From positions 1-47,365 of the forward strand of contig NZ_JACJHY010000040.1 in NCBI RefSeq assembly GCF_014138625.1: a stretch of DNA of 47,365 bases, given 5' to 3'. This document shows, piece after piece, positions 1 to 47,365 of the stretch. Source of the DNA: Aminobacter ciceronei. Lineage in GTDB: Bacteria > Pseudomonadota > Alphaproteobacteria > Rhizobiales > Rhizobiaceae. Both the position numbers and the translations under genes were made by a program. The notes under the pieces are model-generated. The model saw only the letters and a program-made list of their open reading frames with translations. It had not been told where the DNA came from and ran no database searches. Each line of letters begins with the position of its first letter. Position 1 is the first letter of the stretch.

Positions 1-55
1 CTTGGCATCTGCCCCCCGACATCAATCCAAAAAAGCTCAATCAACCCACAAAACA

Positions 56-82
56 AAACCCCGCCGAAATTCGACGGGGTTT
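56..82. terminator. Hairpin, possible bidirectional terminator
   Basis: AAACCCCG and CGGGGTTT arms enclose a small inner CGA/TCG stem. The plus side continues with only a short T stretch, and the minus side reads into GTTTTGTTT. It lies between the window edge and the pqiA-like gene, so it could end a gene upstream of the window or the minus-strand gene to its right. Confidence 0.6.
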
Positions 83-95
83 GTCAGCAGTCTGA

Positions 96-121
96 AGGGT
101 GCGGCTTGCCGCACCCTTTTT
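96..121 (+). terminator. Rho-independent terminator
   Basis: A perfect 8-bp stem, GGGTGCGG (97-104) with CCGCACCC (109-116), closes a CTTG loop and is followed by TTTTT (117-121). This is a textbook terminator reading rightward, so it most likely ends a plus-strand gene that lies left of the window. Nothing in bases 1-168 looks coding. Confidence 0.8.
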
Positions 122-168
122 GCTTTCGGGCTGAGCTTTCCCCGAATTGCTACCTGAAACGCATTGCC

Positions 169-636
169 TCAATGAGCTGCCTGTGCGCTGTCCCGTGGCT
201 TCCTCTTTATGACGGCTGAAGCGGTTGCAGTCAGCATCACCGATGCCGCGAAGAACCACAGACCAGGTTTGGTGAAGGCCGTGGCGAGGCCTGATGTCTT
301 GGCGGCGAAGACCACCAGCGCGACGAGGATGACGTCGAGCATCGACCAGTTGGACAGGGCCCGAAACCAGCCGGGAATGCTGACGGCGCCGGCTGCCTGG
401 CCATAGGCCGCATTGTGCAGCAGGCCGAGCTTCATCGCGGGAAAGACCACCGAAAACATGGCGACGACAATCGCCAGCAGCCAATCGCCACCACGCCACA
501 ATGCTGCGATCATGCCGATCAACGAAGGTTCATCGGCGAAGAAATACAGTCGATCGACATGAATCAGCGGCAACACGATGCCGAGCGCGAAGCAGATCGA
601 AGCTGCAAACAGGATCAATGGCAAAAGCGTGCGCAT
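169..636 (-). CDS. Paraquat-inducible protein A (PqiA-like) membrane protein
   Basis: Small inner-membrane protein with four predicted membrane helices (about residues 3-24, 46-68, 94-115 and 122-143). It carries the family signatures FPAMKL after helix 2 and WSMLDVILVALVV at the start of helix 3. E. coli PqiA has two such modules and works with the MCE protein PqiB in envelope lipid transport. This protein is a single module of about 155 residues with no MCE partner nearby, so its role is unknown beyond the family. The frame opens with a TTG two codons earlier; the ATG at 636 is preferred. No clear ribosome site is visible. It is transcribed away from the window interior, downstream of the quinone oxidoreductase with an 84-bp gap. 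The family call is firm and the function is not. Confidence 0.85.
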   Translation of the reverse strand: MRTLLPLILFAASICFALGIVLPLIHVDRLYFFADEPSLIGMIAALWRGGDWLLAIVVAMFSVVFPAMKLGLLHNAAYGQAAGAVSIPGWFRALSNWSMLDVILVALVVFAAKTSGLATAFTKPGLWFFAASVMLTATASAVIKRKPRDSAQAAH

Positions 637-726
637 CGGCAAGCTATAGCGAAAGTCCGGATGATGGAGAAGCCGGGCAGCATGTGCGCCGCCCGGCCCG
701 TTGCTGCAGAATTTCGAGCGTGGCTC

Positions 727-1653
727 TCAGAGCGCCAGCACGACTTTGCCCTTGGGTCTGGTCGCCAGGAAGGCATGCGCGGCACCGGCCTGGTCGAGCG
801 GGAAGCTCCTGGCGACATGGACCTTGAGTTTGCCGGTTTCCGTCAGTTTCGCCAGTTCCTTCAGGCCATCGCCATCCGGCCGGACCGAGATGCGTTCGAC
901 CCTGATGCCACGTGATGCAGCCTCTGCTGCGGCCTTGTCGCTGAGGCCGAGCAGCACGACGAGCGTGCCGCCGTCCTTCAGCGCTTTCAGCGACTTCTCA
1001 GGATGATCGCCGCCGAGCGCCTCAAAGACGAGATCGACCGGGCCGGCTTTGGCGACGAAATCGTCCGAGGTGTAGTCGATCACCTCGTCGGCACCGAGGG
1101 AGCGGACGAAATCGACCTTGCCGGGGCTCGCGGTGGCAATGACATAAGCGCCCCGCGCCTTGGCGATCTGTACGGCCAGGTGGCCGACGCCGCCGGCGGC
1201 CGCCTGGATCAGGACACGGTCGTTGGTCTTGAGCTTGCCTGCTGTCACCAGGCCTTGCCAGGCCGTCAGGCCGGCGAGGGGGAGGGCGGCTGCCGTGACA
1301 TGGTCGAGCGCCTCGGGCTTGTGCACGATCTCGCTTGCCGGTGCTGCCGCCAGTTCGGCATAGGTGCCGGCCTGTGCCGGGAAGCGCGGCATGCCGAAGA
1401 CCTCGTCGCCTGCTGCAAAGCCGTTGGCGCCGGCGCCAACGGCTTCGACAGTGCCTGACAGGTCCCAGCCGAGCACGAAGGGCGGCTCGCCAAGAAGGGG
1501 GTAGAACCCGCCGCGCACGGCGGCATCGACCGGATTGACGCCGGCAGCCTTGATGCGGATCAGCACTTCGCCGGGCCTGGGCTGTGGTGTCGGCTGTTCG
1601 GCGAGTTCGAGCACTTCAGGTCCGCCGACAGTGTTCTGGGTAATGGCACGCAT
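727..1653 (-). CDS. Zinc-independent NADPH:quinone oxidoreductase (MDR family)
   Basis: Medium-chain dehydrogenase/reductase of the zeta-crystallin/quinone oxidoreductase group, about 308 residues. An N-terminal GroES-like domain is followed by a Rossmann domain with the nucleotide-binding AAAGGVGHLAVQIAK stretch. The cysteine and histidine ligands of zinc alcohol dehydrogenases are absent. The likely reaction is NAD(P)H-dependent reduction of quinones or enones in the cytoplasm. The open frame extends nine codons upstream, but AAGGAGGA (minus strand of 1661-1668) sits eight bases before the ATG at 1653 and decides the start. It is divergent from an HxlR regulator with 95 bp between them holding two dyads, the usual layout for a redox-responsive regulator controlling a quinone reductase. 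Substrate is not determinable from sequence. Confidence 0.88.
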   Translation of the reverse strand: MRAITQNTVGGPEVLELAEQPTPQPRPGEVLIRIKAAGVNPVDAAVRGGFYPLLGEPPFVLGWDLSGTVEAVGAGANGFAAGDEVFGMPRFPAQAGTYAELAAAPASEIVHKPEALDHVTAAALPLAGLTAWQGLVTAGKLKTNDRVLIQAAAGGVGHLAVQIAKARGAYVIATASPGKVDFVRSLGADEVIDYTSDDFVAKAGPVDLVFEALGGDHPEKSLKALKDGGTLVVLLGLSDKAAAEAASRGIRVERISVRPDGDGLKELAKLTETGKLKVHVARSFPLDQAGAAHAFLATRPKGKVVLAL

Positions 1654-1660
1654 GAGAATG

Positions 1661-1668
1661 TCCTCCTT
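1661..1668 (-). promoter_or_regulatory. Strong ribosome binding site fixing the oxidoreductase start
   Basis: The minus strand reads AAGGAGGA here, eight bases before ATG at 1653. It lies inside the longer upstream open frame and therefore argues against the first in-frame ATG at 1680. Confidence 0.8.
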
Positions 1669-1685
1669 GGGTGGATGCATGTGCC

Positions 1686-1745
1686 ACTATCATTTGGATA
1701 GTATCACTCGCTTGTCTAGAATGTACCTCAATGATACATAGGTAC
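1686..1745. promoter_or_regulatory. Divergent operator region with two dyads
   Basis: The gap between the quinone oxidoreductase and the HxlR gene holds a perfect dyad ACTATC-N5-GATAGT (1686-1702) and a second one GTACCT-N11-AGGTAC (1723-1745). The first resembles the ACTA...TAGT operators known for redox-sensing HxlR proteins such as YodB and QorR. These are likely binding sites of the adjacent regulator, inferred from position and symmetry only. Confidence 0.55.
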
Positions 1746-1748
1746 CCC

Positions 1749-2159
1749 ATGGATAGTGATTGCGCCCCCGACACGCCGTTCGGCTATGACGCCTTCCGAC
1801 GCGAATGCATGTCGCACACCGTGCTCGAGATGCTGGCGAGTAAATGGGTCTATCTGGTCGTCGGTGCCTTGAAGCCGGGCCGGCGGCGCTATGGCGAGCT
1901 GCAGCGCAAGGTAGAGGGCATCACGCCCAAGATGCTGACGCAGACACTGCGTATTCTGGAGCGCGACGGGCTGGTGCGGCGCGAGATCTTCCCGGTCATA
2001 CCGCCGCGCGTCGAGTACGAGCTGACCGATCTCGGCCGTAACCTCGCCGATCTGCTCAACCAGATCCGTGTCTGGGCGGAGCGCCATGCGCCCGAAATTC
2101 GTGATTCGCGTGCCCAATCATTGGCTGCCGAAGGAGAGCCGGCCGAACTCAGGACCTAG
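1749..2159 (+). CDS. HxlR-family transcriptional regulator
   Basis: Winged helix-turn-helix DNA-binding protein of about 136 residues, nearly all of it the HxlR domain. It includes the ASKWVYLVVGAL helix, the GITPKMLTQTLRILERDGLV recognition region and the VEYELTDLGR wing. A cysteine precedes the domain (RREC) at about the place of the redox-active cysteine in YodB/QorR-type members. The frame is open from 1671, but the ATG at 1749 matches the family length and leaves the operator dyads outside the gene. It is divergent from the quinone oxidoreductase, which it probably represses along with itself. Thiol sensing is inference from the cysteine and the neighbour. Confidence 0.85.
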   Translation: MDSDCAPDTPFGYDAFRRECMSHTVLEMLASKWVYLVVGALKPGRRRYGELQRKVEGITPKMLTQTLRILERDGLVRREIFPVIPPRVEYELTDLGRNLADLLNQIRVWAERHAPEIRDSRAQSLAAEGEPAELRT

Positions 2160-2247
2160 CGGGGGCCTTGGGCCGAGCGGATGGCTCGAGGCGCCAAACG
2201 GCTCGCTGCCGCGCGAGCAGCGGCAAAGTGCGGGAGAAATTGACTTT

Positions 2248-2625
2248 TTAGCCGATCATCGCGCTGCGACCGGTGCCGTCGACGTCGCGGGTGTTGCGAT
2301 CGCGCGACTCCAGAGCCTCCGCCTTGGACAGCTCCGCTTCAGCTTCGGCGAGTAAGGATTCGGCAGCGGCGCGCTGTTGCGCCAGGTCATGCTGGGAGTT
2401 TTTCAGGTTGTCACGTCGTTGCCGCGCGGCCTTGGCGAAGGTCGGATAGGCGAAATGATTGAGATCGGTGATCCCCGCCTTCTTTTCCTCGGCGACGATC
2501 TGCAGTTCGAGCTCGCTGGCCATGCGGTCGAACTCGGCGATCATCGAATCAAGCTGCATCAGCTGGCGGCGCTTTTCGTTCACCTGAAACTGCTTGAGCC
2601 TGACCAGGTTCTCACGTGACTTCAT
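2248..2625 (-). CDS. fliJ: FliJ-like coiled-coil protein beside ctrA
   Basis: A 125-residue, highly charged helical protein with no membrane segment, predicted to form an antiparallel coiled coil (about residues 5-55 and 68-108). This is the shape of FliJ, the flagellar export chaperone that binds FliH/FliI. It begins MKSRENLVRLKQFQ as in alphaproteobacterial FliJ homologues found divergent from ctrA. The last 17 residues are polar and probably disordered. No other flagellar gene lies in the window, so a flagellar role rests on family and on the known CtrA control of flagellar genes. It shares the 451-bp ctrA control region. The 88 bp between it and hxlR hold nothing I can identify. Confidence 0.75.
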   Translation of the reverse strand: MKSRENLVRLKQFQVNEKRRQLMQLDSMIAEFDRMASELELQIVAEEKKAGITDLNHFAYPTFAKAARQRRDNLKNSQHDLAQQRAAAESLLAEAEAELSKAEALESRDRNTRDVDGTGRSAMIG

Positions 2626-3076
2626 GACCCGATACTCCCGAACACCGAAAAACGCACTTCTACTCGCCTACTTCGGCCCAAATGGACCGTGCCGCGCCGG
2701 AACCGGTTCTGAACTCCCGACTATGGAAAACAAACTTTTAAAGTTTTTGTCCGTCGGTAACCATTCGTTTACGGGCATCGTTAATCATACCCATCGAGAC
2801 TTAAAGCCCGGTAAAGATTCTGGTTTTCGCCGTGAATGTGATCGGGTCGTGTCCGGAGTCGCTTAGGCAACCTTGTTAATGCAGCGCGTTAAGATGTTGA
2901 CCGTGTGATTCATGATTGGATTCAAGAGGGTGTATGCGCCGGTTAAAATTTCTGATATGGTCTTCCATACGAAATTAGGTTTTGTTAACCATTCGATGGC
3001 AGCCTCCGATTCAGTAGCACTGGGCCGGTATGGATTAGACCGAGAAGACGTTCCGGCAGCAGAAAAGGGGATTTGA
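2626..3076. promoter_or_regulatory. ctrA/fliJ divergent control region: CcrM sites and CtrA half-sites
   Basis: This A/T-richer 451-bp gap contains five GANTC sequences (2816-2820, 2856-2860, 2907-2911, 2919-2923, 3008-3012), the target of the cell-cycle methylase CcrM. It also has seven TTAA tetramers, including TTAACCAT (2985-2992), which equals the CtrA half-site. The decamer TAACCATTCG occurs twice (2758-2767 and 2986-2995). Two TTAA at 2876 and 2889 are spaced by nine bases, not the canonical seven. This fits methylation-sensitive, autoregulated ctrA promoters known in alphaproteobacteria. Exact transcription starts cannot be placed by eye. Confidence 0.7.
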
Positions 3077-3772
3077 ATGCGCGTTCTGCTGATAGAAGAC
3101 GACAGTGCAACCGCACAGAGCATCGAACTGATGCTCAAATCGGAAAGCTTCAACGTCTACACGACCGATCTCGGCGAAGAAGGCGTCGATCTCGGCAAGC
3201 TTTATGACTACGACATCATCCTTCTCGACCTGAACCTGCCCGACATGTCGGGTTACGAGGTTCTGCGTACTTTGCGCCTGTCCAAGGTCAAGACGCCGAT
3301 CCTGATCCTCTCCGGCATGGCCGGTATCGAGGACAAGGTGCGCGGCCTGGGCTTCGGCGCCGATGACTACATGACCAAGCCGTTCCACAAGGACGAGCTG
3401 GTGGCACGCATTCACGCCATCGTCCGCCGTTCGAAGGGTCACGCCCAGTCGGTCATCATCACCGGCGACCTGATCGTCAATCTCGACGCCAAGACGGTCG
3501 AAGTCGGTGGCCAGCGCGTGCACTTGACCGGCAAGGAATACCAGATGCTGGAGCTGCTCTCGCTGCGCAAGGGCACCACGCTGACCAAGGAAATGTTCCT
3601 CAATCACCTTTATGGTGGCATGGACGAGCCCGAACTGAAGATCATCGACGTCTTCATTTGCAAGCTACGCAAGAAGCTCGACGCTGCATCCGGTGGCCAG
3701 AACTTCATCGAAACTGTCTGGGGCCGCGGCTATGTGCTGCGTGAGCCGGAAGAACTTCGCGAAATTGCCTGA
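3077..3772 (+). CDS. ctrA: CtrA cell-cycle master response regulator
   Basis: OmpR-family response regulator of 231 residues, the usual CtrA length. The receiver domain (1-118) has the acidic pair D8/D9, phospho-acceptor D51 in [12 protein letters not shown] and the conserved lysine in TKPF. The C-terminal winged helix (about 125-225) includes [16 protein letters not shown] and GRGYVLR. Phosphorylated CtrA binds TTAA-N7-TTAA sites and controls division, flagellum and envelope genes. Phosphate reaches it through the CckA-ChpT relay, and chpT lies 0.7 kb downstream. The protein ends ...REIA rather than the AA degron of Caulobacter CtrA, so ClpXP recognition may differ. AAAGGGGATTTG precedes the ATG. 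Confidence 0.97.
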
Positions 3773-3793
3773 TTTATTCTGGATACTTCAGTC

Positions 3794-3826
3794 AAAACCC
3801 GGCCTTCGTGCCGGGTTTTCTTTTTT
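3794..3826 (+). terminator. ctrA terminator
   Basis: AAAACCCGG (3794-3802) pairs with CCGGGTTTT (3811-3819), and the stem is followed by CTTTTTT. It lies 22 bp after the ctrA stop and separates ctrA from the convergent response-regulator gene. The complementary A run on the other side would also let it act on the minus strand. Confidence 0.9.
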
Positions 3827-3871
3827 CTGGGCACAGTTTCTCGCTAGGTGTCTGTCGTGCCAGGAGCGAAA

Positions 3872-4240
3872 TCAGGCTGCGACGTCGAAGGCGCGAAAGC
3901 GATCGAGCAGTTGCGGCCTGGTGAACGGCTTCAGAAGATAGCCCTGCGCGCCGGCACGCTTGGCGCGCATGATGGCGCCGATGTCGACCTCAGTCAGGCA
4001 GATGGCGATCTGCGGCTTGACACGGCCTTCGATGGCGCGGACACGGCGGATGAAGTCTGTGGTGCTCATGTCCTCGAGCCCGCCGTCGACGACGATGATG
4101 TCGGGCATGTCGTAGGCGCACATATCCAGCCCCTCGGCGCCGGATGCCGCCTCGACGACGACCATCTCGGAGCTGTTGAGGATGCGTTTGGCGACTTTGC
4201 GGATGACGCTCGAATCATCGACGAACAGGCAACGCTTCAT
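3872..4240 (-). CDS. Single-domain (CheY-like) response regulator between ctrA and chpT
   Basis: A 122-residue stand-alone receiver domain. It has the acidic pair D8/D9, phospho-acceptor D52 in IIVVDGGLED, T83 and the conserved K104 in LLKPF, and no output domain. AAGGACCGGGAT before the ATG at 4240 is a good ribosome site. It is read toward ctrA, in the same direction as chpT 213 bp upstream. Single-domain receivers such as CpdR and DivK act in the CckA-ChpT relay, so this one is a candidate ChpT substrate. Its DGG motif and N-terminus differ from the CpdR I know, so I do not call it CpdR. The gap to chpT (4241-4453) shows no recognisable site. Confidence 0.9.
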   Translation of the reverse strand: MKRCLFVDDSSVIRKVAKRILNSSEMVVVEAASGAEGLDMCAYDMPDIIVVDGGLEDMSTTDFIRRVRAIEGRVKPQIAICLTEVDIGAIMRAKRAGAQGYLLKPFTRPQLLDRFRAFDVAA

Positions 4241-4453
4241 ATCCCGGTCCTTTTTGCGGGAGCCGGACGCGTCAGTCGCGCCGGATGCAACGTGACCTTA
4301 GCTGGGCGGCGTAAAGAAGCCGAAAACCCGAATGGTAAAATTCTTGGAAACTTCGGCGCGTGCGGTCGCGCCCAAGCGCGCGCACGCTGTCACGAGACCG
4401 TTGCCACCAGGCGATGACGACAATGCTTCGACAATACTGAAACGTCGTGCCGA

Positions 4454-5083
4454 TTACTCGGCAGTGAGCAGGATCTCTTCCGGCGTGGCGTGGATCGAGA
4501 TCGTCATGCCGGCTTCGCGCGCCAGCAGCAGCGTGTAGTAGGGCTGCACCGAATGGGCGTCGATCGGCTCGTCAGGCTTGTGGCCGGAGTGCAGCTCGAG
4601 GAATTTTGGCGGCACACGCAACATCGGGCCGCTGGCCGACAGGATGAATTTCGGCGCCGTCTCGACGGCTTCCAGCGTCACGCTGAGCTTGCCGCCGCGC
4701 GGTATCGCCGCATGGGCGACGAGCAAAAGGTTGAGCAGCAGCTTGACCTTGTTCTTGGGCAGCAGTGCGCGCCCGCCACTCCAGGTCAGTTCCGGCTTCT
4801 CGTTCTTGAGGAAGGCGGTCGCAACCGATTCCGCGTCGCCGGTGTCGATCAGCATGCCGGCCGAGCCAGCAGCACCAAAGGCGATGCGGGCGAACTGCAG
4901 CCGCGCCGAGGCGTTGCGGGCGCTGGTACGGATGAGGCGCATCGCGTCCTCGTCGGCGCCGCCCTCGTCGAGCAGTTCGAGGCCATTGTTGATGGCGCCG
5001 ACCGGCGAGATGATGTCGTGGCAGACGCGGCTGCACAGCAGCGCTGCGAGGTCAGGGGCGGAAAGCGTCAACAACTCGGCCAT
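4454..5083 (-). CDS. chpT: ChpT histidine phosphotransferase
   Basis: Phosphotransfer protein of about 209 residues that passes phosphate from CckA to CtrA and CpdR. The dimerisation-phosphotransfer helices carry the phospho-accepting H22 in SRVCHDIISPVGAINNGLEL. The C-terminal part is a degenerate HATPase-like fold (about 85-209) without the N, G1 and G2 ATP-binding boxes, as in known ChpT. The frame is open to 5134, but the ATG at 5083 gives the family N-terminus and has GAGGGATGCCG upstream. It is divergent from eipA across 344 bp. This order matches the ctrA-chpT-eipA neighbourhood I recall from Brucella. CckA is not in the window. Confidence 0.93.
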   Translation of the reverse strand: MAELLTLSAPDLAALLCSRVCHDIISPVGAINNGLELLDEGGADEDAMRLIRTSARNASARLQFARIAFGAAGSAGMLIDTGDAESVATAFLKNEKPELTWSGGRALLPKNKVKLLLNLLLVAHAAIPRGGKLSVTLEAVETAPKFILSASGPMLRVPPKFLELHSGHKPDEPIDAHSVQPYYTLLLAREAGMTISIHATPEEILLTAE

Positions 5084-5427
5084 GAACGGCATCCCTCGGG
5101 CAAAAAATGACTTGAACCACGATCTGGCGGCCACGAAGCCCGACAGTACGAATCAGGGCTGGCCTTACAGTACTCTTGGTTACACAGCGCCGCCTCATGC
5201 GGCAAGAAACAGCCGATAACGCTTGCGCGAAATGGTGGCTTTTCTGCGCAACTCCGGGCTTTTTAACGCCCGGTCGTGCCTTCGATCCGCCATCTTCGTA
5301 GGTCAGTTTAATGGTTGAAAAAGGATTACGGCATAGTTTGCCGAAGTTGGACCAGCCAGCCGCCATCAAGAGTAGCAGCGGGTCCGGGGCGTCGAGAAAG
5401 TGTGCTCCCTGACGGAGATTTGGAAGC
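5084..5427. promoter_or_regulatory. chpT/eipA divergent promoter region
   Basis: This 344-bp gap has no convincing gene. A 6-bp hairpin CCGGGC/GCCCGG (5254-5273) has a TTAA in its loop. Nearer eipA, TTAATGGTTGAAAAA (5308-5322) on the minus strand reads TTTTTCAACCATTAA, one full TTAA half and one degenerate half at 7-bp spacing, a possible CtrA site. One GANTC-type GAATC lies near 5155. eipA of Brucella is reported to be activated by CtrA, which makes the 5308 site the first candidate. Confidence 0.45.
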
Positions 5428-6009
5428 ATGATTTCCCGATTCTATGGCCGGACTTTTGCCCGGCTTGTTGCCGCGATGTTCGTCCTTGTCGGCGTTCTGG
5501 CATTTTCGACATCTGCGTCTCGCGCGCAGCAATATACCTCGCAGGAGATCCTTGATTCCGGCCATCGCTTCTTTGGCTCGACGTCTGGCGGTCTCGCCAG
5601 CGTGGTCGAGAAGGTTTTCGCGTCCTATGGCCTGCCGAACGGCTACGTGCTTGGCGAAGAGGGATCGGGTGCCTTTGTCGGCGGCCTGACCTATGGCGAG
5701 GGCACGCTCTACACCAAGAATGCCGGCGACCATAAGGTGTTCTGGCAGGGGCCGTCGCTGGGCTGGGATTTCGGCGGGCAGGGCTCGCGCACGATGATCC
5801 TGGTCTACAACCTGGACGACGTGAACAACCTCTATGACCGTTATGGCGGCGTCGCGGGTTCGGCCTATGTCGTTGCCGGCGTTGGCTTCAACGTCCTCAA
5901 GCGCGGCAACATTTTGCTCGTGCCCGTGCGTACCGGTGTCGGCGCGCGACTGGGCGTCAATCTTGGCTACCTGAAGTTGACCCAGCAGCCGACCTGGAAT
6001 CCGTTCTGA
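5428..6009 (+). CDS. eipA: EipA, periplasmic envelope-integrity protein (DUF1134)
   Basis: Exported 193-residue protein. A signal peptide covers residues 1-33, with a hydrophobic core at about 13-25 and probable cleavage after ASRA. The rest is the DUF1134 domain, including GLPNGYVLGEEGSGAFVGGL, TLYTKNAGDHKVFWQGPSLG and GVGFNVLKRGNILLVPVRTG. In Brucella abortus EipA is a small periplasmic beta-barrel protein needed for envelope stress resistance and is under CtrA control. GGAG lies 12 bases before the ATG. The neighbourhood (chpT and ctrA upstream, coiled-coil protein downstream) matches that assignment. Molecular activity remains unknown in the family. Confidence 0.92.
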   Translation: MISRFYGRTFARLVAAMFVLVGVLAFSTSASRAQQYTSQEILDSGHRFFGSTSGGLASVVEKVFASYGLPNGYVLGEEGSGAFVGGLTYGEGTLYTKNAGDHKVFWQGPSLGWDFGGQGSRTMILVYNLDDVNNLYDRYGGVAGSAYVVAGVGFNVLKRGNILLVPVRTGVGARLGVNLGYLKLTQQPTWNPF

Positions 6010-6064
6010 TTGTGTGAAGAACGGGTCGATTGGGCGCCATTTTGTTGCGGCGGTGCTGGATTCC

Positions 6065-6082
6065 TGCCATGGGAACATGGCA
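6065..6082 (+). terminator. Hairpin after eipA
   Basis: A perfect 7-bp stem TGCCATG/CATGGCA with a GGAA tetraloop lies 55 bp after the eipA stop. There is no T run, so it may be an RNA-stabilising or weak termination hairpin rather than an intrinsic terminator. Confidence 0.4.
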
Positions 6083-6114
6083 AACTCGCGCGTATCCGTA
6101 ACGGGTAAAGTGCC

Positions 6115-7257
6115 TTGGTCCAGTCGATCCTCTTTTTCGTTCTTGGCTTCCTGACCGCCGGCTTTGTGGTGCTGCTGATTGCGCCGTCGGTCTGGCGGCG
6201 TGCCGTTTCGGTCACCCGCCAGCGGGTCGAAGCCAAGCTTCCGATGACCCTCGATGAAATCCGCGCCGACAAGGACAGTCTGCGCGCCGAGCACGCCATG
6301 GCGCTGCGCAAAGTCGAGGTTCAGCTCAAATCGTCGCAGGAAAAGCTCCTGACGCAGGCCGTCGAGCTTAGCCGGAGCCGTGAGGCGCAAAAGGCCCACG
6401 TCACCGACCATGCCGACAAGGATCGCACCGTCGGCGAACTGGAAGCCGCGCGCGGCAGCCTGAGAGAGGACATCGCCAAGCGCGACGAACAGATCAAGGC
6501 TCTTGCCGCCCAGCTCGTCGAAGCCGAAAGCATGCTGGAGAAGCGGGCACAGGAGATCGAGGAGATTGGCAGGCTGTATGACGAGGCCAGCCTGTCCTCG
6601 AGCAACCGCCAGATCGAGCTGGTCAGCCGCGAAAGCGAGATTGGCAAGCTCTCCGACGACATGTCGGCGCTGCGCAGCCAGCGCAAGGACGCCGACAAGC
6701 GTGTCGTCGAACTCGAAGCCGACAACAAGGCCGTGCGCGAGGCGCTCCTGGCGGAAACCAAGCGCGCTGTCGAACTGGACAAGAGGTTGCAGCAGATGGT
6801 GTCTTCACTCAGTGACCGCGACGACAAGCTGGAGCGGCGCGAGGCGGAGCTCGGCCGGTTGCGCGAAACTGAACTCGCCCGCGTGCGCGAGCAGCTGAAG
6901 GGCCCGCAGACCGCGCCGGAAACGGCAGCGGTCAATGGCACGGCGCAGGCGATGGAGCGGGAGCGTCTGGAAGGGCGGCTGACCACGCTGACGCGCGAGA
7001 ACAAGCGACTGAAGGGTGAGTTGTCGAAAGCCGGACGCACCAAGTCGTCGCCAAGCGAGGATTCGCAGCTGCGCGAGCAGATGCACGAACTGGCCGCCGA
7101 AGTCGTGGCGCTTACCGCTCGGCTTGAGGGCGCTGACTCGCCGATTGCCAAGGCGCTTGCCGAATCCGGTGAGGCCCGTACGCCCGTCGATGCGCCAGCC
7201 GTGATCAGCCTTGCCGATCGCGTCCGGGCGCTGCAGAAACCTGTCCCCGCCGAATAG
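6115..7257 (+). CDS. Membrane-anchored long coiled-coil protein, function unknown
   Basis: A 380-residue protein with one N-terminal membrane helix (about residues 4-24, SILFFVLGFLTAGFVVLLIA). A conserved-looking juxtamembrane stretch (RRAVSVTRQRVEAKLPMTLDEIRADKD) follows. Nearly continuous coiled coil runs from about 50 to 340, rich in E, K, R, L and A heptads, with a looser segment around 262-275. A short C-terminal tail ends in a basic helix (LADRVRALQK). I know it only as a conserved rhizobial unknown. The frame opens with TTG at 6115 and there is no ATG ahead of the membrane helix. It lies 105 bp after eipA in the same direction. The topology suggests a cytoplasmic scaffold or spacer tethered to the inner membrane; a link to envelope or polar growth is inference from neighbours. 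Confidence 0.8.
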   Translation: MVQSILFFVLGFLTAGFVVLLIAPSVWRRAVSVTRQRVEAKLPMTLDEIRADKDSLRAEHAMALRKVEVQLKSSQEKLLTQAVELSRSREAQKAHVTDHADKDRTVGELEAARGSLREDIAKRDEQIKALAAQLVEAESMLEKRAQEIEEIGRLYDEASLSSSNRQIELVSRESEIGKLSDDMSALRSQRKDADKRVVELEADNKAVREALLAETKRAVELDKRLQQMVSSLSDRDDKLERREAELGRLRETELARVREQLKGPQTAPETAAVNGTAQAMERERLEGRLTTLTRENKRLKGELSKAGRTKSSPSEDSQLREQMHELAAEVVALTARLEGADSPIAKALAESGEARTPVDAPAVISLADRVRALQKPVPAE

Positions 7258-7265
7258 GCCTATTC
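7252..7265. other. Palindrome formed by two opposing stop codons
   Basis: GAATAGGCCTATTC is a perfect 14-bp palindrome. It supplies the TAG stop of the coiled-coil gene on the plus strand (7255-7257) and the TAG stop of the TrmH-type gene on the minus strand (7260-7262). The two convergent genes therefore end two bases apart. Confidence 0.7.
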
Positions 7266-8063
7266 TGATGCTTCGGTGAAGTGATGCAGCGCGATCGCCG
7301 ATGCGGCCGCGACATTCAGGCTGTCGAAACCAGGCGCCATCCGGATCTTTGCCGTCGTCAGTCTTCTCAGCAGCGGCTCGGGCAAACCTTCGCCTTCGGT
7401 GCCGAGGTACAGCGCCAGCCGGGCGGGGCGCCTGATGTCCCTGATGTCGGCCTCGCCCGCGGGCGACAGCGCCAGCTGTTCGAAGCTGTGGCGGGTAAGT
7501 GCGTCGGCAAGCTCGCCGGCCGTGCCGCCTATGGCGAACGGCACCTTGAGCGCTGCACCGACTGAGACCCTGATTGCCTTGCGGTAGAGCGGGTCGCAGC
7601 AGGTCTGGTCGAGCAGCACCGCGTCGGCACCAAAGGCTGCCGCGTTGCGGAAGATCGAGCCGATATTGTCGTGGTTGGAGATCCCCACCGGCACCGCCAC
7701 CAGCGCGCGTTCGGGCAGGGCGGCAAGCACGTCGTCGACTGAAGCCGTCGCTCCCTTGCGGCCGATGGCCAGGATGCCGCGATGCATGTGGAAGCCTGCA
7801 ATGGCGTCCATGACGGCGCCCGAGGCGACGTAGACCGGCATGGCTTCGGGAGCAAGGGCGAGGGTCTGGCTCATACCGGCAAGGCGGTTTTCGAGCACCA
7901 GCACCGAATCCGCGTCGAAGCGCCGCGCTGCAAACAGCACGTTGAGAACGACCTTGCCCTCGGCGATGAAGCGCCCTTCGCGACCGACCAGATCGCGCTC
8001 GCGGATGTCGAGATAGGGGGCCACGCGCGGGTCGGCCGGGTCGTCGATGCGGATGATGTTCAT
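7260..8063 (-). CDS. TrmH/SpoU-family RNA 2'-O-methyltransferase
   Basis: SPOUT-fold RNA methyltransferase of 267 residues. A substrate-binding N-terminal domain (about 1-110) is followed by the methylase domain. Its three motifs are visible: motif 1 NHDNIGSIFRNAAAFG, motif 2 LALYLGTEGEGLP and motif 3 IRMAPGFDSLNVAAASAIAL. These bind S-adenosylmethionine in a trefoil knot and methylate a ribose 2'-OH in tRNA or rRNA. The target base cannot be assigned from sequence. The ATG at 8063 gives the normal family length. It ends two bases from the convergent coiled-coil gene. Confidence 0.9.
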   Translation of the reverse strand: MNIIRIDDPADPRVAPYLDIRERDLVGREGRFIAEGKVVLNVLFAARRFDADSVLVLENRLAGMSQTLALAPEAMPVYVASGAVMDAIAGFHMHRGILAIGRKGATASVDDVLAALPERALVAVPVGISNHDNIGSIFRNAAAFGADAVLLDQTCCDPLYRKAIRVSVGAALKVPFAIGGTAGELADALTRHSFEQLALSPAGEADIRDIRRPARLALYLGTEGEGLPEPLLRRLTTAKIRMAPGFDSLNVAAASAIALHHFTEASE

Positions 8064-8125
8064 GGTAGCTTCATAGCGGAGGGCAGTCCGCTATGGGAGC
8101 CTGGAAAGGCTTTGTCAGCTGAAGA

Positions 8126-8422
8126 TCAGGCGTCCTCGAAGATGCCTTCCAGCGTGCCGAGCAGCTTGCGCACGGCTTCGGACTTGCAGGTGTAGTAGAT
8201 CATCTGCCGGTCGCGACGTGTCTCGACCAGTTCCTCGTTGCGCAAGCGGGCCAGGTGCTGCGACAGCGCCGATTGGCTCAATGACACCTTTTCGGCAATC
8301 GCGCCGACCGACATTTCCGTGTCGAGCAGATGGCTCATGATCATCAGCCGCTTTTCATTGCCCATAAGTGTGAGCAAGGAAGCAGCAGCTTCCGCATTGG
8401 CCGTCAGTTTTTTCGGTTTCAT
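8126..8422 (-). CDS. ArsR-family repressor, NolR/HlyU-like
   Basis: A 98-residue winged helix-turn-helix regulator. LTLMGNEKRLMIMSHLL opens the fold, SLSQSALSQHLARLRNEELVETRRDRQMIYY is the recognition helix and wing, and a dimerisation helix closes it. The helix pair and wing are very close to rhizobial NolR, a repressor of nodulation and other genes. The metal-binding cysteine pair of ArsR/SmtB is missing; the only cysteine is in the wing (YTCKSEA). It is therefore probably not a classical metal sensor. No clear operator was found in the 130-bp gap to the HugZ gene, which is read the same way. Confidence 0.87.
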   Translation of the reverse strand: MKPKKLTANAEAAASLLTLMGNEKRLMIMSHLLDTEMSVGAIAEKVSLSQSALSQHLARLRNEELVETRRDRQMIYYTCKSEAVRKLLGTLEGIFEDA

Positions 8423-8552
8423 GGGTACCCCGTGTATCAGTCATGCTTTCCGGCGTCATGGGGGCAACAACGACGGATTACCAAACCAGATGATCAATGG
8501 AATCAGCGATCAATCTGGCTAAAATAGGACAAATCAGCTTTCGCTGAAAAAA

Positions 8553-9317
8553 TCAAGACTTCGCTGCGCGACCTTCTTTTGCCATTTCCACAAGGCTTCG
8601 CCTGAGATCGGCGGCCTCGGCAAGTAACGCAGGGAAAAGCACGCGTGCGGTCTCGTCGCCGGCGGCCAGATCCATGCCTTCAGGATCGAAGCCGCTGAGC
8701 ACCCAGCCCTTGTCGTCGAGCCGGCCATAATGGGTGGCATAGATCGTGGTCGCTTCGGTGTGATCCGAATTCATGTGGTCGAGAGCCGACTGTTCGGCTG
8801 CCGCGATCGCGTCCACCGCGGGGCCGGCGAGCAGCAGGTCGTCGCGGCTCAACAGATAGGCCTTGCCGAACCCGCCATTGAGGTTGGCGCGCTCGAGTTC
8901 CAGCCGAAAGACGGTAAAGTCGGTGAGGCCTATGTAGAGCTTGGCCTTGGGATTGCGGTTGACGTAGCGACGTTCGGCGCGGGCGTACTCCGGCGTGCCG
9001 CGTTCCAGCTTGCGCGCCCGGCAGAACAGCGTGATGCGCGGATGGGCGAGGGGATCACCCTTGCCGACCTCTCCGAGCAAAAGCGAACAGACGGGATTGG
9101 CGACGATGCCCTTGGTGTGAGCGGATAAGCCTGATATCAGGATCAGCGGCGTGCCGTCGACGTCGGTTGCGGTGCCGACCCGGCTGGCGAGTGGCGAGCC
9201 GGTTTCCGGCTCGATGACGGCAAGCGCACCATGGCGGGCCTTGCGCATCAGCGAACGCGCGAGCGCTGTCGCTTCCGCGGTGGTCTCCAGAAACACGTCC
9301 TTCTTGCGCTCTTCCAC
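8553..9317 (-). CDS. HugZ-family heme-utilisation / PNPOx-like protein
   Basis: A 254-residue two-domain protein. An N-terminal split-barrel flavin-binding-type domain (about 10-150) is followed by a DUF2470 domain (about 165-245) with ALDHMNSDHTEATTIYATHY. This is the architecture of HugZ, which degrades heme. Rhizobial HmuQ/HugZ relatives liberate iron from heme, but many family members have no proven activity. The start is GTG at 9317, and an ATG ten bases upstream is out of frame. The A/T-rich stretch just upstream (9325-9360) may hold an iron-responsive promoter, but I recognised no defined box. No heme transporter lies next to it. Confidence 0.82.
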   Translation of the reverse strand: MEERKKDVFLETTAEATALARSLMRKARHGALAVIEPETGSPLASRVGTATDVDGTPLILISGLSAHTKGIVANPVCSLLLGEVGKGDPLAHPRITLFCRARKLERGTPEYARAERRYVNRNPKAKLYIGLTDFTVFRLELERANLNGGFGKAYLLSRDDLLLAGPAVDAIAAAEQSALDHMNSDHTEATTIYATHYGRLDDKGWVLSGFDPEGMDLAAGDETARVLFPALLAEAADLRRSLVEMAKEGRAAKS

Positions 9318-9399
9318 TGCTTCACCATAAAATATGACTAATTTAATCTACTTATCCAAGGTGGGCAGGCTTTGGCAAGGGGGTCGTTTCGCCACAAGC

Positions 9400-9433
9400 A
9401 AAACAGCCCCGGAAGCTTGCGCTGCCGGGGCTG
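9400..9433 (-). terminator. Terminator of the SDR gene
   Basis: CAGCCCCGG (9404-9412) and CCGGGGCTG (9425-9433) form a perfect 9-bp stem. On the minus strand it is followed by TTTTG. It lies 30 bp after the stop of the short-chain dehydrogenase. Confidence 0.8.
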
Positions 9434-9463
9434 CAGGATAGCCGATCCTGGGACGGCTGGCGC

Positions 9464-10225
9464 CTATTTCGGCGCCATGCGAATGGCACCGTCGAGGCGA
9501 ATGGTCTCGCCATTGATCATTTGGTTCTCGACGATGTGCAATGCCAGCGCACCATATTCCGACGGTTCGCCCAGACGTGGCGGGAACGGAACGGCGGCAC
9601 CCAACGAGTCTTGCACCTCCTGCGGCATCGCCGCCATCATCGGCGTCTTGAAGATGCCGGGCGCGATGGTGGCGACACGGATGCCCGAACGCGAGAGATC
9701 GCGGGCGATCGGCAGCGTCATGCCGACGACGCCGCCCTTGGAGGCGGAGTAGGCGGCCTGGCCGATCTGGCCGTCATAGGCGGCGACCGAGGCGGTGTTG
9801 ATGATGACGCCGCGCTCGCCGCCGGCCAGCGGTTCGAGCTTGGAGGCTGCGTCGGCAAACAGCCGGATCATGTTGAAGGAACCGATCAGGTTGACCTCGA
9901 TCACCTGGCGGAAGACGCTGAGCGGATGCGGACCGTCCTTGCCGACAGTCTTCACGCCGACGGCGATGCCGGCGCAGTTGACCAGGATACGGGCCGTGCC
10001 GAGCTTGGCTTCCACTTCGGCAAATGCCGTGACAGCGCTTTCTTCATTGCTGACATCGCAGCGCACGGCGACACCGCCGATGTCGGCGGCGACCTTCTCG
10101 GCGCGTTCGAGGCTGAGATCGAAGATCGCGACCTTGGCGCCCTTGGCAGCGAGTGCGCGCGCGGTGGCTTCGCCAAGGCCGGAGCCGGCGCCGGTGACCA
10201 CTGCAATCTGCCCGTTTGGATTCAT
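9464..10225 (-). CDS. Short-chain dehydrogenase, HSD10 / 3-hydroxyacyl-CoA dehydrogenase type II-like
   Basis: Classical SDR of 253 residues. It has the TGAGSGLG nucleotide-binding motif (about 11-18), NCAG, a catalytic Ser in [14 protein letters not shown], and YSASKGG with the Tyr and Lys of the active site. The insert following [12 protein letters not shown] and the C-terminal [14 protein letters not shown] resemble bacterial homologues of mitochondrial HSD10, which oxidise 3-hydroxyacyl-CoA and related alcohols with NAD. AGGACAGGCTGAC precedes the ATG at 10225. A terminator follows the gene. It stands alone, so the physiological substrate is uncertain. Confidence 0.88.
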
Positions 10226-10291
10226 GTCAGCCTGTCCTCTTCTGCTGTTACTGAATTAGCAAGTTGGGCGGCACGGGCAAGTCATCGGCGG

Positions 10292-10828
10292 CTAGGCCGG
10301 CTCGGTCGTGCGTTGCGGTGTCTTGGCCAGGTTGGCGTGGCAGACCTCGCCCGTCAATTCGGCAACCGCGCCCGGCACGATCTCATGCGCCAAGAGGCGG
10401 TTAAGGTCGACCGGCCGCGGCATCTCGATCTGACCGCGCGGAATGCGCACGAAACCGAGCGGGCCGTAATAAGGCTCGTCGCCTACGAGTATGACGGCGG
10501 GTTCGTTGGATTTTTCCGCTGCTGCGAGCGCCATGGCGACCAGCTTGCGGCCGATGCCCATGTTCTTGAAGTCGGGGCGCACGGCAAGCGGGCCCAACAT
10601 CTGTGCCCGGCCGGCGCCGGCGGCGATTGGCGTCATCCTGACCGAGGCGATGACCTGGCCACCATGCATGGCGACGAAGGACAGCGAGCGGTCGTGCGGA
10701 CCGCCTTCGCGGATCTTGTAGGCCGCGCGTGTGAACCGACCCGGGCCAAAGGCCTCGGCGTTGATTTCATCGATTTCGAGATCGTGCGCCGGAGCTTCCG
10801 GCATGTAGGTGACGTCGGCGAGGGTCAT
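10292..10828 (-). CDS. GNAT acetyltransferase, YhbS-like
   Basis: N-acetyltransferase of about 178 residues. The acetyl-CoA binding loop is in LAVRPDFKNMGIGRKLVAMAL, and the following ILVGDEPYYGPLGFVRI is characteristic of the YhbS/predicted GNAT group. The frame runs upstream to a TTG at 10888, but the ATG at 10828 gives the natural start of the fold. No strong ribosome site is seen at either. It probably acetylates a small amine or a protein N-terminus or lysine; the substrate is unknown. The 273 bp between it and the divergent glutathionyl-hydroquinone reductase contains a TTGACA (11024-11029) but no convincing -10 element. Confidence 0.85.
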   Translation of the reverse strand: MTLADVTYMPEAPAHDLEIDEINAEAFGPGRFTRAAYKIREGGPHDRSLSFVAMHGGQVIASVRMTPIAAGAGRAQMLGPLAVRPDFKNMGIGRKLVAMALAAAEKSNEPAVILVGDEPYYGPLGFVRIPRGQIEMPRPVDLNRLLAHEIVPGAVAELTGEVCHANLAKTPQRTTEPA

Positions 10829-11101
10829 GTTTTTTGCAATCCGGTACCGTGGGATGAGGTGCCGCGGGGCATGCCGCAGCAGTCGCAAGTCAGCGCTTCA
10901 AGCGCGTGCGCTCATTCGTCGTCGGTCGACCCGGATATTTGCAAAGCAATGTGACATCGAAATGCCCGCTACCATCATTTTCGGCGCCCGTCCATCGTGC
11001 ATTTGGCCGATGTGCGTCCTGCGTTGACAATCCGTTCAGCGAGTTGCGCTTCGGCTTCGGTCGCCGGGCACCTACATCGTGGCAAACGAAAGGATTTCAC
11101 G

Positions 11102-12091
11102 ATGGGATTGCTGGTTGAAGGCAAATGGCAGGATCGCTGGTACGACACCAAGTCGACAGGCGGCAAATTCGTTCGCTCGCATTCGCAATGGCGCGATTTC
11201 GTCACCGTCGACGGCATGCCGGCGGCAGGCCGGACACGTGGCTTCAAGGCCGAACCGGGGCGCTACCACCTCTATGTTTCGCTCGCCTGTCCCTGGGCGC
11301 ACCGGACGCTGATTTTCCGCGCGCTGAAGAAGCTAGAAGACATCATCTCGGTGTCGGTCGTCCATCACTACATGGGCGAGAATGGCTGGACGTTCCGCAG
11401 TGATGACGGTGCCACTGGCGACACCCTCTACGGCCTCGACTACCTGCACCAGATCTACACCATGGCCGATCCGACCTATTCGGGCCGCGTCACAGTGCCG
11501 GTGCTGTGGGATAAGAAGGAAAAGACGATCGTTTCCAACGAGTCGTCCGAGATCATCCGGATGCTGAACCAGGCTTTCGACGCATGGGGCGACGCCGCGG
11601 TTAACTTTTACCCCGAGCCGCTGCGCGGCGAGATCGATGCGGTCAACGAGCTTGTCTATCCCTCGATCAACAACGGCGTCTACCGCGCCGGTTTCGCCAC
11701 CAGCCAGACCGCCTATGAGGAGGCATTCAACGAACTGTTCGCCGCGCTCGACACGCTGGAAGACCGCCTCTCACGCCAGCGCTATCTCGTCGGCAACACC
11801 CTGACCGAGGCCGACTGGCGGCTGTTCACGACGCTGGTGCGCTTCGACCCGGTCTATGTCGGACACTTCAAGACCAATCTGCGCCGGATCGCCGACTACC
11901 CGAACCTGTCGAACTACCTGCGCGACCTCTACCAGGTGCAAGGCGTCGCCGAGACGGTGAACATGCTGCACATCAAGGCGCATTATTACGGCAGCCACAC
12001 CGGCATCAACCCGACCGGTATCATCCCGCTTGGGCCGGAGATCGACCTCGACGCGCCGCACAACCGGGGGAAGTTGCTGAAGGCGGCTTGA
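11102..12091 (+). CDS. Glutathionyl-hydroquinone reductase (YqjG/ECM4 family)
   Basis: Xi-class glutathione transferase of 329 residues, about the length of E. coli YqjG. The catalytic C63 lies in SLACPWAHRTL within the thioredoxin-like domain. The C-terminal all-helical domain runs from about 150 to 320. These enzymes remove glutathione from glutathionyl-hydroquinones and protect against quinone electrophiles. The start at 11102 has AAAGGATTTCACG before it; the frame is open 35 codons further up without coding character. It is single in its direction. A repeat hairpin follows 22 bp after the stop. The window also carries a separate quinone oxidoreductase at 0.7-1.6 kb, with no visible shared control. 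Confidence 0.93.
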   Translation: MGLLVEGKWQDRWYDTKSTGGKFVRSHSQWRDFVTVDGMPAAGRTRGFKAEPGRYHLYVSLACPWAHRTLIFRALKKLEDIISVSVVHHYMGENGWTFRSDDGATGDTLYGLDYLHQIYTMADPTYSGRVTVPVLWDKKEKTIVSNESSEIIRMLNQAFDAWGDAAVNFYPEPLRGEIDAVNELVYPSINNGVYRAGFATSQTAYEEAFNELFAALDTLEDRLSRQRYLVGNTLTEADWRLFTTLVRFDPVYVGHFKTNLRRIADYPNLSNYLRDLYQVQGVAETVNMLHIKAHYYGSHTGINPTGIIPLGPEIDLDAPHNRGKLLKAA

Positions 12092-12112
12092 GCTGCCTGC
12101 GCCGAGTGCCAA

Positions 12113-12145
12113 GCCCTCATGGTGCGCCTGTCGAACCATGAGGGC
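12113..12145. repeat. REP-like palindromic element
   Basis: GCCCTCATGGT (12113-12123) and ACCATGAGGGC (12135-12145) form a perfect 11-bp stem around the loop GCGCCTGTCGA. Elements with CCTCATGGT...ACCATGAGG arms and a CCTGTCGA loop are, from my knowledge, scattered between genes in many rhizobial genomes. Only one copy occurs in this window, so repetition is not shown here. No T run follows, so it is not an intrinsic terminator. The rest of 12092-12376 shows nothing else. Confidence 0.6.
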
Positions 12146-12376
12146 GTGGAGCGCGTCAGGGTAGTCGGGGTCGAATGCTCAGGTGCAGACCTTTCGATTC
12201 ATGCTCGGATGCCAACACCATCGGCCGCTTGTCGTCTGGAGAGCGGAAGTTGGCCGGAACTCGACGCAACTGCCGGGAAGGCGACCAATCGGGTGGAGGT
12301 TTCATGGTTGGCAACGACCAGAATTCGCATTGCCGTCTCTCCACCCAGTGCTTGCGCGAAGAACAGCATCCCTCTC

Positions 12377-12886
12377 TCACCAATAGGGCGATGCTTCCTT
12401 GCCCTCGAACACCTCGGCAATCCGCCGCCGCGTCGCCGGCGTCGTGCCCTCCGGCAACGCGTCGAGCGGGAAAAATCCTGCCTCGGCGATCTCGTGGTCG
12501 GGTTGCTTCGGCCTGTCCTGCCGGAAGGCCTCGATCAGGTAGAAACCGACATGATCCCGCTTTGTCGCCTGCTTGTTGAGGTGGATCGACCGGAGGATGG
12601 GCGGCGCGGTGAGGACGATGTTGCCTTCCTCCTCCAGTTCACGCGCCAGCGACTCGACAAAGGTCTCGCCGATCTCGATGCCGCCACCCGGCAGCTGCCA
12701 GCCGGGCACGTAGGTATGGCGGATCAGGAAGACCGAGTTGGTGGCGGTGTCGTGGACGAGGCCGCGCACGCCGAGCGTCATCGGCCGCCGCAGCAGGAAA
12801 TAGAAGTGGAACAGCCTTCCGCGCAGCCGCGTCCATGAACCCTGGCGAGGGGAAGTGGCGACATTGCTCATCAGGCATGCCGCCAT
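12377..12886 (-). CDS. Nudix hydrolase
   Basis: A 169-residue Nudix protein. The Nudix box is G-x5-E-x7-REL-EEE-G within GGGIEIGETFVESLARELEEEGN, and the final canonical glycine is asparagine. Upstream LIRHTYVPGWQLPGGG and downstream HVGFYLIEAF complete the fold. It should hydrolyse a nucleoside diphosphate linked to another group; the substrate is not predictable. Two starts are possible, ATG 12886 or ATG 12871, neither with a clear ribosome site. It is divergent from the metallophosphoesterase gene with a 38-bp gap. Confidence 0.87.
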   Translation of the reverse strand: MAACLMSNVATSPRQGSWTRLRGRLFHFYFLLRRPMTLGVRGLVHDTATNSVFLIRHTYVPGWQLPGGGIEIGETFVESLARELEEEGNIVLTAPPILRSIHLNKQATKRDHVGFYLIEAFRQDRPKQPDHEIAEAGFFPLDALPEGTTPATRRRIAEVFEGKEASPYW

Positions 12887-12924
12887 GGGTGGAAAGCTTG
12901 GAACGCGTGACCTAAAAGGAAACG

Positions 12925-13860
12925 ATGTTCAGGCTTGCGCATATTTCCGACGTCCATCTTGGTCCGCTTCCGGATGTAACCTATCGCGACCTCGCCTCCA
13001 AGCGCATGGTCGGCTACGTCAATTGGCAGCGGAACCGCCGCCGGCATCACCATGACGGCATTGTCGATGCCATCGTCGCCGACCTCAAGGTGCAGGCGCC
13101 CAACCACCTCGCGGTGACAGGCGATCTGGTCAATCTGGCGCTCGATGGCGAAATCGCGCTGGCGCGGCTGTGGCTCGAAACGCTGGGCGAACCAGCCGAT
13201 GTCTCGGTCGTGCCGGGCAATCATGATGCCTATGTGCCCGGGGCCTTCGACAAGGCCTGCCATGCCTGGGCGCCGTGGATGCATGGCGACGGCGTGCATG
13301 GCGCGATCAGTTCGACGAGCTTTCCTTATCTGCGCGTGCGGCAGGGTGTTGCGCTGATTGGCGTGTCGACGGCGCGCGCGACGGCTCCCTTCATGGCCAG
13401 CGGCTTCTTTCGCGAAGGGCAGGCAGAGCGGCTGGGCAGGGTCCTCGACGAAACAGGCAGGCGCGGCCTTTTCCGGGCGATCATGATCCACCATCCGCCC
13501 GTTCGCGGCGCTGTGGGCCAGCACAAGCGCCTGTTCGGCATCGGCAAGTTCCAAAAGCTGGTCAGACGACATGGCGCCGAGCTGGTGCTTCATGGCCATT
13601 CGCATCTGCCGACGCTGCACTGGATCGACGGGCGCGACGGGGCCGTGCCTGTTGTCGGCGTTGCCGCGGCAGGCCAAGCGCCGGGAGGACACAAGCCGGC
13701 GGCGCAGTTCAACCTGCTCGACATCTCCGGCCAGTCCGGGGACTGGAATGTCAGGCTTACCCGTCGTGGTCTGTCCGGACCGGCTATGCCATCGGCCGAG
13801 ATCGGAACCTTTGATCTGAGCGCAGCGGTTCCGCGCTCGGCTGCATTGGTCAGGGAATGA
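12925..13860 (+). CDS. Calcineurin-like metallophosphoesterase
   Basis: A 311-residue phosphoesterase with all metal-binding motifs: ISDVHLG (D9, H11), VTGDLVN, PGNHD, IMIHHPP and LHGHSH. It lacks a signal peptide, so it is cytoplasmic. The family includes cyclic-nucleotide and UDP-sugar phosphodiesterases; the spacing resembles the CpdA/Icc group but the protein is longer. AAAAGGAAACG before the ATG is a good ribosome site. Its last 11 bases overlap the end of the convergent tail-anchored protein gene. Confidence 0.9.
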   Translation: MFRLAHISDVHLGPLPDVTYRDLASKRMVGYVNWQRNRRRHHHDGIVDAIVADLKVQAPNHLAVTGDLVNLALDGEIALARLWLETLGEPADVSVVPGNHDAYVPGAFDKACHAWAPWMHGDGVHGAISSTSFPYLRVRQGVALIGVSTARATAPFMASGFFREGQAERLGRVLDETGRRGLFRAIMIHHPPVRGAVGQHKRLFGIGKFQKLVRRHGAELVLHGHSHLPTLHWIDGRDGAVPVVGVAAAGQAPGGHKPAAQFNLLDISGQSGDWNVRLTRRGLSGPAMPSAEIGTFDLSAAVPRSAALVRE

Positions 13861-14452
13861 TGCCGGTGGCAGCGAGGCGCAGCCAGTAAAGCACCGCCAT
13901 GACGGCGATGCCGATGGCAGCACCGGCAACAAGCAGGCCAAAACCCGCCATGATGCCCGGCAGGGCTGGCCTCTGCCGCAGCGGTGGCTCGGCATCAGCC
14001 ACTGGCCCCCTGGCGAAGCCTGCAAGCGCCGGTTCCGCACCACCCTCCATCATCTGCTGGCGCTCGACGATTCGTTCGGCGATATAGCGCGTCACCTGGT
14101 CGGCGATGCGCTTGGCGTCGGTGGATTCGGCCAATACGACACGGCCGACACGGGTGTCGCGGACGAAGCGGAAGGTGCGGCGGTCGCGGCCGAGGCCGAC
14201 ATGGCTCACTGCGTCGATCCACAGCCTGGGCTGCAGCCCCGAAGAGATAACGAAATCGAAGTTGTCGATGTCTTTGGGCACGTCGGCGAAAACCGGCTCA
14301 AGCTCGGCGGCAAGCAGCTCAAGCCGCATGCGGTGGGCATCGCGCAGGTCGACGACCACGTCGCTGCGGTCGGCATTGGCGTTCTTGACGTCGCGGATGG
14401 CGTCCGCCAGCGGGTGCGCCTGCTTCAGTGCGGTCGCCCTGTCGTCGCTCAT
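13850..14452 (-). CDS. Conserved unknown protein with C-terminal membrane anchor
   Basis: About 200 residues. A soluble N-terminal domain (about 1-130) is rich in charged residues, with DVVVDLRDAHRMRLELLAAEL and DNFDFVISSGLQPRLWIDAVSH followed by FRFVRDTRVGRVVL. A proline-rich linker comes next, then one membrane helix near the C-terminus (about 163-188, ending ...VLYWLRLAATGIIP). The topology is that of a tail-anchored inner-membrane protein facing the cytoplasm. I do not recognise the family. The frame begins at a TTG (14482), but the ATG at 14452 is preferred. A perfect TTAA-N7-TTAAC lies 23 bp upstream, suggesting CtrA control. Its stop overlaps the metallophosphoesterase gene by 11 bp. 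Confidence 0.75.
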   Translation of the reverse strand: MSDDRATALKQAHPLADAIRDVKNANADRSDVVVDLRDAHRMRLELLAAELEPVFADVPKDIDNFDFVISSGLQPRLWIDAVSHVGLGRDRRTFRFVRDTRVGRVVLAESTDAKRIADQVTRYIAERIVERQQMMEGGAEPALAGFARGPVADAEPPLRQRPALPGIMAGFGLLVAGAAIGIAVMAVLYWLRLAATGIIP

Positions 14453-14474
14453 CGCCTGTTGCCCCGGATCATGT

Positions 14475-14490
14475 TTAAGCAACCGTTAAC
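14475..14490 (+). promoter_or_regulatory. Perfect CtrA-box consensus TTAA-N7-TTAAC
   Basis: TTAAGCAACCGTTAAC matches the full CtrA binding consensus with 7-bp spacing and the trailing C. It lies 23-38 bp upstream of the unknown tail-anchored protein gene. I found no other perfect full-length box in the intergenic regions I scanned, including the ctrA promoter itself. Binding is inferred from the consensus. Confidence 0.6.
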
Positions 14491-14606
14491 ATAGCTACGA
14501 TCGCGGCGGAATTGTAACTTGCGTGAACTCATTTTCGCTGGCCGCCGAGGAGCTGAAAACGGTTGCCCTGCAGGTGCTTAGAAGCGGCAACGCATCACCT
14601 GGCAGA

Positions 14607-15407
14607 TCAGCTGTCGCAGGCGGGAACGTCTGGCCGACGACGCTGGCGTCGGCGGACCATGCGGCTGACGATGTCGGCTACGAGCGCCGGCGTCTCCTCC
14701 GGCAGCATGTGACCAATTTCCAGCACATGGTGGATGAGGAAGCCCGAAGGCAGCGCGTCGGCATGGCTGTAGGGCAGCACGGCATCGTCCGTGCCCCATA
14801 CCACCATCACCGGCATCGCCAACGTTGCCAGGTTTTCGCGTGGGATCACGCCTTGTTTGTCTTCGGCGGTCATCGCCGCGGCAAAGGCGATGAGCTTTTC
14901 CGTCTGGCCGGGTCGGTTGCGCATCTCGGCAAGATCGCGGACCGTAGTTTCCGGAACGGTGCTGTCGGGGCTCGACATTTCGGCGAGGCAGGCGCGGATT
15001 TCTTCGGCGCAGGCGGCAGCCGCATAGCGCCTAAGCAGCGGGCCGTTGATCTCAGGGCCGTAGCCGCCCGGTGCAAGCAATGTCAGCGAGGCGACCCGTT
15101 CGGGATCGAACAGTGCTGCCAGCGTCGCCACTGCACCGCCCATCGAATGGCCGACGAAATGGGCGCGGTCTATGCCACGCGCCGCCAGATCGGCCAGAAC
15201 GGCAGTTGCCGCCACCTTGGCCGAGCCGGCCTTGGGATAGTCGAGCGACAGCCCGTGTCCCGGCAGGTCATAGGCGATTGTGATGCATGCGCCATCTAGG
15301 TGGGCAACGACGTCGTCCCAGACACCGCCAATTCCGCCGAAACCGTGCAGCAGGACGACTACATTCTTGCCGCTTCCCCGAACGGCGGCATGGATGGGGT
15401 AATTCAT
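14607..15407 (-). CDS. Alpha/beta hydrolase
   Basis: A 266-residue alpha/beta-hydrolase fold protein. It has an oxyanion HGFGG near residue 21, the nucleophile elbow GHSMGG (Ser about 92), a cap region at about 120-190, the acid in VVWGTDDAVLP and the catalytic His in EIGHMLPEE. No signal peptide. It is similar in layout to esterases and to the acyl-transfer components called acetoin dehydrogenase E2-like hydrolases, but no lipoyl domain is present. Substrate unknown. It stands alone; the 131 bp upstream hold only a small GTTGT-AAA-ACAAC dyad (15464-15476). Confidence 0.88.
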   Translation of the reverse strand: MNYPIHAAVRGSGKNVVVLLHGFGGIGGVWDDVVAHLDGACITIAYDLPGHGLSLDYPKAGSAKVAATAVLADLAARGIDRAHFVGHSMGGAVATLAALFDPERVASLTLLAPGGYGPEINGPLLRRYAAAACAEEIRACLAEMSSPDSTVPETTVRDLAEMRNRPGQTEKLIAFAAAMTAEDKQGVIPRENLATLAMPVMVVWGTDDAVLPYSHADALPSGFLIHHVLEIGHMLPEETPALVADIVSRMVRRRQRRRPDVPACDS

Positions 15408-15538
15408 TTTTGCTCAAAAGGTCGGATAGAAATTCACGAAAAGTTGTAGACTGAAAGTAGCAGGTTGTAAAACAACGTATGAGCGCCGAACGCGCAAATT
15501 TAGTTATGCAAGAAATGAGCAGAAAACGCCAGTGAGGC

Positions 15539-17308
15539 TCAGGTCTGGTGGCCGAGCCCGGCGGCGCGTAGCGCCTTGGTCAATGCCTTTGTCAATTCCG
15601 CCGGGTATTTGCCCTTGGTGAAGGTGGCTGCCGGGTCGTTCGCGAAAACCGGGTAGCGCGTCGCAATCTCCTTTGACAGTTCGGACGCCTGCTTGGTGTC
15701 GCCGACGAAGTTGGCGGCGATCAGGCGCGCTGCCACGTAATGCGGTTTCTTGTTCGTCGCCAGCGCGCTTGCCGCGCGGGCCGCGGCGTAGCGGTTGCCG
15801 AGCATGAATTCGCCCAGAAACAGGCCGTAGTCCCACCAGCCCGGATGCGCGCTGGCGCTTTCGACGGCGCGCTTCATGATCGGCACGCCGTCGCTGTAGC
15901 TGCCGCCGAGAATGAGCGCATAGCCATAGGATGCCGCCATGGTCAGGTCGTAAGTGTTGAGCTCATAGGCCTTGCGCATCCACCTGATGGACTCGGTGCG
16001 ATCGCCGGTCCGCGTCTGCAGATAGCCATAGGCGCGATGGGCGTAGGGGCTGGTCGAGCCCATCTGAACGGCGCTGTGGGCCAGCGCGTAGGCGCCCTCG
16101 GTCGTTGCATTGGGCGGGTAGGGATAATTGTCGGTGACCGCTTCCAACTGCAGCGAGGCCAACTCGGCGTAGACGACAGGCGACTTGGCGCTGCGCTTGG
16201 AGAGGTCGTCCATGCACTGATAGGCGGCGCGGTGCTTGGTGGCGTTCTGGTCCATGTAATAGGCACCGCTAAGCAGCAGGCAGGACGTCAGTCCGCGCTG
16301 CAGTCCGTTCTGCTCGATGAAACTGTAGATCATGCCGGAAGCCGGGATGGCCGAAGAGACGATGTCGGCGATGCGATCGTCGATGACATCAGGGCTGATC
16401 TCCTGCGGCGAGAGCACGCGCGACAAGAGGATGCGGCCGCTGGCCATGTGCTGCAGCTCGACCAGCACCGATCCGGCGCTTGGGCCGGTATCGACGGTGA
16501 AGTCGAAATCGGTGGCGTCGGCGCGCCTGACCGTATCGGACCGTTCGCGGGCTATCAGGTCGATGGTGTCGAAGCCGGACAGTGCCGTGCGCAGCACCGT
16601 TGCCACGCGCGCCGTCTGTCCGCCCTCGGAGCTCGAATGGATGTGCACGGCCGGCAGCTGGTCGACAGTGTCGTTGATGCTCGAAGTGGCACCGCGGAAG
16701 TTGTTCAGCCCGGCAACCTCGAAGCCGATCGGGCCGCCGATGTTGCGGAAGACAAGGATGCCGAGCATGACGATGACCAGCGCCATAGCCGCCCAGAAGT
16801 AGCGCAACTGCCGCTTGACGCTGGTGCCGGAGTAGGCCGGGCCGGCCTGAGCCTCCTCGGCATGATGCGGCTCGTTCTCGGCAAGGCCTGATTCGACCCG
16901 GGCCAGCACCGCAGTCGAACCGTTGTGCTGTGCTTCGGCGGGGCGAGGGGACGCTGGAGGAAACTCGGCGAGCGCCTCATAGGTCGGGACATAGCTGCCG
17001 CGCGGTATGCCGATGCGGATCGGATCGTTGCTGCCCTCAGCGGCATAATAATGTGCCAGAAGCTCGCGCAGGCGTCCTGCCTGAACACGGACGACGGCAT
17101 CGGTCGCCGAATCGAACTCGGCGTCCTTGCCGAAGACGTCGACCGCGATGGCAAATCCCTTCAATCGCTCGGCTTCGCCGGCGAGCTCACGTTCGACAAT
17201 ATAGCGCAGCAGCTTGCGTGCCCGGTCGGACCGGCCAAAGGTCTCGCTGGCAACAAGCCGCTCAAGCGCTTCGCGCACTGCGGGGGCAGCAGGCGTGGAG
17301 GCAACCAA
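15539..17308 (-). CDS. Winged-helix / membrane / TPR protein, rhizobial adenylate-cyclase-associated type
   Basis: About 589 residues. An N-terminal domain (about 4-110) with RARKLLRYIVERELAGEA, KGFAIAVDVFGKDAEFD and RIGIPRGSYVPTY is often found in rhizobial proteins joined to adenylate cyclase or TPR modules. It looks like a winged-helix DNA-binding or signalling domain. One membrane helix follows (about 171-189), then a large domain (about 200-330) and TPR-like helical repeats to the end (about 340-560). No cyclase domain is present. Both in-frame starts are TTG; the one at 17308 has AAAAGGG at good spacing, whereas 17326 has none. The partner and signal are unknown. Confidence 0.78.
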   Translation of the reverse strand: MVASTPAAPAVREALERLVASETFGRSDRARKLLRYIVERELAGEAERLKGFAIAVDVFGKDAEFDSATDAVVRVQAGRLRELLAHYYAAEGSNDPIRIGIPRGSYVPTYEALAEFPPASPRPAEAQHNGSTAVLARVESGLAENEPHHAEEAQAGPAYSGTSVKRQLRYFWAAMALVIVMLGILVFRNIGGPIGFEVAGLNNFRGATSSINDTVDQLPAVHIHSSSEGGQTARVATVLRTALSGFDTIDLIARERSDTVRRADATDFDFTVDTGPSAGSVLVELQHMASGRILLSRVLSPQEISPDVIDDRIADIVSSAIPASGMIYSFIEQNGLQRGLTSCLLLSGAYYMDQNATKHRAAYQCMDDLSKRSAKSPVVYAELASLQLEAVTDNYPYPPNATTEGAYALAHSAVQMGSTSPYAHRAYGYLQTRTGDRTESIRWMRKAYELNTYDLTMAASYGYALILGGSYSDGVPIMKRAVESASAHPGWWDYGLFLGEFMLGNRYAAARAASALATNKKPHYVAARLIAANFVGDTKQASELSKEIATRYPVFANDPAATFTKGKYPAELTKALTKALRAAGLGHQT

Positions 17309-17396
17309 GTGTCGACCCTTTTCCAACCGGTACGAACGGCCTGATCATAGTCGGCTGGCGTCAGTGTACAAGCGCGCTCAGCAACGATGCACAAAT

Positions 17397-17423
17397 GCCC
17401 CGCCCGTTATCCACGGGCGAGGC
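17397..17423 (-). terminator. leuA terminator hairpin
   Basis: GCCCCGCCCGT (17397-17407) and ACGGGCGAGGC (17413-17423) form an 11-bp stem, with one C/A mismatch on the plus strand, around TATCC. It lies 21 bp after the leuA stop. On the minus strand the stem is followed by ATTTGT, a weak T stretch. Confidence 0.65.
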
Positions 17424-17444
17424 TTCTGCGGACTGCAGTTAGAC

Positions 17445-19199
<1,755 letters not shown>

Positions 19200-19240
19200 T
19201 CAGCGGTCTTAAATCAGAAATTCGGTTCTGTTGTGAAGAG

Positions 19241-19300
19241 CAAAGGAGCATATGCCTCGGCGGCAATTCGACCGCCGGACGCTCCCTTAACGAGCCCGGC
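19241..19300 (-). promoter_or_regulatory. Putative leucine attenuator (alternative hairpins)
   Basis: On the minus strand the segment GCCGG (19300-19296), at the end of the leader reading frame, can pair with CCGGC (19278-19274). Part of the same CCGGCGG segment can instead pair as GGCGG (19276-19272) with CCGCC (19263-19259). That second hairpin is enclosed by an outer GGAGC/GCTCC pair (19285-19281 with 19249-19245) and followed by TTTG. The two structures exclude each other, as in peptide-leader attenuators. The terminal T stretch is weak, so the terminator half is the less certain part. Confidence 0.5.
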
Positions 19301-19406
19301 GATCGCCGATAAGGCCGAGAAGAAGAAGAGCCGAGGAAAGGGCGCGCAGTGTCTCGCCCGCAAAAGCGGCCGGACGGGAGATTTCGTTGATCTTGCGCGA
19401 CGACAT
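19287..19406 (-). CDS. Leucine-rich leader peptide upstream of leuA
   Basis: A 39-residue reading frame begins MSSRKINEISRP and ends with SALLLLGLIGDRRAR. It contains four consecutive leucine codons (CTT CTT CTT CTC) and a further CTT two codons later; seven of the residues between 20 and 32 are leucine. It ends 135 bp before leuA with competing hairpins just after it. This is the arrangement of a leader peptide that senses charged leucine tRNA by ribosome stalling. A promoter-like TTGCGC-N17-TAAGAG places the expected transcript start at or next to the A of its ATG, so it may be leaderless like rhizobial trpL. Identity is inference from codons, position and structure. Confidence 0.62.
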   Translation of the reverse strand: MSSRKINEISRPAAFAGETLRALSSALLLLGLIGDRRAR

Positions 19407-19412
19407 GGCGCT

Positions 19413-19441
19413 CTCTTACAGGAGGCGCATGGACCGCGCAA
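19413..19441 (-). promoter_or_regulatory. Predicted promoter of the leuA leader
   Basis: Minus strand: TTGCGC (19441-19436), a 17-base spacer, then TAAGAG (19418-19413). The -10 element ends six bases before the ATG at 19406, so transcription is expected to start at or beside the start codon. The -35 matches only in TTG, so strength is uncertain. Confidence 0.45.
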
Positions 19442-19500
19442 GCCCGCCCGGCACGATGCGCGGTGCTGTATCCGGCCTTTCTGACGCAGCAGCTTCCGGA

Positions 19501-19803
19501 TCAGGCCTTGTGCAGGCGCAGCGGGCTGACCTTCTCGCGCGTGATGATGCCCTTCGCCTCGAGATCGAGCTGCACCGCCTTGGTCCACCAGCCCGACTTG
19601 GCGCCGTCGGGATAGAGCTGCTCGGGCAGGCGGCCGCGCACGCATTCCTGCATTTCGGCGACGGTCATTCCAGGTGATTTCGCCGGCAGTACCTCAAGGA
19701 TCGCCTGCTTCATCGCCTGGTACATGGCAGCATCTGCCGGCTTGGCCTGTCCGGGATGGTTGACGTTCTCGATGATGATTTTCGCTGGGGTATGAGATTC
19801 CAT
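19501..19803 (-). CDS. Conserved small protein (DUF6958-like)
   Basis: A 100-residue soluble protein with IIIENVNHPGQ near the start, MYQAMKQAILEVLP, PGMTVAEMQECVRGRLPEQLYPDGAKSGWW, then VQLDLEAKGIITRE and a basic C-terminus. I recall this pattern as the DUF6958 family, of unknown function; the helix-turn-helix-like middle is suggestive but not proof of DNA binding. AGGAAGGAGAGCAGAC before the ATG at 19803 is a strong ribosome site and fixes the start inside a longer frame. It is read toward leuA, upstream of the leader promoter. Confidence 0.75.
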   Translation of the reverse strand: MESHTPAKIIIENVNHPGQAKPADAAMYQAMKQAILEVLPAKSPGMTVAEMQECVRGRLPEQLYPDGAKSGWWTKAVQLDLEAKGIITREKVSPLRLHKA

Positions 19804-19886
19804 GTCTGCTCTCCTTCCTCGTCTGACGATCAAAGGACGCAAGCAGACGGCCCGATCCTACAGGGGCGAGGCCTTTTTTCGGCCGC

Positions 19887-20969
19887 TCAGTCCTTGATCG
19901 CGCGAGCCACCAGCCGCGCCAGCGCCGGGCCAAACACCAGCACGATCAGAAAGCGCAGCATCTGCAGCGTCAAGACGAAGGACAGGTCGACGTCCTTAGA
20001 GGCGGCGGCGATGATGGCGATGGAATCCATGCCGCCGGGGCTGGTCGCGAGGTAGGCGGTCAGCGGGTCGACACCGAGGATGAGGTGCAGGCCAAGGGCC
20101 AGCGCGCCGCAAAAGGCCATCAGGGCGGCGATGGAGCCGACCACCTGAGGCAGGGCGCGTGCGGCGTGGCGCAGGATAGGCCGGGTGAAGTTGAGCCCGA
20201 TCGACCAGCCGATCAGCGTGTAGCCGATGGCCAGCAGCCATTCCGGCAGTTGCAGCTCGACGCCGAAGCCGAGATGGACGACCGCACCAACCAGCATCGC
20301 GCCGACGAAGTAGGGCGAGGGGATGCGCAGAAGATGGCCAAGCGTGCCGCCGACAATGGCGACGCCGATCATCGCGCCGAATGCCGGCCAGGCGATGGCC
20401 GGGAACCACTCGATGCCTGGCGCTTCGACGCCTGACGTGTCGACCCAGAGCCGTGCGATGACCGCGGCGGCGATCGAAACCATGATGACGCGCAGATACT
20501 GCATGAAGGCGACGAGCCGCGCGTCGGCGCCGAAGGCGTCGGCCATCAGCACCATGGCGGTCGCGGCGCCCGGCGCCGACCCCCAAACGGCCGTCGTGCC
20601 GGGCAGCACCTTCAGCCGCGAGATGAACCAGCCGAGGAAGCTGCTCGCGGCGACGGTGGCGATGGCCGCACTCAGGAACAGCGGCCATTCGGCGGCGAAG
20701 GTGACGAAGATGTCTGCAGAAATCGAACTGGCGACGAGGCAGCCGATGAGTGCCTGCGCCGAAACGAAAAGCGGCCGCGGCACCCGCACCGTGGCGCCGC
20801 TGCTGCCGAGTACGATGGCGACCAGCATCGGCCCGACAAGCAGGGCGGCCGGCAGGTGCACGAGCTCGAACAGTCCGGCAAGCAGAACCGAACAGATGAG
20901 CAGCAGGGCCCATTGCACCAAAGGCTTCGTATCGGTGAGCGGAGCGGCAGGCTGCGGGTCAGGCTTCAT
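19887..20969 (-). CDS. AbrB-type (PF05145) integral membrane protein
   Basis: A 360-residue polytopic membrane protein with about ten helices in two related halves, the duplicated AbrB/'ammonia monooxygenase' family. GPMLVAIVLG and PSPYFVGAMLVGAVV are the equivalent loops of the two halves; GSAPGAATAMVLMADAFGADARLVAFMQYLRV and SPGGMDSIAIIAAAS are the conserved glycine-rich motifs. Despite the names it is neither a monooxygenase nor the AbrB DNA-binding protein, and is probably a transporter of unknown substrate. It is divergent from a broken tctC gene across 185 bp, and similar pairs may form an uptake unit. ATG at 20969. Confidence 0.87.
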   Translation of the reverse strand: MKPDPQPAAPLTDTKPLVQWALLLICSVLLAGLFELVHLPAALLVGPMLVAIVLGSSGATVRVPRPLFVSAQALIGCLVASSISADIFVTFAAEWPLFLSAAIATVAASSFLGWFISRLKVLPGTTAVWGSAPGAATAMVLMADAFGADARLVAFMQYLRVIMVSIAAAVIARLWVDTSGVEAPGIEWFPAIAWPAFGAMIGVAIVGGTLGHLLRIPSPYFVGAMLVGAVVHLGFGVELQLPEWLLAIGYTLIGWSIGLNFTRPILRHAARALPQVVGSIAALMAFCGALALGLHLILGVDPLTAYLATSPGGMDSIAIIAAASKDVDLSFVLTLQMLRFLIVLVFGPALARLVARAIKD

Positions 20970-21154
20970 GCCGTCGTCTTAGACCTATTCGGGATGATGT
21001 GTCAGCCCGTGTTGTCCGCAGATGCAGCGCCAGGCAACCCTCGTTCCTCTGCCGAACGTCCAACGTCGCATTGACAGCGTAGGCAAAGTTCATACGCTCG
21101 CCGCTCCACACAGTCGGCAACGAGGTGCCACCGCCAAAAGGGAGGTGCGTACCG

Positions 21155-22147
21155 ATGACGAAATTCACCCGCCGCATGACATTGGCCCTCGGGCTTTCCG
21201 CCGCTTCGCTGCTGGCCTTGGCGCCGCAGGCCATAGCCCAGAAATTCCCGGACCGGACGGTGACCCTGGTGGTGCCCTTGCCGCCGGCGGCTCGACCGAT
21301 GTCGTCGCCCGCATCATCGAGCAGAAGATGTCCGATGATCTCGGCCAGCAGGTCATCGTCGAGAATGTCGAGGGTGCCGGCGGCAACATCGGCGCCGACC
21401 GTGTCGCCCGCGCCGAACCGGATGGCTACACCATCCTGATGGGCACGGTTGCCACGCACGCGCTCAACCCCGCTCATCCTCAAGACCAAGCCCTACGATC
21501 CGGAAAAGGATTTTACCCCTGTCTCGCTGCTTGTCGTCGTGCCCAATGTGCTCGTCGTCAACCCGCAGCTGTCGGTCAACAACGTGCAGGAGCTGATCGC
21601 GCTGTTGAAGGCCGAGCCCGACAAATATGCCTATGCCTCGTCAGGCAACGGCACGCCGCTGCATCTGTCAGGCGAACTGTTCAAGGCAATGGCCGGCGTC
21701 GGCATCCAGCACATTCCCGACAAGGGTGCTGGTCCGGCGCTGAACGACGTCGTCGGCAACCAAGTGCCGATCATGTTCGACAATCTGCCGTCCTCGTCCT
21801 CGCACATCAAGGGCGGCACGCTGAAGGCCTGGGCGTCACCACGGCCGAGCGGGCGCCGTCCTTCCCCGACGTACCGACCATCGCCGAAGCCGGCGTGCCG
21901 GGCTATGAGACCTATACCTGGAACGCGCTGTTTGCGCCCGCCGGCACGCCGAAGGAGGTTGTCGATCGCCTGAATGCCTCGGCCAACGAGGCGATGACCG
22001 ACCCGGCCGTCATCGTAGACGGAGCTGGCCGCCGTGCAGTTGTGACAACCGAAGTGCTTCAGTCGGGTATCGACGTCATCGGCATCGAGGCACAGCGCTG
22101 TCGTCCGCGAGCACTCCGAAGCGGATGCCGGCGCTCAGAACAGATAA
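21155..22147 (+). pseudogene. Frameshifted TctC/Bug-family solute-binding protein
   Basis: Remains of an exported tripartite tricarboxylate transporter binding protein. A signal peptide (TRRMTLALGLSAASLLALAPQAIAQ) and an excellent ribosome site (AAAGGGAGGTG) are intact. The conserved parts then appear in changing frames: FPDRTVTLVVP; then GGSTDVVARIIEQKMSDDLG to VATHALNP; then LILKTKPYDPEKDFTPVSLL to GGTLKA; then GVTTAERAPSFPDVPTIAEAG to DPAVI. The breaks fit one deletion near 21279, one insertion in CCCC 21468-21471 and one deletion near 21830. The C-terminal 120 bp are further scrambled, ending at 22147. No TctA or TctB is present. Either decayed or affected by sequence errors. Confidence 0.82.
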
Positions 22148-22457
22148 TCCGTTCAGCGGCTTGCCCGGAATTTCTACGATCCTGATTCACTGCCACTCTT
22201 CATATGACGGCGCATGTCGCGGACGTATCGCACACATCGCCCCTCTGTACAGCTGTGCTTCTCAACCGGTTGCGCCGCAAGGCTCGGGCATTTCTCTCTC
22301 GCATGATCATCGCCCGCAACTCGCCTCGCCACAGGATTATTGAGTCATCGCGTCAGTTTAGGTCCATCGGCTATCGATCAGATTCAGCTTGTACGCGGCC
22401 ATTTGCAAGAGCATGATGCAAATCATTCGCATTTGCAAATGGCTTGGGATGGTTGAA
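22148..22457 (+). promoter_or_regulatory. Oxidase-ZIP promoter region with TGCAAAT palindromes
   Basis: This 310-bp gap has no gene. Its right end contains a perfect dyad TGCAAAT-N7-ATTTGCA (22417-22437), a further ATTTGCA (22401-22407) and the self-complementary ATTTGCAAAT (22431-22440). TGCAAAT-type dyads resemble operators of Fur-superfamily metal regulators in rhizobia (Mur in particular, from memory). They sit 17-57 bp before the oxidase start, a position fit for repression by metal. The left part shows nothing recognisable. Confidence 0.55.
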
Positions 22458-23600
22458 ATGCCGACATGGTTTGGGGAGCGGCTCAGCCGCAGGCTGGTGC
22501 TGGCAGGCGGCATCTGCACTGCGGGGGCAACGGCTGCAGGCGTCACAGCAGCGGTGGGGCAGGCGTCCCATGATGGCCATGCGGCCGGTGCCGCTCGGCC
22601 GCCTTCGAGCACTGACGCCTATCCGGCTCCGGCAGGTGACCATAGCGGCGCCCATGGCGCGATGGTCACCGTCGGCGAGGTCGACAGTGCCCGCAACGGC
22701 TTCGATCCGGCCAAGATGCTGACCGATTGGGATGTCGGCACGACATCAACCTTACCTGACGGGCGCACGCTCAGGACCTTCGAGATCGTTGCCGAAGACA
22801 AGGAAATCGAGATCGCGCCAGGCGTGATGTTCCCGGCCTGGACCTACAATGGCCGCGTTCCCGGCCCGGCCCTGCGCGCCACCGAAGGCGAGCGCCTGCG
22901 CATCGTGTTCAAGAACTACGGCTCGCATCCGCATTCGATGCACTTCCACGGCATCCACGCCGCGCGCATGGACGGCGTGCCGGGTGCCGGCCTGATCAAT
23001 CCCGGCGATGAGTTCATCTACGAGTTCGACGCCAAGCCGTTCGGCTGCCATCTCTATCATTGTCACGCGCTGCCGCTGAAGCGGCACATCCACAAGGGCA
23101 TGTACGGCGCCTTCGTCATCGATCCCGATCCGACGCGCCACCCTGAGCAGGCCGATGTCGCCCGTTCGCGGCTCTACGGCTCGCCGGAGAATGCCGGCTG
23201 GCAGGAATTCGTCATGGTGATGAATGCCTTCGACACCAACTTTGACGGCGAGAACGAGTTTTATGCCGTCAACACGGTGGCGCACACCTACATGAACACG
23301 CCGATCCGCATCGCCAGGAACAAGCCGGTGCGGATCTACCTGATCAATGTCGTCGAGTTCGACCCGATCAATTCGTTTCACCTGCATGCCAATTTCTTCG
23401 ATTATTTCGACCAGGGCACGACGTTGACGCCAACGCTGAGGACCGTCGACCTGATCACCCAGTGCCAGGCCCAGCGCGGCATCATCGAGTTCACCTTCGC
23501 CGAGCATGAGACCGGTCTCTACATGTTCCATCCGCACCAGTCGGAGTTTACCGAGCTGGGCTGGGTCGGCATGTTCGACGTCGTGGAGGACGTGGCATGA
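22458..23600 (+). CDS. Two-domain multicopper oxidase, Tat-type export signal
   Basis: A protein of about 380 residues starting at ATG 22458 (open frame from 22389). The N-terminus has SRRLVLAGG followed by a hydrophobic stretch, a Tat-like signal, and then a His-rich region (about 36-67). Copper motifs: HPHSMHFHGIH (about 157-167) and HLYHCHALPLKRHIHKGMYG (about 198-217) in the first cupredoxin domain, HLHANFF (about 306) and HPHQSEF (about 356) in the second. The type-1 Cys-His-Met set lies in the first domain and is absent from the second, as in the so-called type C two-domain oxidases. Its stop overlaps the ATG of the ZIP transporter by four bases, implying translational coupling. A metal oxidase role such as ferroxidase is inferred. 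Confidence 0.88.
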   Translation: MPTWFGERLSRRLVLAGGICTAGATAAGVTAAVGQASHDGHAAGAARPPSSTDAYPAPAGDHSGAHGAMVTVGEVDSARNGFDPAKMLTDWDVGTTSTLPDGRTLRTFEIVAEDKEIEIAPGVMFPAWTYNGRVPGPALRATEGERLRIVFKNYGSHPHSMHFHGIHAARMDGVPGAGLINPGDEFIYEFDAKPFGCHLYHCHALPLKRHIHKGMYGAFVIDPDPTRHPEQADVARSRLYGSPENAGWQEFVMVMNAFDTNFDGENEFYAVNTVAHTYMNTPIRIARNKPVRIYLINVVEFDPINSFHLHANFFDYFDQGTTLTPTLRTVDLITQCQAQRGIIEFTFAEHETGLYMFHPHQSEFTELGWVGMFDVVEDVA

Positions 23601-24802
23601 GGGACGCGCCCTTTTCCGAGACCGAAGCCGAACTGCCGGGTTCTGCATCGCCACGCCGTGCGCTGTGGTGGATCATCCTGCCGCTGCTCGCCTTTGCCGC
23701 GGCCATTGCGGTTCTGGTTTCAATCAATCCGCTGGCGCGCTTCAACAACGGCACGCCACCGGTCGAGGACATTGCCTTCGAGCGCGTCATCCTCGGCAGC
23801 GACGGCATTCGCGTCCTGGTCCGCGCCGGCGGCTCGGAACCGATGACGATCGCCCAGGTCCAGGTCGACGATGCCTATTGGCAATTCACCCTGGATCCAC
23901 CAGGACCGTTGGCGCGAGGTTCTTCCGCCTGGATCCAGGTGCCGTTCCCCTGGGTGCTTGGCGAGGCGCATGCGATCAACCTGGTGACCAATACCGGTGC
24001 CACCTTCGCCCATGACATTCCGGTTGCGGTGGCAACACCCATTGCCACCAACTCCAGCCTGCTGTCGCAGGCGATCCTCGGCATCTTCGTCGGCGTCGTG
24101 CCGGTGACGATCGGCCTGATGTTCTATCCCGCCTTGCGCGGCGTCGGACGCAACGGCATGAACTTCCTCCTTGCCGTGACTGTCGGCCTGCTCGCTTTCC
24201 TGATGGTCGATGCCATTGGCGACGCCTTCGAGCTTGCGGCCGAATCGGCTGCAGTCTTCCAGGGCAACGCGATGGTGGTTCTGGCCGCTGCGGCGAGCTT
24301 CCTGATCCTGATGGGCATCGGTCGGCGCAACGGCGCGCCAAAGGGTTTGGTGCTCGCCACCTACATCGCCATCGGCATCGGCCTGCACAATTTCGGCGAG
24401 GGCTTGGCGATCGGCGCTGCGTTCGCGGCAGGTGCGGCCGGGCTTGGCACCTTCCTGGTGATCGGCTTCACCTTGCACAACGTAACCGAAGGCATCGGCA
24501 TCGCCGCACCCATCCTGCGCGAGCGCATCGCGCTCTGGACCTTCGCCTGGTTGACGCTGCTGGCCGGCGGGCCGGCGGTGCTGGGCCTGTGGATCGGCAG
24601 CCTGGCGTTTGCGCCGCAATGGTCGGCACTGGCGCTTGCCATCGGCGCCGGCGCGATACTTCAGGTCATCGTCGAGGTGACAGCCATGATGCGCCGCCGC
24701 GAAGGGCCTGAGGGCGATGGCCTGTTCAGCCCGGCAGTCATGTCGGGCCTCGCTGCCGGCGCCGGCTTCATGTACCTCACCGCGATGCTGGTGAAGATCT
24801 AG
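23597..24802 (+). CDS. ZIP-family metal transporter with extracytoplasmic N-terminal domain
   Basis: A 401-residue protein. One membrane helix (about 22-42) leads into a predicted extracytoplasmic beta-rich domain (about 50-150, including FERVILGSDGIRVLVRAGG and DDAYWQFTLDPPG). The ZIP core has about eight helices (about 155-400). The metal-binding pairs HNFGEGLAIG (helix 4) and HNVTEGIGIA (helix 5) are intact. ZIP proteins import divalent Zn, Fe or Mn. The added domain and the four-base overlap with the multicopper oxidase suggest that the oxidase hands over or changes the redox state of the metal. Substrate unknown. Confidence 0.87.
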   Translation: MRDAPFSETEAELPGSASPRRALWWIILPLLAFAAAIAVLVSINPLARFNNGTPPVEDIAFERVILGSDGIRVLVRAGGSEPMTIAQVQVDDAYWQFTLDPPGPLARGSSAWIQVPFPWVLGEAHAINLVTNTGATFAHDIPVAVATPIATNSSLLSQAILGIFVGVVPVTIGLMFYPALRGVGRNGMNFLLAVTVGLLAFLMVDAIGDAFELAAESAAVFQGNAMVVLAAAASFLILMGIGRRNGAPKGLVLATYIAIGIGLHNFGEGLAIGAAFAAGAAGLGTFLVIGFTLHNVTEGIGIAAPILRERIALWTFAWLTLLAGGPAVLGLWIGSLAFAPQWSALALAIGAGAILQVIVEVTAMMRRREGPEGDGLFSPAVMSGLAAGAGFMYLTAMLVKI

Positions 24803-24807
24803 AGGGG

Positions 24808-25113
24808 CTAGCCTCCGGAGGAGTCCAGCCCGAAGCCGCCAACCGGCTCGGTCTCGATGCTGGTGTCGAAGCCGGCGATGATCGGCATTGCCCGGCTAAT
24901 CGCCGCCTTGACCTCGGGCAGTTGCAACGAGGCCTTGTGGCTTGCGCTGCTGTCCCAGACCTCGGATATCCAGATCGCGTCGGCGTCGGCTGGATCCCTG
25001 GCGATGACATAGCTCAGGCATCCCGGCATGGCACTGGTGCTTCCAAGCAGGATGCCGAGCAGTTCGTCGCGCTTGCCGGCCTGGGCCCGCATCTTCCCTA
25101 TCAATCCGTACAT
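24808..25113 (-). CDS. Antibiotic-biosynthesis-monooxygenase (ABM) domain protein
   Basis: A 101-residue ferredoxin-like-fold protein with MYGLIGKMRAQAGKRDELLGIL, GCLSYVIARDPADADAIWISEVW and the C-terminal helix. This is the YgiN/ABM family, whose members include quinol monooxygenases and many of unknown role. The frame runs to 25197, but the ATG at 25113 matches the domain; there is no good ribosome site. It is convergent with the ZIP gene (5 bp apart). The 129 bp toward the CDF gene show nothing notable. Metal linkage is not implied. Confidence 0.82.
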   Translation of the reverse strand: MYGLIGKMRAQAGKRDELLGILLGSTSAMPGCLSYVIARDPADADAIWISEVWDSSASHKASLQLPEVKAAISRAMPIIAGFDTSIETEPVGGFGLDSSGG

Positions 25114-25242
25114 CTCAGGACTCGCATCGCTTCGTTGCCCGGATTGTGCTTGCGAGGCAGCACTTGTCCAGCCTGACGGCCGAGGTCCGCGGTTCAAGCC
25201 GACATCATCCTGACAAACGGGCCAGAGTTCAGCAAAGGTAGC

Positions 25243-26199
25243 TCAGGCGAAGGGAACCGCCACCGTGCCCTTGGGCAGCTTGGCTTCGTCATCCGGCTCG
25301 ACATGGATGATGATGCGCACGGAGGGAATTTCCTCCTTCAGCGCATCCTCGATGCGGTCGCAGATGACATGGCTTTCGCCGACGCTCATATCGGCGTCGA
25401 CGACGAGATGGAACTCGATGAAGGTGGCGCGGCCGGCAATGCGGGTCTTGAGGTCGTGAACCTCGATCGCGCCCTTGGAGTTGGCCGAGATGATGTCGCG
25501 GATGCGCATGTGGTCTTCCAGCTCGACGGCGCGGTCCATCAGCCCGTTCATCGACGAACTCATGACGTGCCAGCCCTGCCACAGGATGTTGAGCGCCACG
25601 ATGACCGCCAGCACCGGGTCGAGGATCGTCCAGCCGGTGGTAATTGCGCCGACCAGGCCGACAAGCACGCCGGCCGACGTCACCACGTCGGTCATGATGT
25701 GATGGCCGTCTGCGACCATCGCCGGCGAGCGCTCTGCGCGGCCGACGCGGATCAGCATGGTGGCCCAGATCGCATTCACCACGGCGGCAATACCGTTGAT
25801 GCCGAGGCCGAGCCAGGGCTGCTCGGGGTCCATCGGCGTGCCCCAGCTGCGCCATACCTCGAACAGGATCAGCAAGGCCGCGACGATGATCAGCACGCCT
25901 TCGAGCACGGCCGAGAAGTACTCGGCCTTGTGGTGGCCGTGCTGGTGGTCGAGATCGGCGGGCTTGTGGCTGACCTTGATTGCCCAGAAGGCGGCCATCG
26001 CAGCAACCACGTTGACGATCGATTCCAGCGCGTCCGAATAGAGCGCCACCGAACCCGTCAGCCACCAGGCGACGAATTTCAGCCCCATCACGGCGCCGCC
26101 GATGATGATCGACCAGAAAGCCAGTCTTGCGACGCGCTTCTTGGCCGATGTCGGCTGGCTGCCGCTGGCTGAAAATCCCTTCGTTTCGGTCTGGACCAT
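25243..26199 (-). CDS. Cation diffusion facilitator (CDF) efflux protein
   Basis: A 318-residue inner-membrane metal/proton antiporter with six helices (about 25-205) and a C-terminal cytoplasmic metallochaperone-like domain (about 215-300). The helix-5 metal ligands H-x3-D are present in DGHHIMTD. In helix 2, where FieF has D-x3-D, this protein has SDALES, so the second aspartate is replaced. GHHKAEYFSAVLEG forms the helix 3 region. CDFs of rhizobia export Zn, Fe, Co or Mn (EmfA for Mn). Specificity cannot be read with certainty. It lies downstream of trpE(G) in the same direction, across a 68-bp gap with a GC-rich hairpin. Confidence 0.9.
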   Translation of the reverse strand: MVQTETKGFSASGSQPTSAKKRVARLAFWSIIIGGAVMGLKFVAWWLTGSVALYSDALESIVNVVAAMAAFWAIKVSHKPADLDHQHGHHKAEYFSAVLEGVLIIVAALLILFEVWRSWGTPMDPEQPWLGLGINGIAAVVNAIWATMLIRVGRAERSPAMVADGHHIMTDVVTSAGVLVGLVGAITTGWTILDPVLAVIVALNILWQGWHVMSSSMNGLMDRAVELEDHMRIRDIISANSKGAIEVHDLKTRIAGRATFIEFHLVVDADMSVGESHVICDRIEDALKEEIPSVRIIIHVEPDDEAKLPKGTVAVPFA

Positions 26200-26226
26200 G
26201 ATCTCGCTTGATGGCTGCTACCCGCC

Positions 26227-26244
26227 CGCGGCCAAGCGGCCGCG
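26227..26244 (-). terminator. GC-rich hairpin after trpE(G)
   Basis: A perfect 7-bp stem CGCGGCC/GGCCGCG around AAGC lies 24 bp after the trpE(G) stop. No T tail follows on the minus strand, so termination is uncertain and read-through into the CDF gene is possible. Confidence 0.35.
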
Positions 26245-26267
26245 AGAGGGGAGGTTGTCGATGTTGG

Positions 26268-28457
26268 CTAGGCCGCCTTGTCCTTGGCCTTGCGCGGCAT
26301 GTGGGCTACCACGTTCTCGATCATGCGCATGCCGGCGTCATGGCCGAGCGTCATGATCGATTCGGGGTGGAACTGCACCGCGGCGATCGGTTCTTTCTTG
26401 TGCTCGAACGCCATGATGACGCCGTCCTCAGTCTCCGCCGTGACGACAAAGTCGGAGGGCAGCCGCACCGGATCGGCAAAGATCGAGTGGTAGCGGCCGA
26501 CGGTCACTTCCTTGGGCAGGCCGGAGAAGACGATGCCCGGCTTGGAGATGCGGATGCGCGATGGCTTGCCATGCATTGGCACCGCCAGCTGGCGCAACTC
26601 GCCGCCATAGGCTTCGGCCAGTGCCTGCAGGCCGAGGCAGACGCCGAAGATCGGCAGGTCGCGGTCCCTGGATTTCTTGATCGTTGCCGCCGTGTCGAAG
26701 TCCTTCGGCGTGCCGGGGCCGGGGGAGAGCACGACCAGGTCGGGCTTGATCCGGTCGAAGACTTCATCCGGCACAGGCGAGCGTACGGTCGAGACGTCGG
26801 CGCCGGTCTGGCGGAAGTAGTTGGCCAGCGTGTGGACGAAGGAATCCTCGTGGTCGACGAGCAGGATCTTGACCCCTTCACCGACGCGCGCGGTGGCGCG
26901 CTCGGTGCCGGGAGCGTTGCCGGTCTTGGCGTCGCGGATGGCGGAGAGCATGGCTGAGGCCTTCAGTTCGGTTTCGGCTTCTTCTTCCTCGGGAACGGAA
27001 TCGTAGAGCAATGTGGCGCCCGCGCGCACCTCGCCGATGCCGTCCTGGATGCGGATGGTGCGCAGCGTCATGCCGGTGTTCAGGTCACCGTTGAAATGCA
27101 CCATGCCGATCGCCCCGCCATACCAGGCGCGGGGGCTCTTCTCGTTCTGCTCGATGAAACGCATGGCCCACAGCTTGGGCGCGCCGGTGACCGTCACCGC
27201 CCAGGCGTGGCTGAGGAAGGCGTCGAAGGCATCCATGCCCTCGCGCAGGCGGCCCTCGATGTGGTCGACAGTGTGGATCAGCCGCGAATACATCTCGATC
27301 TGGCGGCGGCCGATGACGCGTACCGTGCCTGGCTCGCAAACCCTGGACTTGTCGTTGCGGTCGACATCAGAGCACATGGTAAGCTCGGATTCGTCCTTCT
27401 TCGAATTGAGCAGCTTCAGGATCTGCTCAGAGTCGGAGATGGCGTCGTCGCCACGCTTGATGGTGCCCGAGATCGGGCAGGTCTCGACGCGGCGGCCGTT
27501 GACGCGGACGAACATCTCCGGCGAGGCGCCGATCAGATACTCGCCTTCGCCGAGATTGATGAAGAACGAATAGGGTGAAGGGTTGATCGCCTTCAGCCGG
27601 CGCGAAATCTCCGACGGCACCGTCTCGCAGCGCTCGTAGAACATCTGGCCGGGCACGACCTCGAACAGGTCGCCGCGCTTGAAACTGTCCATCGCCCGGC
27701 GCACCAGTTGGGCATATTCGCCCGGCTCATGGTCGGCGCGTGGCGGAATGCGGTCGGACGCCTTGAACGGCTCGACGACGCTGTCCCGCGCGAGGCCCTC
27801 GGTCGAGAAACCCGCGCCGGCATAGTCGTAACGATCATGCCAGGCTTTGGCTGAATAATGGTCGACGACAAGGATCTCGTCGGGCAAAAACAGCACCAGG
27901 TCGCGCTGGCTGTCCTTGCGCACCAGTGTGTGCTCGACCGGGTCGAACTGGAAGGCGAGGTCGTAGCCGAAGGCACCGTAGAGGCCAAGATTGCTGTCCT
28001 CCTCCGACTTGAACAAGGCAGTGATGGCGCGCAGCACGGTGAACACCGAAGGCACGCGCGACCGTTCTTCCTCGGTAAAGACGCGGCCGGGCGTCGCCAC
28101 CTCGAGCGCGATCAGGCGCTTGGAGGTCTCGGTGATCGTCAGCTCATTGAGCGGCGCGAGCACGGCGCGGATCACCGGCAGCAGCACCTCGCCGCGGCCG
28201 TTCAGCGCCTCGATCTTCATTGCGCGTCCGCGTGCCGAGATTACCACCGGCGGGTCGATGATGGCGGTGTCCCAGCGGGTGTAACGGCCGGGATATTCGT
28301 AGTTGGAGGAGAACACCGCGCCGCGCCGGCTGTTGAGCCCGTCGAGATAGGTCTCGATCGCGCCGTGATAGGCGGTTTCGTGGCGCTGCCGGGTGATCGA
28401 CACCCCGCCTGACGTCACGTAGCGCTCGGCGCCGTTTTCAAGCAATTCCAACGTCAT
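26268..28457 (-). CDS. trpE(G): Fused anthranilate synthase TrpE(G)
   Basis: A fused enzyme of 729 residues that makes anthranilate from chorismate and glutamine, the first tryptophan step. The TrpE half (about 1-500) has the feedback-site [42 protein letters not shown] and [19 protein letters not shown]. The glutamine amidotransferase half (about 530-725) has [11 protein letters not shown] with the catalytic Cys and FHPESIMT with the catalytic His-Glu. The fusion is typical of rhizobia. GGAGACGGGA before the ATG at 28457 is preferred over the first in-frame ATG at 28469. Expression is controlled by the trpL attenuator upstream. Confidence 0.97.
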
Positions 28458-28500
28458 TCCCGTCTCCATCTCTTGCAGTGGGAGCGTCCGGAGCCTGGTT

Positions 28501-28542
28501 CGAAAAAAGCAAATGGCCGCCCGGAAATCCCGTTGCGGCCAT
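28501..28542 (-). terminator. trp attenuator terminator
   Basis: On the minus strand ATGGCCGC (28542-28535) pairs with GCGGCCAT (28520-28513), followed by TTGCTTTTTTCG. The alternative antiterminator is AGCGGCC (28578-28572) pairing with GGCCGC (28540-28535), which destroys the terminator stem. This is classical attenuation between trpL and trpE(G). The released attenuator RNA corresponds to the rhizobial sRNA rnTrpL. Confidence 0.88.
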
Positions 28543-28579
28543 CACAATCTTCACGCGCACGCGCTTCAAGAGGCCGCTG

Positions 28580-28624
28580 TCAGCTGGCCCGCCACCAAAT
28601 GTTCTGGAGCGAAGTCGTGTTCAT
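28580..28624 (-). CDS. trpL: trp leader peptide
   Basis: A 14-residue leader peptide reads MNTTSLQNIWWRAS with tandem tryptophan codons (28592-28597). It is the counterpart of the rhizobial TrpL peptide, which has three tryptophans in Sinorhizobium. Stalling at the Trp codons favours the antiterminator and lets trpE(G) be transcribed. The predicted promoter puts the transcript start at the start codon, in line with the leaderless trpL reported for Sinorhizobium meliloti (from memory). That the peptide or attenuator RNA acts in trans here is unproven. Confidence 0.88.
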   Translation of the reverse strand: MNTTSLQNIWWRAS

Positions 28625-28631
28625 GGCGGAA

Positions 28632-28660
28632 TGCATAGCGGCGAATTCGGGGCCACGCAA
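28632..28660 (-). promoter_or_regulatory. Predicted trpL promoter
   Basis: Minus strand: TTGCGT (28660-28655), a 17-base spacer, then TATGCA (28637-28632). The -10 element ends seven bases before the ATG at 28624, so the RNA should start at or next to the A of ATG. Only the first three bases of the -35 match consensus. Confidence 0.5.
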
Positions 28661-28700
28661 CCGGATTTGCGTCGTCTTGCATTGCATTACCAACTGACCC

Positions 28701-29764
28701 TCACTTTGTTGTCCGTCGCCGCATCAGGATGACGAAAGCAATGCCGCCGATCAGCCCGGTGACGATGCCGAGCGGCATGTCCTGCGGCGGCACGACCGTG
28801 CGTGCGGCCATGTCAGCAGCGATCAGGAAGATGGCGCCGACCAGCGCCGACAGCGGCAGCACGCGGCGATAGTCGCCACCGACGAAGAAGCGCACGATGT
28901 GCGGGATCATCAGGCCGACAAAGGCGATGACGCCGGAGTAGGCAACCGCACAGCCGGTCAGCAGCGCGCAGGCGACGAAGGCCTTGAGCCGGAAGCGCTG
29001 CGCCGGGATGCCGAGTGCGGTTGCGCTTTCGTCGCCCAACGTCATGGCGTTGAGGTTGCGGGTCTGCGTCATCAGCCAGACGCCGCACAGGACAAGGGCT
29101 GCCAGCGGATAGGGCAGATGGCTCCATTGCGCCAGCCCGAGCCCGCCAAGCATCCAGAAGATCGCGACATGGGCAGCCTTGGGGTCGCCGATGAAGATCA
29201 AGAGGTTGCCTGCGGCCGAGATGATGAAGCTCACCGCCACGCCGGCAAGGATCAGCTGGCCGGCCGACTGCGCCCGCGCCAGGTTGGCGATGGCAAGCAC
29301 CAGTGCGGTTGCCGCCAGCGCGCCGGCAAAGGCGAAGACCGGTACGGTGACGGTGCCGAGCACCATGCCGGCATGGATCAGCGCCATGATCGCGCCGAAG
29401 GCCGCGCCCGACGAAATGCCGAGCAGATGCGGATCGGCGAGCGGATTGCGTGTCACCGACTGCAGGGCTCCCCCCCCCCCACCAGCGCCAGCGAGGCGCC
29501 GACGATGGCGCCCAGGATGACGCGCGGCGCGCGCACGTCCCAGACGATATTCTCGCGTCCGCTCGACCAGACCGCCTCGACGCTTCCCGGTATCAGCTTG
29601 TTGGCAATGACGCCCCACACCGTTTCCAGTGGGATCGCCACCGGGCCGACGCCGACGGCAATGATCATGCCTATCACAAGCACCACGGCCAGCCCCGGTA
29701 TCAGGGCCGGCATGGCGTGGATCAGGACGTGTCTTGGCCCTGTGACGAGGTGGCGATGCGACAC
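28701..29764 (-). pseudogene. FecCD/BtuC-type ABC permease interrupted at an 11-nt G tract
   Basis: Inner-membrane permease of the FecCD family, about 354 codons, starting GTG 29764 (or ATG 29713). The N-terminal half ends RAPRVILGAIVGASLALVG; the C-terminal half resumes GGALQSVTRNPLADPHLLGISSGAAFG. They lie in different frames, joined by 11 consecutive G on the minus strand (29470-29480). Nine or twelve G would restore one frame. The rest is intact, including AYSGVIAFVGLMIPHIVRFFVG, which contacts the ATPase. It follows the binding-protein gene by three bases. It may be a switchable tract, a true lesion or a sequencing error. Cobalamin or cobinamide uptake is inferred from the upstream riboswitch. 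Confidence 0.85.
29470..29480. repeat. Homopolymer tract (11 C/G)
   Basis: Eleven consecutive C on the plus strand, the longest single-base run I noticed in the window. It lies inside the permease coding region at its frame break, exactly where FecCD proteins have a short Gly/Ala stretch before LQ. Tracts of this length are prone to slippage in cells and in sequencing. Confidence 0.95.
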
Positions 29765-29767
29765 GGC

Positions 29768-30712
29768 TCAGTCGGCCCGCATCGCGGCGGCCAGCCGCTT
29801 GATCGCCGCAATGTTGCGCGGTCCCGGCGTCGCCTCGTTGTATTCGAGCACGAAGAAGCGGTTGTTCTTCACTGCCTCGATGTCCTTGAAGGCCGGGTTG
29901 GTGCGCATGTAGTCGATCTTCTGCTCGGCAGTTACCTCACCGTAATTGACGATCACCACCATGTCGGGATTGCGCTCGATGACCGGCTCCCAGCCGATCT
30001 CGACCCAGCTCGACTCGACGTCGTCGACGATGTTCTTGCCGCCGGCTGCCTCGATAATGGCGGTCGGCATGGCGTAGCGTCCGGCGGTAAACGGCTTCTG
30101 CTCGCCGGAATCGTAGATGAACACGTTGACCGGCTTGTCGAGCTTGGGCAGCTCGGCCTGGAAGTCGGCGAGTTCCTTCTCATAGCCTGCCACCAGGACC
30201 TCCGCCTTCTCGCGCACACCAAAAATGGCGCCGAGATTGAGCAGGTCGGCATACATGTCCTGAAGCGACGACTTGTCCTTCTTCATGATGTGGATGCAGC
30301 TTTCGGTCAGCTCGTAGACAGCGATCTTGAAGGGCGCGAGCGTATCCGGGGTGACGTCGCCGCCGACCTTCATGCCGTAATTCCAGCCGGCGAAGAACAG
30401 GTCGGTGTCGGCGCCGAGCAGCACTTCCTTGCTGACGTATTGTGGGGCGAGTTCGGGCAGTTCGCCGACGCCCTTGCGCAAATCCTCGCTCAGCGTCTTC
30501 CAGCCGGAGATGCCGGAATAGCCGGCCATGTGGTCGGCGAGGCCGAGCGCCAGCATCATCTCGGTCAGGTTGACGTCGTGCGAGACGGCGCGCTTGGGCG
30601 CGGTCTCGAAGGTGACGTCGCGGTTGCAGCTCTTGACGGTGACGGGGAAGCCGCTGGCCATAGCTGTTGCGCAGGTGGCGAGCAGGGCGGCGGCGATGAT
30701 GGGCAGGCGCAT
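29768..30712 (-). CDS. ABC transporter periplasmic binding protein (BtuF/FhuD-like)
   Basis: A 314-residue exported binding protein with a signal peptide (MRLPIIAAALLATCATAMASG), followed by the PBP-like PF01497 fold. KRAVSHDVNLTEMMLALGLADHMAGYSG is the first lobe and GKNIVDDVESSWVEIGWEPVIERNPDMVVI the second. CAAGGAGCCTCC before the ATG at 30712 selects this start within a longer frame. It lies between the ATPase gene (16 bp) and the permease (3 bp), all read together. The family carries iron chelates or corrinoids; the cobalamin riboswitch ahead of the operon favours corrinoid or cobalt-related substrates. Confidence 0.9.
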   Translation of the reverse strand: MRLPIIAAALLATCATAMASGFPVTVKSCNRDVTFETAPKRAVSHDVNLTEMMLALGLADHMAGYSGISGWKTLSEDLRKGVGELPELAPQYVSKEVLLGADTDLFFAGWNYGMKVGGDVTPDTLAPFKIAVYELTESCIHIMKKDKSSLQDMYADLLNLGAIFGVREKAEVLVAGYEKELADFQAELPKLDKPVNVFIYDSGEQKPFTAGRYAMPTAIIEAAGGKNIVDDVESSWVEIGWEPVIERNPDMVVIVNYGEVTAEQKIDYMRTNPAFKDIEAVKNNRFFVLEYNEATPGPRNIAAIKRLAAAMRAD

Positions 30713-30728
30713 GGAGGCTCCTTGATGT

Positions 30729-31544
30729 TCAGCGTTCGAGGTGGAAGGAAAAGCGTGGACGACCGGTGACGGGATGGTCGTCGAGGGTCGCTCCGACGGA
30801 AAAGCTGTCACGTATGCGATCGGGCGTCAGGATGTCGGCGGGCGCGCCGCAGGCAATGGCGCGGCCGCCGTCCATGACAAGCGCGCGGTCGGCATGGGCC
30901 GAGGCGAGCGCCAAATCGTGCAGGGAAACGATGACGGTGCAGCCGAGATTGCCGAGCAGTTCCAGCACTTCGAGCTGGTGGCGGATGTCGAGGTGGTTGG
31001 TCGGTTCGTCGAGGATCAGAAGGTCGGGTCGCTGCACCAATGCCCGGGCGATCATCACGCGCTGCTTTTCGCCGCCCGACAGCGAGCAGAGGTCGCGCGC
31101 AGCGAGTGCGGTCAGGCCGAGCAGGGCAAGGGCTGCCTCGACTTGGTCGTAGTCGCGGTCGCTGGTGCCGAAACTCGTAACATGCGGGGTCAGGCCCAAC
31201 TCGATGATTTCTGCGACGGTCAGGCCGAAGTCCGAGGCGCTTTCCTGAAGCACGGTCGCGATACGGCGGGCGCAGTCGCGCGGCTTCATCTTCCAGATGT
31301 CGGTGCCGTCGAGGCGGACAGTGCCCGAAGTCGGCTTGTGGTAGCGGTAGAGGCAGCGCAGCAGGCTCGACTTGCCGGCGCCGTTGGGGCCGACGATGGC
31401 GAGCAACTCGCCCGGCGCAACCGCAAGGCTGATCGGCTCGAGGATCGGCTGCGAAGCACGAGGGCCCCAGCTGACGCCATCGAGTTCGAGCAGTGCCGGG
31501 GTGGTGCCTACAAGGCGGCTAGCGGCGTGGACGCGATCGAGCAT
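30729..31544 (-). CDS. ABC transporter ATPase (BtuD/FecE-like)
   Basis: An ATPase subunit of 271 residues. Walker A is GPNGAGKSS, the Q-loop lies in VLQES, the signature is LSGGEKQR, Walker B is LLILDEPTNHLD and the switch His is in SLHD. It powers the permease encoded downstream. The frame continues upstream to 31619 into the riboswitch leader, but the ATG at 31544 matches homologues. It is the first gene of a three-gene operon whose leader carries a cobalamin riboswitch. Confidence 0.92.
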   Translation of the reverse strand: MLDRVHAASRLVGTTPALLELDGVSWGPRASQPILEPISLAVAPGELLAIVGPNGAGKSSLLRCLYRYHKPTSGTVRLDGTDIWKMKPRDCARRIATVLQESASDFGLTVAEIIELGLTPHVTSFGTSDRDYDQVEAALALLGLTALAARDLCSLSGGEKQRVMIARALVQRPDLLILDEPTNHLDIRHQLEVLELLGNLGCTVIVSLHDLALASAHADRALVMDGGRAIACGAPADILTPDRIRDSFSVGATLDDHPVTGRPRFSFHLER

Positions 31545-31665
31545 GCCCTGTCTCCGCGGTCGGGCGGAGGCAGCAGAACGATCCGGAAAGCGCGCCGGTA
31601 CCGAAGAAGGCAGTCGCAACCATCATCATCTCCGCGGCACACCCCGGCCGGTTGAGTTAATCGGA

Positions 31666-31850
31666 TGATGGCAGGTCTCCTGGCTTGCGGGTGATCGCTC
31701 CTCGGAGCCTTCCCGGCCTTTCGGCCAGTGGCATGTTTCCGAATTGCTATCCGCTCACAGTTGCGGGGGCAGCCACGGTTTCGCGTCGGGGACGTCTCAC
31801 CGTGTTCCCATTTAACCTGCTGCCCGAACCGGATAGCAGGAACCATCGCT
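31666..31850 (-). ncRNA. Cobalamin riboswitch
   Basis: The minus-strand leader contains the B12 box, reading AGCCAGGAGACCTGCC at about 31685-31670. It also has the upstream elements TGGGAACACGGTGA, GCTGCCCCCGCAACTGTGA and GCCACTGGCCGAAAGGCCGGGAAGG expected of the adenosylcobalamin-class fold. It lies 122 bp before the ATPase start and downstream of the MFS stop. It should switch off the ABC operon when cobalamin is plentiful, which identifies the operon as corrinoid (or cobalt) related. The expression platform between 31545 and 31665 was not resolved. Confidence 0.95.
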
Positions 31851-31894
31851 GTCGTGGCTACAGCAGCGACGGGTTGCTGACAATCGCTAAAGCG

Positions 31895-33061
31895 TCATGC
31901 CGCCTGCTGAATTGCGTCACGGCGGTCGAGCGCGAAGGAAATGAGCGCCACGCCGAAGGCAGACAGTGCGATGGCCGCGCCGACGAAGGGCAGGTCGGCA
32001 TAGCTCACGCCCATCGAAATCGCAGCACCACCGGCCCAGGCGCCGGCGGCGTTGCCGGCGTTGAAGGCGCCCTGGTTGAGGGTGGCCGCGAGGTTCGGTG
32101 CCTCCGAAGCGGTTTCGACGACGCGCATCTGCATCGGTGGCACGATGACGAAGGTGATGACGCCCCACATGAAGACGAGCAGGATCGCCGCTGGCGCCGA
32201 AGAGCTGAGTTCGGCGAAGGCGACGTGAATCGCCGCCATCACCACCAGCGCGCCGATGGCTGTGGGCATCAGCTTCCAGTCGGCCAGCTTGCCGCCGATG
32301 ATGTTGCCGATGGTCATGCCGCCGCCGAACAGCAAAAGCACCCAAGTGACCGATTCAACCGAGAGGCCGCTGACGTCGGTCAGGATCGGCTTGATGTAGG
32401 TGAAGACGGCAAACAGGCTGCCCGAGGCGAGCGCCGAGATGATCATGGCGAGCCAGACCTGGAGCTTGCCCAGCACCTTGACCTCGCCTGATACCCCGCC
32501 CTTGCCGGGAGGGGCGACGCCCGCAGGGACCAGCCAGGCTATGGCCGCCACCGAGAGCAGGCCGATGACCACGACGGCAAAGAAGGTGGCGCGCCAGCCA
32601 TAGGCTTCGCCGAGTGCCGTGCCGCCGGGAACGCCGAGGATGTTCGCCAATGTCAGGCCGGCAAACATCAGGGCGATGGCACTGGCGCGCTTGTTGGTTG
32701 GGACCAGGCTTGCCGCCACCACCGAGCCGATGCCGAAGAAGGCGCCGTGACCAAAGGCGGTGATGACGCGGGCGATCATCAGCGTCCAGTAAGTGGGGGC
32801 GATGGCGCAGAGCAGGTTGCCGAAGACGAACATCATGGCGAGCCCGATCAGCACCGGTTTGCGCGGCAGTTTCGCTGTGCCCACCGCGATGATCGGGGCG
32901 CCGACGACGACGCCGAGCGCGTAGCCGGTGACCAGAAGACCGGCGGCCGGGATCGACACGCCGAGGTCGGCGGCGACCTCCGGCAACAGGCCCATGATCA
33001 CGAATTCGGTGGTGCCGATGCAAAAGGATGCAACGGCCAGAGCGAGGATCGGCAAGGGCAT
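31895..33061 (-). CDS. MFS transporter, DHA1 / AraJ-YdhP-like exporter
   Basis: A 388-residue, twelve-helix major facilitator of the drug/arabinose-efflux type. It starts PLPILALAVASFCIGTTEFVIMGLLPEVA and has GYALGVVVGAPIIAV, TAFGHGAFFGIG and a long hydrophilic loop after helix 6 (about 185-200). Members export sugars, purines or drugs with protons; the substrate cannot be told. ATG at 33061, no clear ribosome site. It ends 45 bp before the 5' end of the cobalamin riboswitch, so the two units are read in the same direction and probably independently. Confidence 0.9.
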   Translation of the reverse strand: MPLPILALAVASFCIGTTEFVIMGLLPEVAADLGVSIPAAGLLVTGYALGVVVGAPIIAVGTAKLPRKPVLIGLAMMFVFGNLLCAIAPTYWTLMIARVITAFGHGAFFGIGSVVAASLVPTNKRASAIALMFAGLTLANILGVPGGTALGEAYGWRATFFAVVVIGLLSVAAIAWLVPAGVAPPGKGGVSGEVKVLGKLQVWLAMIISALASGSLFAVFTYIKPILTDVSGLSVESVTWVLLLFGGGMTIGNIIGGKLADWKLMPTAIGALVVMAAIHVAFAELSSSAPAAILLVFMWGVITFVIVPPMQMRVVETASEAPNLAATLNQGAFNAGNAAGAWAGGAAISMGVSYADLPFVGAAIALSAFGVALISFALDRRDAIQQAA

Positions 33062-33194
33062 GGGCGGACTCAGGGGAGTTGAAACGATTTAGACGCACAA
33101 TTTCCTCATGTCCGGCGCGGCACAAGCGACGTTGCCGCATTGCAGCAATGCACCTGGCGCATAGGAGAAGTGCGCAAGGCGCTAGCTGAGACGA

Positions 33195-33363
33195 TCAGGA
33201 TTGCTGGGTGAGGTCGCGTCGGAGAAATTCGTAGAGCCGGTCGACTGCCAATTGGCGGCCTGCGGGTTGCGCAATATGCCGATTTCCATCTCGGGCAGCG
33301 GCGGCAGGCCCTCGGCTTCGCCGATGACGCGCAGGCCGGGGGCACGCTGCGCTGGGCGAGCAC
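33195..33363 (-). pseudogene. LysR-family regulator remnant (C-terminus, frameshifted)
   Basis: The minus strand encodes the tail of a LysR effector-binding domain in three pieces. VLAQRSVPP is followed, in another frame, by GLRVIGEAEGLPPLPEMEIGILRNPQAANW and then, in a third, by VDRLYEFLRRDLTQQS before TGA (33195-33197). Each join fits loss of one base (in the CCCCC before GGCCTG, and in TTGGCAG). Homology stops at about 33370, beside a 9-bp inverted repeat. The remaining gap 33062-33194 shows nothing else. Confidence 0.65.
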
Positions 33364-33374
33364 GGCTACTGGCG

Positions 33375-33399
33375 GGTACCCGTTCGTCGCACGGGTACC
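33375..33399. repeat. Inverted repeat at the end of the LysR remnant
   Basis: GGTACCCGT (33375-33383) and ACGGGTACC (33391-33399) are perfect complements around TTCGTCG C. It sits where the LysR homology breaks off and 18 bp from the gcd terminator. It may mark a deletion join or simply be an extra hairpin. Confidence 0.5.
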
Positions 33400-33416
33400 G
33401 CCCTTGCCGGCCAGAA

Positions 33417-33444
33417 ATGAAAAGGGCGCCCGAGGCGCCCCTTC
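33417..33444 (-). terminator. gcd terminator
   Basis: Minus strand: AGGGGCGCC, loop TCG, GGCGCCCTT, then TTCATTT. It lies about 20 bp after the glucose dehydrogenase stop. The stem is strong and GC-rich, the T tail short. Confidence 0.75.
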
Positions 33445-33464
33445 CGATGTCGATGCGCCCAGAC

Positions 33465-35894
33465 TCAGTTCTGCCTGGGCAGCCTGTAGGCGACGATGTA
33501 GTCGCCGCGGTCAGGCGACTGGCGCGCCCCGCCGGCCGAGATGACCACATATTGCGTTCCGCTCTCATGCGAGACGAAGGTCATTGGCGTAGACTGGGCG
33601 CCGACAGGCAGCCGGCCCTTCCACAACTCATTGCCCGTCTCCACGTCGAGTGCACGCAGATAATAGTCCTGTGTGCCGGCGTAGAAGACGAGGCCGCCTG
33701 ACGTCGCGATCGGACCGCCCAGCGTCGGCATGCCGATCGGGATCTGCAGGCCGGTTTTCATGCCAAGCGGACCGGTATCCTGCAGCGTGCCCGCCGGAAC
33801 CTGCCAGGCGATCTGGCGGGTCTTGAGGTCGATGCCGGTGAAGGTGCCATAAGGCGGCTGGTGACAGGGAACGCCGAGCGGCGACATGAAGCCGTTCTTC
33901 AGCGCGCCATAGGGCGTGCCCTTCTGCTGCGACAGGCCGTCATGGGCTGCCGAGCCGCCATAATTGTCGGTCTCCTCGCGCGGCATCAGCTGGGCGAACT
34001 GCGGCATGCGGATGTCGTTGACGATCAGCACCCCCCGGGCCACGTCGATCGCCGCACTGCCCCAGTTCATGCCGCCATAGTAGCCTGGAAAGATGATCGA
34101 ACGCGTCAGGCCGGGAGGCGTGAATTCGCCCTCGTAGCGCATCTTCTTGAACTCGATGCGGCAGTAGAGCTGGTCGTAAGGCGTCGCACCCCACATGTTG
34201 GCCTCGGCGAACGGCTCCGCACCGATCGCCGGCATGCCGACCGAATAGGGCTGAGTCGGCGACAGGAAGTCCTCCGGCACGCCGCCGGTCTGCGGAACGG
34301 CGCGCTCCTCGACCTCGGCGATCGGCTTGCCGTCGCGGCGGTCGAGCATGAAGATCTGCCCGCGCTTGGTGATCTGGATCAGCGCCGGAACCGTGCCGCC
34401 CTTGCCATCCGGCACGTCGTAGAGCGCCGGCTGGGCGGGAACGTCGTAGTCCCAGATGTCGTGATGCACGGTCTGGAACTTCCAGCGTTCGCGGCCGGTT
34501 GCAATGTCGAGGGCGACGACCGAGGCGGTATAGTCCTCGGCGGCCTTCGAGCGATGTGCGCCAAAGAAGTCGGGCGTGGCGTTGCCGGTCGGCAGGTAGA
34601 CAAGGCCAAGGGCCTCGTCATAGGCCGGTGTCGACCAGACATTGGGCGTGCCGCGGGTGTAGCTTTCGCCTTCCGGCGGCAGCTTGGTGATGGCGGGGTT
34701 GCCGAGATCCCAGGCCCAGACCAGTTCGCCGGTGAGGGCGTTGAAGGCGCGTACGGCGCCGGAGGGTTCACCTGTCTCGACATTGTCCCACACCCAGCCG
34801 CCGACCATGATCAGGTCACGCGCCACGGTGGGGGCGGAGGTCTGGAAGTAGAAACCGTCCTTGATCTCGCCCATGCCGCTTTTGAGGTCGACGATGCCGC
34901 CATTGCCGAAATCCTGGCACAGCTCGCCGGTCTTGGCATCGAGCTGGATCAGGCGGGCGTCGATGGTGGTCATGACGATGCGGGCGGCGCAGGATGCCGC
35001 CGCAGCGGGCATGTCGGGCGTCGACGCTACGACGCTTGCGGGTGCCAGCGGGTCGGCGGAGGCTGCATTGGCCTCGCTCGGTGCCGAAGCCGGCTCGTAA
35101 TAGCTGACGCCACGGCAACGCTGCCACAGCGGCGACTTGGCTTTCGGGTCGAATTTCCACTTCACTTCGCCCGTATCCGGGTTCAGCGCATGGACGATGT
35201 TGTTGGGCGAGCAGGTGTAGAGCGTGTCGTTGACGAAGAGCGGCGTGTTCTGGTCCTGCGCGGTCCCTGAGGGGATATCGCCCGATTGGAACGTCCAGGC
35301 AACCTCGAGCTTGTCGACATTGTCGCGGTTGATCTGGTCGATCGGGGCATAGCGTGTACCTGCCGGGGTTCGGCCATAATGGCGCCAGTCGGTGGCGCTG
35401 GCGGCTGCCGGAGGAACGCTCGGCTTGGGCTCGGCAGAGGCGAGCGTATTGCTGATGATGCCATGTGGGGTGAAGCCGTAGAAGGCGGTAGCGACAAGTG
35501 CCGCGACCAGCAGGCCGGCAAGCGCGAACGGAGCCCGTTTGCCGGTGCGCGTCGGGAAGAGCGGGGCGAGCAACAGCGCCGGGATGGCGATGACGGCAGG
35601 TGCTACGAGGCGCGGAATCAAAGGCCAGAATTCGAGGCCGGATTCCCAGAGCGCCCAGGCAATCGTTGCCAAAAACACCAGGCCGTAGAGCCAGAGACCC
35701 GCCCTGCGGCGCATGACGTAGAGAATGCCGGAGGCGATGACGCCGAGACCGGCAAGCGCGTAATACCAGGATCCGCCCAGGCCGATCAACTGGACGCCGC
35801 CGTAGACGAGCGGTGCCCCGATGACGACCAAGAGCAGGCCGAATAGAACCAGAAGCCAGCCGCCGCTGCCTCTGGGTGTCTGTTGTGCTGCCAT
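33465..35894 (-). CDS. gcd: Membrane-bound PQQ-dependent glucose dehydrogenase
   Basis: An 809-residue quinoprotein that oxidises glucose to gluconolactone in the periplasm and passes electrons to ubiquinone. The N-terminal 145 residues form five membrane helices. The eight-bladed PQQ propeller follows, from about 160 to 800, opening TDWRHYGRTPAGTRYAPIDQIN, with QTVHHDIWDYDVPAQPALYD, the GMNWGSAAIDVARGV blade and a final RGDYIVAYRL. Size and layout equal E. coli Gcd. No PQQ synthesis genes lie in the window. Through gluconic acid, Gcd often makes rhizobia phosphate-solubilising. It is divergent from a MarR gene across 179 bp. Confidence 0.96.
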   Translation of the reverse strand: MAAQQTPRGSGGWLLVLFGLLLVVIGAPLVYGGVQLIGLGGSWYYALAGLGVIASGILYVMRRRAGLWLYGLVFLATIAWALWESGLEFWPLIPRLVAPAVIAIPALLLAPLFPTRTGKRAPFALAGLLVAALVATAFYGFTPHGIISNTLASAEPKPSVPPAAASATDWRHYGRTPAGTRYAPIDQINRDNVDKLEVAWTFQSGDIPSGTAQDQNTPLFVNDTLYTCSPNNIVHALNPDTGEVKWKFDPKAKSPLWQRCRGVSYYEPASAPSEANAASADPLAPASVVASTPDMPAAAASCAARIVMTTIDARLIQLDAKTGELCQDFGNGGIVDLKSGMGEIKDGFYFQTSAPTVARDLIMVGGWVWDNVETGEPSGAVRAFNALTGELVWAWDLGNPAITKLPPEGESYTRGTPNVWSTPAYDEALGLVYLPTGNATPDFFGAHRSKAAEDYTASVVALDIATGRERWKFQTVHHDIWDYDVPAQPALYDVPDGKGGTVPALIQITKRGQIFMLDRRDGKPIAEVEERAVPQTGGVPEDFLSPTQPYSVGMPAIGAEPFAEANMWGATPYDQLYCRIEFKKMRYEGEFTPPGLTRSIIFPGYYGGMNWGSAAIDVARGVLIVNDIRMPQFAQLMPREETDNYGGSAAHDGLSQQKGTPYGALKNGFMSPLGVPCHQPPYGTFTGIDLKTRQIAWQVPAGTLQDTGPLGMKTGLQIPIGMPTLGGPIATSGGLVFYAGTQDYYLRALDVETGNELWKGRLPVGAQSTPMTFVSHESGTQYVVISAGGARQSPDRGDYIVAYRLPRQN

Positions 35895-36050
35895 GTCGAT
35901 GTCTCGCGAAGATTGAACCGAAAATCAGCCGCCCGGGCGGGCGGTTTCGGACGCGACCGTCATGCCGGCGCTCTGCGGAGAACTCCTCGCCTCTACCTCC
36001 GCACAGACGTCGCGACCGTGTTCCGGCCGAGAATCTCATCGCATCCTAAT

Positions 36051-36066
36051 AGATAATATGTTATCT
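36051..36066. promoter_or_regulatory. Probable MarR operator
   Basis: AGATAA-TATG-TTATCT is a perfect 6-bp dyad lying eight bases before the marR ATG, in the promoter region between marR and gcd. Position and symmetry suggest autorepression; control of gcd (150 bp away) is possible. Confidence 0.55.
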
Positions 36067-36073
36067 TTCTCGA

Positions 36074-36526
36074 ATGTCCAATGACGCATCCGACCGCGCC
36101 GGTTTCGGCAGGAGCCTGCTCTCCGTCGCCCGGCTTTGGCGCCACGCGGCGGACAGCGCGCTCGACGACTGCGGCCTGTCGCATGCCACCGCCATGCCGT
36201 TGCTGACGCTGTCGCGGCTGGGCGACAATATCCGCCAGGGCGTGATCGCCGACCATCTCGGTTTCGAAGGTCCGTCTCTGGTGCGCATCGTTGATCTGCT
36301 TGCAGCCGACGGCCTGATCACCCGCAGTGGCGATCCCGGTGACCGCCGTGCCAAGATTCTGTCCCTGACCGATGCCGGCCGCAGCCGCGTCGAGGAGATC
36401 GAGTTGATCCTCGAACGCCTGCGCACCGAGCTTCTGGCCGACGAGGACGCCGCGGAACTTAAGGTCGCGCTCGGTGTGCTTGTGCGTCTTGAACAGCGGC
36501 TGCTGGCAGCGGATCCGGACAGCTGA
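36074..36526 (+). CDS. MarR-family transcriptional regulator
   Basis: A 150-residue winged-helix regulator. ARLWRHAADSALDDCGLSHATAMPLLTLSRLGD is the first part of the dimer/DNA-binding fold, EGPSLVRIVDLLAADGLITRSGDPGDRRAKILSLTDAG the recognition helix and wing, and a C-terminal helix completes the dimer. There is no ribosome site before the ATG, and the dyad AGATAA/TTATCT lies eight bases upstream, so the message may be leaderless or very short-leadered. It is divergent from gcd and 200 bp upstream of an ICL/PEP-mutase gene. Ligand unknown. Confidence 0.87.
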   Translation: MSNDASDRAGFGRSLLSVARLWRHAADSALDDCGLSHATAMPLLTLSRLGDNIRQGVIADHLGFEGPSLVRIVDLLAADGLITRSGDPGDRRAKILSLTDAGRSRVEEIELILERLRTELLADEDAAELKVALGVLVRLEQRLLAADPDS

Positions 36527-36670
36527 GGGTAGGGGCGGAAAGGTTCATCTATCTGGGCCGCAACCGTTGTTCGCCGGTCATGGCATGGCATCGCCTCGAC
36601 GGTCCGACCCACGCAACGGTGATTACCCCTGTCGCTGGCAACTCACTTACCGCATTCTGCGCTATGGCCA

Positions 36671-36687
36671 AGCAGCGTCACGCTGCT
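36671..36687. repeat. Small perfect hairpin before the ICL/PEP-mutase gene
   Basis: AGCAGCG-TCA-CGCTGCT, a 7-bp stem with a three-base loop, lies 40 bp upstream of the ATG at 36727. It could be an operator or an RNA hairpin; nothing distinguishes these. Confidence 0.35.
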
Positions 36688-36726
36688 AGGTTCCAGACCT
36701 TCAGTCACCCCAAGAGGCAGAATTCC

Positions 36727-37494
36727 ATGACCAGCCAGATCGACAAGGCCAAGGCCTTCCATGCCCTGCATGTGAAGGGCGACCCGGTGGTGCTCTATAA
36801 CATCTGGGATCCCGGCAGCGCGGCCATCGTAGCCAAGGCCGGTGCCAAGGCGATCGCGACGGGCAGCTGGCCGGTTGCCGCTGCCTTCGGTTTCGCCGAT
36901 GGCGAAAAGATTCCGCTCGACCTGGCACTCTACAACATCCGCCGCATCGTCGCCGCCACGGACCTGCCGGTCACGATGGACCTCGAGGGCGGCTATGGCG
37001 TCGAGCCCGAGGCTGTCGCAGCGACAGTGACGCGGGCGCTGGCGGAAGGGGTCATCGGCTTCAACTTCGAGGACCAGATCGTCGGCGGCAGCGGCCTGCA
37101 CGACATCGCTGTCCAGGTGAAGCGCATCGCCGCGGCGGCCGATGCCGTCAAGGCGTCAGGCATTCCCGCCTTCATCAACGCCCGCACCGACATCTTCCTG
37201 AAAGCCAAGCCTGACGAACACAGCGACACGCTTGTCGATGCCGCGATCGAACGCGCAGAAGCCTACGCCAAGGCGGGCGCGCATGGCTTCTTCGCGCCGG
37301 GCCTCGGCAATGAGGCGCTGATCGGCAAGCTCTGCAAGGCGGTCTCGCTGCCGGTCAACATCATCGCGCTCGCGCATGTTCCGCCAAAGGCGAAGCTGGC
37401 CGAGCTCGGCGTCGCCCGCATCAGCTACGGTCCGGTGCCCTACCGTCAGATGGCCGAATGGCTGGAAGCCAAGGCCCGTGCGGCCTTCGAATAG
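36727..37494 (+). CDS. Isocitrate lyase / PEP mutase family protein
   Basis: A 255-residue TIM-barrel protein. It has VLYNIWDPGSAAIVAKAGAKAIATGSW near the N-terminus, TMDLEGGYG (metal/substrate site), GFNFEDQ and PAFINARTDIFL. The KKCGH loop of true isocitrate lyase is missing, so it is a carboxyphosphonoenolpyruvate mutase/oxaloacetate-decarboxylase-like lyase acting on a small 2-hydroxy or phosphonate acid; the substrate is unknown. The ATG at 36727 has AAGAGG upstream; the frame open from 36580 has no coding character before it. A convergent hairpin follows. Confidence 0.88.
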   Translation: MTSQIDKAKAFHALHVKGDPVVLYNIWDPGSAAIVAKAGAKAIATGSWPVAAAFGFADGEKIPLDLALYNIRRIVAATDLPVTMDLEGGYGVEPEAVAATVTRALAEGVIGFNFEDQIVGGSGLHDIAVQVKRIAAAADAVKASGIPAFINARTDIFLKAKPDEHSDTLVDAAIERAEAYAKAGAHGFFAPGLGNEALIGKLCKAVSLPVNIIALAHVPPKAKLAELGVARISYGPVPYRQMAEWLEAKARAAFE

Positions 37495-37506
37495 GCGAAC
37501 AACCAA

Positions 37507-37535
37507 GGCCCGTCCCGGCTTCAACGGGATGGGCC
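37507..37535. terminator. Shared hairpin between convergent genes
   Basis: GGCCCGTCCCG (37507-37517) pairs with CGGGATGGGCC (37525-37535), with one mismatch, around GCTTCAA. It lies between the stops of the ICL/PEP-mutase gene and the flavoprotein gene. No T run, so bidirectional termination is plausible but weakly supported. Confidence 0.55.
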
Positions 37536-37539
37536 GATC

Positions 37540-38922
37540 CTATGCCAGCGGCTTCAGCTCGATGGCAATCGTCGGCAGAAGCTCCGATACCGTCGGGTGG
37601 ATGTGGACCGCGCGCTGCAAGGTCTCGATCGGCGCCCTGGCATACATCAGGTCGAGCACCGCATGGATGGCCTCGTCGCCGCCGATGCCCAGCACCGAGG
37701 CGCCGAGGATCTGCCTGGTGTCGGCGTCGACAAGGATTTTCATGAAGCCTTGCGTCTCGCCTTTTTCGACGGCGCGGCCGACGCGCGTCATCGGCCTTTG
37801 GCCTGCCAGCACCTTGCGGCCGCTCTTGCGCGCTGCCGTCTCCGTCATGCCGGCGCGGCCGAGCGGCGGGTCGACATAGAGCGCATAGGCCTCGATGCGG
37901 TCCGAAACCTTGCGCGGGTCGTTGTCGAGCAGGTTGGCGGCGACGATCTCGAAATCATTGTAGGCGGTGTGGGTGAAGGCGCCCTTGCCGTTGCAGTCGC
38001 CCATCGCCCAGATGTGCGGGACGTTGGTCCTGAGCTGGTCGTCGACCTCGATGTAGCCGTGCTTGTCGGTGGCCACGCCCGCTCTGTCGAGGCCGAGATC
38101 GTCGGTGTTGGGCTTGCGGCCGATGGCAAGAAGCACGTGGCTGCCCGTTACGGCACGGTCGCCTGAGGTGCAGTCGACGCCGACGGTCACGCCGTCGGGA
38201 TGCCGGGCAAAGCTGATGCATTCGGCGTTCAGCCTGAGGGCGATGCCTTCATGTTCGAGTATGCCCCTCACTGCCTCCGAGACATCCTCGTCCTCGCGCG
38301 AGATCAGCCGCGGGCCCTTTTCCACCACGGTCACTTGCGCGCCGAAGCGGCGGAACATCTGGGCGAATTCCAGCCCGATATAGCTGCCGCCGACGACCAC
38401 GAGATGGCGGGGCAGGAAATCCACCTCCATCATCGAGGTGTTGGTGAGATAGCTGATGTCGTTGATGCCAGGCATGTCGGGGATGTTGGCGCGGCCGCCG
38501 ACATTGATGAAGATGCGCTCGCCGTGGAGCAGTTCGTCGCCGACAAGCACCTCGTGCGGCCCCTCGAAACGGGCATGGCCGCGATAGAGCGTGCAGCCCT
38601 TCATGCCGCCGATCCAGTCTTCCAGCCCGCTGCGTGAATCGACCGTTACCTTGTCCTTGCGTGCCTTGACTGCCTTCATGTCGACCGAGACATCGCCTGT
38701 CGAAACGCCATAGTCGGCGCCGGTGCGAGCGAGATGGGCGGCATAGGCGCTCGCCACCATCGTCTTGGTCGGCTTGCAGCCGGTGTTGACGCAGGTGCCG
38801 CCGACCAGCTTGCGCTCGATCAGCGCCACCGTCTGACCCGCCGCCGTCAGCCGCCCTGCCAGCGGTGGCCCGGCCTGACCGCAGCCGATGATGATGGCGT
38901 CGAATCTTTGCGCTGTGCTCAT
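37540..38922 (-). CDS. Mercuric-reductase-like pyridine nucleotide-disulfide oxidoreductase
   Basis: A class I flavoprotein of 460 residues. It has the FAD site IIIGCGQAGPPLAGRL, the redox cysteine pair GGTCVNTGCKPTKT (about C44, C49), an NAD(P) site VVVGGSYIGLEFAQMF, the second FAD motif IWAMGDCNGKGAFTHTAY and the C-terminal HIHPTVSELLPT with the His-Glu pair. It lacks the N-terminal HMA domain and the C-terminal cysteine pair of true MerA, so mercury reduction is unlikely. It belongs to the FAD-containing oxidoreductases often misnamed mercuric reductase. Its ATG overlaps the stop of the DUF4126 gene (TCAT), so the two are probably one operon. Confidence 0.9.
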   Translation of the reverse strand: MSTAQRFDAIIIGCGQAGPPLAGRLTAAGQTVALIERKLVGGTCVNTGCKPTKTMVASAYAAHLARTGADYGVSTGDVSVDMKAVKARKDKVTVDSRSGLEDWIGGMKGCTLYRGHARFEGPHEVLVGDELLHGERIFINVGGRANIPDMPGINDISYLTNTSMMEVDFLPRHLVVVGGSYIGLEFAQMFRRFGAQVTVVEKGPRLISREDEDVSEAVRGILEHEGIALRLNAECISFARHPDGVTVGVDCTSGDRAVTGSHVLLAIGRKPNTDDLGLDRAGVATDKHGYIEVDDQLRTNVPHIWAMGDCNGKGAFTHTAYNDFEIVAANLLDNDPRKVSDRIEAYALYVDPPLGRAGMTETAARKSGRKVLAGQRPMTRVGRAVEKGETQGFMKILVDADTRQILGASVLGIGGDEAIHAVLDLMYARAPIETLQRAVHIHPTVSELLPTIAIELKPLA

Positions 38923-39380
38923 ACGACCATGCTCACGACCAGCAGGGCGCCGAGGATCGCCACGGCATCCTCGATCAATGCCGCCGGCAAGTCGTTGCCG
39001 AAGGAAGCCGCGAGACGGCCTCTGATCTCCGCGCCGCCGAGCGTGCCGAGGATCGCGCCGATGATGCCGGCAGCCAGCCCGCCAACAACGATGCCGCCAG
39101 CGGTGCCGATGACGGCGCCGGTCAGCGCGCCCATGACGATGCGGGTGCCAAATTGCACCGGAACCTTGCGGCTAGGTGTCGACGGCAACTGATCGGTGAC
39201 CAATTCGACAATGGCCAGCACGGTGAATATGGCGACCGCTATCCAGTGGCCCATGAAGCCAGCCCAGGTGCCCGCCAGCGGCAGCCAGCCGAGCCAGGCG
39301 CCCCAGGCAACTGCCGCCGGCGCGGTCATGGCCCTGAGGCCGGCAACAATGCCGATGAGAAGCGCGAGCAGGTAGATCAT
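38919..39380 (-). CDS. DUF4126 small membrane protein
   Basis: A 153-residue hydrophobic protein with about four helices. It begins MIYLLALLIGIVAGLRAMTAPAAVAW, then WIAVAIFTVLAIVELVTDQLPSTPSRK. A glycine-rich segment follows (TGAVIGTAGGIVVGGLAAGIIGAILGTLGG), then a C-terminal helix. This matches DUF4126, whose function is unknown. GGGGGACGAAGG before the ATG at 39380 fixes the start. Its last four bases overlap the start of the flavoprotein gene, implying translational coupling. The Gly-rich stretch resembles channel or glycine-zipper segments, but I claim no activity. Confidence 0.83.
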   Translation of the reverse strand: MIYLLALLIGIVAGLRAMTAPAAVAWGAWLGWLPLAGTWAGFMGHWIAVAIFTVLAIVELVTDQLPSTPSRKVPVQFGTRIVMGALTGAVIGTAGGIVVGGLAAGIIGAILGTLGGAEIRGRLAASFGNDLPAALIEDAVAILGALLVVSMVV

Positions 39381-39530
39381 CCTTCGTCCCCCGTGGATGT
39401 GTCTGGTCCGGAAGTGCACGTTGTCAGCAGGCTAGCACAGCCATCTGGTTTCGCCAGAGCCGCGAGGCTTCGACCTTTGCAGCATGGCCGGTTCTGTGGT
39501 TTGGCTGGACAAGCAGGAAGGACATTTGAA

Positions 39531-40085
39531 ATGGCTCAGAGCGAACGCGAAAAGATGGCGGCCGGCGCCTGGTACAACTGCGTCGATGTCGAACTCGACG
39601 CACTCCGCGCAGTGGCGGCCGACGCCGTCTTCGAGCACCGCTCGCTACCGCCCGTGGAGCGCGGCGATATCGCGCCCCGGCTACGAACGTTGCTCGGCTC
39701 GGCGGGTGAGGGCGCTCGCATCGAAGCGCCGTTCCACTGCGCCTACGGTTTCAACATCCATCTGGGCGAGGGCGTGTTCCTCAATGCCGGCTGCATCATC
39801 CTCGACACGGCAACCGTCAGCATCGGCGCGGGCACGATGTTCGGCCCCGGCGTACAGATCTATTGCCCCGAGCACCACAAGGACCCGGTCCAGCGTCGCG
39901 CCGGCCTGGAGATTGGCCGGCCGGTCACCATCGGCCGCAATGTCTGGATCGGCGGCAGCGCCATCTTGCTGGGCGGCATTGAGATTGGCGACGACGCTAT
40001 CGTCGGTGCCGGCTCGGTGGTGACGAAAAGAGTTGCGGCCGGCGCGACCGTCGTCGGCAATCCGGCACGGCTGATTTCTGGATAG
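39531..40085 (+). CDS. Hexapeptide-repeat O-acetyltransferase (Maa/NodL/LacA type)
   Basis: A 184-residue left-handed beta-helix acetyltransferase. An N-terminal helical Mac domain (MAQSEREKMAAGAWYNCVDVELDALR) is followed by hexapeptide coils (about 60-180) with FGPGVQIYCPEHHKDP, where the catalytic His lies, and IGRNVWIGGSAILLGGIEIGDDAIVGAGSVV. The family acetylates maltose, galactosides or, in NodL, lipo-chito-oligosaccharides. No nod genes or nod box are nearby, so a maltose-acetyltransferase-type role is likelier. AGGAAGGACATTTGAA precedes the ATG at 39531. Confidence 0.9.
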   Translation: MAQSEREKMAAGAWYNCVDVELDALRAVAADAVFEHRSLPPVERGDIAPRLRTLLGSAGEGARIEAPFHCAYGFNIHLGEGVFLNAGCIILDTATVSIGAGTMFGPGVQIYCPEHHKDPVQRRAGLEIGRPVTIGRNVWIGGSAILLGGIEIGDDAIVGAGSVVTKRVAAGATVVGNPARLISG

Positions 40086-40148
40086 AGAAACTATTATTCC
40101 TGTCATTGACAGCGCCCCTGCGCGCCGCCATATCGTAAGGCGTTAATG

Positions 40149-40840
<692 letters not shown>

Positions 40841-40985
40841 AGTGATCGCGCCGACCCGGCCCTCCTCTCAGGGGAGGGCCGACGACCCTCTGCGATGGCA
40901 CGTCACACCGGAAGCCAGAAGCTGGCCCTATGCTTCGGAACGCTGCGGTTGCAGGATGCGCAAAGCATCATGCAAGGGGGCTGAC

Positions 40986-41456
40986 ATGTCGTCCATTCCA
41001 CTGCCACTCAAGGGGGCGTGCCGCTGCGGCCGCGTCGAGATCGAGGTGTCAAAAGCGCCGATCTGCACCGCGGCCTGCCATTGTCCCGGCTGCCAGAAGA
41101 TGTCGTCCTCGGCCTATTCGCTGACGGCGATGGTGCCGGCAGACGGCTTTGCCGTCACCCAGGGCGAAACCGTTGTCGGGGGAGCGCATGGGGAGCAGTT
41201 GCACCACCAGTTCTGCGACCATTGCAAGACGTGGATGTTCACCCGTGTCGCCGGTGTCGACTGGTTCGTCAATGTGCGTCCGACCATGCTGGAGGATGTC
41301 ACGTGGTTCCGGCCCTTCATGGAAACCTTTACCAGGACGAAGATGCCCTTCGCCGCGACGGGGGCTGTCAGGAGCTTCGACGAATTCCCCGAAATGGAGG
41401 ACCTTGAGCCGTTGTTGCACGAGTATCTCGCCTGGGCGGAAGCGGGCGAGACCTAA
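40986..41456 (+). CDS. GFA/CENP-V-domain zinc protein
   Basis: A 156-residue protein of the glutathione-dependent formaldehyde-activating (GFA) superfamily. Zinc-binding cysteines lie in GACRCGRVEIEV, CHCPGCQKMSS and FCDHCKTWMF. Most members have no proven formaldehyde activity. AAGGGGGCTGAC before the ATG at 40986 fixes the start. Its TAA overlaps the TAG of the convergent HxlR gene in the four bases CTAA (41453-41456). Confidence 0.87.
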   Translation: MSSIPLPLKGACRCGRVEIEVSKAPICTAACHCPGCQKMSSSAYSLTAMVPADGFAVTQGETVVGGAHGEQLHHQFCDHCKTWMFTRVAGVDWFVNVRPTMLEDVTWFRPFMETFTRTKMPFAATGAVRSFDEFPEMEDLEPLLHEYLAWAEAGET

Positions 41457-42145
41457 GGTGCCCGGCGCGCCAGCGGCGCAAAGCTACTCAGGCCGAGCCA
41501 GGCCTGCATGGCGTGGGCGATCTTGTCGTCGCCATCGAGCTCCAACCGACCGGAATCGAGTTCCTGGTTGAGTTTGGACAGGCCCATCCAAACCGATGTC
41601 ATGCTGCGCAGGGATCCCCTGACCTCGAGGTCGATGTCGAAGCCGGGGTCGGAATTGCAAAGGTCGACTGTCCCGTCGGCGACCACCAGCCACCAATTTT
41701 GCTGCGCTTTCGCCACTTCGGGGTACAGAAAGTGAATCGTGCAGCGTTTTGGCGGCAGGGGCTGCGGGTTGAGGTTGCGGCGCATGTCCCACATCAGGAG
41801 CGAAGGGTCGAGATTCCTGAGGGTTAGCTGGGATTCCACCCAGCGATGGCCCCAGTCGCCAAGGCCGAGAATGATCGGCCGCAAATCCTCTCCGGCCTCG
41901 GTCAGCCGGTATTCGACGCTGCCCGCGCCGCCACGCTCGGTCTGGATCACGCCAGCGCGCTCAAGTTCCTTCAGCCGCTTGGACAGCAGAGCCGGTGACA
42001 TGCGTGGCACGCCGCGGCGCAGATCGTTGAAACGGCTCGATCCCATCAGCATTTCGCGCACGACCAGCGTTGTCCAGCGGGTGCACAGCACTTCCGACGC
42101 CATCGAAACCGGGCAAAACTGGCCGTAACCGCCGCGATCGCTCAT
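41453..42145 (-). CDS. HxlR regulator with C-terminal SCP2-like domain
   Basis: A 230-residue protein. The N-terminal HxlR winged helix (about 8-105) has YGQFCPVSMASEVLCTRWTTLVVREML and SPALLSKRLKELERAGVIQ. An extra C-terminal domain (about 120-225, with LPPKRCTIHFLYPEV and WWLVVADGTVDLCNSDPG) resembles the sterol-carrier SCP2 fold and may bind a hydrophobic ligand. It is divergent from the acyl-CoA-dehydrogenase-like gene (165 bp), which it may regulate. No clear dyad was found in between. Confidence 0.85.
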   Translation of the reverse strand: MSDRGGYGQFCPVSMASEVLCTRWTTLVVREMLMGSSRFNDLRRGVPRMSPALLSKRLKELERAGVIQTERGGAGSVEYRLTEAGEDLRPIILGLGDWGHRWVESQLTLRNLDPSLLMWDMRRNLNPQPLPPKRCTIHFLYPEVAKAQQNWWLVVADGTVDLCNSDPGFDIDLEVRGSLRSMTSVWMGLSKLNQELDSGRLELDGDDKIAHAMQAWLGLSSFAPLARRAP

Positions 42146-42310
42146 CTCGCACCATTCGCAGGAGACCCGGCCTTATAGCGCAAAAGCAGCATGCTCGCAC
42201 CTAGCCCATAGGGACGATCGGCTCGGCTGGCGATTCACTTCCTGAACTGGACCGGGGCGGCCCTTGGCGCGATCCTTGGCTCTGACCTGCCGGTCAACAG
42301 GAGACGACTG

Positions 42311-43483
42311 ATGAGAAGTCTTGATAACGCTGCGCTGGCACGAGCCGGCGTGACTGGTGCAATGCCGATCGATGTGGTCGCTGCGGCTAACGACCTGGTT
42401 CCAGCCCTGTCCGAGCGGGCGCGGCAGTTTGACGAAGGCGACATCTTCGTCGCCGACAATTATGCGCTCTTTAAGAAGGCCGGCCTCACCAGCGCTGGCG
42501 TGCCGCTCGAACTGGGCGGCGGCGGTGCCGACATCGCCGAGCTTGCGGAAATGCTGCGTATCATGGCGCGGGCTTGCGGCTCGACAGCGCTCGCCTTTGC
42601 CATGCACACGCATCAGGTGGCCATCCCCGCCTGGCGCTGGCGCCACCAGAAGGTCGCTGCTGTCGAACCGCTGCTCAAGCGCGTCGCTGCCGAAAACCTG
42701 ATCCTGCTGTCGTCAGGCGGGTCCGACTGGATCGGTGGTTCAGGCAAGGCCGAGAAGGTCGAGGGCGGCTACCGCATCACGGCGCGCAAGGTCTTCACCT
42801 CAGGTGTTGCCGCCGGCGACATATTGATGACCGGGGCGATCACTTGTGCCGACGACGGCAGCGAAAAGGTTATCCATTTCGGCGTGCCGATGCGGGCGCC
42901 CGAGGTTCGCGTGATGGACAACTGGCGCACGCTCGGCATGCGCGGCACCGGCTCGAACGACGTCGTCATCGACGGGCTGTTCGTGCCCGATGCGTCGGTC
43001 GCCTTTTCGCGCGCGGCGGGCCACTGGCATCCGGTGTTCCAGATCATCGCCACAATTGCCTTCCCGCTGATCTACGCCGTCTATCTTGGCATAGCCGAGA
43101 GCGCCCGCGACATTGCTGTCGAGATCGCCAGGAAGAAGCCGGCCAGCGAGACCGTACTCAACCTTGCCGGCCGCATGGACACCGCCCTGCGCGCCGCCCA
43201 GATGGCGCATCGTTCGATGATCGAGGAGGTCGGGCGCAACCGCCCGTCGGCGGAAAGCGTCAATGAGGTGATGATCGGCCGTACGCTGGTCGCCAGCCAT
43301 GGGCTCGAAGTCGTTGAACTGGCAATGGAACTTGCCGGCGGCTCGTCCTTCTACCGCGACAAGGGCCTTGAACGCCGCTTCCGCGACATGCAGGCCGCGC
43401 GCTTCCACCCGCTTCAATCCGGCCCGCAGGCGCGATATGCCGGGGCTGTGGCCCTTGGGCTTCCGGTCGACACGATCTTCTGA
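42311..43483 (+). CDS. Acyl-CoA dehydrogenase-like flavoprotein
   Basis: A 390-residue protein with acyl-CoA dehydrogenase architecture: an N-terminal helical domain, a middle beta domain (ILLSSGGSDWIGGSGKAEKVEGGYRITARKVFTSG) and a C-terminal four-helix domain. The usual C-terminal IYEGTSE-type motif is replaced by QAARFHPLQSGPQARYAG, and I do not see an obvious catalytic glutamate there. It may therefore be a flavin monooxygenase or desulfurase-like relative (DszC/HsaA-type group) rather than a dehydrogenase. AGGAGACGACTG precedes the ATG. It is divergent from the HxlR-SCP2 regulator. Confidence 0.85.
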   Translation: MRSLDNAALARAGVTGAMPIDVVAAANDLVPALSERARQFDEGDIFVADNYALFKKAGLTSAGVPLELGGGGADIAELAEMLRIMARACGSTALAFAMHTHQVAIPAWRWRHQKVAAVEPLLKRVAAENLILLSSGGSDWIGGSGKAEKVEGGYRITARKVFTSGVAAGDILMTGAITCADDGSEKVIHFGVPMRAPEVRVMDNWRTLGMRGTGSNDVVIDGLFVPDASVAFSRAAGHWHPVFQIIATIAFPLIYAVYLGIAESARDIAVEIARKKPASETVLNLAGRMDTALRAAQMAHRSMIEEVGRNRPSAESVNEVMIGRTLVASHGLEVVELAMELAGGSSFYRDKGLERRFRDMQAARFHPLQSGPQARYAGAVALGLPVDTIF

Positions 43484-43500
43484 ACATAACTCCCAAGGCA

Positions 43501-43532
43501 ATCAGCCGTCGCGACCAGTCGCGGCGGCTGAT
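43501..43532. terminator. Long hairpin between convergent genes
   Basis: ATCAGCCG-T-CGCGAC pairs with GTCGCG-G-CGGCTGAT around CA, giving about 15 pairs including one wobble. It lies 18 bp after the acyl-CoA-dehydrogenase-like gene and before the convergent nucleotidase. No T run. Confidence 0.6.
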
Positions 43533-43608
43533 ATGTAGTGTTCGAACCTTTCGCAATGCGGTACATCTGCACACGTGCATGTTCCCGCGAAGTCGGTTCC
43601 GGCTATGG

Positions 43609-45621
43609 TTAGGCTTCGATCCGCACCCGCTGATCCAGTGTCAGACCCATGTCCGGGCCAACGGTCCTTGCCTCGCGAATGAGTGCCACGACCTCGTTGC
43701 GGTAGACCATGCCGGTGTGATCGAACGGCAAGCCCCTGAGGTCCATGCTTGGGATCTGGCCGGGCACTTCGCCGCCGATCGGCTTGCCGTTCCAGCTTTC
43801 GCCAAAACCGCCCAGCGCGACGTAGGTGTTGAACGCAACCTTGAACTGCCGATCGAGGACGTCCTCGATCGGCTTGCCCGCGATCGTGATGGCCGTCGCC
43901 GTGGCCTCGATGGCAGATGCGTTCAGCTTGATCGTGTAGCGCAGGGCAGAAGAGAAATGCAGGAGGCCGCGCGAAACGAAGGCTGAAGTGTCGACCTTGC
44001 TCACTTCTTCCGGCCGCAGCACACGCTTGGCGTTGCTCTGGAGCATGTCGCGGATCTGGGCGCCGGTCATCGTGGCCACGTGCACGCCGTCGGCATAAGG
44101 CATGACATCATGCCACTGGCGGAAGCTGAGCGGTCCCTGTGGCAGACCCGAGGTGATGCCCGAAGCGTTGAACAACGCCACGTCGATGCGGCCGCCGGGG
44201 AAATCCTCCGAACGCCTGACCAGCGCGTCGTTCATGAAATTGGCAAGCGCGGTCTCGCCAACATAACGATCAGCGAAGGTGCGTTCGTTCGAAACGAGCG
44301 TGTCGTCCGGAACCTGGCCGATGACTTCGTTTAGCCTCGTGTCGAGCGCCTTGATCAGCGGTGCCACATGCGTCTGTTCGAAATCGACGTCGTAGTCCGC
44401 TTCCTGTTCGAAGGTCTCGTAGCCGGCCTCGCCAGCCTTGACGCGCTGGTCGCGCGCCTTGGTGGGACGCAGGCCGACCGAAGTGAACCAGCCCTTGCGG
44501 CCGCTGTCGCTGCGGATCGATATGGCGATCTCGCCGAGATAGGCGCCATGGGCCTGCGCCTGCGTGATCAGCACGCCTTCGACGACATTGTCGGTGTCGA
44601 TACCCTCGGCGTTGAGCTTGGTGTGGGTATGGGCGCCGATAACGACGATCGGCTTGTCCGTCAGAGGGGCGATGGCCTGGGCGATGGCGAAGTCGCCTTC
44701 GCCGACGGTGCGGGCGGTGCCCGCCTTGCCGCTCTTGTGCTGGTCGCCGCCATAACCGCAGTGCGACAGCACAACCACGATGTCGGCGACCGACGCCACC
44801 GCCGGCAGCACGTTGCGCACAGCTTCGAGGGGGCTGGCGACCGCAAGCTTCGGGTCGGCGGGCTGGCCGACGCGCGTGTCGACGGATGTGGTCAGGCCGA
44901 CGAAACCGATTCGCAGTCCCTTCGCCTCGCCGATCACGGCGGCGAAGTAGTCTTCGTCACGCTTCAAGTCCGAGGAACCATGCACGTTTGCCGACAGCAG
45001 CGGGAAGCTGGCATCGGTCTCGATACCCTTCTTCAACACGGCAGCGCCACGGTCGAATTCATGATTGCCGAGCACCGCGACATCCACGCCGCCGGCGGAA
45101 TAGACGCGGTATCCGGCGTCGGCGATGAACTCGTCCGGCGACCATCCAAGCAGTTCGTCGAAGATCGATCCGGTGTGATCGTCGCCACCGGAAACAAACA
45201 GCACCACCTCGTCGGCGACGGCGTTGGCGCGTGCGTCCTTCACCTGCTTGACCATCTGCGAGAAGACGTGGGTGTCGCCCTTCTTCGCGTGCATTTCGGT
45301 GATGTGGTTGTGCAAGTCGTTGAAATGCATCAGCCGCAGCAGGCGGCGTTCGCCCATTTCCAGCCCTGACATGGGGACGGCCGCGCCCGTTTCGGTCACG
45401 ATCGCCTTGATCGGCCCGGCCAGCGGGTCGCCCTTGAGCAGGTAGAGCTTTTCAAAGGCGCCGTTCGAATTCGGCGTCGCGGCGATCATGGCAAGTTCAC
45501 CAGCCGCAGGCGCTGCTTGCGCGCGGAAAACGATGTAGGGAGATATGGCTGCAGTAGCAGCCAGCGCTGCGCCGCCTTTCAGCATCGAACGTCGCGAAAG
45601 GCTGCCTTTATGCGTAGTCAT
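43609..45621 (-). CDS. Tat-exported 5'-nucleotidase / UDP-sugar hydrolase family protein
   Basis: A 670-residue periplasmic phosphoesterase. A twin-arginine signal SRRSMLKGG with a hydrophobic core ends near AQAAP (about residue 37). An extra segment (about 38-85) precedes the metallophosphatase domain (about 90-370) with LMHFNDLHNHI, SGGDDHTGS, LGNHEFDRG, LSHCGYGGD and GAHTHTKL. The C-terminal 5'-nucleotidase substrate domain (about 440-650) has FNASGITSGLPQGPLSF and VALGGFGESW. It should release phosphate from external nucleotides. AAGGAAGACTAC precedes the ATG at 45621. A CCACGC/GCGTGG hairpin (45641-45657) lies just upstream. Confidence 0.92.
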   Translation of the reverse strand: MTTHKGSLSRRSMLKGGAALAATAAISPYIVFRAQAAPAAGELAMIAATPNSNGAFEKLYLLKGDPLAGPIKAIVTETGAAVPMSGLEMGERRLLRLMHFNDLHNHITEMHAKKGDTHVFSQMVKQVKDARANAVADEVVLFVSGGDDHTGSIFDELLGWSPDEFIADAGYRVYSAGGVDVAVLGNHEFDRGAAVLKKGIETDASFPLLSANVHGSSDLKRDEDYFAAVIGEAKGLRIGFVGLTTSVDTRVGQPADPKLAVASPLEAVRNVLPAVASVADIVVVLSHCGYGGDQHKSGKAGTARTVGEGDFAIAQAIAPLTDKPIVVIGAHTHTKLNAEGIDTDNVVEGVLITQAQAHGAYLGEIAISIRSDSGRKGWFTSVGLRPTKARDQRVKAGEAGYETFEQEADYDVDFEQTHVAPLIKALDTRLNEVIGQVPDDTLVSNERTFADRYVGETALANFMNDALVRRSEDFPGGRIDVALFNASGITSGLPQGPLSFRQWHDVMPYADGVHVATMTGAQIRDMLQSNAKRVLRPEEVSKVDTSAFVSRGLLHFSSALRYTIKLNASAIEATATAITIAGKPIEDVLDRQFKVAFNTYVALGGFGESWNGKPIGGEVPGQIPSMDLRGLPFDHTGMVYRNEVVALIREARTVGPDMGLTLDQRVRIEA

Positions 45622-45804
45622 GTAGTCTTCCTTGCTGGTCCCACGCGACATGCGTGGACTCATGGCGGGCAGGCCTAGAGTGACCACATGACAGTGCGAT
45701 GAAGCTCTTGGGAACTAACAAGTTTCCTGCACAGCGTGCCGCAACGACAAGATCGGGGATGGTGCAGCCAGGTTCCGTCTGCGGTGGCTGCTTCTTTCTC
45801 TCGC

Positions 45805-45835
45805 TTGACCCTCACGCGACGTGAGGGACTACTCA
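45805..45835 (+). promoter_or_regulatory. MerR-type promoter with 19-bp spacer
   Basis: TTGACC (45805-45810), a 19-base spacer, then TACTCA (45830-45835). The dyad CCCTCAC-GCGAC-GTGAGGG (45809-45827) fills the spacer. This long-spacer layout is the hallmark of promoters activated by MerR proteins through DNA distortion. It lies 26 bp upstream of the broken tipA-like gene, so it is probably its own promoter. Confidence 0.75.
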
Positions 45836-45860
45836 TCCGGTCCTGCGGAGACATGGTCGG

Positions 45861-46590
45861 ATGACGGCATATGCTGTGAGTGAACTGGCGCGGCTTGCCG
45901 GCGTGACGGTCCGGACGTTGCACCACTATCACGACATCGGTCTGCTCACCCCCGTTCTTGTCGGCGCGAACGGCTATCGAAGCTATGGCGAAGAACAACT
46001 GCTGCGGCTGCAGCAGGTGCTCATCCACCGCGAACTCGGCATCCGCTCGGCGAGATCGCTGCCATCCTCGATGCGCCCGGTTTCGACCGGCTCGCGTCGC
46101 TCAGGCAGCAGCCCGGCGGCTGGAGGCCGAGGCAAGCCGCTACCGCCAGCTTGTCAGGACGATCGACCGCACGATCGCCAAACTCGAAGGAGATCGCGCG
46201 ATGAAGAATGCCGAACTGTACAAGGGCTTTTCCGAAAAGCAGGCGGAGCATGAGGGCTGGCTGGTCGAGCGTTACGGCGGGCCGATGCGCAAGGCAGTTA
46301 GCCATGCGCCGAAGCTCAGCTATGAGCAGAGCAACGCGATGGCCGAGCTGTGCGACATCGAACAGTCACTGGCGTCAGCCATGGAAAAGGGCATCGTGCC
46401 CGAGGCGCGCGAACTCGACATGCTGGTCGAGCGCCACCACCGCTGGGTCAGCCGCATGTGGCCGCAGCCTTGTACGATGGATGCCTATGCAGGCCTCGCC
46501 GACATCTACGACCATCCCGACTTCGCCCGGCGCTACGAGGCCCACGGCGATGAAGGCCTGGGCACGACGCAAGGCCGCCTGAAGTCGTAG
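45861..46590 (+). pseudogene. TipA-type MerR regulator with two 1-nt deletions
   Basis: The N-terminal MerR helix-turn-helix is intact (MTAYAVSELARLAGVTVRTLHHYHDIGLL, NGYRSYGEEQLLRLQQVLIHRELGI). The frame is then lost at ATCCGCTCG (near 46044), where LGEIAAILDAPGFDRLASLRQQ continues one frame back. It is lost again at CAGCAGCCC (near 46113), where RRLEAEASRYRQLVRTIDRTIAKLEGD and the TipAS ligand domain (MKNAELYKGFSEKQAEHEGWL to the end) follow. Each join fits loss of one base. TipA proteins bind thiopeptides or other drugs covalently and activate transcription. The MerR-type promoter upstream is intact. Recent decay or sequence error cannot be separated. Confidence 0.85.
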
Positions 46591-46655
46591 AGCACGCGCC
46601 TGTTGGGACTTGCGCCAATGACGGCGATGGGGGTTTCGAGGAAAGCGATGCGCCC

Positions 46656-46692
46656 GAAAAAGAAACGGGGCGAGGCCTTGCGGCCTCGCCCC
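46656..46692 (-). terminator. fhs terminator
   Basis: GGGGCGAGGCC (46667-46677) and GGCCTCGCCCC (46682-46692) form a perfect 11-bp stem around TTGC. On the minus strand it is followed by GTTTCTTTTTC. It lies 26 bp after the fhs stop; on the plus strand it could also end the tipA-like gene. Confidence 0.9.
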
Positions 46693-46717
46693 TCCGTCTG
46701 GGTATGACGCCCCGAAC

Positions 46718-47365
46718 TCAGAACAGTCCTTCGATCTGGCCCTGTTCGTTGAGGAAGATCTTCTCGGATGACGGTGCCTTGGGCAGGCCGGGCATGGTCA
46801 TGATCTCACCGCAGATGGCGACGATGAAGCCGGCGCCTGCTGCCAGGCGCACTTCACGCACCGGCACGACATGGTCGACAGGGGCACCCCTGAGGTTCGG
46901 GTCGGTCGAGAACGAATACTGCGTCTTGGCCATGCACACCGGCAGGTGGCCGTAGCCGGCCTGTTCCCAGGCATGCAGCTGGTCGCGCACCGACTTGTCG
47001 GCGATGGCTTCGGAGCCGCGGTAGATGCGCTTGACGATGGTGTCGATCTTGTCGAACAGCTTCATGTCGTCGGGATAGAGCGGCGAGAACTGCGAGGCGC
47101 CGCTTTCGGCCAGCTGCACCACCTTGTGGGCGAGCTCCTCGATGCCGGCCGACCCCTTGGCCCAGTGCTTGCACAGGATCGCTTCCGCACCCATCGAGGC
47201 GACATACTCCTTCATCGCTGCGATTTCGGCGTCGGTGTCGGAGACGAAGTGGTTCATCGCCACCACCACAGGCACGCCGAACTGCTTGACGTTCTCGATG
47301 TGGCGGCCAAGGTTGGCGCAGCCCTTCTTCACCGCCTCGACATTCTCCTTGCCGAGCTCTTCCTT
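46718..47365 (-). CDS. fhs: Formate-tetrahydrofolate ligase, C-terminal part
   Basis: The 3' part (about 215 codons) of the gene for the ATP-dependent ligase making 10-formyltetrahydrofolate. Visible landmarks are [79 protein letters not shown] and [28 protein letters not shown], all conserved in the family. The complete protein is about 560 residues; the gene runs off the right end of the window, and the frame is open to the last base. A strong terminator follows. Confidence 0.96.

Follow-up and report, generated by a model that had tools for sequence, protein, structure and literature searches.

In the yeast Fet3-Ftr1 system and its bacterial counterparts, a transition-metal carrier in the membrane has a copper oxidase as its partner, and the oxidase Fet3 has three cupredoxin domains. 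Manganese uptake is generally attributed to carriers that transport Mn(II) without help, and the Mur- or MntR-controlled manganese importers SitABCD and MntH are not known to be related to the ZIP-like carrier described here or to have a redox partner. Mur represses both sitABCD and mntH in R. leguminosarum, where mur boxes accompany them (accessible part of PMC5575495). The pairing of an oxidase with a ZIP carrier is not new in itself, since this linkage has been published, with copper proposed as the metal, for ammonia-oxidising archaea (accessible part of PMC7785015). In N. viennensis (NVIE_000600/000590, MCO1-ZIP permease), the gene of a two-domain oxidase lies beside a zinc/iron permease gene, and oxidase-permease logic is proposed; the accessible part of that paper does not mention a manganese regulator, and we compare the two pairs by description.

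The window, i.e., the whole stretch of 47,365 nucleotides from Aminobacter ciceronei that was analysed, holds a gene pair that joins a copper oxidase to a metal carrier as Fet3-Ftr1 does, but the permease is ZIP-like, the oxidase has two cupredoxin domains and the regulation points to manganese. No Ftr1-type permease signature was found in the carrier, whose Pfam matches are to Zip only, and the operator before the pair is of the same type as that of SitABCD and MntH. Our literature searches, which covered few subscription papers, returned no link between such an oxidase, a ZIP carrier and manganese, and none is found in the accessible parts of PMC7785015, PMC9240420, PMC12131726, PMC9723733, PMC4531530, PMC10367259 and PMC5575495; the manganese control, the extra domain of the carrier and the breadth of the pair are the parts that these searches did not find in print.

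The oxidase and carrier genes

The pair and its parts are located as follows.

22458 to 23600, plus strand: two-domain multicopper oxidase gene, with the Tat-type signal LSRRLVLAGG and type-1 copper in domain 1
23597 to 24802, plus strand: ZIP-like metal carrier gene (401 aa), with an ATGA overlap with the oxidase gene
23726 to 24052, plus strand: part coding for the extra domain (carrier residues ~44-152), probably outside the cell
24386 to 24400, plus strand: HNFGE motif of the carrier (residues 264-268), corresponding to the metal ligands in TM4 of BbZIP
24476 to 24490, plus strand: HNVTE motif of the carrier (residues 294-298), corresponding to the metal site in TM5 of BbZIP

An earlier sequence-only reading had described an ATGA overlap of the two genes, a two-domain oxidase and a type-1 copper set in its domain 1, all of which hold. 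The carrier ATG at 23597 and the end of the oxidase ORF at 23600 share positions 23597-23600, and the oxidase gene probably spans 22458-23600 because the profile match begins at 22458, an ATG. Both cupredoxin families of Pfam are matched above their cut-offs, Cu-oxidase_3 at 3e-26 (92.3 bits against 21) and Cu-oxidase_2 at 1.5e-18 (67.4 bits against 20.4), and domain 1 carries H-x44-C-x7-H-x4-M (H156, C201, H209 and M214), a ligand assignment in alignment numbering that was drawn from the motif and nitrite-reductase matches. The type-1 Cys-His-Met/Leu set and the eight histidines of the trinuclear site are invariant in a 10-member oxidase alignment, except for the axial Met/Leu. Strict copper-ligand patterns are present in 99 of 107 oxidases, the other 8 having the same ligands in slightly different surroundings; the axial residue is by pattern Met in 85 and Leu in 21, plus Met in L199, and a Tat-like twin arginine is found in 78 of the 107. 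Scores below the curated NCBIfam cut-offs led us to reject the CopA (88.5 bits against 478.95), CueO (37.2 against 525) and NirK nitrite reductase (76.2 against 296.3) subfamilies. The nearest solved structures are 7rab (556.6 bits), which we take to come from Marinithermus and to form a dodecamer, and 3gdc (338.4 bits); 7rab/7rac and 3gdc are likewise two-domain multicopper oxidases, described merely as 'multicopper oxidase'. Over its 288 residues, 3gdc is identical to an oxidase encoded on a plasmid of Arthrobacter FB24, in an MntR-like/oxidase/ZIP locus. The role proposed below, if true, would suggest a function for this solved protein.

The carrier scores 27.3 bits against Pfam Zip (PF02535), under the gathering score of 35.1, and is therefore named ZIP-like here; it is also under the curated cut-off for ZupT. 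A profile of ten relatives matches BbZIP (5tsa), the closest solved relative, at 8e-8 over residues 155-394, with both HNxxE motifs of the carrier aligned to BbZIP, and H264, N265, E268, H294, N295 and E298 are invariant in the ten-member alignment. The carrier is thus homologous by profile to BbZIP/ZupT-type carriers and keeps their TM4 and TM5 motifs, but it differs from them in the extra domain and in having Asn and Ala, as taken by eye from the profile alignment, at the positions that we presume to be D208 and E240 of BbZIP. Residues ~44-152 are common to homologues from alphaproteobacteria to haloarchaea, and the domain is present in all ten aligned syntenic homologues, which come from several phyla. 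The ZIP protein with an N-terminal domain of about 100 residues that the sequence-only reading had described is confirmed, as a ZIP-like carrier. In Pfam, no family is matched by the extra domain of the window's carrier, and the ten members together match three families, each weakly in one member (the best being archaebacterial flagellin, 0.022); the extra-domain profile has a weak match in the PDB to flagellin chain 8fk7 (E 0.0076). Judging by a basic stretch that precedes the first helix, the extra domain would lie outside the cell.

Conservation and spread of the pair

Scanning genomes with the carrier alignment gave at least 532 confirmed relatives, from which the best 80, nearly all alphaproteobacterial, were kept. 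An oxidase of the same subfamily lies directly upstream of the carrier in 80/80 of these best loci, L076 and L101 among them being cut by contig ends. Of 142 evenly drawn alphaproteobacterial genomes, 5 have the carrier with the extra domain, and exactly these 5 have the oxidase subfamily (E 1e-80), always adjacent; 7 further genomes have carriers matched from residue 165 onward alone, and none of these has the oxidase. The survey of co-occurrence that the sequence-only reading had called for therefore shows a conserved pair, both in the best 80 loci and in 5/5 genomes of the class draw. Over 101 pairs, oxidase distances correlate with carrier distances at r = 0.96 against a permutation maximum of 0.30, a value that does not separate co-evolution from shared descent, and an NTGA overlap of the two genes is found in 85 of the 101; L076, L111 and L136-L140 were left out of these two comparisons.

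The pair is widespread on plasmids. With tblastn, 147 plasmid records match the carrier (E 1e-5) and 144 match the oxidase (E 1e-50), the leading genera being nearly the same; 74 of the 147 carrier records are typed conjugative, and many are from one genus. Among the plasmid loci inspected, 27 of 28 have the pair. The sole exception, L025, which was left out of the promoter and pair counts, has neither extra domain nor oxidase, yet has an adjoining DtxR-type gene. An intact extra-domain carrier without the oxidase was not seen among the loci examined, and the only lone carrier, L212, is a C-terminal remnant. Among 146 cyanobacterial genomes, 4 match the carrier at E 1e-30 or better, 2 of the 4 matches being broken, and in a draw over phyla the carrier occurs in at least 5 of 398 genomes at 1e-40, one being the remnant L212, a lower bound with at most 4 candidates scored per genome. 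The oxidase-carrier pair is a real unit, also in other phyla and in haloarchaea.

Operator and promoter before the oxidase gene

The region before the oxidase gene holds the following elements.

22389 to 22394, plus strand: predicted -35 element TTGTAC, 17 bp from the -10, from the TTG spacing among Mur-box promoters
22401 to 22407, plus strand: outer half-site ATTTGCA of an extended dyad (22398-22443)
22412 to 22417, plus strand: predicted -10 element CATGAT, from the Mur-box promoter comparison
22417 to 22437, no strand assigned: Mur-type manganese operator TGCAAAT-N7-ATTTGCA, starting on the last base of the predicted -10

The TGCAAAT dyads reported earlier just upstream of the pair correspond to the exact palindrome at 22417-22437 and to the outer ATTTGCA at 22401-22407; an outer half-site at the same place was not seen in the relatives' promoters compared. 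By chance, a mean of 1.10 such dyads with up to 3 mismatches is expected in the window, and the one found has 0 mismatches. The exact motif occurs once in the 6.77-Mb genome, and with up to 2 mismatches it occurs at 8 places against 0 for a control read backwards. A chance palindrome is ruled out by this genome-wide count together with the relatives' promoters.

A generic promoter scan gave no site in the region before the oxidase, and the predicted -35 and -10 thus rest on the comparison of relatives. In 10 of the 29 Mur-box promoters, the box is preceded by a TTG at a distance of exactly 28 nt, against an average of 0.62 per position, which gives a -35/-10 pair whose final base is also the first one of the box; with other spacings allowed, a -35/-10 pair lies beside the box in 12 and is absent from 17; L003 and L082 were left out of the spacing comparison. 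The predicted -35 begins at 22389, slightly upstream of the range covered by the sequence-only reading. The box lies over the predicted transcription start and would therefore be a repressor site, and expression would hence be expected at low manganese.

Manganese-regulator signals across loci

In the best 80 of at least 532 loci, a Mur-type or MntR-type box precedes the oxidase in 73. The Mur-type box (TGCAAAT-N7-ATTTGCA, up to 3 mismatches) is found in 29 of these 80 promoters, including the weak match of L082 (control 0.14), and the MntR-type box (TAGC-N4-GCTA, up to 1 mismatch) in 47, a pattern that was derived from the very promoters in which it was counted; 3 of the 80 have both and 7 have neither. 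Two of the seven have no readable promoter (L076 and L101); these and L075, which is mis-anchored, stay in the 80 as misses. Both patterns are absent before the oxidase in L032, L057, L072 and L106 of the 80, and also in L019, L021, L022 and L023. The Markov-shuffled control regions show 2.0% Mur-type and 2.6% MntR-type boxes. The MntR-type box presumably resembles the MntR box of E. coli.

An adjoining, divergent MntR gene is present in 34 of the best 80 loci, as detected by a profile from four genes of alphaproteobacterial plasmid loci; among these 34 loci, 33 have the MntR-type box and 0 the Mur-type, which is found in 29 of the 46 others. Two MntR genes of alphaproteobacterial plasmid loci were scanned and both pass the cut-off of NCBIfam NF008273, whereas no MntR over the cut-off was found in the Aminobacter ciceronei genome. 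The other good Mur-type copy in this genome is in the region that separates sitA from a Fur-family gene. Across genomes, a Mur-type box is found before sitA in 27 of 28 cases and before 11 of 27 Nramp genes, and the guess of a Mur/Fur operator, made from the TGCAAAT sites, holds. The MntR-type box (up to 1 mismatch) precedes only 3 of the 27 Nramp genes and is weaker evidence than the Mur-type box; in three genomes its strict form occurs once, at the oxidase promoter, in two and zero times in the third, and with one mismatch it occurs at 11, 14 and 8 places. A box shared with a known manganese importer, as expected of a Mur or MntR regulon, is thus found for the Mur-type and weakly for the MntR-type. 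These results suggest that the alphaproteobacterial unit is very probably manganese-regulated.

The sequence-only reading had left import and detoxification side by side. Import under shortage is favoured, because the Mur-type motif is the one that precedes sitA; the reading is supported in part. In a detoxification or oxidation unit, MntR or Mur would activate at high manganese, the oxidase would turn manganese into insoluble oxide and the carrier would export it. Multicopper oxidases that oxidise Mn(II) are indeed known (MnxG, CotA and others; accessible part of PMC10367259), B. subtilis MntR activates Mn efflux genes (accessible part of PMC9240420), and one host bears the name Pseudaminobacter manganicus (L047). 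However, in 12 of 29 promoters the box covers the point where transcription is predicted to begin, as a repressor site would, it is that of the uptake gene sitA, and the closest solved relative of the carrier is BbZIP; such a detoxification unit is distinctly improbable. Because MntR is able to activate export genes, induction by shortage is what we infer from these positions and motifs.

A possible manganese-import unit

In the import reading, Mn(II)-loaded Mur, a Fur-family repressor, would occupy 22417-22437 and shut off the promoter, and manganese shortage would lead to the oxidase and the carrier being made together. The oxidase would be exported, probably via the Tat route, and would act on the external side of the carrier, with the extra domain as its probable point of contact; there it would most likely oxidise a metal at the carrier mouth. 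Either manganese itself would be oxidised and then handed to the carrier, following the logic of Fet3-Ftr1, or competing Fe(II)/Cu(I) would be oxidised so that the carrier takes manganese alone. As judged from the sequences, manganese import by the unit is likely; that oxidase and carrier form a manganese-import unit in which the oxidase works at the carrier's outer face is probable, with somewhat less assurance; and the balance tips only slightly towards the oxidase acting directly with the carrier, by hand-over and removal of competing metal taken jointly.

The variant in which the carrier imports Mn(II) unaided and the oxidase does no more than clear competing Fe(II)/Cu(I) from the carrier mouth is a tentative possibility. 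It agrees with the main metal-site residues H264, N265, E268 and E298 being kept in the carrier and with divalent ions being the rule in ZIP chemistry, ZupT-type carriers having broad specificity; but an accessory oxidase would fit less well with the finding that every intact extra-domain carrier among the loci examined has its oxidase, which suggests more than an accessory role without proving it. For the same reason we lean slightly to hand-over. In the specific form of hand-over, a multicopper oxidase bound to the extra domain would oxidise Mn(II) and pass Mn(III) on to the ZIP-like carrier, in bacteria and haloarchaea alike; this form is nonetheless doubtful.

A SitA orthologue (at least 60% identity) or an Nramp gene is already present in 47 of 49 genomes with the pair, a set from which L084, L091, L097 and L104, among 52 isolates considered, were left out, and the oxidase-carrier unit is therefore not filling a gap. 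A role as the sole manganese importer is not supported as judged by these two importer types: neither is found in only 2 of the 49, the genomes of Stappia albiluteola (L055) and Roseovarius nubinhibens (L089). Standing behind manganese-shortage switches in alphaproteobacteria, the unit may thus be an overlooked route of manganese uptake that needs a copper enzyme. If it is under such control with the oxidase beside the carrier, manganese nutrition would be tied to copper and oxygen, and the labels 'zinc transporter ZupT' and 'copper oxidase' on some of these genes would need correcting.

Neighbouring genes in plasmid loci

Within the 4 to 8 kb flanks inspected around the plasmid pairs, a DtxR/MntR-type gene lies nearby in 14 of 27 loci, namely 4/4 in alphaproteobacteria, 2/2 in Deinococcus, 4/7 in Actinobacteria and 4/6 in haloarchaea (including Halorubrum); no MntR-type gene was found in the inspected stretch of 5 cyanobacterial and 3 Bacillota loci (0/5 and 0/3). 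The five regulators scanned from outside alphaproteobacteria score higher with the manganese model than with the iron model, yet under the cut-offs. Copper-handling genes (SCO, PCu(A)C, CopC/CopD, CopZ or another multicopper oxidase) are present in at least 11 of the 27 loci, which fits either a simple copper supply or a copper unit, in which the oxidase would turn Cu(I) into Cu(II) and the carrier import or clear copper. The modest rise of the linked MCO1 and permease genes of N. viennensis under Cu limitation (accessible part of PMC7785015) also speaks for copper. Such a unit is nevertheless improbable given the manganese-regulator-type boxes in 73 of the best 80 promoters (of at least 532 relatives) and the MntR-type neighbours in 34 of the same 80 loci and in 14/27 plasmid loci, and the copper-handling genes nearby may belong to metal islands or serve to provide the oxidase with copper.

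A Rieske gene is found in 5 of the 27 plasmid loci (two cyanobacteria and three Actinobacteria), a plastocyanin gene in 5 of 6 haloarchaeal loci and a TatA gene in 3 of 3 Bacillota loci. Such neighbours could mean that a redox partner takes part and that the oxidase is exported by the Tat route; within the doubtful Mn(III) hand-over reading, the Rieske protein or plastocyanin would be the redox partner in some lineages. One Deinococcus pair locus with a DtxR/MntR-type gene also adjoins an Nramp gene.

Genes flanking the oxidase-carrier pair

Among the relatives of the pair, a Rieske [2Fe-2S] protein gene is located 3' of the carrier gene in five cyanobacterial or actinobacterial loci, and an MntR-type gene was found in none of the five within the stretch opened (4 to 8 kb flanks). 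In three Bacillota loci, tatA is located 3' of the pair, together with tatC in L200. Coordinates are local to each locus.

L019 6086-6520, Rieske [2Fe-2S] gene
L022 6053-6472, Rieske [2Fe-2S] gene
L116 5235-5549, Rieske [2Fe-2S] gene
L198 6163-6588, Rieske [2Fe-2S] gene
L199 6153-6434, Rieske [2Fe-2S] gene
L021 6075-6293, tatA
L113 5075-5251, tatA
L200 6640-7603, tatA and tatC

The oxidase of the Arthrobacter FB24 plasmid locus (L196 3734-4864), flanked by an MntR-like gene and a ZIP carrier gene, is the protein of PDB entry 3gdc. On the Halorubrum plasmid, the unit lies next to a gene of the TMEM165/GDT1 family as well as to a second regulator gene of the DtxR type (L109 5722-7163); the locus is perhaps a manganese island. 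A C-terminal carrier remnant without an oxidase, overlapping an MntR-like ORF on the opposite strand (L212 1477-2037), is probably a decayed copy.

In the window, the pair is bordered by three genes.

21125-22140, TctC-type tricarboxylate receptor gene, just upstream of the pair (PF03401, 3e-29 on 21449-21973, and ORFs)
24808-25197, minus strand, small ABM-domain protein gene (PF03992), facing the carrier gene
25246-26199, minus strand, cation-diffusion-facilitator efflux gene (PF01545, 1.4e-41)

Judged from its reading frames, the TctC-type gene seems to be broken and spread across several of them. The cation-diffusion-facilitator gene lies about 440 bp past the carrier end, on the opposite strand to the carrier.
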